Positions 1-64,000 of a stretch of DNA of 64,000 nucleotides are shown here, in pieces (within the stretch, counting starts at the first letter, position 1; every line of letters begins with the position of its first letter). The notes beneath the pieces are model-generated. The model made no database searches. It was given only the letters and a program-made list of their open reading frames with translations, and was not told where the DNA came from. The position numbers and the translations under genes were made by a program. The stretch covers positions 1-64,000 of the forward strand of contig JALSJN010000075.1 of assembly GCA_026989335.1 (NCBI GenBank), written 5' to 3'. The DNA is from Thiotrichaceae bacterium. GTDB taxonomy: Bacteria > Pseudomonadota > Gammaproteobacteria > Thiotrichales > Thiotrichaceae.

Positions 1-47
1 TATTTACAATCCCAAACTGTATGGCTTCCTCTTTTATAATGCTCCAT
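1..47 (-). CDS. tnpA: IS200/IS605-family transposase TnpA, N-terminal fragment cut by window edge
   Basis: The minus strand from 47 encodes MEHYKRGSHTVWDCK and runs off the window. This matches the usual start of IS200-like Y1 transposases (H-YKRGSHTV-D-KYH, leading to the HUH motif). It is too short for the ORF track. The family is known for single-strand peel-and-paste transposition with a catalytic tyrosine, which lies outside the window. No strong ribosome-binding site is visible, which is common in this family. Confidence 0.65.
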   Translation of the reverse strand, partial: MEHYKRGSHTVWDCK

Positions 48-121
48 ACTCTGAGTATAGTGCCAATTCTAGTCCCTGACCGCCTAAAGGCGTGGGATTT
101 ACTGATCCCCTATAGGGGACT
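1..121 (-). mobile_element. IS200/IS605-family insertion sequence, left end (partial)
   Basis: Read on the minus strand, this is a foldable non-coding end followed by the first codons of a Y1 transposase. The end contains a 14-bp palindrome TCCCCTATAGGGGA (106-119), an inner hairpin CGCC-TAAA-GGCG (81-92), and an outer pair AGTCCC (71-76)/GGGACT (116-121). IS200/IS605 elements lack terminal inverted repeats and carry subterminal hairpins of this kind that the transposase recognises as single strands. The rest of the element lies left of the window. The outer boundary near 121 is inferred. Confidence 0.65.
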
Positions 122-123
122 TT

Positions 124-198
124 AAATGCGATTTATAAAGTGAATGTTACTTTGGTGTTCTATTTTTTAATGGGTAGTCAAATCAAAGTAACGCATTT
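124..198. repeat. Long imperfect inverted repeat beside the IS end
   Basis: GTTACTTTG (146-154) is perfectly complementary to CAAAGTAAC (184-192). The next six bases GCATTT (193-198) pair with AAATGC (124-129), leaving a 16-nt bulge. It could be a terminator-like or regulatory RNA fold, or part of the site where the neighbouring IS landed. No T-run follows, so a classical terminator is unlikely. Confidence 0.4.
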
Positions 199-225
199 AG
201 ATTATCATTTTAGCTTTCAATAGAA

Positions 226-245
226 ACCTGTAAGAAATGACAGGT
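226..245. promoter_or_regulatory. Lux-box-like LuxR-type operator
   Basis: The 20-mer ACCTGTAAGAAATGACAGGT is an imperfect dyad fitting the lux-box pattern NNCTG-N10-CAGNN and is very close to the classical Vibrio fischeri box at both ends. It shares ATGACAG with the two boxes upstream of luxI in this window. It lies downstream of the small lipoprotein gene and next to the IS left end, so the gene it controls may lie left of the window or have been separated by the IS insertion. Confidence 0.6.
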
Positions 246-326
246 TGTATGCGTACAATATTAGGAGTTAGAAAAGAGCAGTCATGAAAAAACAGGGCGA
301 ACCCTGCTTAAAATAAATCTTATAAA

Positions 327-926
327 CTAATCTGCAATAATAATTTTATCGTTTGATATATGATTTAACCGAATCCATTTCTTTAGGGCGCTTTGCTTCG
401 GTTGTCCCATCCCCTGTCTGCAGATCACCAATGCGTAATTTTCCTTGAGTGTCAGGCACACCAAATCATATCGGGGTAACGCATTACCAATATTAAGTGA
501 CACAAGTTTATCCCTAATTTTCTTATCAGTATTATTACCATCCGTATTTATTGTAATGATCTGATTTCCATCATTAAATGAGCCGAATTTGGTGTCTGTT
601 TTTATAGCAAATCCTTTTTTGCATAGGTTACTGGTAAGGGTGTGTCTATTAGAACTAAAAAAAACTGATTTTAAAACCACTGTTGAAGATGCCGCGTTTG
701 AGGGGCAGTTCGGTTGTTTCCATAATTTGATTTCAATATCACGATTTGTTGATCCAATAACCCATTCTTGTGTAAAGGAATGAGAATTACTTCCAGCTTC
801 ACATGCTCCCTTCCATTTCCCATGGAACTCTTTTGGTTGCTCAACACTCGTTTTATCATTACACGCGTTTAATCCGGTAATGGTAAAAACCGATACAATA
901 AACATATAAATCTTTTTCTTATCCAT
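327..926 (-). CDS. Small predicted lipoprotein of unknown function
   Basis: A protein of about 199 residues when started at the internal Met of the listed ORF, chosen because GAAGGAAAG precedes it and the product then opens with a lipoprotein signal (MDKKKIYMFIVSVFTITGLNAC, lipid-attachment Cys22). The mature part is polar with a few Cys and no domain I recognise. It is expected to sit in the inner or outer membrane, facing the periplasm. It lies between a lux-box match and another small secreted protein, so quorum-sensing control is possible but unproven. Confidence 0.6.
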   Translation of the reverse strand: MDKKKIYMFIVSVFTITGLNACNDKTSVEQPKEFHGKWKGACEAGSNSHSFTQEWVIGSTNRDIEIKLWKQPNCPSNAASSTVVLKSVFFSSNRHTLTSNLCKKGFAIKTDTKFGSFNDGNQIITINTDGNNTDKKIRDKLVSLNIGNALPRYDLVCLTLKENYALVICRQGMGQPKQSALKKWIRLNHISNDKIIIAD

Positions 927-1016
927 TTTCTTTCCTTCATAACTAAAAAAATAAACAGATGACAACTAGGTTCATTTATCATCTGTTTACAGTACATTAC
1001 TTAATCGCTTGCCATC

Positions 1017-1349
1017 TTATCGAGCTACATGAAGACGCCAAAGCATTTTTTTAGCCCATACTACTTGACGAACATATGTATATTTGCCATCAGCAGATAC
1101 CGTCATTGAGCTTTTTGGACGATGCTTCTGCCACCTGACATGTACTCTACAACTTTTTGATGTCTGACCAGTCATATTGTTCACTGTAATATTACACTGA
1201 TACCATTCACCTCTGATTTTAGATGCTTCCGAACTAGACATCTTCTGAATTGAATCAGGTGAAACAGAAGAAAGAATACTTGGTGCAGCCTGTGCAGTGG
1301 TTGTAGCAAGTACTAACAACGTTGATGCTATAGCTAATTTTAATTTCAT
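1017..1349 (-). CDS. Small secreted protein of unknown function
   Basis: A 110-residue protein with a clear Sec signal peptide (MKLKLAIASTLLVLATTTAQA, cleavage after AQA) and a mature domain of about 88 residues. Two cysteines (YQCN and KSCR) could form a disulfide. A strong AAAGGAG ribosome-binding site precedes the ATG. The protein is basic and has no recognised domain. It is divergent from luxI, and their shared upstream region holds the two lux boxes, so the same operators could act on both genes. Confidence 0.65.
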   Translation of the reverse strand: MKLKLAIASTLLVLATTTAQAAPSILSSVSPDSIQKMSSSEASKIRGEWYQCNITVNNMTGQTSKSCRVHVRWQKHRPKSSMTVSADGKYTYVRQVVWAKKMLWRLHVAR

Positions 1350-1480
1350 GGTAAAACTCCTTTTTAAAATGTGATTAATTAATTTAAATTGTTACTACAT
1401 TTGATTAATAAATAACCTCTGGTAGCAACGAAACTGAATCTAACATTCCCTAGATACTGCCGTAAGCTGTAATAAATAAC

Positions 1481-1530
1481 AGCTGTCATATATGACAGTT
1501 GAAATTTGTCAACTGTTATGTATGACAGTT
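1481..1530 (+). promoter_or_regulatory. Two tandem lux boxes upstream of luxI
   Basis: AGCTGTCATATATGACAGTT (1481-1500) contains a perfect 16-bp palindrome. AACTGTTATGTATGACAGTT (1511-1530) is a second copy. Both fit NNCTG-N10-CAGNN, and their centres are 30 bp apart, about three helical turns. The second box would sit near -42 of a promoter with a start site around 1563, the geometry of class II activation by LuxR proteins. This is the expected autoinduction site for luxI. Confidence 0.75.
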
Positions 1531-1593
1531 ATTTTATTCATAAAAAACAATTATCGTGCCCTTTCTTTTACATGAAAGAAAGGAGTAGAGATA

Positions 1594-2208
1594 ATGTCAA
1601 TTAATATTATTAACGCAAAAAGAAACAAGATGCCTGCATCATTACTTCGAGGAATGTATCATTTACGGCATAAAGTTTTTAATAAAAGGTTACATTGGGA
1701 AGTTCAGGACTTTGGTGATCTGGAAATTGATCAGTTTGATTACCGAAACCCTGATTATATTATTGCAAAAGACTTAACAGAAAAAATTATAGGTTGCTGG
1801 AGATTAATACCAACAGTTGAAAACTATATGTTAGAAGAAGTCTTTAATTTTATGTTAGGCAATTATCCGTTGCCAAAAGATGAAACGATATGGGAGCTAA
1901 GTCGTTTTGCAGTGATAGATAAAAAGCCAGTTGGACATACTTTGTCGGAAGCAACTGTTTTTATGATAAAAGAAATTATGGACTTTGCTTTAAAGAAAAA
2001 CATATCAGGTTACTTGGCAGTAACAAGTGTTGGAGTAGAACGCTTAATGAAATCTGCGGGTATCCCAATGGAACGTATCGGTAATAAAAAACCATTGATG
2101 ATTGGAAATGTAAAATCCGTATTATGCCTAATTCCAGTAAACGAACAGTTTATTGATACCACTAATAGCTTGATACAGGAATATGTATCTTTAGACGTTG
2201 CAGCTTAA
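1594..2208 (+). CDS. luxI: Acyl-homoserine-lactone synthase (LuxI family)
   Basis: A 204-residue cytoplasmic enzyme that makes N-acyl-homoserine lactones from S-adenosylmethionine and an acyl carrier. All family-invariant residues are in place: R25, F29, W35, D46, D49, R70, E101 and R104 (motifs LRHKVFNKRLHWEV, GCWRLIPT, WELSRFAV). Length is typical. A good AAAGGAG site lies 8 bases before the ATG, and two lux boxes lie upstream. It converges on a luxR gene; their stop codons overlap in a shared TTAA. The synthase is intact while the adjacent receptor is frameshifted. The acyl chain cannot be predicted from sequence. Confidence 0.92.
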   Translation: MSINIINAKRNKMPASLLRGMYHLRHKVFNKRLHWEVQDFGDLEIDQFDYRNPDYIIAKDLTEKIIGCWRLIPTVENYMLEEVFNFMLGNYPLPKDETIWELSRFAVIDKKPVGHTLSEATVFMIKEIMDFALKKNISGYLAVTSVGVERLMKSAGIPMERIGNKKPLMIGNVKSVLCLIPVNEQFIDTTNSLIQEYVSLDVAA

Positions 2209-2940
2209 GCTTTTATTTCACCGTTAAGTATCGCTATTATTGCTGCATTGGTACGGGATGTAGTATCCATTTTGGATGCTGCATTTTTTATATGAAACAC
2301 GATTGTCCGCTCTGATAAGCCAATAATTCTGGATATTTCCCAAGAAGTTTTACCTGTGGTTACCTGTGGCAACCCATTTTAAGCATTCTTTCTCACGTTC
2401 AGTAAGTGTTATTGTATTTTCTTTTTTGCCTTTTAAACTAACAACATCGAAAAGCGTAGAACCTAGTATCTGTAAGGAAAATAAATTTTCTGGATTACTA
2501 AATGCCGATTTTTGATAATCTTCTGAGGTACTAACAGCTAAAGCGCCATATTCTCCTGTGTCCGAGTGAAAAGGAAATGATATGCCAGATTTAACACCAA
2601 AATCAGCTGCTTCAGAAAAGATTTGCTTATTTATTTGTGATATTTCTTTATTTTGTGTTGGCCAGATAATGGGCGTGTTTTTTACTTTGCAATGAGCAAC
2701 GGTTAAATCTTTATCGAAATAGTTTTTATCATGATAACGTTTTTGCCATGAACTTGGGTATTCAGTTAATATGAAAATGTCAGGACAAGGCTTTAAATCA
2801 TGGTATAACGCAGAACCAAATAAGAAATTTTCGGCACCATATCGAGCACTATGTTTTTTAATAGTAGACATAAGTTCTTTATCGGATGATGAGTTACTTA
2901 TATCTGTAGTAATCTCTAAAATTATATCTTCTATTTTCAT
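2205..2940 (-). pseudogene. luxR: LuxR-family quorum-sensing regulator disrupted by a 10-bp tandem duplication
   Basis: The ORF gives 196 residues: an autoinducer-binding domain with family residues W65, Y69, D78 and W93, then the start of the HTH (LTEREKECLKWVATG), then a premature stop. An exact 10-bp direct repeat (TTACCTGTGG twice, 2350-2369) lies at that point. Removing one copy restores a continuous 241-residue frame that ends in a full LuxR HTH (VATGKTSWEISRIIGLSERT, then IKNAASKMDTTSR) and stops at 2205-2207, overlapping the luxI stop. As sequenced, the product keeps the ligand domain but lacks DNA binding. The lesion could be recent, reversible by slippage, or an assembly artefact. 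Confidence 0.88.
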
Positions 2941-3085
2941 TAATCACACCTAAATCTATAAGTTCTATTAGAACATTCTATCATTTTTTGTAGTTTATCA
3001 AAATAATTTATATGCTTCTTGATCCTACAATTAAATCATATCGTATTCAGGGACATCCATCCAAAAGCGGTATAAAAACAGCGAT

Positions 3086-3640
3086 TCATGATGATGCACG
3101 CTGTAGTGTATTGTTTATAATAAATTCTACTATTGTATGGGGTTGATTAAGGCCTAGCTGTGTTGGGGCTTGGTTGCTGTCATGACTCTTTTTATTCTCA
3201 GCGAGCGTGTGATCAAGGGCAATAGCAATGATGTTTTTATCAGTCGGGTAAAGATAGGGTTTATTTAAGGCTTTGCGGTGTAGTTCAATTTTTGGAAAGT
3301 CTGCTAACTTAAAACCTTCTACCAATATTAAATCACAACTCTCAATATTAACCTGTTTAAGTGTATTTTCTAGGCTGGGCTCTGTTTGGTTATCGGGGTG
3401 TTCAATAATTATTGCGGTACGTTTGCGTGAGGCAATGACAACATTACTCGCCCCTGATTCACGTAATTCGTAACTGTCTTTGCCAGGGTGGTCAATATCA
3501 AAATCATGATGTGTATGTTTAACCACAGCGACACGAATGCCTTGGGCGTTAAGTAAGGGGATAAGTTGGCAAAGTAGGGTGGTTTTCCCCGTGCCACTAT
3601 AAGCTGCAAACCCTAAAAGTGGCAATGGCGATTTAATCAT
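3086..3640 (-). CDS. mobB: Molybdopterin-guanine dinucleotide biosynthesis adapter protein MobB
   Basis: A P-loop GTP-binding protein of about 184 residues that assists MobA in forming the guanine dinucleotide form of molybdenum cofactor. The listed ORF starts too early; the ATG at 3640 gives MIKSPLPLLGFAAYSGTGKT with Walker A immediately after the N-terminus, as in the family. The motif VKHTHHDFDIDHPGKDSYELRESGA and the LVEGFK segment are typical. Its start overlaps the end of mobA by 8 nt, so the two are co-translated. Confidence 0.9.
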   Translation of the reverse strand: MIKSPLPLLGFAAYSGTGKTTLLCQLIPLLNAQGIRVAVVKHTHHDFDIDHPGKDSYELRESGASNVVIASRKRTAIIIEHPDNQTEPSLENTLKQVNIESCDLILVEGFKLADFPKIELHRKALNKPYLYPTDKNIIAIALDHTLAENKKSHDSNQAPTQLGLNQPHTIVEFIINNTLQRASS

Positions 3641-4235
3641 TGGTGGTGTGCTCGGACAGTTGTTCTCTTTTATTGATATTGAAAAAGGCACTAGGCTGAT
3701 CTGAAAAATCAACTAAAACAATCTTATGTTTCGTATACCAACGTTTGATTTTACGATCACCCGTTAATAAAAATGCCTTGAGGCTATCTATAAGGGTAAC
3801 AGGGATAAGTGCATGTGCGGGTTGCATTCGTGTCCCATCGTGTGCAACGACAATTCTGTCAGAAATTTCAGATGAACTATTCAATGCTAGAAGCATTCTG
3901 GCGACAAGATCAAGTGGCAGTGATGGGCCATCGCAGGGCAAGGTGATAATGTAGTCGGTTGTTACAGACTTCATCGCCGTAGCAAAGCCAGCCAAAGGCC
4001 CTTGGAAATCACTCATTTCATCACTCATTACTGAAAAACCAAAGCCTGCATAGGTTTTCTGGTTACGATTGGCATTGATGACGACATCAAAAGCTTGCGG
4101 TTGAATACGCTCAATTACATGCTGAATAAGCATTTTTCCTTGATAGACGACCAAGCCTTTATCTTGTCCCTCGAGCCGACGACCTTTGCCACCGGCGAGA
4201 ATGACTGCGGTAATACTGTTTTTATCTATTTTCAT
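3633..4235 (-). CDS. mobA: Molybdenum cofactor guanylyltransferase MobA
   Basis: A 200-residue cytoplasmic nucleotidyltransferase that joins GMP from GTP to molybdopterin. The N-terminal signature VILAGGKGRRLEGQDKG carries the nucleotide-binding glycines and lysine, followed by SDFQGPLAG and the metal-binding TLPCDGPSLP. Length is usual. It is the first gene of a mobA-mobB pair with overlapping coding ends. Other cofactor genes lie at 6464 (moaA) and 55802-57581 (moeA, moaB), so the pathway is scattered. Confidence 0.92.
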   Translation of the reverse strand: MKIDKNSITAVILAGGKGRRLEGQDKGLVVYQGKMLIQHVIERIQPQAFDVVINANRNQKTYAGFGFSVMSDEMSDFQGPLAGFATAMKSVTTDYIITLPCDGPSLPLDLVARMLLALNSSSEISDRIVVAHDGTRMQPAHALIPVTLIDSLKAFLLTGDRKIKRWYTKHKIVLVDFSDQPSAFFNINKREQLSEHTTND

Positions 4236-4251
4236 GTTTTACGTTTCTTGC

Positions 4252-4459
4252 CACGGTGAATATGGCGATATTATCATGGGATGCCAACCGGATTATGATC
4301 CTTTTCTCAGTACGAAAGTGCATGGCGAAGGTATTGGTTGGGGTTTATCCAATTAGTTACAGTCTAATGCGCCGTTATGATGGTAATATTACGGTGAGCC
4401 TTGGTTTGGTGGGGCTGATGAGTTTTAGTATGCAATTTCTGAGCAGTTATCACGCCTAG
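4252..4459 (+). pseudogene. Relic of a sensor histidine kinase C-terminus (HATPase domain)
   Basis: Two reading frames together resemble the last 70 residues of a histidine-kinase ATPase domain. Frame one (4252-4356) reads DPFLSTKVHGEGIGWGLSN, the ATP-lid and G2 box. The second frame (the ORF at 4256-4459) continues LMRRYDGNITVSLG and FSMQFLS, the usual end of the domain. The rest of the gene is absent; mobA starts divergently just upstream. The listed 67-residue ORF is therefore not an independent gene. Confidence 0.5.
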
Positions 4460-4539
4460 AAAGGTGTGCATTATAAGCGACCTATCGTGTTATTTGATGG
4501 GTTTCTTTGAGTTAAATGAAGAAAAAAAGGATTTAAAAA

Positions 4540-6288
4540 ATGAGTAATTTGATGACATCTGAAAGGGCTGGTCTATTTCTAATATGCTTTTTTCTAAGTA
4601 CCGCTTCTATCGCAAAAGAAGCCCGCTACCCCGAATTTGGTAACGGGCGAATAGAGCAAGAACTCGTTGAAGCAAAAGAATATATGGTCTCATCGGCAAA
4701 TCCTTATGCCACTGAAGCAGGCATGAGAATTCTCGAAAAAGGTGGTTCGGCAATCGATGCCGCGATAGCTGTGCAAATGGTACTTAACCTTGTAGAGCCA
4801 GAATCAAGTGGAATTGGTGGCGGTGCATTTTCGCTGTATTGGGATAATAAAAATAAAAAACTCTCTAGCTATGATGGTCGCGAAAAAGCGCCTATGGCAG
4901 CCGACGGCAAACTCTTTCAAGAGAATGGCAAAAACATGAACTGGTGGGAAGCCTTAGCGGGTGGGCGTTCTGTGGGAGTGCCGGGTGTAGTTGCGATGAT
5001 GGAAAAAATCCATAAACAACACGGTAAACTTCCATGGGCAGACCTCTTTGAAGGTGCGATTAAATTGTCAGAGGAAGGTTTTGAAATATCGCCTAAGCTC
5101 GCTACATCAATTGCTAATAAAACCAACCCTGCGCTAGGACGTTATGAAAAGTCATGGGAATATTTTTTTCCCAAAGGTAAGCCCATTAAAGCGGGTGTTA
5201 GTAAGAAAAACCCTGAGCTAGCAATGACTTTTAGGCGTATCGCTTTGCTTGGTGCTAAAGGCTTTTACAAAGGTCAAGTCGCGCTTGATATTGTCGCTGC
5301 CGTGCAATCAGCTGCTGATAATCCTGGATTGTTAACAGCTCAAGATATGGCGATGTACGAAGCAATTGAGCGCCCTCCAGTTTGTGCTAAATATAAGGCT
5401 TATAAGATATGTGGAATGGGCCCTCCAACCTCAGGTGGGATGGCGGTTATTCAAATTCTTAAGTTACTGGAGGGAAAAAGCCTCGAAAATTATCAACCGT
5501 TATCGGTTGAAGCCGTTCATTTATTTACCCAAGCTGCAAAACTAGCCTATGCTGATCGTGGAAAATACATGGCAGATGCAGATTTTGTCAAAGTTCCTGT
5601 AGAAGGTTTAATCGATGAGGCTTACCTAAAACAGCGCTCAAAACTAATTAGTCTAGAAAAAGATATGGGAAAAGCAATCGCAGGTACTCCACCGAATGCT
5701 GATCAAAACTGGAAGACTTCAACATCACCAGAACAGCCCAGTACTACACATTTCAGTATTGTTGATAAAGAAGGCAATGGTTTTTCGATGACTTCAAGCA
5801 TCGAAATGGCATTTGGCTCAACGTTAATGGTTCGCGGTTTTTTATTGAATAATCAGCTCACAGATTTTTCTTTTAGTGAAGAAAAAGATGGGGAAAAAAT
5901 TGCTAATAGAGTCCAAGCAGGGAAACGCCCCCGTAGTTCAATGTCACCATTTATGGTGTTTGATAAAGACGAAAACCTAGTCATGTTAATAGGCTCGCCT
6001 GGGGGTAGTCGAATAATCAATTATGTAGCAAAAACCCTGTTAGGTGTTCTGGATTGGAAAATGGATATTCAAGCTGCCATTAGCCTGCCGCATTTTGTAA
6101 ACCGTAATGGCAATACGGATCTTGAACAAAATACCCGTGTTAGTAAATTAAGAAAAGCGCTTGAAGTAAAAGGGCATGAAGTTAGTGTGAGAGATTTAAA
6201 TTCTGGGCTTCACGGAATTGTAATTACAAAGGCAGGGCTAGAAGGAGGGGCTGACCCGAGAAGGGTGGGTCGAGTATTGGGAAAGTGA
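4540..6288 (+). CDS. ggt: Gamma-glutamyltransferase (glutathione hydrolase)
   Basis: A 582-residue periplasmic Ntn-hydrolase that cleaves or transfers the gamma-glutamyl group of glutathione. An N-terminal signal peptide ends near STASIAKEA. The precursor is known to self-cleave at the catalytic threonine, here T402 in PSTTHFSIVD; GSTLMVRGFLLNNQLTDFS and SPGGSRI are further active-site regions. Length is typical of the family. AAGGA precedes the ATG. It stands alone between mobA and moaA; glutathione reductase lies elsewhere in the window (58119). Confidence 0.93.
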   Translation: MSNLMTSERAGLFLICFFLSTASIAKEARYPEFGNGRIEQELVEAKEYMVSSANPYATEAGMRILEKGGSAIDAAIAVQMVLNLVEPESSGIGGGAFSLYWDNKNKKLSSYDGREKAPMAADGKLFQENGKNMNWWEALAGGRSVGVPGVVAMMEKIHKQHGKLPWADLFEGAIKLSEEGFEISPKLATSIANKTNPALGRYEKSWEYFFPKGKPIKAGVSKKNPELAMTFRRIALLGAKGFYKGQVALDIVAAVQSAADNPGLLTAQDMAMYEAIERPPVCAKYKAYKICGMGPPTSGGMAVIQILKLLEGKSLENYQPLSVEAVHLFTQAAKLAYADRGKYMADADFVKVPVEGLIDEAYLKQRSKLISLEKDMGKAIAGTPPNADQNWKTSTSPEQPSTTHFSIVDKEGNGFSMTSSIEMAFGSTLMVRGFLLNNQLTDFSFSEEKDGEKIANRVQAGKRPRSSMSPFMVFDKDENLVMLIGSPGGSRIINYVAKTLLGVLDWKMDIQAAISLPHFVNRNGNTDLEQNTRVSKLRKALEVKGHEVSVRDLNSGLHGIVITKAGLEGGADPRRVGRVLGK

Positions 6289-6463
6289 TTTAATGCTCCC
6301 CGTTTTTAATTAACAGGTTGAGGCCTTTACATGAGAGCGCTAAAAGGAAAATACTTCACCTCTTGGGTAAAGAAGGCTGGGGAGATTTATTTTTTCAGTT
6401 AGTATTTTAAATCCCCTCAAATCCCGCTTTCTCAGGAGTGATTATTCGATTTTTGTTTTTTCA

Positions 6464-7489
6464 TCAACCGCCTGTCGCGCTCATGTGGCGCATAATAATA
6501 GGTTGTTCATTAAGGTTAAAATCATGCCCTTTGGGCTTAAGCTTCATGGCACCAATAATGGCAGCTCTTAGTGCGTCATCATCTAATGGGTTAGCGCGAA
6601 CAACTTTACGTAAATCGAGAGAATGCTGTTGTCCTAAACAGAGTAACAACATGCCTTCGGCGGTGACACGAACGCGGTTACAATCATCACAAAAATTATG
6701 ACTGTGTGGGGAAATAAAGCCGATGCGTGATTGATCGTTATCGGTAAAGCGATAGTATTTGGCTGGACCACCTGTTTGCTCGGTGGTTGCGGTTAGTTGG
6801 TAATTGCTTTGCAAATATTCACGTAACTTGTCGCTGGAATAATAGGTTTTTGCACGATCATGGTCACCAATTTCACCCAGTGGCATTTCTTCGATAAAGC
6901 TGATATCCATATCGCGTGCGCGAATAAAATCAACTAAGTCAATAATCTCATCATCGTTGTAACCATTCATAATTACGGCATTAAGTTTGATTTTTTGAAA
7001 GCCTACTTGAAGTGCTGCTTCAATGCCTGCGAGTGTTTTTTCTAGCTTGCCGATGCGGGTAATCTTTTTGAAGCGATCCGTGCGCAATGTATCTAAACTA
7101 ATATTAATACGGGTTACACCCGCATTTTTTAGGGGTTGTGCGTATTTTTCTAGTAAGGTTCCGTTGGTGGTAACGGTTAAGTCTTTTAAGTTTTCTTGTG
7201 AGCCTAAAGCTTCAAACACACTAAGAATATTTCGGCGTGTGAGCGGCTCCCCCCCCGTGAGTCGAATTTTATTAACCCCCAAGTCTATAAACGCATTTCC
7301 AATACGGGTCATTTCTTCTAGCGTTAATAGTTGCTCACGTGGTACAAATTTCATATCTTCAGACATGCAATACACACAACGCAAATCACAACGATCAGTG
7401 ACCGATAAACGTACGTAGGTAATTTTACGACCAAAACGGTCGATGAGTTGAGGCTTGATGGCATCGGGAGTGCTGCTAAGGGATTTCAT
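6464..7489 (-). CDS. moaA: GTP 3',8-cyclase MoaA (molybdenum cofactor step 1)
   Basis: A 341-residue radical-SAM enzyme converting GTP to 3',8-cyclo-dihydro-GTP, the first step of molybdopterin synthesis. The N-terminal [4Fe-4S] motif CDLRCVYC and the C-terminal cluster motif FCDDCNRVRVTAEG...C are both present, together with the family GGEP motif (RLTGGEPLTRR). It ends in -SATGG; the C-terminal GG tail is catalytic in this family. No moaC, moaD or moaE lies beside it, and no Moco riboswitch was recognised upstream. Confidence 0.95.
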   Translation of the reverse strand: MKSLSSTPDAIKPQLIDRFGRKITYVRLSVTDRCDLRCVYCMSEDMKFVPREQLLTLEEMTRIGNAFIDLGVNKIRLTGGEPLTRRNILSVFEALGSQENLKDLTVTTNGTLLEKYAQPLKNAGVTRINISLDTLRTDRFKKITRIGKLEKTLAGIEAALQVGFQKIKLNAVIMNGYNDDEIIDLVDFIRARDMDISFIEEMPLGEIGDHDRAKTYYSSDKLREYLQSNYQLTATTEQTGGPAKYYRFTDNDQSRIGFISPHSHNFCDDCNRVRVTAEGMLLLCLGQQHSLDLRKVVRANPLDDDALRAAIIGAMKLKPKGHDFNLNEQPIIMRHMSATGG

Positions 7490-7816
7490 GGTTTAATCAT
7501 TCTTAAGGTTTATTCGCTCGTTTAGTTTTATAGTCTATGTTGCTTGTCATAGCAATATCCGTGTTTAACCCTAAACTGGGCAGTAATCATACTGCCAATT
7601 TTTGCCGGACTATTAATCAGCAGGTAAAGCCTAAGAGCATCTGCAAGTTTTTAGGTCTTGTACTTAGAGAGTGCGTTCTTAAAGCGGTAGCAAGGAATAC
7701 GTCGAAAATACCGTTAAAAGTTACGGTATGTCAATAGATGGAGTTAGATTAACTTAGATGATAATCTTGGCAGAACCCTTGTGCTTATGGGTTTTATTGG
7801 GTTCTGCTAGATTGTG
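7490..7816. other. Intergenic region between moaA and the island attL
   Basis: There is no convincing gene. The listed 66-residue plus-strand ORF (7537-7737) has no family resemblance and no ribosome-binding site. The only structure I see is the inverted pair CAGAACCC (7771-7778)/GGGTTCTG (7799-7806) with a 20-nt loop, just before the island repeat. Confidence 0.4.
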
Positions 7817-7863
7817 TATGGCGCGCTGGGGAGGATTCGAACCCCCGACCCCCTGGTTCGTAG
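7817..7863. repeat. attL, 47-bp copy of the tRNA-Arg 3' end
   Basis: Identical over 47 bases to 13091-13137, starting TATGGCGCGCTGGGG and ending GGTTCGTAG. It covers the tRNA from the anticodon loop through the T arm and CCA end plus two flanking bases, but lacks the 5' half. This is the usual scar left by tyrosine-integrase insertion into a tRNA gene. Confidence 0.88.
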
Positions 7864-7970
7864 TCAAATAATACAAAAAACAAACAAAGACAACTATCAT
7901 CATTTAACCTACTTATTCATACACTTAACTGCTACAATAGCAACAAGTAACTACAAGCGAAACCAAGTAC

Positions 7971-7993
7971 TGTGGTGACTCGGTGGTGACTCA
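7971..7993 (+). promoter_or_regulatory. Left arm-type integrase site
   Basis: The pattern TGTGGTGACT-NNN-TGGTGACTCA occurs here and, with identical order and spacing, near the right end (13024-13046). Paired short repeats at both ends of a tyrosine-integrase element are typical of the arm sites bound by the integrase N-terminus. Confidence 0.55.
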
Positions 7994-8018
7994 CGAACAA
8001 CGGTAAAACAACCAAGCT

Positions 8019-9220
8019 ATGAAAACTAAAACTTTCAACCTCACAGCAAAAAGCATTAACGCCATGATCTTCGAAGATCGAGGCAATACAAAAGATATTC
8101 GATGGAGTAATAAAATAAAGGGCTTTGGTATTCGGCTCTATTCATCGGGAAATAAATCCTTTGTGCTTAGTTATCGTGTAAACAATCGCAAGCGGCTAAT
8201 GGTATTAGGTGACTTTGGGGTACTCACAGTCTCACAAGCCGAAGACAAAGCCAGAAAAGAGCTATCAAAAGTTATTGATAACATCGACCCAATGGAAGGG
8301 CGCGACATAAGGCGCAAGGCTGGCTCATTCGCACAATTAGCAGATGACTACTTAGAGCGATATGCAAAACCTAGAAAAAAGACATGGGAGCAAGATCAAG
8401 CCAGATTGAAAAAACACTTACTGCCAAAGTTTGGCACTTTGCCTGCTTTGAGTATCACCCATAACGATATTGCAAAGTTTCACAGCAAAATAGGAAAAAC
8501 CCGACCCTATGAAGCAAATAGACTCATTGAGTTACTAGCCGTCATGTTTAAAAAAGGGATTGTATGGGGCTTATTGCCTGATGACTTTAAAAACCCTGTT
8601 CTTAATATCGAAGCATTCAAAGAGCATAAGCGTGACCGCTGGGTAACACCCGAAGAACTACCGCGCCTTGCTGAATCCATAGATCAAGAACAATGCCCTT
8701 ATGTACGCGGTGCAATATGGCTTTACCTGCTAACAGGATTGAGAAAAAACGAGTTACTTTCTGCAAAGTGGGAATACATCGACTGGGATAGAAAAGAATT
8801 AAACCTACCCGATACCAAGTCAGGTAAGCCCTTGCACCTGCCATTAAGTAGCGAGGCAATAACTTTGCTGGAAGGCTTGCCACGACTGGAAAACAATCCT
8901 TACATTTTGGTTGGGATCAAAGAAGGTCAGCACCTAGTCAATATTAATAAACCGTGGGGACGTATTCGCGCACGCGCAAAGGTTGATGACGTAAGACTTC
9001 ATGATTTAAGACGTACAGTAGGCTCATGGCTGGCTCAATCGGGTAACAGCTTACACTTGTCGGTAAAGTTCTTAATCACAGCAACAGCGCAACTACAGAA
9101 GTTTATGCCAGATTCGCGCAAAATCATGTTAGAGACGCTTTAGAGTCACACGGCAAAAAGATCATGGGAATAGCTGGAAAACGTGACACCGCGCAAATAG
9201 TGAAGATTAACGAGGCATAG
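8019..9220 (+). pseudogene. int: Tyrosine-recombinase integrase with a C-terminal frameshift
   Basis: N-terminal DUF4102-type domain followed by a catalytic domain with TGLRKNE (first Arg) and LHDLRRT (His-x-x-Arg). The listed ORF ends at 9143 in an unrelated tail. The expected end lies in the next frame (GKVLNHSNSATTEVYARFAQ, with the catalytic His and Tyr) and stops at 9218-9220. One missing base near 9059-9062 explains it; restoring it gives 400 residues, a normal length. As sequenced the protein lacks the nucleophilic tyrosine and should be inactive. Confidence 0.88.
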
Positions 9221-9231
9221 TAAATAGTTTT

Positions 9232-9291
9232 GCACTACCTACCGCGACGGTGGGAAAAGCTGGATACCTTTCAAGTCCAGTTTGGTAGTGC
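9232..9291 (+). other. Potential three-way-junction structured segment
   Basis: An outer perfect 8-bp stem GCACTACC (9232-9239)/GGTAGTGC (9284-9291) encloses two hairpins: ACCG-cga-CGGT (9241-9251) and CTGGA-11 nt-TCCAG (9260-9280). An AT-rich, T-rich stretch follows. It lies 12 nt after the restored integrase stop, so it may terminate int transcription, or be an origin or RNA element of the island. The TTG-start version of the next ORF would read through it. Confidence 0.4.
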
Positions 9292-9331
9292 ATTTTATTT
9301 TATTGAAAGGGAAGCATTGAAAGGATGCGAT

Positions 9332-10225
9332 ATGGGCTTTAACGTAGACGGAACTGATGAAGTGCGCGGATGGTGCTATTTAAAAAATATTACTATCGAT
9401 AGTTACACAAATTCTAAAGGTATTCATCGTTCCCCCTATGAGGGACAAGGCGTAAACGATAAATACAAACAACTATCAAAGCTTACAAGCCTTGAATGGT
9501 TTATGCCTGATGAACGCCTTAGTAAATACAAGGAAACAAGAGCTAAACAACAGAAAGCATTAGAAAACTACTTTGAAAAACAACTGCATAAAAAAGACCT
9601 TTTAAACAAAGCCCATTATGGCATTGCTGGAACGCCACAACTTAAACTACTACTAGACAAAAAGCGGAAAGAATTTGAGGTATTAGAAAAGTCGGGCTAC
9701 TTAAAAAATGTAAATCTTTACGCAAAGGCAATACCAGAAATAGGAAAACTAGCTGAACTAGTAAGAATAGAGGAGGAGAAAGAACGAAGCAGATCGCATG
9801 ACATTCATATCCCCCTACCTCTCCCAATTAACAAGAATAAAGCCGTAGAAGATAAGCTAGATGAACAAATACAGGAAACCAAAAAACTTAGAGAAGAATT
9901 AAAACAAACTAAAGAAAAGAGCCTAGTTAAAAACATTATTACAAGAGAGCCAAACGTAACACGCCCATCTACATTCATTCCCCCTGCATCACAGAATGAC
10001 GCGACAGAATTTGCGACTGAATGTGTTTATTGGTATGAAGAAGAACATAATCAGCTACCAACTCAAAAAGAGCTTTGGAGACTAATTAAAGCAATCGCTA
10101 CTGATGCCAATGTGGTTATTCAAGGTTATCGAGTGGAAATGAATGGAAGAAATACTGTAAAAATAGAAGAAAAAGAATGGACAAAAGAACAATGCAGGAA
10201 GTTTTTTAATTCGTATTTAAAATAA
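9332..10225 (+). CDS. Island protein of unknown function with coiled-coil region
   Basis: About 297 residues from the ATG at 9332, chosen because AAGGA lies 7 bases upstream; the ORF-track start (TTG at 9230) runs through a hairpin-rich segment. The middle is highly charged and Lys/Glu-rich (KLDEQIQETKKLREELKQTK), predicting a coiled coil. The C-terminus (residues about 220-297, EFATECVYWYEEEHNQLPTQKELWRLIKA) looks like a small helical, possibly DNA-binding domain. I recognise no family. It occupies the position after integrase. Confidence 0.55.
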   Translation: MGFNVDGTDEVRGWCYLKNITIDSYTNSKGIHRSPYEGQGVNDKYKQLSKLTSLEWFMPDERLSKYKETRAKQQKALENYFEKQLHKKDLLNKAHYGIAGTPQLKLLLDKKRKEFEVLEKSGYLKNVNLYAKAIPEIGKLAELVRIEEEKERSRSHDIHIPLPLPINKNKAVEDKLDEQIQETKKLREELKQTKEKSLVKNIITREPNVTRPSTFIPPASQNDATEFATECVYWYEEEHNQLPTQKELWRLIKAIATDANVVIQGYRVEMNGRNTVKIEEKEWTKEQCRKFFNSYLK

Positions 10226-10311
10226 AAACGGTAAACTACGGCAAAGTAGCGTCACTTTACGGAAAGATCGGAGAGATAGACAAAACACCATACTAATGAG
10301 CATTTAATAAC

Positions 10312-10333
10312 GACTCCTTAAACAAACGGAGTC
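10312..10333 (+). promoter_or_regulatory. Hairpin sequestering the HTH-gene ribosome-binding site
   Basis: GACTCC (10312-10317) pairs perfectly with GGAGTC (10328-10333) across a 10-nt loop. The 3' arm contains the Shine-Dalgarno GGAG, five bases before the ATG at 10339. Folding would hide the site, suggesting translational control of the small HTH gene. Confidence 0.4.
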
Positions 10334-10338
10334 CTTAA

Positions 10339-10530
10339 ATGACTACTCAAACATTGCTAACACCAGGCGATACAGCTACTAAGCTAAAAGTCACAACACG
10401 CTTTCTATAGCACGACCGACTAAACAAGCGCACCATCCCATTCATCAAAATAAACCATTTAGTCCGTTATGATGAAAACGACCTAAACGCCTTTATTGAG
10501 AAATCAAAGATTGGTGGGGAGGTTGCTTAA
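10339..10530 (+). pseudogene. Small helix-turn-helix (AlpA/excisionase-like) protein with internal amber codon
   Basis: This is too broken for the ORF track. The frame reads MTTQTLLTPGDTATKLKVTT RFL, then TAG at 10408-10410, then HDRLNKRTIPFIKINHLVRY and DENDLNAFIEK to a TAA. The pattern (T-P-x-[DE]-x-A-x-x-L-x-V-x-x-x-x-[LF], then IPFIKI...VRYDENDLNAFIE) is the MerR/excisionase-like winged helix used by phage and satellite regulators. The TAG replaces a residue that could be Gln (one-base change from CAG). The restored length is 63 residues. The next gene starts immediately after the stop. Confidence 0.65.
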
Positions 10531-10869
10531 ATGAAAGACACAAAAAAGACCACTCCCCGACAAGAGAACAGTCTCAAACGAGATAATATCATAGGTTCAA
10601 AACGGTTTAACCAGTTAAGCGAAGAAAAGCAAACAATAGTTATTCTTTACCATAAAGTGGAACTACCAAGAAAAGATATTGAGCCACTTATTCGCAATAA
10701 CTATTTTCCTAATCCAGCAAAAAGGTTAAGAGATATTCACGGCTTCGATATGAAATGGAAGCGATACGACTACATAAATGATCTAGGAAAACCAAAGTGG
10801 TATGGCATCTGGTATCTAACACCCGAAGATAAAAAGCGAGCGCGTGAGTTCGTTGGTGAGTTCATTTAA
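10531..10869 (+). CDS. Island protein of unknown function
   Basis: A 112-residue basic, soluble protein (MKDTKKTTPRQENSLKRDNI...) with no recognised family. A segment rich in aromatic and charged residues (MKWKRYDYINDLGKPKWYGIWYLT) suggests a small nucleic-acid-binding fold, but that is inference. Its ATG directly abuts the stop of the HTH gene and its stop overlaps the next ATG (TAATG), so it is part of a tightly coupled operon. Confidence 0.55.
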   Translation: MKDTKKTTPRQENSLKRDNIIGSKRFNQLSEEKQTIVILYHKVELPRKDIEPLIRNNYFPNPAKRLRDIHGFDMKWKRYDYINDLGKPKWYGIWYLTPEDKKRAREFVGEFI

Positions 10870-11036
10870 TGCGCGCGCAACTCTCGCCAAATTGGCAGAA
10901 TACGCCCCCTGCCTATTTGGGTAATCCCAAGCCTGAAACTGGCATCAATTCGCACTTAAAAAGAGTACGGAGAAGCACTGAAAAAAACAGCGGTTTTCAT
11001 CCAAATTCTAAAAGCGGTTTTCATCCAAAATATTAA
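10869..11036 (+). CDS. Small 55-residue ORF with a duplicated SGFHP motif
   Basis: Below the ORF-track cut-off. The ATG overlaps the previous stop by one base (TAATG). The peptide starts MRAQLSPNWQNTPPAYLGNP and ends SGFHPNSKSGFHPKY, where a 17-nt direct repeat (10989-11005 and 11013-11029, period 24 nt) encodes the doubled motif. It is basic with no membrane segment. The tight coupling supports translation; the function is unknown. Confidence 0.45.
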   Translation: MRAQLSPNWQNTPPAYLGNPKPETGINSHLKRVRRSTEKNSGFHPNSKSGFHPKY

Positions 11037-11064
11037 GCACAAAACACCGCGCGCCCTCACTGCT

Positions 11065-11811
11065 ATGCGGTGCAGGGTGAAGCCTCGGAACTTAGGGGGC
11101 GGTCAAAATTCGCGGTTATTATTAATAGCCTCTAATCATTTAGATAAACCTTATTCCAAAACCAATAGGAAAAAGCCTATTAAAAAGAAGCTTAAACTTA
11201 ATCGAAAGTCTGAAAGTAAAAAAGGTTCTTTAAAATATCAAGGCATAACGTACAGGGTCAATACTGGAAGTGGTGAAGATAAGGGAATCTATTTAGTCAT
11301 GGTTAGAAAGATGATTGACCAATTAAATATCTGCCTTGATATGTGGGGAAGGATTTACGCGGTTAGATTAGACTTGCATCAAAAATACTACCGTGGAGAC
11401 AACAAGCTAATGAGTCGTTTTATCTGCAACTTTAAAAAGGCGATGCTCAAAGAATACGGTTTTAACAACTTTGGTTATCAGTGGGCGCGTGAACTAGAAA
11501 CATCGAAGGCTTGCCATTATCACTTAGTCATATTTTTTGATGGTTACAAAATAAAATCACATTGGAAAATAAGATAAATAGCCAAAGAAGTTTGGGAGAA
11601 AATAAAAGTCGGTAATACAGTCCCATACTGGAAGCCGAAGAAATACGGAAAAGTAGCGCATGACATACGAAAAAATGACCATGAATCGCTACTGGATGCG
11701 GTAGAACATTTCAGCTACTTAGCCAAAACCAGAGGCAAAGGATACCGCGACACACAAGCCAAAGACTACAGCACTAGTCGATTCACCAAGCCAGTGAGGT
11801 TATCAGCATGA
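11065..11811 (+). pseudogene. YfjJ/YagK-type (inovirus Gp2-like) replication protein with internal ochre codon
   Basis: The listed 170-residue ORF (to 11577) carries the Gp2-like core (YAVRLDLHQKYYRGDN, FIC NFKKAMLKEYGF, ACHYHLVIFFDG). The frame continues beyond its TAA (11575-11577) without any shift as IAKEVWEKIKVGNTVPYW...EHFSYLAKTRGKGYR...DYSTSRF, the usual C-terminus, ending at 11811. A single nonsense change (CAA to TAA is the simplest) splits the gene. Related proteins are linked to replication in filamentous phages and satellites. The true start is uncertain. The stop overlaps the next ATG (ATGA). Confidence 0.72.
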
Positions 11812-11879
11812 TTGATTTAACAATGACCTTAAAACTAACCATCGTCTTATTAATATTGATTGGGAGTTCTTTACCATGA
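11808..11879 (+). CDS. 23-residue hydrophobic peptide, coupled on both sides
   Basis: The peptide MIDLTMTLKLTIVLLILIGS plus SLP, nearly all one membrane segment. Its start codon overlaps the stop of the replication gene (ATGA), and its own stop overlaps the start of the next gene (ATGA). The double overlap suggests it is translated or serves as a coupling leader. Function unknown; a membrane-targeting or toxin-like microprotein is possible but speculative. Confidence 0.4.
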   Translation: MIDLTMTLKLTIVLLILIGSSLP

Positions 11880-12106
11880 GAGTGAAAGCATTAACTAATA
11901 TTGATCTATCTGGCAGTGAGAGCCTTGCAAGTAAAGAAGACATGCAACAAGCAATCAATAAAGCGTTTGTATGTGAGTATTTCAGGGTCAAGCCGAACAC
12001 TCCTGATGAGATACTCAAAGAAGCCATAAAACGTACTACAGGCTCAAATTTTAGCTTTGGGCAATTTAAGAGCAAGGTAGCATTTAGGAAAAGGGAAAAC
12101 CTATGA
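11876..12106 (+). CDS. Small island protein of unknown function
   Basis: A 76-residue soluble protein (MRVKALTNIDLSGSESLASK...) with no recognised family. Its start overlaps the preceding stop (ATGA) and its stop overlaps the start of the first terminase gene (ATGA), so it sits inside the coupled replication-packaging operon. A possible scaffolding or regulatory role next to terminase is only positional inference. Confidence 0.5.
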   Translation: MRVKALTNIDLSGSESLASKEDMQQAINKAFVCEYFRVKPNTPDEILKEAIKRTTGSNFSFGQFKSKVAFRKRENL

Positions 12107-12519
12107 GTAAATTAACAAACAAACAAAAGCGATTTATTGAAGAATATCTTATTGATCTTAATGCAACGAAAGCAAGTATTAGAGCTGGCTACAGTGAAGA
12201 TACAGCCCAGCAGATTGGCAGCGAGAACTTGTCAAAACTTGTTATTCAAAATGCAATACAGAAAGCTCAAAGAGAAAGCGCGCAACGTAATAGCGTTACA
12301 GTGGATGAAATAACAGAGATGCACAGAGAAGCTTACAGCGTGGCTAAGGAAGTTAAACAAGCCAGTGCAATGACAACTGCAGCACATAATCTTGCAAAGC
12401 TTCACGGATTGATAATTGATAGATCGAAGATAGAACAAGAAAAGCCAGAACCAATGACGTTTATTTTTGGATCAAGTGAACAAAAAGGCGATATTACAAT
12501 CACTAAAGGAAAAGGTTAA
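12103..12519 (+). CDS. terS: Phage terminase small subunit, copy 1
   Basis: A 138-residue protein with the Terminase_2-type N-terminal HTH (LTNKQKRFIEEYLIDLNATK then ASIRAGYS), an oligomerisation helix region, and an acidic to Gly-rich tail (KPEPMTFIFGSSEQKGD). Small terminases bind packaging sites on DNA and recruit the large-subunit motor. No large terminase is present, so it would have to redirect a helper phage's motor. The first 96 nt are almost identical to copy 2, after which the two diverge. It starts by ATGA overlap with the upstream gene. Confidence 0.85.
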   Translation: MSKLTNKQKRFIEEYLIDLNATKASIRAGYSEDTAQQIGSENLSKLVIQNAIQKAQRESAQRNSVTVDEITEMHREAYSVAKEVKQASAMTTAAHNLAKLHGLIIDRSKIEQEKPEPMTFIFGSSEQKGDITITKGKG

Positions 12520-12521
12520 AC

Positions 12522-12911
12522 ATGAGTAAGCTAACAAACAAACAAAAGCGATTTATTGAAGAATATCTTATTGATCTTAATGCAACGAAAGCAAGTATTA
12601 GAGCTGGCTACAGTGAAAAAACAGCCTATTCAATAGGTAATGAGAACCTGAGCAAACCTGAAATACAAGAAGCGATACAGGAAGCACAAAAGGCATTAGC
12701 AGATAAAGCGGGTTTTAATCAGCAGCGCGCACGAGAAATGTATCTTGATGCTTTTGAGAAAGCTAAGGAGCAAGGGCAACCTAGCGCAATGAATCAAGCG
12801 ACTAGCGGACTATGTAAATTGTACGGGCTGAATGAACCTGATAAGAAAGATATTACTATGAATGGCGCGATGCCGATTACCCACATTGAAAGCGTGTATG
12901 TTGAACCTTGA
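12522..12911 (+). CDS. terS: Phage terminase small subunit, copy 2
   Basis: A 129-residue paralogue starting 2 bp after the stop of copy 1. The first 96 nt differ from copy 1 at only two synonymous positions (AAA/AAG, TTA/CTA), giving an identical 32-residue DNA-binding start. Beyond that it diverges to a different body (AGFNQQRAREMYLDAFEKAK, ending MPITHIESVYVEP). This suggests recent gene conversion or domain swapping: one DNA specificity, two C-terminal partner-binding versions. Confidence 0.85.
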   Translation: MSKLTNKQKRFIEEYLIDLNATKASIRAGYSEKTAYSIGNENLSKPEIQEAIQEAQKALADKAGFNQQRAREMYLDAFEKAKEQGQPSAMNQATSGLCKLYGLNEPDKKDITMNGAMPITHIESVYVEP

Positions 12912-12941
12912 ACGCAAGGATTACGCAAGGTTTACGCAAGG
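12912..12941 (+). repeat. Three 11-bp-spaced ACGCAAGG iterons
   Basis: ACGCAAGG occurs at 12912, 12923 and 12934, exactly 11 bp apart, directly after the second terS stop. Helically phased iterons are typical of replication-initiator, packaging (pac) or integrase-accessory binding sites. The position beside terS makes a packaging site attractive. Confidence 0.6.
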
Positions 12942-12956
12942 ATAAATAAAATTAAG

Positions 12957-12984
12957 AGCCTCGTTAATATCGGGGCTTTTTTTG
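12957..12984 (+). terminator. Rho-independent terminator of the island operon
   Basis: AGCCTCG (12957-12963) pairs with CGGGGCT (12971-12977) around a 7-nt loop, followed by a run of seven Ts. It would end transcription of the terS genes before the integration site and the minus-strand tRNAs. Confidence 0.8.
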
Positions 12985-13023
12985 TGCCTGAATGAAAAAT
13001 AAAATACTTAACAAATAGATTGT

Positions 13024-13046
13024 TGTGGTGACTTATTGGTGACTCA
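13024..13046 (+). promoter_or_regulatory. Right arm-type integrase site
   Basis: TGTGGTGACT-NNN-TGGTGACTCA in the same orientation and spacing as the left copy at 7971-7993, 45 bp inside the right attachment repeat. This supports both element ends. Confidence 0.55.
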
Positions 13047-13090
13047 GAAACAACAAAGGAAACCCGAAGGCTTCCTAAGTCATTGAATAA

Positions 13091-13137
13091 TATGGCGCGC
13101 TGGGGAGGATTCGAACCCCCGACCCCCTGGTTCGTAG
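13091..13137. repeat. attR, 47-bp repeat within intact tRNA-Arg
   Basis: Identical to 7817-7863. The similarity stops at 13138, where the 5' half of the tRNA gene begins, so the crossover lies at or near the anticodon region and the tRNA is regenerated on this side. Confidence 0.88.
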
Positions 13138-13169
13138 CCAGGTACTCTATCCAACTGAGCTACCAGCGC
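13093..13169 (-). tRNA. tRNA-Arg(ACG)
   Basis: A 77-nt gene on the minus strand with a 7-bp acceptor stem GCGCTGG/CCAGCGC, discriminator G and encoded CCA. The anticodon loop CTACGAA is closed by CCTGG/CCAGG, giving anticodon ACG. It is the attachment target of the 5.3-kb island. Confidence 0.95.
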
Positions 13170-13255
13170 GTAGGTCGTGTAAAACGAGGTGGCGTATTCT
13201 GCTGTCTTCAATAAAGTAAGTCAAGAACTACCTTTGTTGAGGATACGCTAATAAA

Positions 13256-13347
13256 TGGCGGAGAAGGAGGGATTCGAACCCTCGACACGGGATAAACCAT
13301 GTACTCCCTTAGCAGGGGAGCGCCTTCGGCCTCTCGGCCACTTCTCC
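13256..13347 (-). tRNA. tRNA-Ser(GCT)
   Basis: A 92-nt minus-strand gene with acceptor GGAGAAG/CTTCTCC, encoded CCA and the long variable arm expected for Ser. The anticodon stem CTCCC/GGGAG holds loop CTGCTAA, anticodon GCT. It lies upstream of tRNA-Arg in the same orientation. Confidence 0.95.
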
Positions 13348-13559
13348 AGATTTTAATTTTCTTAAAAAAATAATTGAATCATTTTAAGAAGGCGCAAGGA
13401 TACCTTCGCAATAGGTGAAGGTAAAGTGAGAAAGTTAAATAAATCCCTTTTTTAGAAAATAATTACTAATGAAGTGTTTTATTCTTGTTTCTCACTTGAA
13501 AAACAATAAATGAACAATATCTTTTGGAGTGATATTATTTTAATTTTAGGAGAAAAAAC

Positions 13560-13841
13560 ATGGCATCAGCAAGCGCAAGACACTTACTCGTTGAGACGGA
13601 AGAATTATGCAACGACATTAAAAAGCAAATTGAAGAAGGGGCAGACTTTGCCAAGATGGCTCAGGAGCACTCAAGCTGCCCATCAAAAGCGCAAGGCGGC
13701 GACTTAGGAAACTTTGGCCCCGGTCAAATGGTGCCTGAATTTGACAAGGTGGTTTTTAGCGCACCTATTAATACGGTACAAGGCCCTGTTAAAACACAAT
13801 TTGGTTACCATCTATTAGAAGTAACTAGCCGCGAAGATTAA
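13560..13841 (+). CDS. ppiC: Parvulin-type peptidyl-prolyl isomerase PpiC
   Basis: A 93-residue stand-alone rotamase that catalyses cis-trans isomerisation of prolyl bonds in the cytoplasm; no signal peptide. Parvulin signatures are visible: ARHLLVETEE at the start, GGDLGNFGPGQMVPEFDKVVF in the middle, and TQFGYHLLEV at the end, with active-site His residues in ARHLL and YHLL. Length matches E. coli PpiC. A good AGGAG site precedes the ATG. The listed 65-residue ORF at 13510 is a frame shadow. Confidence 0.93.
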   Translation: MASASARHLLVETEELCNDIKKQIEEGADFAKMAQEHSSCPSKAQGGDLGNFGPGQMVPEFDKVVFSAPINTVQGPVKTQFGYHLLEVTSRED

Positions 13842-13872
13842 TTTTACGGCTCGTTTTAAGGCTCGCTAAGAG

Positions 13873-13914
13873 GAGAATGAGGCACTTTTGTAATTGGCTC
13901 ATTCTCTTCTTTTT
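13873..13914 (+). terminator. Rho-independent terminator after ppiC
   Basis: GAGAATGAG (13873-13881) pairs with CTCATTCTC (13898-13906), a perfect 9-bp stem followed by a T-rich tail, 30 bp after the ppiC stop. Confidence 0.7.
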
Positions 13915-14000
13915 CAGAATATAAGCTTACAAAAAGTATGTAGAGCCTTCCGAAATAAAAAGTCGATCGAACCAATAATAAACCACTTTTAAAACAAACT

Positions 14001-14031
14001 AAAAAGGGTCTGAATAAATCAGTCCCTTTTT
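14001..14031. terminator. Bidirectional terminator between ppiC and the convergent lipoprotein gene
   Basis: AAAAAGGGTCTGA and TCAGTCCCTTTTT form a long stem with one mismatch and A/T runs on both sides, 28 bp from the minus-strand gene's stop. It fits termination from either direction. Confidence 0.75.
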
Positions 14032-14058
14032 AGTTTTCACACTCTATAACTTTTCTTT

Positions 14059-15102
14059 TTATACAGGGTTCCTGTATGTATTTGTTCTGTTTCTCCAGCC
14101 AGGCAACCACTTTCTTTCGTTGCGGCTGGGTTTTGAATTCCTTACACGTCTTTCTAAAACACGCATAGCAGCATCGGCAAATTCATTAAGAGCAGGCTGC
14201 CCCATTTGAGTTGGACGCATTTCTTCAAGTACTTGTAACAAGCCCCAGTTTTTGCCTTTATAACCACCATGACGGTTTAAACCTTCACCTTTAAAGTTAA
14301 CATAATCGACTAATACATAACGACCACCGCGTGAGTTAGCGACATCGTTTAGGTTTTTAGCGACTTGCGCACGTAAATGCGATGGTGTCTTTTTTACTAA
14401 ACGTGGCATCGCACGCATCGCACGATCCATTATGTATTTAGCTTGCAGGTGACGTGTATCATATAAAAGTTGCGCAAATTGTTTTACTTCTGGCGTATTT
14501 TTAGCGCGCATTAATTCACCACGTGTACGCCAAGGTGCGCCTTCAAATCGTGCGCGTTGTATCCATGCGGGTAATTTAACACCGTTCTTTTGAAGGTGAT
14601 CTAATAAACCGGGGAAGGTATTACCAAAGCTTTGTCTACGACCTGCGGGGTACCATGTGAAATGGCCAATACCCATAGCGGCGAAATCTTCACGGTGATT
14701 CCAATGAACCAGTTGATCAATGCGACCCCCCGTTTCATTTTGAAATATCTTTGTACCAATGGCATATAACTCAGCTGTTTGTGCGTTTGCAGCGTTTTTT
14801 CTAGGTTGTATAGGTCTAGGGCGATTAACAACACGAGGAGCACGGCGTACTTCAACAGGGCGCTTAACTTGTGTGCGCCTTACTTGTTGATAAGGAGTGC
14901 GTTGGCGGTAAACAGGTCTTTTTGTAACGCGTGCGGGTTGACGATAAACAATGCGAGAAACGGTCGGTGCAGGGGGTTGGTTTTGCACGTAATAACTTTT
15001 GCTTGATTGTGCGCTTTGTGTCTTTGTTGGTATGTTTTGGCTGCAGGCAGACAGGCTTAATAAACCTACTGATACGAGCCCTAAAAGGGGGTATGTTTTC
15101 AT
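14059..15102 (-). CDS. Lipoprotein with lysozyme-like domain (uncharacterised)
   Basis: A 347-residue predicted lipoprotein: signal with lipobox LSAC (Cys20), an Arg/Pro/Val-rich basic linker (about 45-105), then a conserved domain. That domain contains IFQNETGGRIDQLVHWN and MGIGHFTWYP, an arrangement (Glu early, G-I-G-H later) that resembles lysozyme-like glycosidases; ETGG would supply the catalytic Glu. The basic linker could bind nucleic acid or anionic cell-wall polymers. A role in peptidoglycan turnover is inferred. It converges on ppiC. Confidence 0.65.
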   Translation of the reverse strand: MKTYPLLGLVSVGLLSLSACSQNIPTKTQSAQSSKSYYVQNQPPAPTVSRIVYRQPARVTKRPVYRQRTPYQQVRRTQVKRPVEVRRAPRVVNRPRPIQPRKNAANAQTAELYAIGTKIFQNETGGRIDQLVHWNHREDFAAMGIGHFTWYPAGRRQSFGNTFPGLLDHLQKNGVKLPAWIQRARFEGAPWRTRGELMRAKNTPEVKQFAQLLYDTRHLQAKYIMDRAMRAMPRLVKKTPSHLRAQVAKNLNDVANSRGGRYVLVDYVNFKGEGLNRHGGYKGKNWGLLQVLEEMRPTQMGQPALNEFADAAMRVLERRVRNSKPSRNERKWLPGWRNRTNTYRNPV

Positions 15103-15354
15103 AGTTTTGTCGCTTTCTATTGTTATTATTTACGACCATCTTTCGTAGAGGTGGTTCGTTTTTTTTTAAAACTGCGACTATTATATTGAGTTATAAAGTT
15201 TTGTATAGTTTAAGGCGACGAAGTGACAAGTTAACTCCCCGTGAATCTTTTATTTCGATGAGTGGTGGTATTTAATTTTGTAAGTGTATTTGAAGGTGTT
15301 GTACTTTTTTCTGTATGATATGAAGGTGAATTGTCATTTTAAAGGAGAGTTAAT

Positions 15355-15603
15355 ATGCCACATCGTTCAAACCCCGTTGTTGCTAAGAAAGGCCCTTATG
15401 TTGTCGAGTTGGAAGCCGGTAAAGATTATTACTGGTGCAGTTGTGGGCGATCAAAAAACCAGCCTTTTTGTGATGGTTCGCATAAAGGGACTGATTTTGA
15501 GCCCGTGAAGTTTTCAGTCGATGAAGCTAAAAAAGCTGGTTTATGTGGTTGTAAGCATACTAAAAATGGCCCATTTTGTGATCGGGAACATTCGAAGTTG
15601 TAG
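15355..15603 (+). CDS. CDGSH-type iron-sulfur protein, two motifs
   Basis: An 82-residue cytoplasmic protein with two mitoNEET-like [2Fe-2S] motifs: CSCGRSKNQPFCDGSH and CGCKHTKNGPFCDREH. The first fits C-x-C-x(6)-P-x-C-D-G-S-H exactly; the second has Arg-Glu in place of Gly-Ser before the ligand His. Such small tandem proteins likely act in electron transfer or cluster delivery. AAAGGAG precedes the ATG. The longer ORF in another frame at 15284 is a shadow. Confidence 0.88.
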   Translation: MPHRSNPVVAKKGPYVVELEAGKDYYWCSCGRSKNQPFCDGSHKGTDFEPVKFSVDEAKKAGLCGCKHTKNGPFCDREHSKL

Positions 15604-15607
15604 GGTA

Positions 15608-15898
15608 TTAAGTTTTCTTGAGTAAATTTTCTTTATCAAAGTTACGTCGGTATAAGACTGCGATATTGCCAATACTTTGGACTAACTCTGCTTTATGGTG
15701 TTTGACAAAATGCACAATTAAGTCACCCCTGATGCCGCGATCACCCACATTAATTTTAACTTTCACTAATTGATGAAAGTCGATTGCAATGGCTAACTCA
15801 TCATTAATACTGTCTTTCATGCCGTTTTGGCCTACAGTAACAAGCGGTTTGAGTTTATGGGCTAATGCTTTAAGCTGTTTAATCTGTGATTTATCCAT
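15608..15898 (-). CDS. yhbY: Ribosome-assembly RNA-binding protein YhbY (CRM domain)
   Basis: A 96-residue protein covering a single CRM domain: LKALAHKLKPLVTVGQNG carries the family's GQNG loop (GxxG type), followed by LVKVKINVG and AVLYRR. E. coli YhbY associates with pre-50S ribosomal particles. It is divergent from rlmE, the standard gammaproteobacterial arrangement, which supports the assignment. Confidence 0.93.
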   Translation of the reverse strand: MDKSQIKQLKALAHKLKPLVTVGQNGMKDSINDELAIAIDFHQLVKVKINVGDRGIRGDLIVHFVKHHKAELVQSIGNIAVLYRRNFDKENLLKKT

Positions 15899-15927
15899 TT
15901 AAGGAATTGTAAAGAGAATGTTGGCCA

Positions 15928-16563
15928 ATGGCGAGAAGTAAAAGTAGCGGAACGTGGTTAAAAGAGCATTTTGATGATGAATACGTCAAAATGTCGCAAA
16001 AAGAAGGCTATCGTTCAAGGGCGATCTATAAGCTCAAAGAAATACAGCAAAAAGACCAACTCATTAAACACGGCATGCAGGTCGTTGATTTAGGCGCTGC
16101 GCCAGGAGGCTGGAGTCAATATGCGGTTGAGCTAGTTGGCGGGAGTGGCCGGGTCGTGGCAAGTGATATTTTAGCGATTGCCCCCTTACCATTTGTGGAA
16201 TTTATTCAGGGGGACTTCACCGAACAACGCGTCTTAGATGAAATATTGAGCGTATTAAATAGAGGTAATGAAGATTCGAAGGCGGATGTTGTAATCTCAG
16301 ATATGGCCCCCAATGTTACAGGTGTAGAAAGTATTGATCAGCCCAAGTCTATTTACCTCTGTGAATTATCGTTAGATATGGCTAGAACTATCTTGAAGCA
16401 AGGAGGCTCCTTTGTCGCTAAAGTGTTTCAAGGTGATGGCTCGGATGCGTTTGTTAATGATGTAAAAAGTAGCTTTAAGCAGGTCAAGATTCGCAAGCCC
16501 AAAGCATCACGCCCGCGTAGTCGCGAAGTTTATGTGGTTGCACTGGGCTTTAAAGGGCTTTAA
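15928..16563 (+). CDS. rlmE: 23S rRNA 2'-O-methyltransferase RlmE (FtsJ/RrmJ)
   Basis: A 211-residue SAM-dependent enzyme that methylates U2552 of 23S rRNA in 50S subunits. Visible motifs: the K in RSRAIYKLKEI, the SAM-binding VVDLGAAPGGWSQYA, the catalytic Asp region VISDMAPNVTG, and the late Lys in FVAKVFQG; together these give the K-D-K-E tetrad. Length is typical. It precedes ftsH as in most gammaproteobacteria, but a MITE now separates the two. Confidence 0.95.
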   Translation: MARSKSSGTWLKEHFDDEYVKMSQKEGYRSRAIYKLKEIQQKDQLIKHGMQVVDLGAAPGGWSQYAVELVGGSGRVVASDILAIAPLPFVEFIQGDFTEQRVLDEILSVLNRGNEDSKADVVISDMAPNVTGVESIDQPKSIYLCELSLDMARTILKQGGSFVAKVFQGDGSDAFVNDVKSSFKQVKIRKPKASRPRSREVYVVALGFKGL

Positions 16564-16665
16564 TAGTGCTTTTAAATCAGAGGTTCATTGAACTAAAAGT
16601 CGCCTGTGCTCTCAAAGAGATGATAAATTTAGTTGCAGGGTGTAAACTGTGATGATTAAAGTAAA

Positions 16666-16828
16666 TTGAGACCTTTGCACGAGTCAAATGACGAGCAAAA
16701 ATGACTGAAATTTTACTGATTCTCGTTGAAAAACTTGCTAATAATCCGTTATTAGCTGTATTTCAAGCCTTAATCAGTAAAATTTTAGCGTATTTTTCTT
16801 TTGCCACTGGCTCGTACAAAGGTCTCAA
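16666..16828. mobile_element. Hairpin MITE, copy 1 (rlmE-ftsH gap)
   Basis: A 163-bp non-coding element with terminal inverted repeats TTGAGACCTTTGYACGAGYCA (two mismatches), internal inverted blocks (TTTTACTGATT near 16710 against AATCAGTAAAA near 16775), and a central perfect hairpin GCTAATAA-tccg-TTATTAGC. The whole unit can fold into one long hairpin. Related copies occur at 46461 and 63270. GAGACCTTTGC-type ends recall IS5-family termini, so non-autonomous mobilisation is likely. Confidence 0.8.
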
Positions 16829-16857
16829 ACTAGTAAATTAAGAAAGAGGAAAACTTC

Positions 16858-18816
16858 TTGAACGATTTAAATAAAAATATAGTGATGTGGGCAGTGATTG
16901 CACTGGTACTGGTTGCAGTTTTCAGTAAATTTAATGTGCCACAAACACAATCACAAGGTTTGTCTTATTCAGACTTTGTTAAACGCGTTGAAAGTAAAAA
17001 CGTTAAAGAAGTAGAAATCAGTGGCCAAGTGGTAACCGGTATTGGTTCGAACGGTGATAAATTTCAAACCTATGCGCCCTATAATGACCCTAAAATGATT
17101 GATGAGTTATTATTAAATGACGTAAAAGTGAATGTGCGCGAACCCGAAGGGCGTTCAGTATTGGTTGATATTTTAGTCAATACTATCCCTTTCTTGTTGA
17201 TTATCGGTTTATGGATTTACATCATGCGCCAAATGCAAGGCGGTGGTGGTAAAGGCGGGCCGATGTCTTTCGGTAAATCAAAAGCGCGTATGATGACTGA
17301 AGATCAGGTCAAAGTAACCTTTGCTGACGTAGCAGGCTGTGAAGAAGCTAAAGCGGAAGTCTTCGAAATAGTGGAATTTTTACGTGACCCCAGTAAGTTT
17401 CAAAAGCTTGGTGGTAAAATTCCTCGCGGTATCTTATTAGCAGGTTCGCCCGGTACGGGTAAAACACTACTCGCTAAAGCCATTGCGGGTGAAGCGAAAG
17501 TACCGTTCTTTAGTATCTCAGGTTCTGACTTTGTTGAAATGTTTGTCGGTGTGGGTGCATCACGTGTGCGCGATATGTTTGAGCAAGCAAAAAAACACGC
17601 CCCGTGCATTATCTTTATTGATGAGATCGATGCGGTAGGTCGCCAGCGTGGCGCAGGAATGGGTGGCGGGAATGATGAGCGCGAGCAAACCTTAAATCAA
17701 CTATTAGTAGAAATGGATGGCTTTGAGGGTTCGGAAGGTGTCATCGTTGTTGCTGCAACAAACCGTCCTGATGTGCTTGATCCTGCCTTACTACGCCCTG
17801 GTCGTTTTGATCGTCAAGTGGTTGTGCCATTGCCTGATGTTCGTGGTCGTGAGCAAATTTTAAAAGTTCATATGCGTAAAGTACCGTTAGGCGATGATGT
17901 TAAAGCTAGAATCCTTGCGCGTGGTACGCCAGGGTTTTCAGGTGCTGATTTGGCTAACCTTGTTAATGAGGCAGCTCTATTTGCGGCAAAAGCAGATAAG
18001 CGCACCGTGAGTATGAAAGAGTTTGAGCAGGCTAAAGATAAAATCATGATGGGTTCTGAACGTAAGTCTATGGTGATGAGTGAAAAAGAAAAAGAAAACA
18101 CGGCATACCACGAAGCAGGTCATGCAATAGTTGGCTTAAGTGTACCTGATCATGATGATGTGTATAAAGTAACAATTATTCCGCGTGGTCGCGCCTTAGG
18201 TGTCACCATGTTTTTGCCTGAAGAAGATAAATACAGCGCAAGTAAGCAAAGTTTAGAAAGCCAAATCGCTACTTTATTTGGTGGTCGAATTGCAGAAGAA
18301 ATGATCTTAGGTAAAGATGGTGTAACCACAGGCGCATCAAACGATATTGAACGAGCAACCGCTATAGCGCGTAACATGGTGACCAAATGGGGCTTGTCTG
18401 AAAAGCTTGGGCCGTTGTCTTACAGTGAAGAAGAAGGCGAAGTTTTCTTAGGTCGCTCAGTAACGCAAACTAAATCTGTATCGGATGATACAGCGCATGA
18501 AATTGATGACGAAGTACGTCGAATTATTGATGCAAATTATGAGCGTGCAGAAACAATTCTTAAAGAAAAAATAGATATTCTACATGCGATGACCGCTGCT
18601 TTAATGAAATATGAAACCATTGATCGCGAGCAAATTACAGCGTTGATGAAAGGCGAGACACCACTTCCTCCAAAGGATTGGAGTGATGATGACTCATCTT
18701 CGGTTGATGGCGATGATGGTGGTGCAGCGGTTGAAGCAAATGATATCAGCGAGAAGGATAAGCCAAAAGATAAAGATGATAAAAATATTGTGGGTGATCC
18801 TGCTAGTTCGCACTAA
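16858..18816 (+). CDS. ftsH: ATP-dependent zinc metalloprotease FtsH
   Basis: A 652-residue inner-membrane AAA protease that degrades membrane and soluble regulatory proteins. Layout: TM1 (about 7-24), periplasmic domain, TM2 (about 103-123), AAA domain with Walker A GSPGTGKT (about 196-203, Ser where Pro is common), Walker [12 protein letters not shown] arginines in [18 protein letters not shown], and the zinc site HEAGH. The C-terminal tail is acidic. The start is TTG, supported by AAGAGGAAAA upstream and the family's N-terminus. A MITE ends 29 bp before it. Confidence 0.96.
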
Positions 18817-18839
18817 ATAGAATATTTCAGTTAAAGGAG

Positions 18840-18868
18840 AAAGGTGCCAGAAGTGGTGCCTTTTTTTT
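18840..18868 (+). terminator. Terminator after ftsH
   Basis: AAAGGTGCCA and TGGTGCCTTT form a 10-bp stem (two G-T pairs) with a 4-nt loop and a run of eight Ts. It separates ftsH from glmM, where folP would normally sit. Confidence 0.75.
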
Positions 18869-18972
18869 GTTTAATAGGTGTGAAAAAAAACTCATATTTT
18901 CGGCTTTTGTTAACTCTCTATTAAGATTGCGAGTGGTATGATGTGCTTAAAAATTAATCAATTAAGAAGTTA

Positions 18973-20316
18973 ATGACTATGAGCAGAAAATATTTTGGCA
19001 CGGATGGCATACGCGGTGAAATTGGCAAGGCGCCAATGACTCCAGATTTTGTTCTCAAGCTGGGTTGGGCAGCAGGAAAAGTATTGGCATCACAGGGTGT
19101 CCCACTGGTATTAATTGGTAAAGATACACGTATTTCGGGTTATATGTTAGAGACGGCATTACAAGCAGGCTTAGTGGCTGCGGGTGTTAATGTGCGGTTA
19201 TTAGGGCCGATGCCAACCCCCGCGGTTGCGTATTTGACACGCACTTTTCGTGCATCAGCGGGCGTGGTTATAAGCGCATCGCATAATCCTTATCAAGATA
19301 ACGGCGTTAAGTTTTTCTCTGCTGATGGTACTAAACTGTCAAATGAAACAGAGTTAGAAATAGAAAAATATTTAGATAAAGATTTAGTCACGGTTTGTTC
19401 AAAAAACCTAGGAAAAGTGGAGCGCATACAAGACTACTCAGGACGCTACATTGAATTTTGTAAACGTTCAATCCCCTCTGATGTCAGTCTTCAAGGTCTA
19501 CGTATCGTGGTTGATTGTGCTCACGGCGCAACCTATCAAGTAAGCCCAGAGGTTTTTACTGAGCTAGGTGCTGATGTTATTAAAATCGGTGTCGAGCCAA
19601 ACGGCACTAATATTAATAAAAACTGTGGTGCAACGTCATTGGCTTTTCTACAAGAAAACGTTAAACATTACCGAGCTGACTTGGGCGTTGCCTTAGATGG
19701 TGATGGTGATCGCTTAATGATGGTGGACGAAGGCGGTGAAGTCGTTGATGGAGACGAAGTTTTAGCAATAATTGCGGCTCACCGTCATGCAAATGGAACA
19801 TTAGGTGAGCATGTTGTTGGCACACTTATGAGTAACTTAGGTCTTGAAAAAGCCATCGAAGGCATGGGTCTAAAGTTTCATCGTGCCGATGTCGGTGATC
19901 GTTATGTCATGGAAATTATGCGTAAAACCGGCAGTATCTTAGGCGGTGAATCGTCAGGTCACACGATTATTAGAGATCGTATCGCAACGGGTGATGGAAC
20001 CATTGCGGCGCTTCAAGTTTTACACGCGATCATTGATAGTGGTAAATCGTTAAAAGATTTAAAACAAGTCATGTCAAAATATCCACAAACACTCGTCAAT
20101 GTGCGCATTAAAGCTAAAATTGATCTAGCGACCAATAGTGCTATTCAGCAAGCAGTTAAAGCGGCTGAAAAGCAAATGGGTGATCGTGGTAGAGTATTAT
20201 TGCGAGCCTCAGGTACAGAGCCTTTAATTCGTGTCATGATCGAAGCACAAGATGCGAATGAAACTAAGCAACTCGCTGATATGATTGCTGATGTAGTAAA
20301 GCAAGAAGCGGGTTAG
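18973..20316 (+). CDS. glmM: Phosphoglucosamine mutase GlmM
   Basis: A 447-residue cytoplasmic enzyme interconverting glucosamine-6-phosphate and glucosamine-1-phosphate for UDP-GlcNAc and cell-wall synthesis. Motifs: [12 protein letters not shown], the phosphoserine loop VVISASHNP (catalytic Ser about 103), metal-binding DGDGDR, GGESSGH, and phosphate-binding [15 protein letters not shown] at 18979 is an equally possible start. folP, usual between ftsH and glmM, is missing. Confidence 0.95.
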
Positions 20317-20447
20317 TGCATTATGAGCAGTGACTTCTTTATCCTCGCAAAGACGCTTCAAAGCTAGAAAAAGATAAGCATAACCCTTGCTTTATCCCTG
20401 TCTACGCGTTAATCTTCCGCGATTCAAAAAGACTGGGAAACAACACT

Positions 20448-21194
20448 ATGCGTCAGACTTTAGTAGCAGGAAACTGGAAGCTTAACGGTTCAAAAGAAAG
20501 CATCAAAGCATTATTAGCTGGTATTCTTGATGGTATGTCAGAAGCCAAGACAGATGTTGCAGTTTGTGCGCCTTACATCTATCTCCCATTAGTCGAAGAA
20601 ATCCTCTCAGGAAGTAAAATTGGTTATGGTTCAGAAAGTATTTCTGAGCATGAATCAGGTGCTTTTACGGGTGAAATTTCAGGCTCAATGCTTAACGACT
20701 TTAATTGTCAGTACGCCATTGTTGGACATTCAGAACGGCGTTCAATATTTGGTGAGAAAGATGCCGATACCGCGAATAAATTTGCAGCCGCACGTAAGCA
20801 TGGCTTAAAACCTATTTTATGTGTTGGCGAGCTATTAGAAGAACGCGAAGCAGGTATAACAGAAGAAGTAGTCTCTCGCCAACTTGATGCCGTTATCGCA
20901 TTAGAAGGTATCGCCGCGTTATCGGATGCCGTTATTGCTTATGAGCCTGTTTGGGCAATCGGTACAGGCAAAACAGCCTCGCCCGAACAAGCACAAGAAG
21001 TACATGCCTTTATTCGTGCTAAAATTACTAAGCGTGATGCAGAAGTCGCGAAAAAAGTGCAAATTTTATACGGCGGTAGTGTCAACGGCGGAAATGCTGA
21101 TGAACTTTTCGCCATGGAAGATATTGATGGTGGTTTAATCGGTGGCGCTTCATTAAAAGCAGAAGACTTTCTCGCTATTTGTAAGGCAGGTTAA
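20448..21194 (+). CDS. tpiA: Triose-phosphate isomerase
   Basis: A 248-residue glycolytic enzyme interconverting dihydroxyacetone phosphate and glyceraldehyde-3-phosphate. Catalytic residues: Lys11 in GNWKLNG, His94 in VGHSERR, Glu166 in AYEPVWAIGTG; phosphate loop LYGGSVN near the end. Length is standard. It sits between glmM and secG, as in many gammaproteobacteria. A perfect intercistronic hairpin GGGAGC-acg-GCTCCC follows at 21202-21216 without a T-run. Confidence 0.96.
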   Translation: MRQTLVAGNWKLNGSKESIKALLAGILDGMSEAKTDVAVCAPYIYLPLVEEILSGSKIGYGSESISEHESGAFTGEISGSMLNDFNCQYAIVGHSERRSIFGEKDADTANKFAAARKHGLKPILCVGELLEEREAGITEEVVSRQLDAVIALEGIAALSDAVIAYEPVWAIGTGKTASPEQAQEVHAFIRAKITKRDAEVAKKVQILYGGSVNGGNADELFAMEDIDGGLIGGASLKAEDFLAICKAG

Positions 21195-21244
21195 TATTAT
21201 TGGGAGCACGGCTCCCGTTAAGCGTTAAAAAATAAAGGGTTCAC

Positions 21245-21652
21245 ATGTTATATAACATCTTATTAATTGTTCAAATATTGGTTGCGCTAGGTATTATAGG
21301 TTTAGTACTTATGCAACACGGCAAGGGTGCTGATGCAGGCGCTGCTTTTGGTGGCGGTGCGTCGGGCACAGTTTTTGGTTCAAAAGGTTCGGGTAACTTT
21401 TTGACAAGATTAACCACGGGCCTAGCGGTATTGTTTTTTGCTAACTCACTGATGTTGGCGTGGTTAGTAGCGCATCCTGATAACATGCAAGGTGGTTCTA
21501 TCATACCTACTCAGGTTGCTGATCCTGCTAAAGCGAATACGCCTGCGGCAGTGGTTAATACAACACCTGTTGATGTTCCGGGCGGCGCTGCTCCCTCAGT
21601 AGAGGCTACAAGGCCAGTAAAAGAAGAATCCCCCTCAGATATACCCAAGTAG
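21245..21652 (+). CDS. secG: Preprotein translocase subunit SecG
   Basis: A 135-residue inner-membrane subunit of the SecYEG channel. Two membrane helices (about 2-21 and 55-75) flank the conserved cytoplasmic loop LMQHGKGADAGAAFGGGASGTVFGSKG. The C-terminus is a Pro/Ala/Val-rich tail of about 50 residues, as in many proteobacteria. It is followed by tRNA-Leu, the usual neighbour. Confidence 0.93.
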   Translation: MLYNILLIVQILVALGIIGLVLMQHGKGADAGAAFGGGASGTVFGSKGSGNFLTRLTTGLAVLFFANSLMLAWLVAHPDNMQGGSIIPTQVADPAKANTPAAVVNTTPVDVPGGAAPSVEATRPVKEESPSDIPK

Positions 21653-21670
21653 CGTTTATTCGTTCTTAAA

Positions 21671-21755
21671 GCCGATGTGGTGAAATTGGTAGACACGCAC
21701 GCTTGAGGGGCGTGTTGCGCAAGCAGTGCCGGTTCGACTCCGGCCATCGGCACCA
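21671..21755 (+). tRNA. tRNA-Leu(GAG)
   Basis: An 85-nt gene with acceptor GCCGATG/CATCGGC, discriminator A, encoded CCA and a long variable arm. Anticodon loop TTGAGGG in stem CACGC/GCGTG gives GAG. Located between secG and nuoA, with an integrase/Fic relic inserted behind it. Confidence 0.95.
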
Positions 21756-21790
21756 ATACAAGGTCCTATAAAGTATCATAGAAACCTATT

Positions 21791-21815
21791 AAGCCCGTAT
21801 CTAGCGGGCTTTCTT
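21791..21815 (+). terminator. Terminator after tRNA-Leu
   Basis: AAGCCCG (21791-21797) pairs with CGGGCTT (21805-21811), followed by a short T-rich tail, 35 bp after the tRNA. Confidence 0.6.
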
Positions 21816-21857
21816 ATGCCTGTTATGTTATTATAAGGTTCTATAGAGTCCCTAATA

Positions 21858-21930
21858 ATACCCCTGCAGCCTGTTATTTTCAGGGGTATTTACCGGGGTA
21901 TCGTAAAACGACTCATTAGGAGAATACCCC
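21858..21930. repeat. ATACCCC/GGGGTAT repeat cluster
   Basis: The heptamer occurs four times: ATACCCCTG (21858-21866) and CAGGGGTAT (21881-21889) as a perfect 9-bp dyad, GGGGTAT (21895-21901) and ATACCCC (21924-21930). Directly downstream is the remnant of an integrase start, so these may be leftover attachment or integrase-promoter sites. Confidence 0.45.
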
Positions 21931-21932
21931 AG

Positions 21933-22404
21933 ATGCTTACTGATACCGCAATACGATGGTAATGGTCGTATTGGGCGTTTGTGGCAAACACTAATTTTAA
22001 GTGAGTGGAAGCCAATTTTTAAATTCTTGCCTGTTGAAAGTCTGGTGTTTAATAACCAAGAAAAATATTACCAGGCGATTCGATAAAGCAAGGTAGAAAC
22101 AGATCCGCTCTGTTTATTGCTTTTATGTTATCTGTAATTTTAGAGGTGTGTAAAGCTATCTCTTTGCAAAAAGCACCGCAATCGACCCCCTTCAAGTACG
22201 CCCCAGGTCGCCCAATTAGTTAAAGTCTTGAAAGGCGAGATGAGCCGTGATGCGTTACAACAAGCGCTGGGTTTAAAAGATAGAAAATCATTTCGTGAAA
22301 GATGCCTGCAACCTTCGTTAGCACTAGGTTTGATTGAAATGACAATTCCTGATAGTCGAATAGTTCTTTGCAGAAGTATCGGCTTAGATAAAAAAGGAAA
22401 CTAA
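21933..22404 (+). pseudogene. Deletion-fused relic of an integrase start and a Fic-family protein
   Basis: MLTDTAIR (from 21933) matches the start of DUF4102 integrases. Within a few codons the sequence becomes a Fic C-terminal half in another frame: YDGNGRIGRLWQTLILSEWK is the catalytic-loop end (HPFxDGNGRxGR) of Fic AMP-transferases, then stops. A third segment (TPQVAQLVKVLKGEMSRDAL through ALGLIEMTIPDS, ending 22404) is the winged-helix tail of the same family. There are multiple frameshifts and a missing catalytic His, so it is non-functional. This looks like debris of a tRNA-Leu-targeted island. Confidence 0.75.
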
Positions 22405-22424
22405 GTTTTTTGTTGTTCCATTGT

Positions 22425-23606
22425 TTACAGCGCGCGTAGCTCAATCCGACGGTTTGCTCTTCTGCCACTTTCGGTGCTATTGGTCGCACGCGGTTGTGAG
22501 TCACCTTGGCCTTCAGCCACCATGCGGCGTGCGTTTATGCCTTGTCTGATTAAGTAGGATTTTACAGCAGATGCCCGGGTTCTCGAAAGGAGTTTATTTT
22601 CCGCGGTGATGCCTAGGCTGTCGGTATGACCAATAATGGCTACCCGCATTTTTGGTTGGTTTTTGAGTTTTCTGGCAATACCGTTAAGTACGCCTTTGGC
22701 ATGTGGCGTTAAAATTGCGGTGCGTGGGTTAAAGTCAACGCCATTAAGTACACCAGCAAACGAGGGTTGTTTTACAATATTACTAATAATGTGCATTAAC
22801 TGCGGTGGTGCATTGTTGACCGTACGCCGAGGAGCTGCCCTTCTTTTTGCGGGTCTGGCTCTGCGTTTAACTGCTGTTGGTTTGCGCTTTGCAATACGTC
22901 TCGGCTTGGTGCGTTGCTTGTTTGGTTTAAGGGTGGGGTTTTTCTCGGGCGTATTAAATTTGTAGCCAAGTAGAATGTTAAGTCCTATTGCGTCGCTACT
23001 ATGGTAGTCGCCACTGATGCGAGTAAATAAACCATTTTTGGGTGATTGCCATTGCGCGCCAACTGAGAAGCTAGGCAGGACACTGTTTTGTTTTTTATAC
23101 GGAATTCTGTTCGAGCTTGCGCTATTTTGAATAAAGGATACGCCGCCCTTGGCAAAGTAATTAATTGTTTCTGAGGTGGGTTTTAAAAGGTAGCCAACGT
23201 GTAAACTGGGTATGCTATAGGAAATGCTTTCGATGCCTGTAATTGCTGGTGAGCTGTTCTTAAGTTCGGCCTTGCCTAGACTGTTAAAGGCAAGTTCACC
23301 AAACCAGTGAGGTTTTAGCTGGCTGCCGACAACAAGGTTATAACCAAAGCTGGAGCTGTTTGAGGTGCTCCAGCCGCCGACAACTCCCTTAGGAGAAACA
23401 TTGGCGCCTATTAATCCCCCAGCTACATAGAAACAAGGTGAGAAATTTGCTTGAGAGTTACATTTGATTGCTTTAGAAGGATTTTCTGCGCTAACTATTT
23501 GCGGGTTTAAAAGGCTTATCAACACCACTGTACTGAGTATTGTGCGGGGTAAGTTGATTTTTTTGAACCTGTTGGTTTTTGAGTGTGTGGATACGGAAAG
23601 TAACAT
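22425..23606 (-). CDS. OmpA-family outer-membrane protein with basic linker
   Basis: A 393-residue protein: signal peptide to about 41 (ending QIVSAEN), a beta-barrel domain of about 180 residues with alternating strands (FYVAGGLIGANVS..., GLNILLGYKF), a strongly basic linker (RRIAKRKPTAVKRRARPAKR), and an OmpA-like peptidoglycan-binding domain (about 280-393: VAIIGHTDSLGITAENKLLS, SRTRASAVKSYL, RRANRRIEL). It probably anchors the outer membrane to peptidoglycan. The basic linker echoes that of the lipoprotein at 14059. The family is clear; no specific name is warranted. Confidence 0.85.
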   Translation of the reverse strand: MLLSVSTHSKTNRFKKINLPRTILSTVVLISLLNPQIVSAENPSKAIKCNSQANFSPCFYVAGGLIGANVSPKGVVGGWSTSNSSSFGYNLVVGSQLKPHWFGELAFNSLGKAELKNSSPAITGIESISYSIPSLHVGYLLKPTSETINYFAKGGVSFIQNSASSNRIPYKKQNSVLPSFSVGAQWQSPKNGLFTRISGDYHSSDAIGLNILLGYKFNTPEKNPTLKPNKQRTKPRRIAKRKPTAVKRRARPAKRRAAPRRTVNNAPPQLMHIISNIVKQPSFAGVLNGVDFNPRTAILTPHAKGVLNGIARKLKNQPKMRVAIIGHTDSLGITAENKLLSRTRASAVKSYLIRQGINARRMVAEGQGDSQPRATNSTESGRRANRRIELRAL

Positions 23607-24082
23607 TCATGTGTACCGATGTTAGTATAATAATTAAGCAGATAATACCTAAACTTTTTAAGTGTTGCATTAGTATTAGAAGTATTAGATTTTTAATGAC
23701 TATCTTTTAAAGTAAAACTTTAAGTTTGTAGGTGCTGATAAGATTTCTTTTACGGGTAATTATAGATTATTTTTTTTTTAGCAATGCTAGATCATTTCTT
23801 TAAAACGAGAGTAAACATTTCGATATTTTAGTTAATCGTAATATTACTTTCCAAAAATAATCGTGTACGATTGTGCGTGTACGCAAGTTTAATAATAACT
23901 TGTGATAGATTGTTATTAATATTTATTATATATGCATTTGAATTAATACTGTTTTATTGTTGAAGTTTTGTTGCGAATAGCTTTGAAATAAGTGTATATT
24001 CGAGATGTGGATATTACGTTTCCCCCGCTAAATTGTCGTAATTCATTCATGTGTCGCCCATTAACATATAACTGGAGAAAGT
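23607..24082. other. AT-rich upstream region of the nuo operon
   Basis: No gene is seen. Notable elements are a direct repeat CGTGTACG at 23862 and 23876 (14-bp period) and the candidate promoter at 23971-24000. The region separates the divergent OmpA-family gene from nuoA and should contain both promoters. Confidence 0.5.
23971..24000 (+). promoter_or_regulatory. Candidate sigma-70 promoter of the nuo operon
   Basis: TTGCGA (23971-23976) and TATATT (23995-24000) with an 18-bp spacer, about 83 bp before the nuoA start. The match is reasonable but not exact; chosen by position and similarity. Confidence 0.4.
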
Positions 24083-24439
24083 ATGCTCGCAGAATATCTA
24101 CCTGTGCTGGTTTTTTTAGCCGTTGGTTTCGGGCTGGCTATTATGATGCTAATGCTCGGCAGCTTACTTTCGCCACGCCGCCCAGACGCAGCGAAAGACT
24201 CACCTTTTGAATGTGGGTTTGAAGCATTTGATGATGCGCGTATGAAGTTTGATATACGTTACTATCTAGTTGCAATTCTTTTTATTATTTTTGATTTGGA
24301 AATTGCTTTTCTTTTTCCATGGGCGATTACACTCGATAAAATTGGTTTGTTTGGTTTGATTTCGATGGGGTTATTTCTCGCTATTTTAATAGTTGGTTTT
24401 ATTTACGAATGGAAAAAAGGAGCGCTTGAGTGGGAATAG
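24083..24439 (+). CDS. nuoA: NADH-quinone oxidoreductase subunit A
   Basis: A 118-residue membrane subunit of complex I, which couples NADH oxidation and quinone reduction to proton pumping. Three membrane helices flank the conserved loop [28 protein letters not shown] precedes the ATG. It is the first gene of the 14-gene operon and its end overlaps nuoB by 10 nt. Confidence 0.95.
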
Positions 24440-24918
24440 AAGGTGTTCTAAAAGAAGGTTTTGTCACGACTTCGGCCGATAAACTAATCAATTGGGCGCG
24501 CACAGGGTCTATGTGGCCAGTAACGTTTGGCTTGGCATGTTGTGCGGTTGAGATGATGCAGGCGGGCGCTTCGCGCTATGATATGGACCGTTTTGGAATC
24601 CTGTTTCGTCCCAGTCCGCGACAATCCGATGTGTTAATTGTGGCGGGCACGCTTACCAATAAAATGGCACCTGCGTTACGCAAAGTGTATGACCAAATGG
24701 CAGAGCCGCGTTGGGTTATTTCAATGGGTTCATGCGCAAACGGTGGTGGTTATTATCATTATTCTTATGCCGTGGTACGTGGTTGTGACCGTATTTTGCC
24801 TGTTGATGTTTATATACCAGGCTGTCCGCCTACAGCAGAGGCCTTGCTGTACGGTATTATTCAGTTGCAAAATAAAATAAGAAATACTAATACCATTGCT
24901 CGACAGGATACAGCTTAA
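24430..24918 (+). CDS. nuoB: NADH-quinone oxidoreductase subunit B
   Basis: A 162-residue peripheral-arm subunit that holds the terminal [4Fe-4S] cluster N2 next to the quinone site. Cluster ligands appear in [20 protein letters not shown] and PGCPPTAEA. The start codon is GTG, inside the end of nuoA; no ATG fits the frame and family length. The stop overlaps the nuoC start (TAATG). Confidence 0.95.
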
Positions 24919-25619
24919 TGAGTGTTAACTTAGATGTATTGCAAGCTCATTTAGAGTCGGCGTTGGCTGGGAAAATTGAATCTTCGGTGATTGCTCTGGG
25001 TGAATTGACTGTTGAGGTTGCTTCGCAAAATTGGCTCGAAGTCGCTGCATTTTTGCGCGATGACTCTGTGACTTCCTTTGAGCAGCTGATAGATGTTTGT
25101 GGTGTTGATTATTTAGCCTACGGTGAGTCTGAATGGGATAACAGCGGTAGCGGTTTTTCCCGTGGTGTGAAACGTGAATTTTCTTTTGATGGCTCGGATG
25201 ATCCAGCTGAAGCGGTTGAGTTTGAGGGTAAGCGTTTTGCTGTGGTGATTCATTTGTTATCTATAAAGCACAATCACCGCATCCGTATTAAGTCTTACTG
25301 TGATGATAATGAATTTCCAGTGATGGATTCGGTGGAAGGCATTTGGAATGTGGCGAACTGGTTTGAGCGTGAGGCTTTCGACTTGTTTGGTATCATGTTT
25401 AATAATCACCCTGATTTACGCAGAATTTTGACTGATTATGGTTTTGTGGGGCATCCCTTTAGAAAAGATTTCCCGCTTATTGGGCATGTGGATATGCGTT
25501 ATGATGAAGAGTTAAAGCGTGTGGTTTATGAGCCTGTTTCTATTGAAGATCGAACGTTGGTGCCACGTGTTATACGTACCGATCAACGTTTTTCCCCAGC
25601 AGTTGAGGGAAATGACTAA
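24918..25619 (+). CDS. nuoC: NADH-quinone oxidoreductase subunit C
   Basis: A 233-residue 30-kDa-type peripheral-arm subunit that helps assemble the quinone module. The signature [33 protein letters not shown] is present. It is separate from nuoD, unlike the fused nuoCD of enterobacteria. It overlaps neighbours by one base at both ends. The C-terminus is acidic. Confidence 0.95.
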
Positions 25620-26872
25620 TGCCTGAGATTAAGAATTTCACGTTAAACTTCGGGCCTGCTCATCCTGCGGCGCATGGTGTATTGCGACTCATTCTTGAAA
25701 TGGATGGCGAGGTGATTCAACGTGCTGACCCGCATATTGGCTTATTGCACCGTGGTACTGAAAAACTCGCTGAAAGCAAACCCTATAATCAGAGTATTGG
25801 TTATATGGATCGGCTCGATTACGTTTCTATGATGTGTAATGAGCATGGCTATGTGTTGGCGCTTGAAAAAATGCTGGGTATCGAAGCACCGATTCGCGCG
25901 CAATACATCCGTACCATGTTCGATGAAATTACCCGAATTTTAAATCACCTATTATGGATTGGCGCACATGGCTTAGATGTTGGTGCGATGACCATGTTTT
26001 TGTATGCGTTTCGTGAGCGCGAAGATTTAATGGATGTTTACGAGGCGGTTTCAGGCGCACGTTTACATGCGACCTATTATCGTCCGGGCGGAGTTTATCG
26101 TGATTTACCCGATACTATGCCGCTGCATGAAAAATCGAAATGGTATAGCGATGCCGATATTAGGCGCTTAAATAAAAATCGTGGCGGCAGTGTTTTAGAT
26201 TTTATCGAAGATTTCACTCAACGCTTCCCGCATTATGTGGATGAATACGAAACACTATTAACCGATAATCGTATTTGGAAACAGCGCTTGGTTGATATTG
26301 GTATCGTATCACCAGAGCGCGCTTTGCAACTGGGTTTAACCGGTGCGATGTTACGTGGTTCAGGTATTGAATGGGATTTGCGCAAAAAGCAACCTTATGC
26401 GATGTATGATCAACTTGAATTTGATATTCCAGTTGGTACAAATGGCGATAGCTATGACCGTTACTTAGTGCGCATGGAAGAGATGCGCCAATCGAATAAA
26501 ATCATCAAACAATGTGTTGATTGGTTGCGTGTTAATCCTGGTCCAGTCATGCATGAAGATCATAAAATTACCCAGCCAAAACGCGAAGCAATGAAAGGTG
26601 ATATGGAAGCCTTAATTCATCACTTTAAATTAGCGACAGAAGGTTATTGTTTGCCAGAAGGTGAAGCCTATGCAGCGATTGAGCATCCTAAAGGTGAGTT
26701 TGGTTGTTATATTGTTTCGGATGGTGCTAATAAACCTTATCGTTTAAAAGTGCGTGCCCCAGGTTTTGCGCATATGTCAGCGATGGATGAACTCACTAAG
26801 GGTCATATGTTGGCGGATGTAGTGACGATTATTGGTACGATGGATATTGTATTTGGTGAGGTGGACCGCTAA
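25619..26872 (+). CDS. nuoD: NADH-quinone oxidoreductase subunit D
   Basis: A 417-residue 49-kDa-type subunit forming, with NuoB, the quinone-reduction site. Landmarks are [34 protein letters not shown], and the C-terminal FGEVDR. Length is typical for unfused NuoD. Translationally coupled to nuoC and nuoE by TAATG overlaps. Confidence 0.96.
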
Positions 26873-27474
26873 TGTTTGTTGATAATAATTCCTTAGAAAG
26901 TGTCACAATACTAACTGAACATGAGCTTCATGAGATTGATGGTTGGTTAAAGCGTTTTCCAGAAGATCAAAGGCAATCGGCGTTATTAGGTGCATTACGT
27001 GCGGTGATGCATGAAGATCATTATCTTTCTTATGAAAAAATGGATGCAGTGGCTGAATATTTAGGTATTCCAAAAGTTGCCGTTTATGAAGTAGCTAGCT
27101 TTTATTCTATGTACGAAATGGATGAAAAAGCAGCAGGTAAAAATACCATTGCGGTATGTACCAACATTTCCTGTATGTTAAATGGCTCAGATAAAATTGT
27201 TAAGCATATCGAAAGTAAGCTAGGTATCAAACATGGTGAAACAACGCCTGATGGTGAGTTTTACTTTAAAATTGAAGAAGAATGTTTGGCTGCTTGTTGT
27301 GGTGCGCCGATGATGCAGTTAAATCATGTTTATCATGAACATTTAACCCTTAGTAAAGTTGATGAACTGCTTGATACCTGCCTCCCGAAACGTTCGGATG
27401 ATGATGTCGGTGAATCTGAATCTGCTGCTGTTAAATCCACTGATAGCATTGTTGATAAAAAAGGAGGCAAATAA
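26872..27474 (+). CDS. nuoE: NADH-quinone oxidoreductase subunit E
   Basis: A 200-residue 24-kDa-type subunit carrying the off-pathway [2Fe-2S] cluster N1a. Ligands lie in CTNISC and [11 protein letters not shown] helical thioredoxin-like fold is expected. It carries a charged tail of about 30 residues ([20 protein letters not shown]) beyond the E. coli length; the tail has no recognised role. Confidence 0.94.
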
Positions 27475-28754
27475 TGGTTGATCAAGTTTGCTTCATTACA
27501 AAAAAGTATGGAGATGACTCTCATACCTTAGAAAATTACCTCAAAGAAGGTGGTTACGAATCATGGAAAAAGATTCTTAAAGACGATATCGAAGTTGACG
27601 ATATTATTGATGAGGTGAAAGAATCTGGTTTACGTGGTCGTGGTGGGGCTGGTTTCCCGACTGGTTTAAAGTGGAGCTTTATGCCACGCAATATGCCAGG
27701 TCAAAAATACATCGTGTGTAACTCAGATGAGTCAGAACCGGGTACGTGTAAAGATCGCGATATATTACGTTTTAATCCACATGCCTTAGTCGAAGGTATG
27801 GCCATTGCGGGCTATTGTATTGGCGCAACCGTAGGTTATAACTACATGCGTGGCGAGTTTATGGATGAACCTTCCATTCGTTTTGAACAAGCGGTTAAAG
27901 AAGCCTACGAAGCAGGGCTGTTAGGTAAAGATATTTTAGGCAGTGGTGTTGATTTTGATCTGCACGGCGCCCTGGGTGCGGGCGCTTATATTTGTGGTGA
28001 GGAAACTGCGCTACTGGAGTCACTTGAAGGTAAGATGGGTCAGCCGCGTTTTAAGCCTCCTTTTCCTGCTAGCTTTGGTTTGTATGGTCGTCCGACCACC
28101 ATTAACAATACCGAGACTTTATCGTCTATCCCGAAAATATTATCAGGTGGTGGAGAGTGGTTTAAAGATATGGGTGTTGAAGGTTCTGGCGGAGAAAAGC
28201 TATTCTCAATGTCGGGTCACTTAAATAACCCCGGTAACTTTGAAGTGCCGATGGGAATCCCTTTTAAAGACTTATTAGCGTTAGCAGGTGGTGTGAAAGA
28301 CGGTAATAAACTCAAAGCCGTAATTCCTGGTGGCTCGTCTGTACCTGTTTTAACCGGTGATCAAATGATGGCATTGACGATGGATTACGATACCATCGCA
28401 AAAGCAGGCTCTTATCTAGGTTCTGGGGCAGTCATCGTTATGGATGAAACCACCGATATGGTCAAAGTGTTACAGCGAATTTCTCAATTTTACTTTTCTG
28501 AATCCTGTGGGCAATGTACGCCTTGTCGCGAAGGTACGGGTTGGTTGTATCGTTTGGTGACTCGTATTGTAGAAGGTAAAGGAACGCTCGAAGATATTGA
28601 TCGCTTAGAAGATGTTGCGCATAAAATAGAAGGCAGAACCATTTGTGCCTTGGGTGAAGCAGCCGCCATGCCTGTGTGGAGCTTTGTAGAAAACTTTAGA
28701 GAAGAATTTGTTCATTATGTCGAACACGGTTACTCAATGGTAGGTGCGAAATGA
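27474..28754 (+). CDS. nuoF: NADH-quinone oxidoreductase subunit F
   Basis: A 426-residue NADH-binding flavoprotein subunit with FMN and [4Fe-4S] N3. Seen: NADH/FMN glycine-rich loop [42 protein letters not shown], and the cluster motif [12 protein letters not shown] with a distal Cys in TICALG. GGAGG in the end of nuoE serves as its ribosome-binding site. Confidence 0.96.
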
Positions 28755-31150
28755 GTGACAAGATTGAAACTATAAAAATCACGGTTGATGGCAAAGAGCT
28801 AGAAGCTAAACCAGGTGCAATGTTAATTGAGGTGACGGATCAAGTCGGGATTCATATTCCACGCTTTTGTTACCATAAAAAGCTGACTGTTTCTGCCAAT
28901 TGTCGGATGTGTTTGGTTGAAGTTGAAAAAGCGCCTAAGCCGATGCCCGCTTGTGCAACCCCTGTAACAGAAGGAATGACAGTCTGGACGCGTTCTGAAA
29001 AAGCACTTACTGCACAAAAAGACACCATGGAGTTTTTGTTAATTAATCATCCGCTAGATTGCCCTATCTGTGATCAAGGTGGTGAGTGTGAATTGCAAGA
29101 TTTGTCGGTGGCATTTGGTGGCTCATCGTCTAATTATCATGAAGTCAAACGCGTCGTAGTTGATAAAAATATTGGCGAATTGGTTTCTACAGAGCTTACT
29201 CGTTGTATTCAATGTATGCGCTGTGTGCGCTTTGGTGAAGAAATAGCAGGGATGCGTGAGCTTGGAGCAATGGGGCGGGGTGATCGAGTTGAAATCGGTA
29301 CTTTTGTGCAGAAAAGCCTTTCTTCGGAGCTGTCAGGAAATATTATTGATATTTGTCCTGTGGGTGCGCTTACAGCAAAGCCCTCACGCTTTACATCGCG
29401 TGCGTGGGAAATGATGCAAACCGCTGCAGTCGCTTCACACGATTGTGTTGGCTCGAATACTCATATTCATACTTTCAAGAAAAAACTAGTGCGCGTTATT
29501 GCGGGTGATAATGAAGCTATTAATGAATGCTGGATTTCTGATAGAGACCGTTTTAGTTATCAAGGAATAGAGTCCAAAGATCGTGCAGAAGTACCGATGA
29601 TCAAGAAAGATGGTAACTGGAAGCGAGTGAGTTGGGAAGATGCCCTAAATGCGGTTGCTGAAAAACTGAAGGCTGCTCACCCTGATAATATTGGTGTGTT
29701 AGCGTCGCCCAGAGCAACGATTGAAGAGCTTTATCTGTTGCAAAAATCCATGCGTGCTATTGGTGTGAACAGTCTTGATCACCGTTTACGTCAAACTGAT
29801 TTCAATCAGCAAGAAAGCATGGGTTTATTCCCTTGGCTGGGAATGTCGTTAAGTGATATCGAGGCACAAGATGCAATGTTGTTAGTGGGCTCAAATGTTC
29901 GTAAAGAACAGCCAATGATTAATCACCGAATTCGCAATGCGGTTAACAATCAAGCTGCCAAAGTGTTTACGGTGAACCCTAGGCATTTAGAGTTTAACTA
30001 CCCTGTTGAATTACAGTTTGTTAGTGACCCTTTGGAAATGGTGAATACCTTAGCAGGCGTTGCAGCAGCAAGTTTTAAAATTAGCAAAGCAACAATTCCT
30101 GCAGGATTGAAAGATTTATTAAATGCCGTTGAGGTAACTGCTGAAAGTAAGTCACTTGCCAAAACGTTAAAAGATGCAGAAAATGCAGTCGTGTTTTTAG
30201 GCAGTATTGCTGTGCAGCATCCGGGCTATTCGACGTTACGCGCCTTATCATCTGTGATTGCCGATAATACTGGGGCGACTTTAGGTTATTTTGCAGAGTC
30301 TGCAAATACCGTTGGCGCGTGGTTAGCAGGTATGGTTCCGCATCGTACCCAAGCTGGTGGCGTGGTTGAAGAAGTAGGTAAAAGTACGGCACAAATGCTT
30401 GATAAAGGCATGAATACTTTTGTACTACTTGATGTTGAACCAAGCTTTGATTGTGATGATGCTGTGTTAGCTAATGAAACAATGAAAGTGGCAGACTGTG
30501 TGATCTCTATTTCGCCTTATCTTAGTGGCTCGATGTTAGAACAAGCCGATATTATTTTGCCCAGTGCGGCTTATACAGAAACATCAGGAACTTTTGTTAA
30601 TGCAGAAGGTGTTTGGCAAAGCTTTAATGCCGCCTCACAAAGCTATGAAGAGGCGCGACCTGCATGGAAAATATTACGCGTATTAGGTAATGTGCTCGGT
30701 CTTGATGGCTTTGATTATGTCTCTTCTAGTGATGTGCGAGATGAGCTGAAGAAAGCTTGCGGTGGCGTTAGTGAGGTTAATAATAGTTTTGAAGTCGTTG
30801 GTATTTATACAACGTTAGATAAGCTGGCGGTTACTAATAATGTACTGCAACGCATAGGTGAAGTGGCGGAATTTTGTGGGGATGCCTTGGTGCGGCGGGC
30901 AGAAGCATTACAAAAAAGTGCACCGCAACAAGATGCGATCCAATTAAATTCGGCGGAAGTCACCCGCATGGGTTTACAAGTATCGCTGGATGAAAATCAA
31001 TTAGTAGATGTAAAGCAGGGTGTTGAAACTGTTTCAATGCCTTTAATTCTCAATGATGCTATTCCCGATGGTTGTGTTTTATTAGCTTCTGGAACAGAAT
31101 CAAGTAGTTTACTTGGTTCAGCATTTGGCTCAGTGGAAATAACAAGTTAA
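28751..31150 (+). CDS. nuoG: NADH-quinone oxidoreductase subunit G
   Basis: A 799-residue 75-kDa-type subunit. The N-terminal ferredoxin-like part holds a [2Fe-2S] cluster ([20 protein letters not shown]), then the His-ligated [4Fe-4S] motif [18 protein letters not shown] and a further site [12 protein letters not shown], then a large molybdopterin-oxidoreductase-like domain that binds no cofactor in complex I. The C-terminal half is less conserved. Starts by ATGA overlap with nuoF. Confidence 0.95.
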
Positions 31151-32211
31151 TGGATAGTGTAGCAACATTTTTGAATGGCTTTTTGCCAGAAGGTTTAACC
31201 ACCTTGATCGTGATTATGATAAAAATAGTCGCTATTCTGTTGCCGTTAATTTTAGCCGTTGCTTACACAACCTTTGCAGAAAGAAAAATTATCGGTTATA
31301 TGCAGGTGCGTATGGGGCCAAATCGTGTCGGGCCCAAAGGTTGGTTGCAACCGATTGCAGATGTTGTAAAGCTGATGTTCAAGGAGATTATATCTCCCAC
31401 CAAAGCCAGTACCGTTGTCTTCTTTATTGCTCCAATGTTGGCATTAGCACCTGCCTTAGCGGTTTGGTCGGTAATTCCATTTTGGGATGGCGGTGTGCTT
31501 GCTGATGTTGATGCAGGGTTGTTATTGATTTTAGCGGTAACCTCGCTGGATGTGTTTGGCATTATTTTGGCGGGTTGGGCTTCCAACTCTAAATATGCAA
31601 TTTTAAGTTCTCTGCGAGTGGGTGCGCAAGTAGTTTCCTACGAAATTGCGATGGGCTTTGCCTTGGTCGGTGTATTGATGGCCGCCGGGAGTATGAATTT
31701 AAGTGAAATTGTACGCGCTCAAGAGGGTGGGATCTTTAGCTGGTTTGCATGGCCGTTATTCGGTTTGCTCGTGGTATTTTTTATCGCCGGTGTAGCTGAG
31801 ACTAACCGTGCGCCTTTTGATGTGGCAGAAGGTGAGTCAGAGATCGTCGCAGGTTTTCATGTTGAATATTCGGGTATGGCATTTGCATTATTTTTCTTAG
31901 CAGAATACGCCAGTATGATTCTGGTTTCTGTGTTAACCGCTTTGTTATTTTTAGGGGGCTGGTTATCACCTTTTGGACATGCTTTAGATGATGTTCCTGT
32001 GTTGGGTTCGGTATTAGGTGATGGTTTTCACTGGTTATTTATAAAATCATTCTTCTTCTTATTTTGTTATTTATGGTTCCGTGCCACATTCCCGCGCTAT
32101 CGCTATGATCAGATTATGCGGCTGGGTTGGAAAATACTCATCCCAGTAACATTGGTTTGGATATTTGCTGAAGGTGTTGCGATTGCATTCGGGTGGAAAC
32201 CATGGCTTTAG
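31150..32211 (+). CDS. nuoH: NADH-quinone oxidoreductase subunit H
   Basis: A 353-residue membrane subunit of about eight helices that connects the quinone tunnel to the proton pumps. Typical segments: [55 protein letters not shown]. Length is usual for the longer bacterial NuoH. Overlaps nuoG by one base. Confidence 0.96.
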
Positions 32212-32221
32212 GATATTGAGT

Positions 32222-32713
32222 ATGATTAGAAATATTAAACATTTTATTAAGTCATTTACCTTGTTTGATTTACTTCAAGGTTTGGGTGTAACGGGTAAGT
32301 ACTTCTTTAAGCGTAAAATTACGATTCAATACCCTGAGCAAAAAACACCCATGTCGCCACGTTTCAGAGGGCATCATGCATTGCGTCGTTACCCTAATGG
32401 GCAAGAGCGTTGTATCGCGTGTAAATTATGTGAGGCGGTTTGCCCAGCGTTAGCGATTGATATTGAATCAGAAGAACGTGCTGATGGAACACGCCGTACC
32501 ACCAAATACGAGATTGATTTTTTCAAATGTATTTATTGCGGCTTTTGTGAAGAAGTGTGCCCTGTTGATGCCATTGTCGAAACCCATATCTTTGAATACC
32601 ATTATGAAGAAAGGGGCGGAAATCTTATTAGCAAACAAGAGTTACTCGCTTTTGGTGATAAACATGAAACTGAAATTGCTAAACGAAAAGCTGCTGATGC
32701 ACCTTATAGATAA
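32222..32713 (+). CDS. nuoI: NADH-quinone oxidoreductase subunit I
   Basis: A 163-residue subunit with two [4Fe-4S] clusters (N6a, N6b): [12 protein letters not shown] and [12 protein letters not shown]. The ATG at 32222 is preferred over the listed upstream start because it gives the family N-terminus ([12 protein letters not shown]) and lies after the nuoH stop. Confidence 0.95.
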
Positions 32714-32729
32714 AAACTAGAGACGACTA

Positions 32730-33326
32730 ATGACCTTTCAACTATTTGTTTTTTACTTTTTTTCTGCTGTGACTTTGCTCTCTGCAGTGGCAGTTGTGAC
32801 GGTGCGTAACCCTGTTTTTTCTGCCTTATTTCTTATTTTAGCCTTTTTTAGTAGCGCTGCGACTTGGGTATTACTAGAAGCTGAGTTCTTAGGTGTGGTT
32901 TTAGTGTTGGTTTATGTCGGTGCAGTGATGGTGCTTTTTTTGTTTGTTATCATGATGTTAGATATTCAAATTGACACGCTACGAGAAGGGTTTATTCGTT
33001 ATCTACCTGTCGGGCTAATAGTGGCAATAGCGATGGCTGTTGAATTGATATTGGTGATGAAGTCAGGGGTATTCAATCGAGATATACCGGAACCCGCGCC
33101 ATTAAGCGTGAGTAATACAGAAGCACTGGGTGAAATCCTTTATACCGAGTATGTTTTTCCGTTTGAAATTGCTGCCGTTATTTTAGTGGTTGCGATCATC
33201 GCTGCTATCGTATTAACCCACCGTCGTCGTACTGGTGTTAAGAAACAGGATCCTTCAAAGCAGGTACGTGTTCGCAGTGAAGACAGAGTACGTCTAGTGA
33301 AAATGAAATCTGAGGAAAGACAATGA
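32730..33326 (+). CDS. nuoJ: NADH-quinone oxidoreductase subunit J
   Basis: A 198-residue membrane subunit with five helices. The conserved TM3 region [18 protein letters not shown] includes the pi-bulge segment important for coupling. A basic C-terminal tail ([20 protein letters not shown]) follows the last helix. Overlaps nuoK by ATGA. Confidence 0.94.
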
Positions 33327-33628
33327 TACCGTTATCCTACTTTCTAGTTGTTAGTGCCTTACTATTTTCAATAGCGGTTGCGGGGATTTTCTTAAACCGT
33401 AAAAATATGATCATTTTGTTGATGTGTATTGAACTAATGCTATTAGCCGTTAATCTTAACTTTATCGCTTTTTCACATTACTTGGGTGATATGGCGGGGC
33501 AAGTTTTTGTTTTCTTTATTTTAACGGTAGCAGCGGCAGAAGCAGCTATTGGCTTGGCAATTTTAGTGACGGTGTTCCGTAATCGACGCACTATTAATGT
33601 CGAGGAACTTGATGAGATGAAGGGTTAA
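33323..33628 (+). CDS. nuoK: NADH-quinone oxidoreductase subunit K
   Basis: A 101-residue subunit of three helices, related to MrpC. Two conserved membrane glutamates appear in [13 protein letters not shown] and [11 protein letters not shown]. Length is exactly typical. Starts within the nuoJ stop; nuoL follows after 2 bp. Confidence 0.95.
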
Positions 33629-33630
33629 GT

Positions 33631-35622
33631 ATGGAAATTATCTATTTACTCATCCCATTTTCTGCTTTGTTGGGTTCTATTATTGCGGGCTTATTCGGTG
33701 CAAAAATTGGTCGTAAGGGTGCGCATAGCGTAACCATTGCAGGTGTAGGAATTGCTTGTATTTTATCGTTTGTTGTTTTGTTTGACGTTTTAGCAGGTAA
33801 TACCTTTTATGGTGATTTATATACATGGGCGCAAATAGGCAATACAAAAATAGCGGTGGGTTTTAAAATAGACCAATTAACCGCGATGATGATGGTTGTG
33901 GTGACGTTTGTATCATTGATGGTACATTTTTACACCATCGGTTATATGGAAGATGATAAGCATAATTGGCCAGAAGATAGTCGTGGTGGGGAAAATAGTT
34001 ACCAACGTTTCTTTGCTTATATTTCTTTATTTACGTTCTCCATGCTAATGCTAGTTATGTCGAATAACTTTATGCAGTTATTCTTCGGCTGGGAAGCTGT
34101 GGGGCTTGTGTCTTATTTGTTAATCGGTTTTTGGTCAACAAGAGACACCGCAATTTTTGCGAATATGAAAGCATTCTTGGTAAACCGTGTCGGTGACTTT
34201 GGTTTCTTACTGGGTATCGCCGCGATTTGGACATACACCGGCTCACTCGATTACCACGAGGTTTTTGCTCGCTTATCAGCGATTGAATTTACAACTGTTT
34301 CCATTATACCTGGGCAAGATTGGTTATTGGTTTCTGTTATTGCTATCTCACTATTTGTCGGCGCAATGGGTAAATCTGCTCAGGTTCCACTGCATGTTTG
34401 GTTGCCTGACTCTATGGAAGGTCCTACGCCAATTTCTGCATTAATTCATGCGGCGACGATGGTAACGGCAGGTATCTTTATGGTATCTAGAATGTCGCCT
34501 ATTTTTGAAATGTCCGATACTGCTCTGAGTATGATTTTAATTATTGGTGCGACCACAGCATTTTTTATGGGTTTGATCGGGGTGGTGCAAAACGATATAA
34601 AAAAGGTAGTCGCCTATTCGACCTTGTCGCAATTAGGTTATATGACCGTAGCCTTAGGAGCGTCGGCATACAGCGCGGCAGTGTTTCATTTAATGACGCA
34701 TGCATTCTTTAAGGCATTATTATTTTTGGCAGCGGGTTCGGTGATTATTGCGATGCACCATGAACAAGACATTCGTAAAATGGGTGGCTTGAAAAAGTAC
34801 TTGCCGATAACCTATTGGACCTCATTGATCGGCTCATTGGCTTTGATTGGATTTCCGTTCTTTTCAGGATTTTTCTCAAAAGATTTAATTATCGAGTCGG
34901 TACATGCGTCTGAATTATACGGTGCGCGTTATGCATATTGGATGGTTTTATTGGGGGTGTTTGTTACTGCACTTTATAGTTTCCGAATGTTCTTTTTGGT
35001 CTTCCATGGAGAAGAGCGGATGGATAAACACACCAAAGATCACTTACATGAACCAGGCAAAGTAGTTACGTGGCCGCTAATCGCACTGGCTATTCCTGCA
35101 GTACTTTCAGGATATTTGATTGACCCGATGGTCGTGGGTGATTTCTTCAAAGGAGTACTGCATTTTGATGAGTCACATAAGGCCATTGAAATTATCAAAG
35201 AAGAATATCATGGCATCTTTAGTTTTGTGGGTCATGGATTGATGATGCCACCTTTCTGGTTAGCAATGGGCGGATTAGGCAGCGCATGGTTTATCTATAT
35301 GAAGAAGCCTTTAATCGCACAGTGGGGGTATGACAAGCTTCGCCCGATTCATACCTTATTAGATAAAAAATACTTTGCCGATGAATTTAATATGGCAGTA
35401 TTTGCAGGTGGTGCTTTAGCCTTGGGCAAAGGTTTATTGGCAGTAGGAGACCGTTTCCTTATCGATGGCTTAATGGTTAATGGCTCGGCAAAACTGACAG
35501 GCTGGTTTGCATCGGTATTCCGGCATGTGCAAACAGGTTATTTATATCATTATGCCTTTTCAATTATTGTCGGTGTTTTAGCAATAATGACTTGGTTAGT
35601 CTTTGGCATGGGGCGCATTTAG
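33631..35622 (+). CDS. nuoL: NADH-quinone oxidoreductase subunit L
   Basis: A 663-residue antiporter-like proton-pumping subunit at the distal end of the membrane arm. Core motifs: FFGWEAVGLVSYLLIGFW, GKSAQVPLHVWLPDSMEGPTP, IHAATMVTAGIF, and HAFFKALLFLAAGS. The long C-terminal part should form the lateral helix. Length is usual. Confidence 0.96.
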   Translation: MEIIYLLIPFSALLGSIIAGLFGAKIGRKGAHSVTIAGVGIACILSFVVLFDVLAGNTFYGDLYTWAQIGNTKIAVGFKIDQLTAMMMVVVTFVSLMVHFYTIGYMEDDKHNWPEDSRGGENSYQRFFAYISLFTFSMLMLVMSNNFMQLFFGWEAVGLVSYLLIGFWSTRDTAIFANMKAFLVNRVGDFGFLLGIAAIWTYTGSLDYHEVFARLSAIEFTTVSIIPGQDWLLVSVIAISLFVGAMGKSAQVPLHVWLPDSMEGPTPISALIHAATMVTAGIFMVSRMSPIFEMSDTALSMILIIGATTAFFMGLIGVVQNDIKKVVAYSTLSQLGYMTVALGASAYSAAVFHLMTHAFFKALLFLAAGSVIIAMHHEQDIRKMGGLKKYLPITYWTSLIGSLALIGFPFFSGFFSKDLIIESVHASELYGARYAYWMVLLGVFVTALYSFRMFFLVFHGEERMDKHTKDHLHEPGKVVTWPLIALAIPAVLSGYLIDPMVVGDFFKGVLHFDESHKAIEIIKEEYHGIFSFVGHGLMMPPFWLAMGGLGSAWFIYMKKPLIAQWGYDKLRPIHTLLDKKYFADEFNMAVFAGGALALGKGLLAVGDRFLIDGLMVNGSAKLTGWFASVFRHVQTGYLYHYAFSIIVGVLAIMTWLVFGMGRI

Positions 35623-35623
35623 T

Positions 35624-37135
35624 ATGTTTGATGGTTACTTGTTAAGTGTCTTGATTTGGCTGCCAATACTCGGCGGTATCTTAACTCTTTTTGCGGGCGA
35701 TAAAGTCGCAGCTCGCCCAGTAGCATTAGTGGTCAGCGTACTTACTTTTGCAATTAGCCTACTGCTATGGACGGGCTTTAATGCTGAAGGGTATCAATTA
35801 CAGTTTGTCGAACTAATTCCGTGGATTGAAACCTTCAAGATAAATTACAGTTTGGGTGTTGATGGGATATCAATGCCGCTCATCCTATTGAATACTTTTA
35901 TCACGGTATTGATTGTTCTAGCAGGTTGGGAAGTTATTCAGAAAAAACCGTCACAATATATGGCAGCCTTCTTAATTATGGAAGGTATTATTAATGGCGT
36001 ATTTGCAGCTCAGGATGCCATGCTGTTTTATGTGTTTTTTGAAGCAATGCTAATTCCAATGTTTATTGTGATTGGTATTTGGGGTGGCGATAACCGTATT
36101 TACGCGACCATTAAGTTCTTTCTATATACCTTCTTCGGCTCGGTATTTATGTTGGTTAGCTTAATTTACATGTACACACAGGCAGGTAGTTTTGCGATAG
36201 CTGATTTGCATAATGTAAAGTTAGGGCTAACGCCGCAAATTTTAATCTTTTTATCATTCTTAATCGCCTTTGGTGTAAAGGTGCCGATGTGGCCAGTCCA
36301 TACATGGTTACCCGATGCTCACGTTCAAGCGCCTACGGGCGGCTCGGTAATTTTGGCAGCGGTTATGCTTAAAATTGGTGGCTATGGCTTTTTACGATTT
36401 TCGTTGCCAATGGTGCCAGATGCTTCAGCAGAGCTAGCTTGGCTTGTGATTTTTATGTCACTAACTGCTGTAGTTTACATTGGGTTTATAGCTTTGGTTC
36501 AAAGTGATATGAAAAAGTTGGTGGCGTATTCATCCATTGCTCATATGGGTTTTGTAACGTTAGGCTTCTTTATTTTATACCCTATATTGAAAAATACTGG
36601 TAGTACCGAAGGCTCATTAATGGGCTTGCAAGGGGGGATGTTGCAGATGATATCGCATGGTTTTATCTCCGGTGCGATGTTCCTAGCTATTGGTGTTTTA
36701 TATGATCGTATGCACACCCGTGAGATTTCTGCTTACGGTGGTGTTGCAAACCGAATGCCTTGGTTTGCGGGTTTCTTTGTGCTCTTTGCCATGGCGAATA
36801 CGGGTTTACCAGGTACCTCAGGTTTTGTTGGTGAGTTCATGGTTATTCTTGCCAGCTTTAAAGCTAATTTCTGGATTGCTTTTTTAAGTGCGACAACCTT
36901 AATAGTGGGAGCAGCTTATACTTTATGGTTAGTTAAACGTGTCATCTTTGGTGCTGTTACGAATGATCAGGTATCTGAACTCACCGATATAAACAAGCGT
37001 GAAACGTTTATATTAAGCGTATTAGCCGTCTTTGTATTGTTACTAGGGTTATGGCCAGAGCCATTGGTACATGTAATGAATGATTCGCTCGTTCATGTTA
37101 TTGAACAAGCAACAACCAGCAAGTTGGTAAAGTGA
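35624..37135 (+). CDS. nuoM: NADH-quinone oxidoreductase subunit M
   Basis: A 503-residue antiporter-like subunit, homologous to NuoL and NuoN. Seen: the membrane Glu in YVFFEAMLIPMF, KVPMWPVHTWLPDAHVQAPT, and YSSIAHMGF. I use ATG 35624 (MFDGYLLSVLIW), just after the nuoL stop, rather than the listed start inside nuoL. Confidence 0.95.
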   Translation: MFDGYLLSVLIWLPILGGILTLFAGDKVAARPVALVVSVLTFAISLLLWTGFNAEGYQLQFVELIPWIETFKINYSLGVDGISMPLILLNTFITVLIVLAGWEVIQKKPSQYMAAFLIMEGIINGVFAAQDAMLFYVFFEAMLIPMFIVIGIWGGDNRIYATIKFFLYTFFGSVFMLVSLIYMYTQAGSFAIADLHNVKLGLTPQILIFLSFLIAFGVKVPMWPVHTWLPDAHVQAPTGGSVILAAVMLKIGGYGFLRFSLPMVPDASAELAWLVIFMSLTAVVYIGFIALVQSDMKKLVAYSSIAHMGFVTLGFFILYPILKNTGSTEGSLMGLQGGMLQMISHGFISGAMFLAIGVLYDRMHTREISAYGGVANRMPWFAGFFVLFAMANTGLPGTSGFVGEFMVILASFKANFWIAFLSATTLIVGAAYTLWLVKRVIFGAVTNDQVSELTDINKRETFILSVLAVFVLLLGLWPEPLVHVMNDSLVHVIEQATTSKLVK

Positions 37136-37136
37136 T

Positions 37137-38651
37137 ATGCAATTAATTCCAATGGGCTTTGAAGTCCCTAATTTCACCCCCGCTATACCAGAGATATTTT
37201 TATTAGCAGGTGCCTGTTTTGTGTTACTCGCTGATTTATTCATAAGCGATAAAAATCGCTTTATTACCTACTTAATGGCGCAAGTCGTACTCTTAATAAC
37301 AGCAGGTTTAGTTTTAACTAACTTTGGCAGTGCTACTGTTTCTACATTTAGCGATATGTTTGTACTTGACCCAATGGCACAAGTCTTAAAAGTAGCATTG
37401 ATATTGGTTACAGTGGGTGTCTTTGTGTATTCACGTGATTATTTGCGTGATCGTCAAATGTACCGTGGAGAATATTTCACGCTTGGTTTATTTACCGTAT
37501 TGGGCATGATGATCATGGTGTCAGCACAAACCCTATTGCTAATTTACTTAGGCTTAGAGCTACTATCACTTGCAATGTATGCCCTAGTCGCCTTTAGACG
37601 TGATGACGGGCGTGCATCAGAAGCCGCAATGAAATATTTTGTACTCGGTGCTATTGCATCCGGTATGTTGCTGTACGGTATGTCGTTTATTTACGGTATA
37701 ACAGGTAGTTTATACCTTGATCATATCGCAACTTATATGTCATCAAACCCCGTTATGCAAAATGTTGGTTTGTTACTTGGCTTGTCATTTATCATCGTAG
37801 GGCTTGGTTTTAAACTGGGTGCAGTGCCTTTTCATATGTGGGTGCCAGATGTTTATGACGGCGCTCCAACATCGGTGACTATGTTCCTAGGTACGGCACC
37901 AAAAATTGCCGCGTTTGCGATGATTATCCGCTTGTTAGCTGAAGGCTTAGGCGACATGGTGCAAGGTTGGCAACAAATTTTAGCGATTCTCGCGGCGCTC
38001 TCTGTTGTGCTGGGTAACATCATAGCTATTGCCCAAACCAATATAAAACGAATGTTCGCGTACTCAACTATTTCACATATGGGCTTTGTCTTAATGGGGG
38101 TTCTTGCAGGTACGCAAGCAGGCTATGCTGCTTCAATGTTTTATATTATCACCTATGCCATCATCTCAATGGGCGGCTTTGCAGTCATTATTTATTTAAG
38201 CCACAACGCTAAAGAAGCGGATCAATTGGATGATTTAAAAGGCTTAAGCAGTACGCATCCTTGGGTGGCCTTTATGATGATGCTATTTTTATTTGCAATG
38301 GCTGGCGTACCACCAACCGTTGGCTTTTACGCTAAGTTATCGGTGATAACTGTTGTGGTTGATGTGAGTTATACTTGGCTGGCGGTACTGGCCGTGGTGA
38401 CGTCAGTGATTGGTGCTTACTATTATTTACGCGCTATAAAACTGATGTATTTTGATAAGTCCGATGAAAATACAAGTACAGAAACAATTGCTGAAAATAA
38501 TTTGGATGGGGCTAAGCCATCTGTGGCTAACAATAACTCATTAGACTTTACTGTGTTATTAAGCATTAATGGTTTCGCGGTATTACTGCTAGGAATATTG
38601 CCAGGTGGGCTGATGGCGCTTTGCTTGCGTGCAATACAGTCAAGCTTATAA
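37137..38651 (+). CDS. nuoN: NADH-quinone oxidoreductase subunit N
   Basis: A 504-residue antiporter-like subunit that ends the operon. Seen: LGLELLSLAMYALVAFRRDD, KLGAVPFHMWVPDVYDGAPT, YSTISHMGF, and KLSVITVVVDV near the end. A polar insert (DENTSTETIAENNLDGAKPS) precedes the last helix. It begins right after the nuoM stop. Confidence 0.95.
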   Translation: MQLIPMGFEVPNFTPAIPEIFLLAGACFVLLADLFISDKNRFITYLMAQVVLLITAGLVLTNFGSATVSTFSDMFVLDPMAQVLKVALILVTVGVFVYSRDYLRDRQMYRGEYFTLGLFTVLGMMIMVSAQTLLLIYLGLELLSLAMYALVAFRRDDGRASEAAMKYFVLGAIASGMLLYGMSFIYGITGSLYLDHIATYMSSNPVMQNVGLLLGLSFIIVGLGFKLGAVPFHMWVPDVYDGAPTSVTMFLGTAPKIAAFAMIIRLLAEGLGDMVQGWQQILAILAALSVVLGNIIAIAQTNIKRMFAYSTISHMGFVLMGVLAGTQAGYAASMFYIITYAIISMGGFAVIIYLSHNAKEADQLDDLKGLSSTHPWVAFMMMLFLFAMAGVPPTVGFYAKLSVITVVVDVSYTWLAVLAVVTSVIGAYYYLRAIKLMYFDKSDENTSTETIAENNLDGAKPSVANNNSLDFTVLLSINGFAVLLLGILPGGLMALCLRAIQSSL

Positions 38652-38867
38652 GTATTTATTAAAGTCTTTTCTCGCTTAGAATAGTCTAGCTATTGTTTTT
38701 TTAGGGAATAGACGGTTGAAAATTTCAGATGAATGGATTATTCTTCGTTCATCTAGGGTTCAGTTATGTTCTTCGAAAAAGCGAAAAATAGGAAACTGAA
38801 AGCTGTTTGTTTAAGCTGTGACAACACTTACTGTGGCTATCACAATAAAAAAAATTAGGAGTTTCAA

Positions 38868-40277
38868 ATGTTTATTAAAAGTTTTTCATCCATAGCTGTA
38901 TTGGCTTTTCTACTTCCCACTACGCAAGTAATGGCAGCACAACATGAAAAAGCCGAAGGTCGTGTCGATGCTACGGCAACATTACCTAATGCAAAAGCCG
39001 GTGAGTGTTTTGCGAAAGTGATTGTACCGGCTAAATATGATGTGAAAACAGAAGAGGTTTTGGTTAAGCCTGAATCTGAAGAAGTCACCATTAAAGCCGC
39101 TATTTTCGATACAGCTGAAAAACCAGTAATTGTTAAAGCGGGTTATACAAAAATAAAAGTGGTACCTGCAAAATTCAGAGAGGAAATAGAAGAAGTTGAA
39201 ACCTCGAAAGCCGGAACAGCATGGTTAACTGGTCTCGGAAAAGGCGGTATTCCTGCTAGCCCTGCGCTTTTAGCGGGAGCTAAAACCAGTGGGATTGAAA
39301 TTGAGAAGGCTGCGCCAGGGCAGTGTTTTAAAGAGTATTTTACATCTGCTAAATTTGAGCAAACAGAAAAACAAATCTTAGTTAAAGAAGAGTCAGAAGA
39401 AATTAAGGTTATCGCACCACAGTTCGAAGGTGGTGAAGAATTGGTTATTGTTAAGCAAGCGAGTAAAAAGAAAATTTATAAGCCAGCGGAATATGAGATT
39501 GTAGAAGAGAAAATTGAGATTGAGCCAGCTAAAGCTGTTTGGAAAAAGGGTGATGGCCCAATCACTAAGATCGATAATTCTACAGGCGATATTATGTGTT
39601 TGGTACAGGTGCCAGCAAAATACCAAATCTTTAAGAAAACGGTTCTTAAAAATAAATCAAGCATTGAGTTAGTGGATGTTCCTGAGGCAACTAAAGCCAT
39701 TAAAATTAGCAAGCTGGTTACGGATACTTCTGTTGATAAAGTAAAAATTCCTGCTGAATACAAGACAGTATCCATTAAAAATAAAGTATCTGATGCAAGT
39801 TTCTCATGGAAGGCTGCCGGAGAAAAAGGGGAAGGGACTTACACAGGTAATCAAATTTGTTTAAAAGAGATACCTGCAAAATTCACCAAAGTGAAGAAGC
39901 TTGTGGTTGATGCAGCAGCAGCAGTTGAAGAAGAAAAAATTGACCCAGTATCTCAGATTATTAAAGTCAGTAACGTAGCGACAGAGTCTGAAGAAATTCG
40001 TACAAAAGTACCTGCTGTTTATAAAACTGTTGAGAAAAGAATTAAAGTTAGCCCTGAAAGCCTGGTATGGCGTCAGATATTATGTCGTACCAATATGGGT
40101 CCTGGAATTAATAAAAAGATTCAACAGGCGCTTAAAGATGCGGGTGTTTACACCGGTGTTGTTGATGGTAATATCGGTCGTGGTACAATGAAGTCACTTG
40201 AGCAGTACCAGAAAGATAATGGAATGGCTACTGGCGGAATCACTATGGATGTATTGAAGAAGTTGGGTGTTCGTTAA
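38868..40277 (+). CDS. Secreted protein with four degenerate repeats and a peptidoglycan-binding domain
   Basis: 469 residues: signal peptide (1-23, ending QVMA), four related blocks, and a C-terminal PG_binding_1 domain (about 412-469, INKKIQQALKDAGVYTGVVD then GTMKSLEQYQKDNGM). Each block opens with a Cys line such as GECFAKVIVPAKY, GQCFKEYFTSAKF, MCLVQVPAKYQ or ICLKEIPAKFT (Cys 47, 153, 244, 331), followed by valine/lysine/glutamate-rich strands. It likely sits in the periplasm or outer envelope bound to peptidoglycan; the repeats' role is unknown. GGAG site; own terminator. Confidence 0.7.
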   Translation: MFIKSFSSIAVLAFLLPTTQVMAAQHEKAEGRVDATATLPNAKAGECFAKVIVPAKYDVKTEEVLVKPESEEVTIKAAIFDTAEKPVIVKAGYTKIKVVPAKFREEIEEVETSKAGTAWLTGLGKGGIPASPALLAGAKTSGIEIEKAAPGQCFKEYFTSAKFEQTEKQILVKEESEEIKVIAPQFEGGEELVIVKQASKKKIYKPAEYEIVEEKIEIEPAKAVWKKGDGPITKIDNSTGDIMCLVQVPAKYQIFKKTVLKNKSSIELVDVPEATKAIKISKLVTDTSVDKVKIPAEYKTVSIKNKVSDASFSWKAAGEKGEGTYTGNQICLKEIPAKFTKVKKLVVDAAAAVEEEKIDPVSQIIKVSNVATESEEIRTKVPAVYKTVEKRIKVSPESLVWRQILCRTNMGPGINKKIQQALKDAGVYTGVVDGNIGRGTMKSLEQYQKDNGMATGGITMDVLKKLGVR

Positions 40278-40296
40278 AAACATCTACTTCTATTAA

Positions 40297-40329
40297 AAAA
40301 AAGAGCCACGGTCGTGGCTCTTTTTTTTT
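40297..40329. terminator. Bidirectional terminator between the repeat protein and tgt
   Basis: Perfect stem GAGCCACG/CGTGGCTC with a 2-nt loop, flanked by A8 on the left and T9 on the right, between two convergent genes. Confidence 0.88.
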
Positions 40330-40356
40330 GCTCAATTTTTCAATGCTCAGGTTTTC

Positions 40357-41493
<1,137 letters not shown>

Positions 41494-41592
41494 TCACCGA
41501 TATGGTAGTGCTGATTGATTGAATACACAATCAGCTTTTAAATTAATGACAGGAAAAGCGTAATAAATAAGTAATTAATTATATAATAATAC

Positions 41593-41632
41593 ATTAAATC
41601 AAATTAAATCAAATTAAATCAAATTAAATCAA
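41593..41632. repeat. Four exact tandem copies of ATTAAATCAA
   Basis: The 10-bp unit is repeated four times without variation (41593, 41603, 41613, 41623). It lies in the 552-bp gap between divergent tgt and the SCP2-like gene, about 20 bp before a candidate promoter. It is prone to slippage, and could tune promoter spacing or bind a protein once per helical turn. Confidence 0.85.
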
Positions 41633-41652
41633 AGGCTTATAAAATAATTGTA

Positions 41653-41682
41653 TTGACATTAGTGGCTTTATTCTGTCATATT
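41653..41682 (+). promoter_or_regulatory. Candidate sigma-70 promoter upstream of the SCP2-like gene
   Basis: Perfect -35 TTGACA (41653-41658), 18-bp spacer, -10 CATATT (41677-41682). It points toward the gene at 42025, leaving a leader of about 340 nt, within which I recognise no known riboswitch. Confidence 0.4.
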
Positions 41683-42024
41683 GCAATAAAACTGTTTGAT
41701 AATTATCAAGAGCGAATAGTGGATTTTCAGAGTGATGCAATTTTAGTGTTGTTACTTTGAGGTGAAGTTTTTGAGTAATTTTGTTAGGCAGTCATTTTTA
41801 AAACCTGAATCTGTGACTTTAATGCGGATACGGGGCGTAAGATATTGGTTTAGTACGTGACTTATACAAATATTAGCTTCAGCCATAGCTTAAGCGGATA
41901 TTTTTTAAACCCGTGATGAATCTATAGCTTGTTGTTCAGTGTTGTAGTGCAGTCACGGGTTTAGGTTAAAGTTAGAACCAGTTATTGGTTTATTTTTTTT
42001 GTTTGATCTCTAGGAGGATTAATA

Positions 42025-42552
42025 ATGTTTAAAAAGACAGGAATAGTTGTCTCAACAGTTTTATTAACTAGCTCAGTGATGGCGGCTGATTTTATGGACG
42101 CAACATGGGCAAAGCAAGCTTGTAACGCATGGAATGCGAATGCAACACTCACCACTCAGTTAGGCAGTAAAAGTAGCTCTAAATGGATTTCAAATGATGC
42201 GGGAAGAGGCTTCAAAGTTTTACAAATGTACCGTAGCCAATGTGGCGCTAAATCAAAAGTGCAATTAACAATCGCTGACAAAGGCGGCAAGGCCATGTGT
42301 ATTTACGGTGGTAAGCCAGATGGAAAAAAATTAAATATGGCAGTTGATTATCTTATGCATGCATCGGATAAAAATTGGACTTGTATGGGGAAAGCCTCAT
42401 GGGGTTGTGGTGCAATGGGTGCGATGGGTACGGGTAAACTAAAGTTTAGCGGTCCAAAGGTTGAAGCCATGAAAGTTATGGGGCCTTTTGGTAGTTTTTT
42501 AAAGTTGGCAGGTGCTGTGCCAGGGAATAAGGGTGCTACTTGTCCTAAGTAA
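42025..42552 (+). CDS. Secreted SCP2-like sterol/lipid-binding protein
   Basis: A 175-residue protein with a signal peptide (MFKKTGIVVSTVLLTSSVMA, cleaved before ADF). The mature part resembles SCP-2-type lipid-binding proteins: VDYLMHASDKNWTCMGKASW, then GAMGTGKLKFSGPKVEAMK with a C-terminal Met/Phe-rich segment. Four or more cysteines suggest disulfides. AGGAGG lies ahead of the ATG, predicting strong expression. The family call rests on pattern memory, so moderate confidence; periplasmic lipid handling is inferred. Confidence 0.55.
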   Translation: MFKKTGIVVSTVLLTSSVMAADFMDATWAKQACNAWNANATLTTQLGSKSSSKWISNDAGRGFKVLQMYRSQCGAKSKVQLTIADKGGKAMCIYGGKPDGKKLNMAVDYLMHASDKNWTCMGKASWGCGAMGAMGTGKLKFSGPKVEAMKVMGPFGSFLKLAGAVPGNKGATCPK

Positions 42553-42610
42553 CTTTCTTATTTTCATATAATTAGAGAGCCTTAAGCGGTATTACTTGAG
42601 TTCGCTAAAT

Positions 42611-42642
42611 AAAAAAGCCACAAAATATATGCGGCTTTTTTA
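42611..42642 (+). terminator. Terminator after the SCP2-like gene
   Basis: AAAAAAGCC and GGCTTTTTT pair around an AT-rich loop, 59 bp after the stop, followed by more Ts. Confidence 0.7.
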
Positions 42643-42789
42643 TTTGGGGTAGCTTTTGTTGAGTTGGTCGCTATTATTCACGAATGAGTCGTAATAGTTA
42701 TTCTATTCGCCGATCTTCGTGGATAATATCGGTAGATTTGGTAAGCTAAAAATCATTGGGCTTGATCAGGTTTACCCTCCGTTCATAGT

Positions 42790-43644
42790 TTAAAACTGAT
42801 GTTTTTCACAAGCCGTTAAAGTATTTTTCATTAGCATAGCCACGGTCATTGGTCCGACACCACCAGGCACGGGGGTAATCCAAGCTGCGCGTTGTGAGGC
42901 TTTTTCAAATTCCACATCACCTGCCAATTTTCCATCCTCTAAACGATTGATGCCAACATCAATAACCGTAGCGCCTTTCTTAATCCAATCCCCTTTTACT
43001 AGGCCTGGCTTGCCAACAGCAACAACTACAATGTCGGCTTGCCCTACAAGTTCTGGCGTATTTTTAGTAAAACGGTGGCATACGGTAACTGTTGCGCCTG
43101 CAAGTAGCAGTTCGAGCATCATAGGTCGTCCGACAATGTTAGATGCTCCAACAATAACAGCATGTTTACCATAAAAGGTTTCATCTATAGATTCAAGCAA
43201 GCGAATAATGCCAAACGGTGTGCAGGGACGTAAGCTAGGAATACGTAGAGCTAAGCGGCCAACATTGATTGGGTGAAAACCATCCACATCTTTATCGGGG
43301 TGGATTTGCTCGATAACCAGCGAAGCATCCATATGTTGTGGAAGCGGTAGCTGCACTAAAATACCATCAATGTCACTGTCATTATTGAGCTTTTCAATTA
43401 ATGTAATGAGTTCGTATTGTGTCGTTTCAGAGGCTAAATCATAAGAGCGAGAGTAAATGCCAACTTCTTTACAGGCTTTGCGTTTATGTCCAACATAGAT
43501 TTGTGATGCAGGGTCTCCGCCAATCAAAATTACTGCTAATCCCGGTGGGCGCTTTTCTAGTCTGGTTCGCTCTTTAATTGCTACTTTCACCTCACTTCTG
43601 ACTTTTACTGCAACTTTTTTTCCATCAATAATTTTTGCGCTCAT
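42790..43644 (-). CDS. folD: Bifunctional methylenetetrahydrofolate dehydrogenase/cyclohydrolase FolD
   Basis: A 284-residue cytosolic enzyme interconverting methylene- and formyl-tetrahydrofolate. The start at 43644 ([12 protein letters not shown]) is preferred over the listed ORF start because AAGGATT precedes it and the family begins there. Catalytic Tyr/Lys lie in [28 protein letters not shown] and [15 protein letters not shown] are signatures; the NADP-binding loop is GASNIVGRP. It is divergent from the tRNA-tig cluster, as in pseudomonads. Confidence 0.95.
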
Positions 43645-43810
43645 AATAATCCTTACTTGATGCTTGTGATTGAATCTTCTCATGGGTGTAGGCAACGAAC
43701 AAGGGTGCTGTTATTTAAATCATGAAAATAGCAGAAATAACAAACTTACATGCTTGACGAGAATAACTTAGATGCGTATTATTCGCGCTCTGTCATTTAT
43801 GGCAGTACGT

Positions 43811-43887
43811 CGGGATATAGCGCAGTCTGGTAGCGCGCCTGCTTTGGGTGCAGGATGTCGGGAGTTCGAATCTCTCTATCCCGACCA
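43811..43887 (+). tRNA. tRNA-Pro(TGG)
   Basis: A 77-nt gene; anticodon stem CCTGC/GCAGG with loop TTTGGGT, anticodon TGG, and encoded CCA. First of four tRNAs ahead of tig. Confidence 0.94.
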
Positions 43888-43918
43888 TTTTTATTTTTTA
43901 GTTGGTCGTACTTGATAT

Positions 43919-43995
<77 letters not shown>

Positions 43996-44025
43996 TTAAG
44001 TTTTTTGGTTAGCTTTTTTATTATG

Positions 44026-44101
44026 GTGGGTATAGCTCAGTTGGTAGAGCCCCGGCTTGTGATGCCGGTCGTCGTGGGTTCGAGTCCCATTATCCACCCC
44101 A
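44026..44101 (+). tRNA. tRNA-His(GTG)
   Basis: A 76-nt gene; acceptor GTGGGTA/TATCCAC, discriminator C, encoded CCA; loop TTGTGAT gives GTG. A G at 44025 supplies the extra 5' G(-1) expected for tRNA-His. Confidence 0.94.
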
Positions 44102-44191
44102 GTTATTTTAGTTGCTTGTATCTAAAAACAAGTGATTTTTTCCATATCCGGTTATACACAAGCAGAAATGCACTGTATAATCGCGTTTTTT

Positions 44192-44276
<85 letters not shown>

Positions 44277-44386
44277 TTATTTTTAATTCTATTGTTGGCA
44301 ACACTAGTTGCTGGCTATGGTTTTACCAATCATTTATTACTTTGAAAAACTTGGCTCTTTCTAAATAGCTGAGGTGAGGTTATTAC

Positions 44387-45679
44387 ATGCAAGTTTCAGT
44401 TGAATCTACAGGAAATATCGAACGAAAACTAACTATTATAATCCCCGCGGAGCGTGTTGATGGCGATGTTGAAAGTCGCTTAAAGACAATGCGAAGCAGG
44501 GTTAAAATTGATGGTTTTCGTCCTGGGAAGGTGCCCATCAGTGTGGTGGCTCAGCAATATGGAGATTCTGTTTATCAAGAAGTGGTGGGAGAACTCTTTC
44601 AATCTACTTTTTATGAAGCTGCGGAGCAAGAAAAACTACGTGTAGCTGGAATGCCTAAAATCGAAGCGACAACGGTAGAAGCTGGTAAAGATTTAGAATA
44701 TACCGCTACTTTTGATACCTATCCTGAGTTTAAAATCGCGGATATTTCTAAAATGGAAGTGAAGCGTCCTGTCGTTAAAGTGATGGCAGCGGATGTGGAT
44801 GAAATGATTGAAACGTTGCGTAAGCAACAAAAAGATTGGAAAGAAGTAAAGCGCAAGGCAACAAAAGGTGACTTACTTTCAATTGACTTTGATGGAAAAC
44901 TCAACGGTGAGGCTTTTGATGGCGGTTCATCAGAGGATTTTTCTGTTGAGTTAGGCGCTGGTCGCATGCTTAAAGATTTTGAAGATGCTCTTGTTGGTGT
45001 TAAAGCGGGTGAAACAAAAGATGCTGATGTCGCTTTCCCTGAAGATTATCCAGCAGAGAATTTAAAAGGTCAAAAAGCACAATTCTCCTTAAAGGTAAAA
45101 AGTGTTAGTGAACCTGCTTTGCCAGAAGTCGATAAAGAATTCATCAAAAAATTCGGCGTTGAAGATGGTACTCAAAAGAGTTTTAAGGCCGAGATTAAAA
45201 CGAATATGGAGCGTGAGTTAGAGCAGCGCATTAAAAGTAGTGTTAAGCAGTCTGTTATGGATGGTTTGCATGAAATACATGAAATTGATCTTCCTGAAGC
45301 ATTGGTCACTGACGAAATTCAGCAAGTTCGAAATGAGATGGCGCAGAACTCACAAGGTGCGGATTTATCAACATTACCTGATGATATGTTTAAAGACCAA
45401 GCAGCACGACGCGTAAAATTAGGCTTGATCGTTGGTGAGATTATCAATGGCAACAAGCTAGAAAAAGACCCAAAGCGTGTTGATGATATGCTCGAGTCCC
45501 TTGCTGCAAGCTATGAGGACCCAACGGCTCTATTGGAATATTACCGTAGCACACCAGAGGCTATGCAAACGATTGAAGCGGCGGTGATGGAAGAAATGAT
45601 TGTTGATTGGGTTATGGAAAAAGCCAAGGTAAAAGACCAAAAAATGAAGTTCACTGAGTTAGTTAACGATAAACGATAG
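44387..45679 (+). CDS. tig: Trigger factor (ribosome-associated chaperone)
   Basis: A 430-residue chaperone that docks at the ribosomal exit tunnel. N-terminal ribosome-binding domain with signature GFRPGKVP, FKBP-type isomerase domain (KGDLLSIDFDGKLNGEAFDGG, about 160-240), and helical C-terminal chaperone arms. Length is typical. It heads the conserved tig-clpP-clpX order. Confidence 0.96.
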   Translation: MQVSVESTGNIERKLTIIIPAERVDGDVESRLKTMRSRVKIDGFRPGKVPISVVAQQYGDSVYQEVVGELFQSTFYEAAEQEKLRVAGMPKIEATTVEAGKDLEYTATFDTYPEFKIADISKMEVKRPVVKVMAADVDEMIETLRKQQKDWKEVKRKATKGDLLSIDFDGKLNGEAFDGGSSEDFSVELGAGRMLKDFEDALVGVKAGETKDADVAFPEDYPAENLKGQKAQFSLKVKSVSEPALPEVDKEFIKKFGVEDGTQKSFKAEIKTNMERELEQRIKSSVKQSVMDGLHEIHEIDLPEALVTDEIQQVRNEMAQNSQGADLSTLPDDMFKDQAARRVKLGLIVGEIINGNKLEKDPKRVDDMLESLAASYEDPTALLEYYRSTPEAMQTIEAAVMEEMIVDWVMEKAKVKDQKMKFTELVNDKR

Positions 45680-45727
45680 CGCGAACAAATACTATGATCA
45701 ATACAGTGATTAAAAAAGGATAACAAA

Positions 45728-46357
45728 ATGTTTGAAAATAATAACGCAAAGAACATTGAGCCACTATCAGCCTTAGTGCCTATGGTGGTTGAACAAACCT
45801 CACGTGGTGAGCGCTCGTATGATATTTATTCACGCTTATTAAAGGAGCGTGTAATTTTTATCGTGGGTCAAATTGAAGACCATATGGCAAATTTGATTAT
45901 TGCTCAGCTGTTGTTTTTAGAATCTGAAAACTCTGAAAAAGATATTCACTTATACATTAATTCACCCGGTGGTGTTGTGACGGCTGGCATGGCAATTTAC
46001 GACACCATGCAGTTTATCAAACCTAAGGTGAGCACGCTTTGTATCGGACAGGCTGCGAGTATGGGTGCAGTGCTGTTAGCAGGCGGTGAGAAAGGTATGC
46101 GTTATGCATTGCCACATTCACGTGTGATGATTCACCAGCCTCTGGGTGGTTTTCAAGGTCAGGCTTCTGATATTGATATACATGCCAAAGAGATTCTGAA
46201 AATCCGTGAAGAACTTAATAAGGTGTTGGCTCATCATTCTGGTCAATCTTTGAAGACTATTTCAAAAGATACAGATCGTGATAACTTTATGGATGCAGAA
46301 ACTGCTATGAAATATGGCATGATTGATGAAGTTTTGAATAGTCGGTCAAAAAAGTAG
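45728..46357 (+). CDS. clpP: ATP-dependent Clp protease proteolytic subunit
   Basis: A 209-residue serine protease subunit forming the 14-mer chamber used with ClpX. Catalytic Ser in [14 protein letters not shown], His in [13 protein letters not shown], Asp in [14 protein letters not shown]; the oxyanion segment is [17 protein letters not shown] lies before the ATG. An N-terminal propeptide is probable. Confidence 0.96.
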
Positions 46358-46382
46358 CCAATTATTTGAAATTATTTTATAG

Positions 46383-46408
46383 AGCCTGATTTATTCAGGT
46401 TTTTTTTA
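46383..46408 (+). terminator. Terminator after clpP
   Basis: CCTGA and TCAGG form a short stem with a 5-nt loop, followed by eight or more Ts, 26 bp after the stop. It implies that clpX has its own promoter. Confidence 0.65.
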
Positions 46409-46460
46409 TGTATTCAGCATCAGTAAATGACTTACTGGGTAAAGTGTTATTTTATAATGA

Positions 46461-46587
46461 AAGGCTGGAATTTTACTGTTTAAGTTAGAAAAATGAAGCT
46501 AATAGCTGGTTATTAGCAATTTCCCCAACGAAAAGCAGTGAAAATTTAGTCATTTTTATTCGTCATCTGATTCGTACAAAGGCTTCA
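46461..46587. mobile_element. Hairpin MITE, copy 2 (clpP-clpX gap, one end degraded)
   Basis: In inverted orientation relative to copy 1. Shared blocks include TTCGTACAAAGGC at the right end, CGTCATCTGA, the ATTTTTATTCGTC region, and a central hairpin GCTAATA-gctggt-TATTAGC. The left terminal repeat is reduced to AAGGCTGG. It lies in the conserved clpP-clpX interval. Confidence 0.7.
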
Positions 46588-46690
46588 CATTACTTTATTT
46601 ATTCTTAATGTACTTTTTTCCTATTAAATATTATTGTATGCTGAGGTATCAGCAAGTAAAACGATTGAATAACGAGGTTTTTTTAAGCAA

Positions 46691-47980
46691 ATGAGTAAAG
46701 ATAAAAGCACGAGTAAAAGTGATGGTAAATTACTGTATTGCTCTTTTTGTGGAAAAAGCCAGCATGAGGTGAGGAAACTAATTGCAGGTCCTTCAGTTTT
46801 CATTTGTGATGAATGTGTTGATCTGTGTAACGATATTATTACAGAAGAATTACAAGAGAGTAGCGATGTTGAGCAAAAAGGCTTACCCGTTCCTCAAGAA
46901 ATTAATGAATTACTTAATGATTATGTGATTGATCAAGAGACAGCCAAAAAAGTACTTTCAGTCGCGGTCTACAACCATTACAAGCGCATGGAAAGTAATA
47001 CCGGTAAGAATGATAATATTGAACTTTCTAAAAGTAATATTCTATTAATTGGCCCAACAGGTAGTGGTAAAACACTGTTAGCTGAAACATTAGCAAGAAC
47101 CTTAAACGTACCCTTTGTGATGGCAGATGCAACCACATTGACCGAAGCTGGTTATGTTGGCGAAGACGTTGAAAACATCATTCAAAAGCTATTGCAAAAA
47201 TGTGACTATGATGTCGAAAAAGCACAAACTGGTATCGTTTACATTGATGAAATAGACAAAATATCTCGAAAGTCAGATAATCCATCTATCACTCGCGATG
47301 TATCTGGTGAAGGGGTTCAACAAGCTCTGTTAAAGCTTATAGAGGGAACGATAGCGGCAGTTCCTCCCCAGGGGGGGCGCAAGCACCCTCAGCAAGAATT
47401 TTTGCAAGTCGATACCAAAAATATCCTCTTTATTTGTGGTGGCGCCTTCGCAGGGTTGGATAAAGTTGTTCTCGATCGCACTGAAAAGGGTGGTATTGGC
47501 TTCTCGGCAGAAGTGAAAGCCCCTGATGATAACAAGCTGTTTGGTGAAGTGATTAAAGGTATCGAGGCTGAAGACTTAGTACGCTATGGCTTGATTCCTG
47601 AGTTTGTCGGTCGTTTACCGGTTATTGCAACCTTAGAAGAACTTAATGAAGATGCATTGGTACGGATTCTTACCGAACCCAAAAATGCTTTAACCAAGCA
47701 ATATTCTGTATTATTTGATATGGAAAATGTTGAAATTGATTTCCGTGAAGAAGCATTACATGCTATCGCACGTCAAGCGATGGAGAGAAAAACCGGTGCG
47801 CGTGGCTTGCGTTCAATTATGGAAAAAGTATTATTGGATACCATGTATGACTTACCTTCGTTGGAAGGCGTAACTAAAGTCGTCGTGGATGAGTCTGTGA
47901 TTAATGGTGATTCACAACCTTACTTAATCTATGAAAATAAAGAGGTTAAAAAGAAAAAAAGTGCCTCGGCTAAGGGTTAA
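46691..47980 (+). CDS. clpX: ATP-dependent Clp protease unfoldase subunit ClpX
   Basis: A 429-residue AAA+ unfoldase. N-terminal zinc-binding domain with C-x2-C ... C-x2-C (CSFCGKS and CDECVDLC), Walker A GPTGSGKT, Walker B VYIDEIDK, pore-loop region [11 protein letters not shown], and sensor-2 [11 protein letters not shown]. Length is typical. lon does not follow, unlike in many relatives. Confidence 0.96.
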
Positions 47981-48001
47981 CTAGGTTTACTTTTCTTAAT
48001 T

Positions 48002-48040
48002 AAGCCCTGCTAATAAGCTACATTGCAGGGCTTTTTTATT
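48002..48040 (+). terminator. Terminator after clpX
   Basis: AAGCCCTGC pairs with GCAGGGCTT, a 9-bp perfect stem with a 14-nt loop, followed by T6, 22 bp after the clpX stop. Confidence 0.85.
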
Positions 48041-48068
48041 GCTAATCAAAGTAGGTGCGGAGCTATAA

Positions 48069-48853
48069 ATGCATAAACAGAGAAGTAATGAATATACGTG
48101 TGTTCTAACGAGCTGCAATCGTTTTGACCTTTTAGAGAAAACATTACGCTCTTTTTTCAAAAATGTAGATATTCAACCAAAAGAGTTTATCATTATTGAA
48201 GATTCTGGAAATAAAAAAGTTCACGATGTCTTAAGTTATTTAATTATCCTTTCAAAGTTACGGTTAATCCAACGAACTTAGGCCAAGCTAAATCAATAGA
48301 TATAGGCTATTTACAAGTTAAAACCCCTTATATTTTCCACTGTGAAGACGATTGGGTTTTTACTCGAAGTGGGTTTATTAAGGAGTCTTTGAAAGTTTTA
48401 AAAAAACACCATAATGTGTCTATTGTTCAGCTAAGAGGGCGCGGGGAGTCAGTTAAATTGAAGCACTTAGTTACAAAGAACCTTCAAGTTACAGAATACT
48501 TTCTTGCGAATACGAAGACGGATAAACGCTATTTTAGTTATGGCTATAACCCGTCACTTAGAAGACTTTCCGACTATCAGATGCTTGCACCTTTTTCAAA
48601 AATTGGTGGGGAGCGTGAGGTTTCTTGGGTTTTTAAACAGCTTGGTTTTGTGACTGCACATCTAGAGATCCCAGCGGTTAGGCATATCGGAGATAAAAGA
48701 CATATTAATGATATAACAGCCGCTAAAATAGGTTTGCAGAAAACCTTCAGATCATGGGGGAATATTCTTAAGAGATTAAAATGGAAGGTGACAGGTTTCC
48801 CGCATAATCGTTTAAAGGCAAGGATAGGCATAGATGAAAACACTGGTGATTAA
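48069..48853 (+). pseudogene. Family-2-like glycosyltransferase, frameshifted
   Basis: The first ORF (48069-48281) starts as a GT-A glycosyltransferase: YTCVLTSCNRFDLLEKTLRS then FIIIEDSG. The continuation is one frame away: YPFKVTVNPTNLGQAKSIDI, then YIFHCEDDWVF with the DxD-like metal site, running to 48853. One missing base near 48237-48243 (after a TTT) accounts for it; adding it yields 261 residues. It probably acts on lipopolysaccharide or a surface glycan. As sequenced it is inactive. Its end overlaps the next glycosyltransferase by 20 bp. Confidence 0.8.
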
Positions 48854-49631
48854 TCTTGATCTAGAAAAAGACAGAATGAACTTTCAAAGAAAGCAACTCG
48901 GTAATTTAGGTGTCGAGTTTGAGAGGTTGTCCGCGGTAAGAATTGAAAGTAAAGATGAATTATCATATCAGACGTTATCCCAAACATGGGAAAGACCGCT
49001 GAGAATATCCGAAGTTAGTTGTTTTTTGAGTCATAAAAGAGCATGGAGTAAAGTAATAGATTACCAGCAGCCCATGCTTATTTTGGAGGATGATGCTTAT
49101 CTTACTTCGAATATTTCATGTGTGTTGCAAGAATTAGAGCGATTAGATAATTTAGATTATGTTTGTCTAGAAGTTAGAGGCGAAAAACAGAAAAAGCTGG
49201 TTGCGCAAAAGGTGCGTAAATTTTTTTGTGAGTCATCGTTGTTCAGGCTTTATCAAGGACGATCAGGCGCTGCTGCTTATGTTCTTTGGCCGAGTGGGGC
49301 AAAGATACTTATGGAAGGAACGGGGAAGGGAAGTAAAGCGGGGTTGGCTGATAAGTTTATAAATGCCACTTACTTACTGCGTGCTTACCAATTAGAGCCA
49401 GCAATTGCAATACAATTAGATCAATGTCACTTCCATCAAATATCTCCGCCAATTGATGTTTCAAGTTCTATATCTTCTGTCTCTGTACCCAAAGAAAGAA
49501 ATGTACTTCGTTATTTTATTTTCAAAGGTAGAAGAGTACTTGGTGAACTTAAAATTTTATTTAATTACTTAAAGTATAGAAAGGTAGCCATTAAAAGAGA
49601 AGTTCAATTATCTCGTAGGTTTAGTCAATAA
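48834..49631 (+). CDS. Glycosyltransferase family 25 (LPS-type)
   Basis: A 265-residue protein with GT25 landmarks: VINLDLEKDRMNFQRKQL at the start, SEVSCFLSHKRAWSKVI, and the metal-binding LILEDDAYL. Family members transfer galactose or related sugars to lipooligosaccharide at the cytoplasmic face of the inner membrane. It overlaps the preceding glycosyltransferase, so the two form an operon for a surface glycan. The substrate is unknown. Confidence 0.82.
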   Translation: MKTLVINLDLEKDRMNFQRKQLGNLGVEFERLSAVRIESKDELSYQTLSQTWERPLRISEVSCFLSHKRAWSKVIDYQQPMLILEDDAYLTSNISCVLQELERLDNLDYVCLEVRGEKQKKLVAQKVRKFFCESSLFRLYQGRSGAAAYVLWPSGAKILMEGTGKGSKAGLADKFINATYLLRAYQLEPAIAIQLDQCHFHQISPPIDVSSSISSVSVPKERNVLRYFIFKGRRVLGELKILFNYLKYRKVAIKREVQLSRRFSQ

Positions 49632-49820
49632 TAATCTCGTTGAGAAAAAAGTGCTGTTTGAAGGTGCTATTTCGGAAGATCTACTGATCGAAAAGTATAA
49701 CAAATAATTTAATGAGCTTGTTGCTTTTATCTAAACAGTCAATTCAATTATTGCATCTTTTGTGAAGGCTCGGTGTAGCATGACACCGTCGCTCATTTTC
49801 ATCGAGACATGCCTAGATCA

Positions 49821-50477
49821 TCAGATATCTAGGCAATTATTATCACGATAAAAAACTGTGCTACGATCCATTATTTTTCCTTTCGGCTTTAATCCTTCAA
49901 AATGTATTCTTTTAAAGCCTTTATTCTCCAATGAGCTAATGCTTTTTGCGTAACTTTCTCTCTGAGAATCATCAAGCACAATGACCCCCGTTTTACTCAA
50001 TGAAACAAGGCACTGTTGCATGCAGTTTTCTCTATCATCACCATCAATGACGATCATTTCGTATTTAACATCATTTTGTTGAATTACCCGACAATACTTA
50101 CCGTTTATATCCGTTTCTTGAAACAAAAGAGTGACATTATCCGGCAGTGTTTGTTTTACTTTCTCATACCAGAAAGAATTATATTCTAACGATGTGACAT
50201 GCTTAACACGGGTTGCATAAAAACGGGTTGAAAACCCACTACCATATTCAAAAATAGTAATCTCTTTGTTAAGGCGCTCCTTTAAAAACGCGATGACGGG
50301 GTAATTCATCCACGGTAGTACTTCTCCTTTTTCATCACAGGGGTAGCCATTTTTAAAACTATTAAGATAACCAGTTGATCTTAAATAAGATTTTTTGTTA
50401 ATCAGCAGCGTATTAATCGTTAATAAACTAGGAACAAAAGGAACTTTCTTTGCGATTTTTTTGAGACTTTTTAACAT
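49821..50477 (-). CDS. Class I SAM-dependent methyltransferase-like protein
   Basis: A 218-residue protein with a Rossmann-type start ITIFEYGSGFSTRFYATRV (motif I, E-x-G-x-G), the acidic residue in VTSLEYNSFW (motif II), and IDGDDRENCM followed by VIVLDDSQRESY. The N-terminal 60 residues are extra. It probably modifies a surface saccharide or lipid given the adjacent glycosyltransferases, but the acceptor is unknown. Confidence 0.65.
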   Translation of the reverse strand: MLKSLKKIAKKVPFVPSLLTINTLLINKKSYLRSTGYLNSFKNGYPCDEKGEVLPWMNYPVIAFLKERLNKEITIFEYGSGFSTRFYATRVKHVTSLEYNSFWYEKVKQTLPDNVTLLFQETDINGKYCRVIQQNDVKYEMIVIDGDDRENCMQQCLVSLSKTGVIVLDDSQRESYAKSISSLENKGFKRIHFEGLKPKGKIMDRSTVFYRDNNCLDI

Positions 50478-50677
50478 AGCAATTCCATATTTCTTTTAGG
50501 CGCACAAATTATAACTTAGCGCCACATAGAATAGATACATTCGAGTAACTCTCTGGGAAAAACAATTTCTGACGTAGTCCTAAACAGGCTACATTGGGTA
50601 TTCATATTCATCAAAAGGGTCAATGTTTTAAAATACCATAATCAACAGGTGTGCATGATCCTGGATGAGAAAAGGGC

Positions 50678-50752
50678 TCAAAACAACCATAGGTAGCTTA
50701 AAGCGAGCGTGCAGGTTAACAAAATAATTGCGATAATCATGCTTTGGTTCAT
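50678..50752 (-). CDS. Possible 24-residue membrane microprotein
   Basis: Below the ORF-track limit. MNQSMIIAIILLTCTLALSY then LWLF, essentially one membrane helix, preceded by AAAGGA eight bases upstream. It lies in an otherwise empty 382-bp gap between cysS and the methyltransferase gene. Evidence is limited to composition and ribosome-binding site. Confidence 0.3.
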   Translation of the reverse strand: MNQSMIIAIILLTCTLALSYLWLF

Positions 50753-50859
50753 ATAATAATCCTTTGGTAACACTGTTTTTAACTCATGGTAAGGAGAGCG
50801 TGATCCAGTCGATTATAAATTAGCTAGTTAAAATAATCGGACTTGATACAAATTTCTTC

Positions 50860-52245
50860 TTAGGTGCGTCGCCAAATAGTCTCAGCACCACTGTCTTCTA
50901 ACGAAATACCTTGTTCTTGTAAATCATCTCGAATTTTATCGGCTAGGCTCCAGTCTTTATCGGTTTTGGCATTAAGTCGTTGTTGCACCAGAGCATCTAC
51001 TGCACCATTGCTTAGTTCGCCCTCGGTGTTTACACCTTTAAACCAAGCTTCTATATCGCCTTCTAGCAGCCCGATGCCATTCGCTAGTTCTAGTAAGAGT
51101 GCGCCAAGCTCGCTTGTTTTTTTGTGATCCTTACTATCACGTGCAATATTAATATCACGCGCTAGGTCGAAGAGGGCAGAGAGTGCCTCAGGTGTATTAA
51201 AATCATCATTCATCGCGTTAATAAAATGCGTTTCGTAACTACTGTTTTTTGGTGCTGTACCTAGCTTTAGTCCACGCATAGCGGTGTATAGTCTATCCAG
51301 TGATGCACCGGCAGCATCGAGTTGCTCGGTGCTGTAATTGAGTGGGCTGCGGTATTGGCTGGTGAGCATAAAGTAGCGAATTTCTTCGGCCTTGTACTTT
51401 TCTAAAACTTCACGAATAGTGAAAAAGTTGCCTAAAGATTTAGACATTTTTTCTTCGTCTATACGGATAAAACCATTATGCATCCAGTAGTTGGCGAAGT
51501 GTTCACCCGTACAAGCCTCTGATTGTGCGATCTCATTTTCATGATGCGGAAACTGTAAATCATGCCCGCCGCCGTGAATGTCAAAATGATTGCCGAGTAT
51601 TTTAGTTGCCATGGCTGAACACTCTATATGCCAGCCGGGGCGGCCTTTTCCCCACGGTGACTCCCAGTATGGTTCGTTTTCTTTTGCCATTTTCCAGAGT
51701 ACAAAATCAAAGGGGTCATTTTTGTCTGTGTTGACAGCAACACGGTCGCCAGCACGTAAATCGTCTAGATTTCTACCTGATAATTTTCCGTAGTCAGCAA
51801 ATTTTGCAACGGCATAATAGACATCGCCGCTGTCTCCTTGATAGGCAATACCCTTATCAATAAGTGTTGTTATCATATTGATAATTTCTTCAATATTATC
51901 GGTTGCTTTAGGCTCGGCAGAGGGTGGTTTAACACCTAGTGCACGCTCATCTTCATGCATTGCATCAATAAAGCGCTCGGTAAGTGCTTGAAAGTTTTCA
52001 CCGTTTTCATTAGCACGTTGTATAATCTTGTCGTCAATGTCAGTGATGTTACGTACATAATTTACATCATAACCCTGTGATATTAAGTAACGATAGACCA
52101 CGTCAAAAGCAATCATCACTCGTGCATGCCCAAGGTGGCAATAGTCATACACCGTCATGCCACACACATACATGCGGATTTTATTGGCTTTGATGGGTGT
52201 AAAGGTTTCTTTTTTATTGGTGAGGCTGTTGTAAATTTTTAACAT
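50860..52245 (-). CDS. cysS: Cysteinyl-tRNA synthetase
   Basis: A 461-residue class I synthetase. Zinc/substrate Cys in YVCGMTVYD, HIGH-type motif CHLGHARV, zinc Cys/His in WHIECSAMA and HGGGHDLQFPHHENE, and EEKMSKSLGNF (KMSKS loop). Length matches E. coli. It is divergent from the cyclophilin gene, and lpxH follows that gene, a conserved trio in gammaproteobacteria. Confidence 0.96.
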   Translation of the reverse strand: MLKIYNSLTNKKETFTPIKANKIRMYVCGMTVYDYCHLGHARVMIAFDVVYRYLISQGYDVNYVRNITDIDDKIIQRANENGENFQALTERFIDAMHEDERALGVKPPSAEPKATDNIEEIINMITTLIDKGIAYQGDSGDVYYAVAKFADYGKLSGRNLDDLRAGDRVAVNTDKNDPFDFVLWKMAKENEPYWESPWGKGRPGWHIECSAMATKILGNHFDIHGGGHDLQFPHHENEIAQSEACTGEHFANYWMHNGFIRIDEEKMSKSLGNFFTIREVLEKYKAEEIRYFMLTSQYRSPLNYSTEQLDAAGASLDRLYTAMRGLKLGTAPKNSSYETHFINAMNDDFNTPEALSALFDLARDINIARDSKDHKKTSELGALLLELANGIGLLEGDIEAWFKGVNTEGELSNGAVDALVQQRLNAKTDKDWSLADKIRDDLQEQGISLEDSGAETIWRRT

Positions 52246-52309
52246 AAAGGCTGGCTTATTGGCTATGTTTGGTTGCGCGCAATACTAGCAGAAGGGATCT
52301 AATTCCGCT

Positions 52310-53044
52310 ATGATTCGGCTTTCGAAAAATCACTCGGTTTATAAAAAAATGAACTCACTCACTAAAACCTTTCAATTTTCATCTACAGCTTTTGTACTCT
52401 CTTTATTAGTTGCCTGTGGTGGCGGTAAAACGAGTGAGATAAAAGCGGTAGAAGCAAACGATACCTCTACGATTAAATCAGTTAATATTGAAAAAACACC
52501 TAATACGGATAAATCCACTAATACTACAGGAGCTACTATGTCTAACCCAATCATTAAAATGGAAACTAGCAAAGGAACCATTACTTTAGAACTGGATGCT
52601 AAAAATGCACCACTTTCAACGGCTAGTTTTGTATCGTATGTTGAAGATGGTTTCTACGATGGCATTATTTTTCATCGTGTGATACCAAACTTTATGATTC
52701 AAACAGGTGGTATGAACCCTGATATGAGCGAAAAGCCAAATAAAGGTCATGTGCAAAATGAAGCCAACAATGGCTTAAAAAATGACCGTGGTACTTTAGC
52801 TATGGCGCGTACGCCAGACCCACACTCTGCTAGTTCACAGTTTTTTGTTAACTTAAAAGATAATGACTTTTTAAACTTCACTAGCGAAACTTCAGCAGGT
52901 TGGGGTTATGCCGTATTTGGTAAAGTCACTGATGGCATGGATGTAGTTGATGAAATTGCTAAGGTTAAAACGGGTAATCACGGTGGTCACGGTGATGTTC
53001 CTTTAGAAGCGGTTACTATTATTAAAGCATCTGTTGAAAAATAA
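52310..53044 (+). CDS. ppiB: Cyclophilin-type peptidyl-prolyl isomerase with lipoprotein N-terminus
   Basis: The ORF is 244 residues. The N-terminus has a lipobox (LSLLVAC, Cys36; ATG 52349 is an alternative start), then a polar linker, then a full cyclophilin domain from about residue 77 (GTITLELD, YDGIIFHRVIPNFMIQTGG, FFVNLKDNDFLNF, WGYAVFGKV). An internal ATG at 52538 with CAGGAG just upstream would give a 168-residue cytosolic PpiB of standard size. One gene may therefore make both a membrane-anchored and a cytosolic isomerase. Confidence 0.88.
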   Translation: MIRLSKNHSVYKKMNSLTKTFQFSSTAFVLSLLVACGGGKTSEIKAVEANDTSTIKSVNIEKTPNTDKSTNTTGATMSNPIIKMETSKGTITLELDAKNAPLSTASFVSYVEDGFYDGIIFHRVIPNFMIQTGGMNPDMSEKPNKGHVQNEANNGLKNDRGTLAMARTPDPHSASSQFFVNLKDNDFLNFTSETSAGWGYAVFGKVTDGMDVVDEIAKVKTGNHGGHGDVPLEAVTIIKASVEK

Positions 53045-53047
53045 TGG

Positions 53048-53092
53048 CTAACCCCCCTTTGCTTATTATTCGATAATAAACAGAGGGGTTTA
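53048..53092 (+). terminator. Hairpin terminator between ppiB and lpxH
   Basis: AACCCC and GGGGTT form an outer stem, with an inner stem TTATTA/TAATAA around TTCGA. The tail is TTTAAG, so termination may be partial. It ends about 9 bp before lpxH. Confidence 0.5.
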
Positions 53093-53100
53093 AGTTTAAA

Positions 53101-53856
53101 ATGCGTAAGCTAGAAATAAATAACAATAAAAGCACTTACTTTATATCTGATCTTCACCTTATACCTTCACAGCCACAATTATTTACACTCCTTTATCACT
53201 TTTTAAATTCAATAAAAAATGATGCTGAAGCACTCTATATTGTGGGTGATTTGTTTGAGTTTTGGATAGGCGATGACATTATTAAAAAAGATGCAGGTAA
53301 GCCTTATTTGCCTGTTATTCAACAACTAAAATCACTGTCTGACTCTGGAGTGAAACTATTTTTTACTCAAGGGAACCGTGATTTTCTTGTTAAACAACAA
53401 TTTGCAGATGCCATTGGTGGAATGCTATTGCCGGATGAAAAAATTATTGACCTTTATGGTACGCCAACCTTATTAATGCATGGCGATACATTGTGTACAG
53501 ATGATGTGTCTTACCAGCGCTTAAGACGTGCTTTTCGTAATAAAGTCATTCAAAAAATCTACCTCTCACTAAACCCTGAAAGGCGCTCACGTATTGCAGG
53601 AAACACGCGAAAAATAATCAAAAACAAAACCCCTAAAAAAGCTTACAAAATAGTTGATGTTAATCAGCAAGAAGTTGAACGAGTGATGATAAATGCAGGG
53701 GTGCAGCAATTAATTCATGGACACACGCATCGCCCGGCAATACATGAATTTTATCTAAATGAAGTTACTGCTAAACGGGTAGTGCTGAGTGATTGGAGCG
53801 ATAAAGCTTGTTATTTACGCTTCGATAATAAGGGTTTCGAATTAGTTAATAACTAA
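53101..53856 (+). CDS. lpxH: UDP-2,3-diacylglucosamine diphosphatase LpxH
   Basis: A 251-residue calcineurin-like phosphoesterase that hydrolyses UDP-2,3-diacylglucosamine to lipid X in lipid A synthesis. Metal-site motifs in order: FISDLHL, VGDLFEFWIGDD, TQGNRDFLV, LMHGDTLCTDD, HGHTHRP. Length is typical. Its end overlaps the convergent gene by 15 bp. Confidence 0.94.
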   Translation: MRKLEINNNKSTYFISDLHLIPSQPQLFTLLYHFLNSIKNDAEALYIVGDLFEFWIGDDIIKKDAGKPYLPVIQQLKSLSDSGVKLFFTQGNRDFLVKQQFADAIGGMLLPDEKIIDLYGTPTLLMHGDTLCTDDVSYQRLRRAFRNKVIQKIYLSLNPERRSRIAGNTRKIIKNKTPKKAYKIVDVNQQEVERVMINAGVQQLIHGHTHRPAIHEFYLNEVTAKRVVLSDWSDKACYLRFDNKGFELVNN

Positions 53857-54630
53857 TGATTGTTGTGTGTTCTGTTGTGCCCATGGATTACTTTTAATAA
53901 TACCTACGGGTAAATTTGTTTTACGGCTAAACGCCCAGATGACATTTTCTTTATTATTTCCTCGTAAGGGGAAAAATGCATAATCAGAAAGTTTCCCTTC
54001 TTGTTGTTCTAGAAATCGCTGTAACTTTTGTTTAGCCGAGTCATTACTAAATATCACATCAGCTTGCAGATTTTTTGTAAAAACAGTGTCTATGTGTGTT
54101 GTAAAGGGTTGATAAAACTGTGGTCTTTTATCAATATCAGGTTGTTGGTTTAGCACGATATCCAGAATAAGATCTGATTTTTTCTGTTCATTTTCAGGTA
54201 ATTTAGCAACAACGAGTTCGGGGGAGGATAAAAATAAACGATTAAAGTCTTTATACCAAGGTTGATAAGGGAAAATTTCACTGACATTGGTTAATGTAAA
54301 ACGATCACCTGTAAATACGGCATAGGCGGGATGTTTTAAGAATAAGGAATAAGCGCCAAAAACAAACGCAATAATTTGTATGCCTAACAGCACATTGATA
54401 TCAAATTTCAGATATTTTTTTCCTTCTTTAAAGACAATAAAAACCAGCAGAGGCCCTAAAATAAGGTCAGCAAAAATCAACATTAGAGCGGTTTTAGTGA
54501 AACCACCTAGCGTAGAAAATGAATAAGGAAACCAAGTAAAGTAAGCAAATATTAAAAATAATATGATGAGCGCTTGGCTAATAATTAGGTTTCTTAAAGC
54601 TACTTTAGTTCTCAAACTTAGTCCATGCAT
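53842..54630 (-). CDS. TfpX/TfpZ-like type IV pilin accessory membrane protein
   Basis: A 262-residue protein with three N-terminal membrane helices (about 15-35, 42-65, 78-97) and a periplasmic C-terminal part. The stretch DLILGPLLVFIVFKEGKKYL and the following ...FGAYSLFLKHPAYAVFTGDRF resemble accessory proteins encoded beside minor type IV pilins. No pilin gene adjoins it here, so it appears orphaned. The family call is from pattern recognition. Confidence 0.65.
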   Translation of the reverse strand: MHGLSLRTKVALRNLIISQALIILFLIFAYFTWFPYSFSTLGGFTKTALMLIFADLILGPLLVFIVFKEGKKYLKFDINVLLGIQIIAFVFGAYSLFLKHPAYAVFTGDRFTLTNVSEIFPYQPWYKDFNRLFLSSPELVVAKLPENEQKKSDLILDIVLNQQPDIDKRPQFYQPFTTHIDTVFTKNLQADVIFSNDSAKQKLQRFLEQQEGKLSDYAFFPLRGNNKENVIWAFSRKTNLPVGIIKSNPWAQQNTQQSLVIN

Positions 54631-54779
54631 AGTAAAAAAGTGTACTTTACAGAGGTGTTCAAAACAAGGTTATAAACTTCTTGATCAAAGGTTAAGAATA
54701 ACTGAGCGTTAGATATATCGTGTTTAGAATCTAATGACTGTGTTATCGTCATCGTCGTGTTTTTATTGAGGCTGAAGTT

Positions 54780-55415
54780 ATGCAACAAAGAGTCATTACA
54801 ACTTTATTGGTGAGTATTTTCTTACTGCTCAGTGCTTGCAGTCAAAATGCGAGTCACCTACCTTCATTATTTGATATTCCCAGTACGATTGGTTCGGTGT
54901 TTGAGAATGCAAACTATAATGCGAAACGTAAAAAGGTTGCTGCTTATGTCACAAAGCATTATCTAGCGTTGAGGAAAGATGTTTCAAGCGAAGGTGGAGA
55001 GGTTTTAGAAGGGGCTTTCGATGTTGCAGACATTAAACAATCGAAACGTAAAAAAGCTAGACAAATACTTTATTCAAGCAAAAAAACGACCTATGAAAAT
55101 GCGGGTTTAGTGGCAGATTCTTTAGTGCAAATTTTTGCTGCATTATATGTTAATGAAAGTAGTCCAAAAGATAAAAGGATTAATGGATTAAGTTACTTTG
55201 ATGCACAACAACTAATCACACAATATGCAGAAAAAAACTTTGACTCACTGCGAATCGTGATTAAGGAAGGGCGGGGCGCTGTTTTAGAGGGTTTAATGCA
55301 GACGTTAAATATTAATAACCCTGCTAAGCAAAGCATTTTTAAAACCAAGGCAAAAAGTCAGTACTATAGAATTTATCTCGATATTGTTGTTACCAGTATT
55401 ATGATAAATACCTAG
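54780..55415 (+). CDS. Predicted lipoprotein of unknown function
   Basis: 211 residues; lipoprotein signal with lipobox LSAC (Cys20). The mature part is helical and basic, with two similar-looking segments around EGGEVLEGAFDVADIKQSKR and EGRGAVLEGLMQTLNINNPA, suggesting an internal duplication of about 90 residues. No known family recognised. It stands alone between two minus-strand genes. Confidence 0.6.
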   Translation: MQQRVITTLLVSIFLLLSACSQNASHLPSLFDIPSTIGSVFENANYNAKRKKVAAYVTKHYLALRKDVSSEGGEVLEGAFDVADIKQSKRKKARQILYSSKKTTYENAGLVADSLVQIFAALYVNESSPKDKRINGLSYFDAQQLITQYAEKNFDSLRIVIKEGRGAVLEGLMQTLNINNPAKQSIFKTKAKSQYYRIYLDIVVTSIMINT

Positions 55416-55487
55416 TATTTATTTCATGCTGCACTGTGGCAATATTTTCTTTAGTGATTTATTTGTTAGTGGCATGTGGTTAAGTCG

Positions 55488-55793
55488 TCAATTTTTTATT
55501 TGTTTACCAGAGTGCTCTTCTATTGCTTTTGCGAGAATAAAGTCTCGCTCGGTAATAGCATTGACTTCGTGAGTGGTTAAATCAATTATAACTTTGTTAT
55601 ACACATTAAACCACTCTGGGTGATGTTTAAAGCGCTCGGCAGTTAGGGCAACTTGTGTCATAAAATCAAATGCTGTGACAAAGTCTGTAAATTGGTATTT
55701 CCGATGAAGTTTTTTATCTTTAAGCGCCCAGCTTTTATACTGTGTAAGAAATAGTTCGATTTGATGTGTTGTAGCTGGTTTGATTATTGGCAT
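55488..55793 (-). CDS. phhB: Pterin-4a-carbinolamine dehydratase
   Basis: A 101-residue protein with the PCD motif [20 protein letters not shown] followed by [10 protein letters not shown], which contains the three active-site His and the Asp. It dehydrates 4a-hydroxy-tetrahydropterin. It follows moeA by 8 bp in the same direction; PCD homologues near molybdenum-cofactor genes have been proposed to act on pterin cofactors there, since no phenylalanine hydroxylase gene is present. Confidence 0.9.
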
Positions 55794-55801
55794 CGTATTG
55801 T

Positions 55802-57070
55802 TTAAAGCCCAAATTCACTAAAAGGTATAAAAGCTACATTGTCACCTTGTGTCACCGTAGTATCAAAAGGAATAAATACTAAGCCATTTGCCCAAGTGGT
55901 CGAACTTAGAACTCCAGAACCTTGCTGCGGGTAGAGTTCAATTTGACCATTTTCAATACGCCCCCTTAAATATTCATTACGAGACCCAGCTTTACTTCGA
56001 GTAAAATTAGCGGGTAACTGAAACTCAGTAGCTTCTGTGTTATTACAGCCTTGAGCTTTTAATATAAAGGGGCGTGCAAATATACAAAAGGTGGCAAATA
56101 CGGATACAGGGTTGCCTGGCATTCCTAAAAATACGGTATCTCCTTGTGCAGTTTTGATGTTGCCAAATGCTAATGGTTTACCCGGTTTAATATTAACGCG
56201 CCATAATTCAAGTTGGCCGAGTGCCTCAACCGCCACGCGGATATGGTCTTCTTCACCGACGGATACACCGCCGCTGGTGATGACTAAATCAGCTTGTTCG
56301 GCAGCTTTTTGTAAGGCGCTCTTAGTCGCTTTTAAACTATCTTCAATAATACCTAAGTCAATAATCGTGCAACCAAGGCTTTGCAGTAAACCGGTTATAG
56401 TGTAACGATTTGAATTGTAAATCTCACCACTTTCTAGTGGCTCATCGGGTTCACGAAGCTCATCACCGGTTGAAAAAATGGCCACTTTCAAAGGCTCGTA
56501 AACGGGGATTTTACTAATCCCAACGGAAGCCGCTAAACCAAGCTCTTGTGGGCGAACTTTTGTGCCGGCCTGTAAGATGATGTCGCCTTGATTAATATCC
56601 TCACCTGCTTTTCGAATATTATTGCCAGCAGTAAGTGAGCCCATTATTTTGACAGTGTCGTTATCACGCTGACAAACTTCCTGCATGACAACGACATCTG
56701 CTCCTACGGGTATAGGTGCACCTGTAAAAACGCGCGCAGCTGTACCTTTTATTAATGGTTTGCCGATGCTTCCCGCAGGGATTCGTTGGCTAACTTCAAG
56801 GCTATTTTCATGCGCATCTAACAGGTCGCTACTATTAACCGCATAGCCATCCATCGCGCTGTTATCGAATGGCGGTACTTGAATGTTTGAGGATAAATCA
56901 GTAGCTAAAACTCTTCCCAAGGCTTTATTTAGAGGCAGGGCCGTTATTTTGGCAGATTTAGCAATGCGCTCTGCTTGCTCTAACAATTGTTTTAAAGTTT
57001 CATCAATAGAAAGTAATGTTTGTCCAATATCACAATTTTGATCAGTTGGATTATTATCGGTGTTTGCCAT
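55802..57070 (-). CDS. moeA: Molybdopterin molybdenumtransferase MoeA
   Basis: About 422 residues. MoeA inserts molybdate into adenylated molybdopterin. Seen: [57 protein letters not shown], and GLPGNP-type [11 protein letters not shown] use ATG 57070, one base after the moaB stop and behind GGAG, not the listed upstream start inside moaB. Order moaB-moeA-phhB is an operon. Confidence 0.94.
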
Positions 57071-57071
57071 G

Positions 57072-57581
57072 CTACTTCTCCAAAAAACGTGGCATGATTT
57101 CGACCAAATTACACGGTTGGGTTGTTGCATCAAGCTGGTGTGAAATAATTCCATCCCAAGCGTCTTTGCAGGCCCCAGGTGAGCCCGGTAACGTAAAGAT
57201 TACCGTGCCATTGGCAAGCCCTGCAATTGCGCGCGACTGTATGGTTGAGGTTTTAATTAAGTCATAAGAGAGTTGACGAAAGATCTCACCAAAGCCATCA
57301 ATTTCTTTATCGTATAGCGGCTTCATCGCCTCTGGCGTTACATCACGCCCCGTTAAGCCGGTGCCACCAGTAGTAATAATTACTTGTACTTCTGGGTTGG
57401 CAATCCATGTTGATACCACCGCACGCATTTGGTAAATATCATCAATCACTATGTTCTTTTCGAATAAAATATGCCCAGCATTTGTGAGGCGATCTACTAG
57501 AAGATTTCCTGACTTATCATCAGCCTTGGTACGAGAATCCGAAACAGTCATTATGGCGATGTTTAGTGCTTTAAAATCCAT
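57072..57581 (-). CDS. moaB: Molybdopterin adenylyltransferase (MoaB/MogA family)
   Basis: A 169-residue protein with the MoCF-binding pattern IAIMTVSDSRTKADDKSG, VIITTGGTGLTGRDVTPEA and FTLPGSPGACKDAWDGII. The enzyme adenylates molybdopterin before metal insertion by MoeA. Length and the DSR start favour MoaB over MogA. First gene of the moaB-moeA-phhB operon. Confidence 0.92.
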   Translation of the reverse strand: MDFKALNIAIMTVSDSRTKADDKSGNLLVDRLTNAGHILFEKNIVIDDIYQMRAVVSTWIANPEVQVIITTGGTGLTGRDVTPEAMKPLYDKEIDGFGEIFRQLSYDLIKTSTIQSRAIAGLANGTVIFTLPGSPGACKDAWDGIISHQLDATTQPCNLVEIMPRFLEK

Positions 57582-57776
57582 TTATTGTCCTGCTATAAGT
57601 TATATCGAGTGAGTTGATTATAAGGTAAATATTATCAAGCGCTAATAATAAGACTATTTTTAACGATTGATGAGTTTATTAATCTAAAAAATAGAACGTA
57701 ATAATAAAAACAAACTATTTTACAGAATATAAAATCAGACTTACACTGTAAGACTAACAGTAAATAGGAGAATAAA

Positions 57777-58064
57777 ATGTCAAACGAAGGCTACCATGAA
57801 CCCATCAGTGAATTAACCGATGAAACCCGCGATATGCACCGCGCTATAACATCTTTAATGGAAGAGCTAGAAGCAGTTGATTGGTATAATCAACGTGTTG
57901 ATGCGTGTAAGGATGCAGAGCTAAAGGCGATTCTTGAACACAACCGTGATGAAGAGAAAGAACATGCCGCAATGGTATTGGAATGGATACGTCGTAAAGA
58001 CTCTGTTATGGATAAAGAGTTAAAATATTATTTATTTACGGATAAACCCATCGCACATAAATAG
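57777..58064 (+). CDS. Encapsulated-ferritin-like (EncFtn) protein without cargo tail
   Basis: A 95-residue helical protein closely resembling the Rhodospirillum rubrum encapsulated ferritin over its catalytic region: MEELEAVDWYNQRVDAC and HNRDEEKEHAAMVLEWIRR. The ferroxidase ligands correspond to E30, E60 and H63. These proteins form annular decamers whose two-helix subunits build the iron site at interfaces. Here the chain ends YYLFTDKPIAHK and lacks the long encapsulin-targeting tail, and no encapsulin gene adjoins it. AGGAG precedes the ATG. Glutathione reductase follows on the same strand. Confidence 0.88.
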   Translation: MSNEGYHEPISELTDETRDMHRAITSLMEELEAVDWYNQRVDACKDAELKAILEHNRDEEKEHAAMVLEWIRRKDSVMDKELKYYLFTDKPIAHK

Positions 58065-58118
58065 CGGTTAACGGTATACTGCGTCTAAATTAACAGAATT
58101 AAAATTTAAGGAATACAC

Positions 58119-59519
58119 ATGAGCAAACATTACGACCTAATCGCAATCGGTGCCGGCAGTGGCGGGCTATCAATAGCGGAGCGTGCCGCATCTTACGGCG
58201 CAAAAACAGCAGTGATTGAAGCGGGCGAACTGGGCGGCACTTGTGTGAATGTCGGTTGTGTTCCGAAAAAAGTGATGTGGTACGGCGCGGGCGTAGCGCA
58301 AGGTTTGAAGGATGCACAAGATTATGGTTTTAATATCGACTTAGAAGGTGACTTTGATGGTAAAAAATCAGGGAAATTAAACTGGGAAAAGCTAGTCATG
58401 AAGCGAGAAAACTTCATCGGTGGAATCTTAGACTGGTACGATGGTTACATGGGCGAAGCAGGGGTTGATGTTATTAATGGCTACGCTAAGTTTATTAATA
58501 ATACGACCATTTCTGTCGATGGCGAAACCTATACCGCCGATAATATTGTGATCGCAACAGGTGGTCGCCCAATCATCCCGAGTGATATTGAAGGCGCGCA
58601 GCTAGGTATGACATCAGACGGATTTTTTCAAGATTTAGATGAGGTTCAACCGCAAAAAGTTGTCGTCGTTGGTGGCGGTTACATAGCCCTAGAACTCGCC
58701 ATGTTGATGGATGGTTTAGGCTCAGATGTATCGGTGCTTCACCAGGGTTGGCCAGTGCTAGAAGGCTTTGATGGCACCATCCAAAAAGCACTACGCAAAC
58801 AGATGGAAGACGATAAAATTGCACTTTATGACGACGAAATTATTGCCAAGGTGGAAGAGCAATCAGACAGCAGTGAAGATAAAAAACTGCTGACTATTCA
58901 TTTTAAAGACGGCAGTAGTATCAACGATGTAGAGGCGCTAATTTGGGCCATCGGGCGTAAGCCTAATACAGATACTATTGGATTAGAAAATACCGATGTA
59001 CGATTAGACCCGCGCGGTATGGTAATAGTCGATGACTTTGAGAAAACCAGCGTTGAAGGCATCTATGCGATTGGCGATATTATCGGCAAAGCACCACTAA
59101 CACCCGTAGCAATCGCCGCAGGGCGTCGCCTAGGTGATCGCTTATACGGCGGCAAGCCCGAGCGTAAAATGTCATACGACAATATCGCTACCGTCATGTT
59201 TACCCATCCGCCAATAGGCACGCTAGGCATGAGTGAAGAAAAAGCACGAGAAGAGCATGGCGATGTCGTAAAAGTTTACCAAACCGACTTTGTGCCGCTG
59301 TATCACCAAATGACACGTCATAAAGCTAAAACGCATATGAAGTTGATCGTACTAGGTGAAGAAGAAAAAATTATCGGCTGTCACGTGATTGGCTTAGGTG
59401 CAGATGAAATGCTGCAAGGATTTGCTGTGGCGATTCGTATGGGGGCTACTAAGGCAGATTTTGATGATACGATTGCGATACATCCGGTGAGTGCGGAAGA
59501 GTTAGTTACGCTTAAATGA
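58119..59519 (+). CDS. gor: Glutathione-disulfide reductase
   Basis: A 466-residue flavoprotein that reduces glutathione disulfide with NADPH. FAD site IGAGSGGLSIAERAASYGAK, redox-active disulfide C42/C47 in GGTCVNVGCVPKK, NADPH loop VVVGGGYIALELA, and the C-terminal catalytic HPVSAEELVTLK. It has two short inserts compared with E. coli (DGKKSGKLN, SDSSEDKKL). It lies behind the ferritin-like gene, a pairing compatible with oxidative-stress defence. Confidence 0.94.
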   Translation: MSKHYDLIAIGAGSGGLSIAERAASYGAKTAVIEAGELGGTCVNVGCVPKKVMWYGAGVAQGLKDAQDYGFNIDLEGDFDGKKSGKLNWEKLVMKRENFIGGILDWYDGYMGEAGVDVINGYAKFINNTTISVDGETYTADNIVIATGGRPIIPSDIEGAQLGMTSDGFFQDLDEVQPQKVVVVGGGYIALELAMLMDGLGSDVSVLHQGWPVLEGFDGTIQKALRKQMEDDKIALYDDEIIAKVEEQSDSSEDKKLLTIHFKDGSSINDVEALIWAIGRKPNTDTIGLENTDVRLDPRGMVIVDDFEKTSVEGIYAIGDIIGKAPLTPVAIAAGRRLGDRLYGGKPERKMSYDNIATVMFTHPPIGTLGMSEEKAREEHGDVVKVYQTDFVPLYHQMTRHKAKTHMKLIVLGEEEKIIGCHVIGLGADEMLQGFAVAIRMGATKADFDDTIAIHPVSAEELVTLK

Positions 59520-59524
59520 AATTG

Positions 59525-59553
59525 CTTTCTAGAGCGCCCTAGGCGCTAGAAAG
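59525..59553 (+). terminator. Inverted repeat after gor, probable terminator
   Basis: CTTTCTAGAGCGCC and the near-complementary GGCGCTAGAAAG form a long stem 6 bp after the gor stop. No T-run follows, so it may act as a 3' stabiliser as well. Confidence 0.5.
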
Positions 59554-59824
59554 TACATCGCTACACCTTCCGTAGGTAAGTGTCGATGTTGGTTACAGCA
59601 AGGGAGACGCTAGTTAATTCTACAATGCGTTGCCGACTGTACTAGAGTGCATCATGTACTGATTGTACGCTCAGACATTCGCCGTGCAGTCGCACGCCTT
59701 GATATGAGCCAATAATATAAGCACTCTAAGCAATTTTAGCCATTTTCACTCGTCATCTGAGGTATGCTGAGCTCTCAGGTAGTTGCAAAGTTAATTATTT
59801 TTTCTTTATTGTTCTCAAAGGGAG

Positions 59825-60270
59825 TTACTTGTACGCCAAGCCCAATAGTTTGTAGAGCAAGATGTTGGGCTTCATACTCAGCGTCAAATCATATCCCAAC
59901 ATTTCAGTCGAAATAAGCTTAAAATCAGCTTCGCTAATTTTTAAATGCCCAAAACGAAAGGCGTAGCCCCAGTTTTTTATTTTTTATAAAGTCTAACTGT
60001 TCTATTAAGGGTCTAATGGGCATCTTTACATGCTAGAAGTTCAATGTCGCGGCGAAAGGGAATAAAGCCTAGAAACATTTCGAACTCGTATGCCTCATCC
60101 CCCGTTACTTTGCCTATGGCAGTAAACTTCTGGCAGGGTGTTTTTTCTTCAAACACTTCTTTGGGTGAGTAATAAATTATTCAGCCGCTTGTTTTCATGC
60201 GTTTTAGGGGGAGGGCTTTGCCGTGACAAAGCTGGCAAAAACCGCCTTCTACGCCTCGTGTAATATGATC
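59825..60270 (-). pseudogene. Decayed EVE (PUA-like) domain protein
   Basis: Minus-strand frames from 60270 read HITRGVEGGFCQLCHGKALP, then a TGA where Trp is expected, then IIYYSPKEVFEEKTPCQKFT, AIGKVTGDEAYEFEMFLGFI and PFRRDIELLACKDA; in other frames PIRPLIEQLDFIKNKK and GYAFRFGHLKISEADFKLIS follow. This is the usual EVE-domain protein order, interrupted by at least one nonsense codon and two frameshifts. EVE domains bind modified bases or RNA and are often found near defence and toxin genes; hipBA follows here. Confidence 0.65.
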
Positions 60271-60335
60271 TCTGGAGGCTACGCCTATTCAGTAGCTCAT
60301 TAGTGGCTCTTTTATATTATTGTGAGGTCTGTATA

Positions 60336-61670
60336 TTATTTAATCGCTAAACGTAAGTTTGTTTTAATCTCTTGGGTTAATTGCTCAAATACGCCCGCTT
60401 GTTCTGCATAGTTTTGCCAGTTTTTGACCACATCCATGACTTGATCAAAAATCTGCTGTGATTCTTTTTTGAAATTGCCAATCAGTTCTGCCACGACGAA
60501 TAGGTCATCGCGGCTAAAGTTATCGCGTTTTCCGTTGATGCTCATTTGGTGGGCATTGACCCACGGTGAGTCTTTTTTGTAGCTGTAGGCAATGTCAAAA
60601 GCGGGTGACAGTCGCCAAGCTGCTTTGGGATTGTCTAAAATAAAGCCGGTGTTTTTGGTGTGGTCGTCGTGGTTGCGTGCAATCACGTTAAAGACCATAC
60701 GGCGGTATATTTCGATGGCATCTTGTCGTGGTAGTTTGAGTTGTCTTGCGACGCTGAGCAGTTGTTCATAGCTGTAGCTGCCGGGTTGTTTGTAGTCGGC
60801 GTGGTCAATGGAACAGAGTGAGGCGTAGTGTTTTTTACGGTTAGGATTTTTGTCACTGCCACGGTCGAAGCGTTGGGTGATAAAGTGAGCGCGTTCGCCA
60901 TCGATGAATAATTCAGAATGCGAGATATTGATGCCAGCATCTTTTGCCATTAGGTAGTAGGCGTATTCCATGCGGCCGTATCCTTGCGGATCACCAAACA
61001 CTTCGCTGTCGGTTTTGTGTTCTTCCATCCCGTCAAATTTTAATAAGAAATGCTCAAAACCGGCGGGCATATCCACCTGACCTGAGCGTAATTCGGTGCG
61101 ATCTTTATTGATGGCAACCAGCGCTTTGGCACGCGCGCCACCCGCTGATGTGCCAACTTGAAACAGTGCGGACATGGCATCGTCGTTATCATCTTTGATA
61201 TTTTTTGCAAGCTTGCTACGCTGATCTAAAATTGTCTGTGCCATTTGGATTAATGAATTCAGCTCAAGTTGTTGGCTGGTGCTTTTGGCTCTAGCGATGG
61301 CAGGTTCAAACTCCAGTGCGCCCATGCCGCGGTTGCCGATATACAATAGGCGTTCCAGCGCATTGAATGAGTTGCTATCCCGTCCATTTCTTGCCAGCCA
61401 TGCGTTGATGACGGCATTACCAAAGTCATCGGGCAGGGTATCGGCAAATAGGGCAGGTAGCCCGTGATAGGTTGTGGGACTTAAGTTAGGAAATTGATAT
61501 TTTCGAGAGGCAGATGAACTAGTAGGTAGCGGCATATGGATGGGCGCAATTTCAACGCCGCTCTGAATCCAGTTGGATGAATATTCAAAGCGACTTATTT
61601 GGCTTGCAGGGTCATAGACCAGCGCGCCAACTAATTTCCCCCAAAGATGAATTTCCGCAAGATTTTGCAT
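60336..61670 (-). CDS. hipA: HipA-type serine/threonine-kinase toxin
   Basis: A 444-residue kinase of the type II toxin HipA family. N-terminal HipA_N-like region (GLPALFADTLPDDFGNAVIN), glycine-rich GTSAGGARAKALV (ATP loop), catalytic FNVIARNHDDHTKNTGFI with the N-x-x-D-D-H core, and metal-binding LSPAFDIAYS. E. coli HipA phosphorylates glutamyl-tRNA synthetase and causes persistence; the target here is unknown. It follows hipB by 14 bp, the canonical order. Confidence 0.9.
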   Translation of the reverse strand: MQNLAEIHLWGKLVGALVYDPASQISRFEYSSNWIQSGVEIAPIHMPLPTSSSASRKYQFPNLSPTTYHGLPALFADTLPDDFGNAVINAWLARNGRDSNSFNALERLLYIGNRGMGALEFEPAIARAKSTSQQLELNSLIQMAQTILDQRSKLAKNIKDDNDDAMSALFQVGTSAGGARAKALVAINKDRTELRSGQVDMPAGFEHFLLKFDGMEEHKTDSEVFGDPQGYGRMEYAYYLMAKDAGINISHSELFIDGERAHFITQRFDRGSDKNPNRKKHYASLCSIDHADYKQPGSYSYEQLLSVARQLKLPRQDAIEIYRRMVFNVIARNHDDHTKNTGFILDNPKAAWRLSPAFDIAYSYKKDSPWVNAHQMSINGKRDNFSRDDLFVVAELIGNFKKESQQIFDQVMDVVKNWQNYAEQAGVFEQLTQEIKTNLRLAIK

Positions 61671-61684
61671 CGTTTACGAGTACC

Positions 61685-62023
61685 TCACCAGCCTAAATCA
61701 GGCTTGGGTTCATTAACTTCATTATTGTGTTTTTTAGAGGCACGCTTGCGTTGTTTGCCTTTTAGCTTGAGTTGTTGCATTGGGCTAAAGCCTGTTTCGG
61801 GGATGAATTTTTCGAGTTGATCAAGCTGGTTTAGCACCCGTAAAACGGCAATAATATTTTCAAACTTGCCCGAGCCTTTAACCAAATTACGATACGATAC
61901 ACGTGACAAACCAATCTCATCAGCCAATTGTTGTTGAGTGAGATTTTGCTCCAAGCGGAGTCGCTCAATACGCTCACCAAGCTCTGCCGCAATCGCTTTG
62001 TTTGTCATGCCAGTAAAATTCAT
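61685..62023 (-). CDS. hipB: HipB-type antitoxin with Xre-family HTH
   Basis: A 112-residue protein with the HTH RIERLRLEQNLTQQQLADEI then GLSRVSYRNL (about 19-50) and a basic C-terminal tail (KLKGKQRKRASKKHNN) that may bind toxin or DNA. A downstream Met (62008) is also a plausible start. It should neutralise HipA and repress the operon through the palindrome upstream. Confidence 0.88.
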   Translation of the reverse strand: MNFTGMTNKAIAAELGERIERLRLEQNLTQQQLADEIGLSRVSYRNLVKGSGKFENIIAVLRVLNQLDQLEKFIPETGFSPMQQLKLKGKQRKRASKKHNNEVNEPKPDLGW

Positions 62024-62038
62024 AATGATAATATAACT

Positions 62039-62060
62039 ATACTTTAGAAGATTAAAGTAT
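62039..62060 (-). promoter_or_regulatory. Perfect palindromic operator upstream of hipB
   Basis: ATACTTTA-gaagat-TAAAGTAT: two perfect 8-bp arms with a 6-bp spacer, ending 16 bp from the hipB start. Such dyads are typical autoregulatory sites of HipB-like antitoxins. It overlaps AT-rich -10-like sequence. Confidence 0.6.
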
Positions 62061-62252
62061 GATTAATGTATAATAATATTGTCATAATAATGGTGTATTT
62101 TTGTATAAGTTGCAATAGTTTTTTGATGGTGGGGTGTTATCACACGATATGATTTGTATCTGAATCCTGATTTCGATACGGAAAACAATGCGGATAACAG
62201 AGTGTAGGAAATTGGTTTAGCACGGGGTTTAACTCTACTGTATTATCACCCC

Positions 62253-63218
62253 ATGACAGATAAATTAAGTGACCAGAATAGTAAAAAATTTATAACTGAA
62301 CTGAAGCAACGCCTTAGATTAGTTAACAGGAGTTCAAATAGTTCGATAGATAATCGTTTAAAGCTCATTCTACATGTCGGCACACCTAAAACAGGAACAA
62401 CAAGTGTGCAGGTCTATTTAGATAAAAAACAACGTAAACTTCGCTTACAGGGTATTCTCTATCCGACTCGTTTTCATAACCCGAATGCGCCAAGACATCA
62501 GTGGTTTGAGCGAAACTTAGTAAGCAGTAATTTCGAAAGCTTGCTAGAGAATTTTGTAGATATTTTAAATCATGTTGAAGAACACACGCATACTATCTTG
62601 TTATCATCAGAAGGCATTTACAATCATTGGTGGGATTTTCCAGAAGAGTCAAAAGCTTTATTGCTTGAGTTAAATAACTTATTTGATGTTGAAGTATGGG
62701 CATGGTTTCGTGAGCCGCTAGTGTTTGCTGAGAGCTTTTATAAACAGTGTCTGCGTAACCCTCAGGTTGGTCATATCAGTTGCTATGGCAGGGACTTATC
62801 CTTTGCCGAGATGTTAGCAGACCCGTGGTTTAGTCAGCATTTAGATTATATTGGTTTTGTAAATGAGTGTGATGAGTTGTTTGGTAAAGACTCAGTGAGT
62901 GTATTTGATTGTCAAACGGACACAGTAAAAACAGTGATTAATCTTTTGGGTTTAACGACACCGCATGATAACCCTACACCACGTAAAAATAACTGCATGA
63001 CTTCGGTAACTGCGGAGTTGTATCGGGTGATTAATCGTTTGCCTTTAGCCGCGAAAGAGAAAGAGAAATTAGTGCCATTTGTTAATGAGTTGGACTCCGC
63101 GCTAATGCTATATAGTGATAGAGAAAATAACTCTTTAATTGATAATGAATCGAGAGATAAAATCATTAAAATGACGTCTGAAGGGATGTTGGGGATACAG
63201 AAACGTTTTGTTGTGTAG
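62253..63218 (+). CDS. Sulfotransferase-family protein
   Basis: A 321-residue protein with the 5'-phosphosulfate-binding loop LILHVGTPKTGTTSVQVYLD (about 38-57) and the 3'-phosphate region WFREPLVFAESFYKQ (Arg and Ser), the paired PAPS-binding signatures of sulfotransferases. A surface polysaccharide or lipid acceptor is likely given this branch of the family, but the substrate is unknown. No signal peptide is seen. Confidence 0.75.
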   Translation: MTDKLSDQNSKKFITELKQRLRLVNRSSNSSIDNRLKLILHVGTPKTGTTSVQVYLDKKQRKLRLQGILYPTRFHNPNAPRHQWFERNLVSSNFESLLENFVDILNHVEEHTHTILLSSEGIYNHWWDFPEESKALLLELNNLFDVEVWAWFREPLVFAESFYKQCLRNPQVGHISCYGRDLSFAEMLADPWFSQHLDYIGFVNECDELFGKDSVSVFDCQTDTVKTVINLLGLTTPHDNPTPRKNNCMTSVTAELYRVINRLPLAAKEKEKLVPFVNELDSALMLYSDRENNSLIDNESRDKIIKMTSEGMLGIQKRFVV

Positions 63219-63269
63219 CCCTTCCTTTGTTAGATAATAACGATAAAAGTTACTTATATTTAGTAAACT

Positions 63270-63403
63270 GAGACTTTTCACGACTAGGATGACAAGTAAA
63301 AATGGCTGAAAGCGCACTAGTTTTCGTTGAAAAACTAGCTAATAACGCAATCAGTGAAAACTCATCCGATTTTTCTTTCGCTATCGACTCGTGCAAAGGT
63401 CTC
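63270..63403. mobile_element. Hairpin MITE, copy 3
   Basis: A 134-bp element with ends GAGACTTTTCACGAC and GTGCAAAGGTCTC, internal block ATGGCTGAAAGCGC, TTTTCGTTGAAAAACT and AGCTAATAACGC. Same orientation as copy 1, which shares CGTTGAAAAACT and GCTAATAA. It lies between the sulfotransferase gene and the last lipoprotein. Confidence 0.75.
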
Positions 63404-63456
63404 GGATTATGTTAATTATTAGATGTTTTTATTCAAAAGGTATTAAATAAAATGTT

Positions 63457-64000
63457 ATGAATTTTAATAAAGCTAGACTAAAACTACTTAAAATTATTAG
63501 CCTTGCTCTTTTATTACTGGGTTGTACTCCTGAGCAAAAAAACACAGGTGGGGTTGACGAGCCAGAAATAACAAATGGTGTCAGCTTTTATAAAGAAACG
63601 CTAAGGCGAGTTGGTACTGGCGGGGTAGCAGGTGATAATTGGTGCGTAACATGGGCTAATGATGATAGTCAGATAATATCGATGGATGATGGCTCATGGC
63701 TGGATCCAACGGGAAGCTATCATAACCGCCTTTATAAAATAACAGGCTCCAGTGATTTTAGACATAATAGCGATGTAACTGAGATTGAGAACTATCCTTA
63801 TTTTAGAGATGGTGGTGGCGAGCGTGGCTGGTATGGCTATGGCGTTGTCTCTATTGGCAATACACTTTATACCACGCTGTCTTTGACGCCGAATACCAAG
63901 TTTAATCCCTTTATAGGTGTGAAAATATTGAAATCACCAGACAACGGTGAAAATTGGTATCGAGTTAATAAACAGGGCAAAGAAAGAAAACTATCAACTG
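63457..64000 (+). CDS. Lipoprotein with Asp-box repeat, cut by the window end
   Basis: Not in the ORF track because it runs off the window. It starts MNFNKARLKLLKIISLALLL LGC, a lipoprotein signal with Cys23. The mature part contains SPDNGENW, which fits the sialidase-type Asp box (S-x-D-x-G-x-x-W), plus similar beta-rich segments (WANDDSQIISMDDGSW). A beta-propeller glycan-binding or glycosidase domain is plausible. About 181 codons are visible with no stop. Confidence 0.65.
   Translation, partial: MNFNKARLKLLKIISLALLLLGCTPEQKNTGGVDEPEITNGVSFYKETLRRVGTGGVAGDNWCVTWANDDSQIISMDDGSWLDPTGSYHNRLYKITGSSDFRHNSDVTEIENYPYFRDGGGERGWYGYGVVSIGNTLYTTLSLTPNTKFNPFIGVKILKSPDNGENWYRVNKQGKERKLST

Follow-up and report, generated by a model that had tools for sequence, protein, structure and literature searches.

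The window, i.e. the whole stretch of 64,000 nucleotides that was analysed, derives from the draft genome of a Thiotrichaceae bacterium (86 contigs, 2.46 Mb, 94.9% complete, 4.2% contamination) and carries near its start a luxI gene and, on the opposite strand, a luxR gene. The luxI gene (1594-2208, plus strand) was recognized by its open reading frame, Pfam match and alignment, and encodes a 204-aa acyl-homoserine-lactone (AHL) synthase. Its product matches PF00765 with 111 bits and has, in an alignment of 11 sequences, all of the LuxI invariants (R25, F29, W35, E44, D46, D49, R70, F84, E101 and R104), which identifies it as a LuxI-type AHL synthase and confirms the original prediction of an intact luxI. 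The closest solved structure is that of LasI.

The luxR gene starts at position 2940 on the minus strand and runs down to 2350, where its reading frame is closed after 196 residues (ORF, Pfam match and alignment). The autoinducer-binding domain of the product is complete (PF03472, 91 bits, residues 21-165) and keeps every invariant residue, including the conserved ligand residues; the closest solved structures are those of LasR, QscR and RhlR. Position 79 holds a leucine where most homologs have a nearly invariant proline. Because the two closest relatives also lack the proline (Leu in L179, within DLT, and Ile in L180, within DIT), Leu79, the single unusual residue of the ligand pocket, does not reflect decay. 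The remainder of the gene lies in a shifted frame (2205-2366, minus strand; Pfam match and alignment) that encodes an intact LuxR-type helix-turn-helix (HTH) domain: the PF00196 match at 2232-2366 scores 47 bits, is free of stops, retains seven of seven invariant residues (G, K, W, I, E, T, H) and is followed by the stop codon TAA at 2205-2207. The two domains that characterize a LuxR-type regulator are thus both present, but in different frames.

The tandem duplication within luxR

The frames are separated by an exact tandem duplication of TTACCTGTGG (2350-2369, no strand assigned; sequence inspection and duplication survey), with copies at 2350-2359 and 2360-2369; the copy number is exactly two, without a partial third copy. 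The pair, its position and its out-of-frame effect on luxR were all predicted correctly, as was the one-copy frame of 241 aa, the stop codon of which (TAA, 2205-2207) overlaps that of luxI (TAA, 2206-2208). The prediction erred in placing the stop of the two-copy form before the DNA-binding domain: it lies inside the HTH, the first ~15 residues of which (LTEREKECLKWVATG) are translated, while the recognition helix is absent from the 196-aa product.

To put the duplication in context we surveyed 717,585 bases of the source genome (the window and 40 further stretches). Three exact 10-bp tandem duplications were observed, against ~0.33 expected under a second-order Markov model, the latter being a rough figure from three simulated replicates. 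The site in luxR has 191 open codons upstream, an in-frame stop within 6 codons and a shifted frame that is open for 51 codons, and it is the only frame-breaking non-triplet tandem duplication of its kind (unit of at least 8) in the 718 kb sampled. Given the excess over expectation and the absence of a second frame-breaking case in that sample, the duplication is real in the assembled sequence, and isolated. The exact junction sequence was absent from the viral contigs searched. Apart from this pair, the window has a single exact 10-bp tandem array, which is intergenic (ATTAAATCAA, 4.1 copies, 41593-41633).

That the organism itself carries a single copy and an intact luxR, the extra copy having been introduced by an unmerged 10-base join of contig ends or a graph bubble, is an explanation that we regard as unlikely, though as a serious rival. 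The draft state of the genome, with the contig number, completeness and contamination given above, is compatible with such an error, as are the wholly undecayed HTH and the intact genes of the relatives. Nevertheless, the site is located inside a 136-kb contig without a run of N, the long core-gene frames in its surroundings are open (e.g. the nuo genes, 25619-38651) and the 718 kb contain no second duplication that breaks a frame in this manner, so that the error would not be a systematic one.

A full-length protein might also be obtained from the two-copy gene by translational recoding, i.e. by a +1 shift at a rare AGG codon just before the stop (AGG UAA A) that would yield some LuxR with a short insertion. 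The HTH frame is indeed +1 relative to the upstream frame at that point, and AGG is among the two rarest arginine codons of the genome (2.4 per 1000). Yet a conserved recoding signal is missing from the site, luxR is not frameshifted in the closest relatives and the inserted residues would fall within the HTH domain, so that we consider recoding extremely unlikely.

The upstream region of luxI

Three lux-box-like palindromes with a CTGT..ACAG core (1466-1483, 1482-1499 and 1512-1529) and a weaker one (1497-1514) are found upstream of luxI by consensus and symmetry (1466-1529, no strand assigned). The whole window has four 18-base palindromes with this core, and three of them belong to this cluster, which ends ~65 bp before luxI starts; no better match to the palindrome consensus was found in the whole genome. 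From their symmetry and position the palindromes are probable LuxR operators of luxI. They overlap, at a spacing of 15-16 bp, and are flanked on one side by luxI and on the other by a divergently oriented ORF of 110 aa (1017-1349, minus strand), which apparently has a signal peptide and matches no Pfam family; this ORF may be a quorum target. Two other sites with the operator pattern, at 43789 upstream of tRNA-Pro and at 125956 upstream of a shikimate-kinase-like ORF, were discarded as members of a regulon, as they have three mismatches and are probably due to chance.

In the luxI leader, a predicted hairpin spans both the start codon and the ribosome-binding site (1547-1597, plus strand; -18.1 kcal/mol), a fold obtained from a single sequence without covariation, with a z of -4.8 against 200 shuffles. 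In this model the hairpin might gate luxI translation. The three palindromes make it probable that luxI expression depended on LuxR, and together with the strong leader hairpin they suggest that luxI is regulated. For that reason the original statement that the cells still make the signal has to be taken as an assumption. If LuxR activated luxI, its loss would reduce signal production. Regulators of the EsaR type repress their target, and if LuxR acted on luxI in that manner, luxI would be derepressed.

Relatives and genomic setting

The closest relatives of luxR, L180 (40%) and L179 (35%), belong to the same GTDB family but to a different genus. Their receptors have the full length of 244 and 241 aa, respectively, and at the site of the duplication both carry a single-copy, different sequence. 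The original prediction would have been undermined by a two-copy form in all relatives combined with a decayed HTH region; instead, the repeat is absent from L179 and L180 and the luxR sequence downstream of the duplication is without decay. With full-length relatives that lack the repeat and nothing decayed downstream, the event looks recent, or else is an assembly error. A single-protein scan of genome contigs retrieved no close LuxI relatives, and the alignment scan yielded 80 relatives that are at most 47% identical; there is therefore no orthologue near enough to date the event or to allow a dN/dS comparison.

Among 93 surveyed luxI loci, not all of which are independent, 68 have a full LuxR ORF, 23 show no LuxR, one is interrupted by the end of its contig and one (L111) is frameshifted. 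In the latter (L111:1716-2451), from the metagenome-assembled genome of an uncultured betaproteobacterium, the luxR beside luxI is split between two frames.

The draft genome contains a single LuxI and is the only one of 63 genomes of the family with a convincing LuxI, other PF00765 matches scoring at most 24 bits. At least one protein with an AHL-binding domain occurs in 36 of the 63, and these proteins mostly correspond to open frames of 226-305 aa. G001, the closest congener found, has a conserved mobA-mobB locus with neither luxI nor luxR next to it, and luxI was not found in any of the congeners searched; the luxI-luxR pair is therefore accessory in the genus. A phage-type integrase gene (PF00589, 8019-9143) is found near moaA and the lux pair, and a mobile origin of the region is possible. 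A 43-bp stretch upstream of luxR (3043-3085) has an 88% identical copy elsewhere in the source genome (G000, contig C32) and an 86% identical one in G001. It was rejected as the end of a mobile element: there is one diverged copy elsewhere in the genome, and a 20-base pattern derived from the repeat gives a single match.

A second PF03472 protein was not found in the draft genome (94.9% complete), and this bears on the comparison with TrlR of the octopine-type Ti plasmids, a frameshifted TraR without DNA-binding domain that poisons TraR via inactive heterodimers (PMC6341043, PMC3907764). As in TrlR, the frameshift truncates a LuxR-type protein past its signal-binding domain, and the matching architecture and intact N-domain would fit a function of the short protein in titrating the signal or inhibiting a full LuxR. 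TrlR differs in that it accompanies a functional TraR as an additional copy and lost its frame through a 1-bp deletion; the luxR described here is the sole AHL-binding LuxR found in the draft, forms a pair with luxI and owes its defect to a 10-bp duplication. As there is no other PF03472 protein to inhibit, unless it is encoded within the missing ~5% of the genome, and no additional change that points to adaptation to the short form, such a role is very unlikely.

Loss of function versus a reversible switch

We conclude that luxR is probably a spontaneous and recent loss-of-function allele that was created by the 10-bp tandem duplication, a reading based on one assembled sequence of the species. 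Replication slippage probably duplicated the 10 bp. The duplication shifts the frame where the HTH begins and leaves as the only possible product a 196-residue receptor with an AHL-binding domain but without a DNA-binding domain. LuxI could still be made, provided that luxI is expressed, and slippage may remove one of the copies precisely, at a low and incidental rate. We infer that the quorum response has been lost, that the duplication is of recent origin and arose by slippage, and that luxI expression has been altered.

Alleles of this kind have precedents, since the closest known cases already include tandem-duplication loss-of-function alleles as well as the loss of quorum receptors. Spontaneous tandem duplications inactivate Xenorhabdus lrp (PMC6786866) and Vibrio anguillarum hmgA (PMC6787238) in a similar way, with units of 26-410 bp versus 10 bp in luxR. 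Loss-of-function alleles of the receptor are common in other quorum systems, and in the lasR variants of Pseudomonas aeruginosa (e.g. PMC10936206, PMC6629668) a LuxI/LuxR pair has likewise lost its response regulator. The lasR variants come from repeated sampling and control known goods, whereas luxR is represented here by a single sequence.

The original prediction went further and proposed a genetic on/off switch, i.e. an evolved phase variation in which slippage between one and two copies toggles the quorum response at a selected rate. The geometry would suit a switch, as the duplication is exact, tandem and out of frame and the downstream frame has not decayed. Internal tandem duplications give phase variation in the capsule genes of pneumococci (Waite et al. 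2001, 2003, as cited in PMC4022640). There, as in luxR, the frame is shifted by an exact duplication within the ORF, and a precise loss of the duplication is possible in principle. The same source describes phase variation as observed for the capsule genes, while luxR is known from one sequence with no sign of a second allele; a further difference is the short unit in luxR, for which reversion is expected at ~1e-5 or less.

The locus itself does not bear out the switch. It consists of two 10-bp copies only and not of a slippage-prone tract of many units, the repeat has not been kept at the site in L179 or L180, and no similar loci occur in the 718-kb sample. The reversion of a 9-bp insertion is put at ~1e-5 at most in a pneumococcal study that relies on Waite et al. 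(PMC4022640). In Xenorhabdus, tandem duplications of 26-116 bp are present in some of the lrp mutants, and none of the lrp mutants examined for it showed genetic reversion (PMC6786866). Given this low published reversion and its absence in lrp, an exact tandem duplication is by itself weak evidence for a switch, and we judge an evolved phase variation to be highly improbable.

A related proposition is that one-copy and two-copy luxR alleles are both appreciable in the natural population, slippage separating the cells that respond to the signal from those that do not. By analogy with hmgA of V. anguillarum, the duplicated and unduplicated alleles of which coexist in one strain at about 95 to 5 (PMC6787238), a mixed population is possible. 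That both luxR alleles reach appreciable frequencies by this route nevertheless has very little probability in our view. In a single assembly, a two-copy state that can revert has the same appearance as a fixed mutation.

If the locus did have two states, it would constitute a heritable switch of the quorum response, which would bear on the origin and persistence of signal-blind cells. As a plain loss-of-function allele, luxR would add one more case in which the quorum receptor is lost and the synthase is kept, and this in a lineage that seldom has a LuxI at all.

Follow-up and report, generated by a model that had tools for sequence, protein, structure and literature searches.

The EncFtn of R. 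rubrum has its ferroxidase-center (FOC) residues at E32/Y39/E62/H65, its entry residues at E31/E34, and its exit residues at H57/E61/E64; without its shell, this protein oxidizes Fe(II), cannot store iron, and has no peroxidase activity (PMC5012862). A 2024 review (PMC11202242) describes the structure 3k6c as a decamer, classes the s-FLPs as encapsulated FLPs, and lists LFTDKPIAHE as a putative targeting peptide. The family name and NCBI annotation are also encapsulin-associated. Among peroxide defense systems, the genes encoding rubrerythrin, RFO (an Fe-S protein), and DUF3501 make up the aerobic-type rubrerythrin operon described in Cardenas 2016 (PMC5114695). Here we analyzed a stretch of 64,000 nucleotides (the window; positions 1 to 64,000 of contig JALSJN010000075.1, GenBank assembly GCA_026989335.1) from a Thiotrichaceae bacterium of the class Gammaproteobacteria, in which a short EncFtn gene precedes gor.

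A tail-less EncFtn gene upstream of gor

The predicted protein matched the EncFtn-like Pfam profile PF22277 (147.5 bits against a cutoff of 27; E = 1e-43; profile positions 2 to 85 of 85) and TIGR04535 of NCBIfam (135.8 bits against a cutoff of 125). PF22277 was its sole domain in the Pfam scan, with no match to the PF00210 ferritin domain. The closest sequence match in the PDB was Nitrosomonas europaea NE0167 (3k6c, 95 aa, 81% identical). A Foldseek search with the AlphaFold monomer, a helical hairpin with core pLDDT of >90, also returned 3k6c first (81% identity), followed by R. rubrum EncFtn (about 66%). By alignment, the FOC residues are E30/Y37/E60/H63, the entry residues E29/E32, and the exit residues H55/E59/E62, matching R. 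rubrum EncFtn at every position. Across relatives, 163/163 tail-less and 20/20 tailed proteins have identical residues at these positions, except at H55 (162/163 tail-less). The chain ends in ...YLFTDKPIAHK, 10 aa past the domain, and no GSLK- or GSL-type targeting motif was found there by sequence reading. These features place the protein in the known s-FLP class (short domain, no tail, no apparent targeting peptide). The Ala-His end (A93-H94 in the window protein) is kept in most tail-less EncFtns and missing from tailed ones. A genome search detected a single EncFtn copy.

Table 1. Features at the EncFtn locus of the window
Feature	Position	Strand	Basis
mogA-like molybdopterin gene, divergent	57072..57581	-	PF00994
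Candidate promoter/regulator element ATAAAAACAAACTATTTTACA, 21 bp	57704..57724	+	Alignment; conserved in G407 and G396
Ribosome-binding site of the EncFtn gene, AGGAG	57766..57770	+	Sequence reading; same in G407, GGAG in others
Tail-less EncFtn-like ferroxidase (s-FLP), 95 aa, ATG start	57777..58064	+	Sequence reading; PF22277, TIGR04535, 3k6c match, conserved catalytic residues
gor, glutathione-disulfide reductase, 466 aa	58119..59519	+	TIGR01421 and NF004776 over cutoff

The downstream gene gor starts 54 bp past the EncFtn stop on the same strand. It scored 574.8 bits against the TIGR01421 cutoff of 556 and was the sole glutathione reductase above the family cutoff in a search of the genome. 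A signal scan detected no terminator-like site between the two genes, and they are probably co-transcribed. The first-pass annotation had described an EncFtn with preserved catalytic residues, no cargo-loading tail, and glutathione reductase as the next gene. This description was right in each point, since the open reading frame, the residues, the missing tail, and gor were all confirmed.

Upstream of the gene, the 21-bp element is kept in two other species of the genus (with an exact match in G396) despite diverged flanking DNA. It occurs once in the window, with 0.02 occurrences expected, and overlaps a weak -35/-10-like sequence (57719-57747). Beside EncFtn genes outside the genus, loose matches at best were found, and in the signal scan neither sigma-70 promoter nor terminator signals exceeded chance. 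The element may serve as a promoter or bind a regulator. The mogA-like gene, a conserved EncFtn neighbor in G407 only, is not thought to be part of the EncFtn system. At 60336-62023 (minus strand), a HipA-like kinase gene and an upstream HTH gene are likely a toxin-antitoxin pair.

Peroxide-removal genes beside tail-less EncFtn

We surveyed 369 genomes of the class, retrieving every EncFtn locus and reading its C terminus. This yielded 85 tail-less loci and 20 loci with longer tails; the tail-less set includes two shortened or broken genes with a tail-less end (L114 and L115) and one gene with a non-targeting cationic tail (G074). Neighbors were analyzed with called open reading frames and fixed queries. 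For the linkage test, all loci and windows were searched with a single query set at a single threshold (45% identity), and 40 stretches of 20 kb from tail-less-EncFtn genomes, away from the gene, provided 80 control windows of 10 kb. Peroxide genes were detected at 29/85 tail-less loci versus 0/80 control windows (P = 3e-10) and 0/20 tailed, shell-linked loci (P = 0.001); these P values are to be read loosely, because the queries were picked from EncFtn neighborhoods after the loci had been viewed and related loci are not independent. At the other 56/85 tail-less loci, the same test found no such gene up to about 5 kb away.

Rubrerythrin, RFO, and/or DUF3501 genes were neighbors at 23 of the 85 tail-less loci, and EncFtn lay directly between RFO and DUF3501 at 17 of these 23. 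Many of the rubrerythrin-linked loci may share descent from a single arrangement. When the directly adjacent same-strand genes were scanned against Pfam without preselection, DUF3501 (17 loci) and Pyr_redox_2 (5 loci) were found downstream, and CCG, corresponding to RFO (16 loci), and AhpC-TSA (3 loci) upstream. Across genomes, tail-less EncFtn co-occurs with DUF3501 (odds ratio of 4.1; P = 5e-8, uncorrected for kinship). The gene order AhpC-EncFtn-thioredoxin reductase was found at L121, L123, and L134. At L121 (G066:C35), rubrerythrin, RFO, DUF3501, AhpC, tail-less EncFtn, and thioredoxin reductase genes stand in a row on one strand. OxyR-like genes, for which OxyR was the top NCBIfam match with a score under the cutoff, are divergent from the cluster at L248, L071, and L076 and close by at L070 and L145. 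The window genome has its rubrerythrin-RFO-DUF3501 operon on another contig, with no EncFtn there. Since a PF00210 profile search matched no ferritin in this genome except that rubrerythrin, the genome may have no dedicated ferroxidase other than the window EncFtn.

Conservation of the gor linkage, which the first-pass annotation had proposed checking, was limited to two other lineages and to the genus, where four of the five genomes with EncFtn show it. gor directly follows EncFtn in the window and in G407. In G412 and G396, a domain scan identified a Prx5-glutaredoxin fusion between the two genes; the same fusion is encoded elsewhere in the window genome and in G407 (84-85% identity). Outside the genus, L071 and L076 have a gor of this type (51% identity) near EncFtn and a catalase gene directly upstream; at L045 and L186, the genes after EncFtn encode Prx5 and a glutathione reductase of a second type. 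The catalase at L076 (5376-6722, between Prx5/Grx and EncFtn) is split into two frames (285 and 129 aa) and may be a broken gene. Among catalase candidates, only those of L071 and L076 were upheld: two 480-aa upstream open reading frames first taken for catalases turned out to encode MnmE and RadA, and two more were without any family match. The suggested link to redox stress is thus supported by the 29 positive loci and is wider than gor, whose linkage is a local case of a wider pairing rule of tail-less EncFtn with peroxide genes. The recurrence of four chemically unlike peroxide-removal modules is a stronger argument than the P values.

These neighborhoods could also be read in other ways. 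EncFtn might be an iron chaperone, not a detoxifying ferroxidase, and feed neighboring di-iron or heme enzymes (rubrerythrin, catalase). Although di-iron rubrerythrin is the commonest partner and catalase is present at two loci, we regard this as unlikely, given that several linked modules are iron free (AhpC, thioredoxin reductase, Prx5-glutaredoxin, and glutathione reductase), the window's gor included. It is also quite improbable that EncFtn serves general iron homeostasis with no special tie to peroxide and that its adjacency to gor is accidental. The small number of lineages with gor beside EncFtn (in G423 and in other genera of the family, the two are not adjacent) and the lack of a peroxide gene at most tail-less loci fit such an accident. 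The difference between EncFtn loci and controls does not, nor does the EncFtn-(Prx5/Grx)-gor order, which is present in four species of the genus and recurs at L071 and L076.

Targeting tails and shells across the class

A PF04454 profile search (family 1 encapsulins), with positive controls, found no encapsulin in the window genome (94.9% complete, 4.2% contamination), in agreement with the first-pass annotation. The family 2 shell profile PF19307 also gave no match, in a search whose positive controls were silent too. EncFtn is present in 16 of the 60 genomes of the window's family. The same PF04454 search detected encapsulin in 0 of the 15 others, two of which (G394 and G406) consist of one contig each and have a completeness rating of 100%.

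Across the class, EncFtn was found in 100/369 genomes and encapsulin in 19/369, all 19 within the 100. Every shell genome (19/19) has a long-tailed EncFtn, and 20/20 tailed loci are in encapsulin genomes, with the shell gene directly following wherever the contig permits. A GSL-type motif was recognizable in 18/20 tailed and 0/163 tail-less proteins. Tail-less forms only, and no PF04454 encapsulin, were found in 81 of the 100 EncFtn genomes, that is, in 81 of the 85 with tail-less EncFtn. Both forms are present in G014, G196, G236, and G247; only the tailed copy adjoins the shell gene, and the tail-less copy is elsewhere. Tail state is clustered on the EncFtn tree (3 changes versus 18.6 in shuffles, on a poorly resolved tree of 94 columns). 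Because the 81 genomes and all 15 relatives in the family lack a PF04454 encapsulin and only tailed copies adjoin shells, shell-free life is the rule for tail-less EncFtn in this class, and the earlier suggestion that the window protein acts free of a shell is supported.

That this EncFtn is instead cargo of an undetected or distant shell, loaded via its own C terminus, is highly improbable: the review's classification and putative peptide, a C-terminal ...AH conserved in 145/163 tail-less proteins, and shell searches that cover family 1 (PF04454) but had silent controls for family 2 are set against the shell-less genomes, single-contig ones of the same family among them, against adjacency to the shell of the tailed form only where both coexist, and against alignment of the LFTDKPIAHE stretch (YLFT..PI) with the final residues of the structured domain of tailed EncFtns, whose true targeting motif comes roughly 20 to 40 residues further.

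Several unusual loci were also recorded. Three species from a different genus of the window's family have an EncFtn (L074 in G074, L245 in G384, and L246 in G391) with a basic tail rich in Lys, Ala, and Pro, e.g., AKPKATPKAKKPAPKSE. These tails contain no targeting motif, the genomes have no encapsulin, and the tails are reminiscent of DNA-binding tails. L113 (G196:C227) is a 492-aa open frame that joins an EncFtn domain to the C-terminal half of an encapsulin, by fusion, deletion, or assembly. L114 (G002) and L115 (G027) retain no more than the C-terminal third of a tail-less EncFtn, in frames of 40 to 41 aa; stops are present in one of the two matches, and these copies are either decayed or contig errors.

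Proposed function and comparison with known systems

We propose that the window gene encodes a shell-independent EncFtn ferroxidase ring that would remove Fe(II) beside peroxide-scavenging systems, and we give this reading a probability of about two in three. The chain is predicted to fold as the usual helical hairpin and, since the 81%-identical 3k6c has been described as a decamer, most likely assembles into the D5 decameric ring of the family, with five di-iron ferroxidase centers. With no targeting peptide on the protein and no family 1 encapsulin in the genome, the ring would remain free in the cytoplasm and, under peroxide stress, would oxidize and thereby remove labile Fe(II). This removal would starve the Fenton reaction. 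Iron oxidation driven by O2 may release H2O2, and the neighboring enzymes would reduce H2O2, including any from ferroxidase turnover. The gor product would recycle GSH for the Prx5-glutaredoxin peroxidase (whose gene lies between EncFtn and gor in sister species and at another site in the window genome). Given that shell-less R. rubrum EncFtn oxidizes iron without storing it, a free ring would be expected to lower Fe(II) and not to bank iron; with no store for it, the cell would need some way to buffer the Fe(III) product. Dps-like use of H2O2 is unsupported, given the lack of peroxidase activity in R. rubrum EncFtn. The sequence and its residues, the lack of tail and shell, and the linkage to peroxide genes are observed; we infer the ring, its ferroxidase activity, co-transcription, OxyR-type control, and the fate of Fe(III).

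Tail-less EncFtn probably helps to protect cells from iron-plus-peroxide damage. For the class as a whole, we moderately favor the view that tail-less rings are not cargo but the prevailing form of the family, a distinct and often OxyR-linked ferroxidase module that pairs with each lineage's own peroxide-reducing system (rubrerythrin, AhpC, Prx5-glutathione, or catalase). The protein type itself is already known (s-FLP). The near-total absence of encapsulin among tail-less carriers and the placement in peroxide operons appear to be undescribed in the openly accessible literature, in which we found no report of a link between EncFtn and peroxide operons. If most members in the class are indeed shell-free and act in peroxide defense, then the encapsulin-associated annotation misleads. 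The stand-alone role of EncFtn would become testable, the shell-bound iron store may be a special case, and a gene frequent in the poorly understood rubrerythrin-DUF3501 operon would gain a testable function.

The rubrerythrin-RFO-DUF3501 operon shares the theme of peroxide defense and is the commonest partner of tail-less EncFtn, although the parts of PMC5114695 that describe it do not mention EncFtn by name. Dps, ferritin, and bacterioferritin resemble the proposed module in using iron oxidation as a defense against peroxide damage but are cages with inner storage and another fold size, and their PF00210 domain is unmatched by the window EncFtn. Encapsulated EncFtns (Rru_A0973, 5da5; Hoch_3836, 5n5f) share the fold, the FOC and entry/exit residues, and 57-66% domain identity; in contrast to the window protein, they have a 30- to 45-aa tail ending in GSLK and an adjoining shell gene. 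Most similar is the s-FLP NE0167, known from an unpublished apo structure (3k6c), which is of the same length, likewise tail-less, and 81% identical, with the same FOC residues and the shared C terminus IAH[EK].
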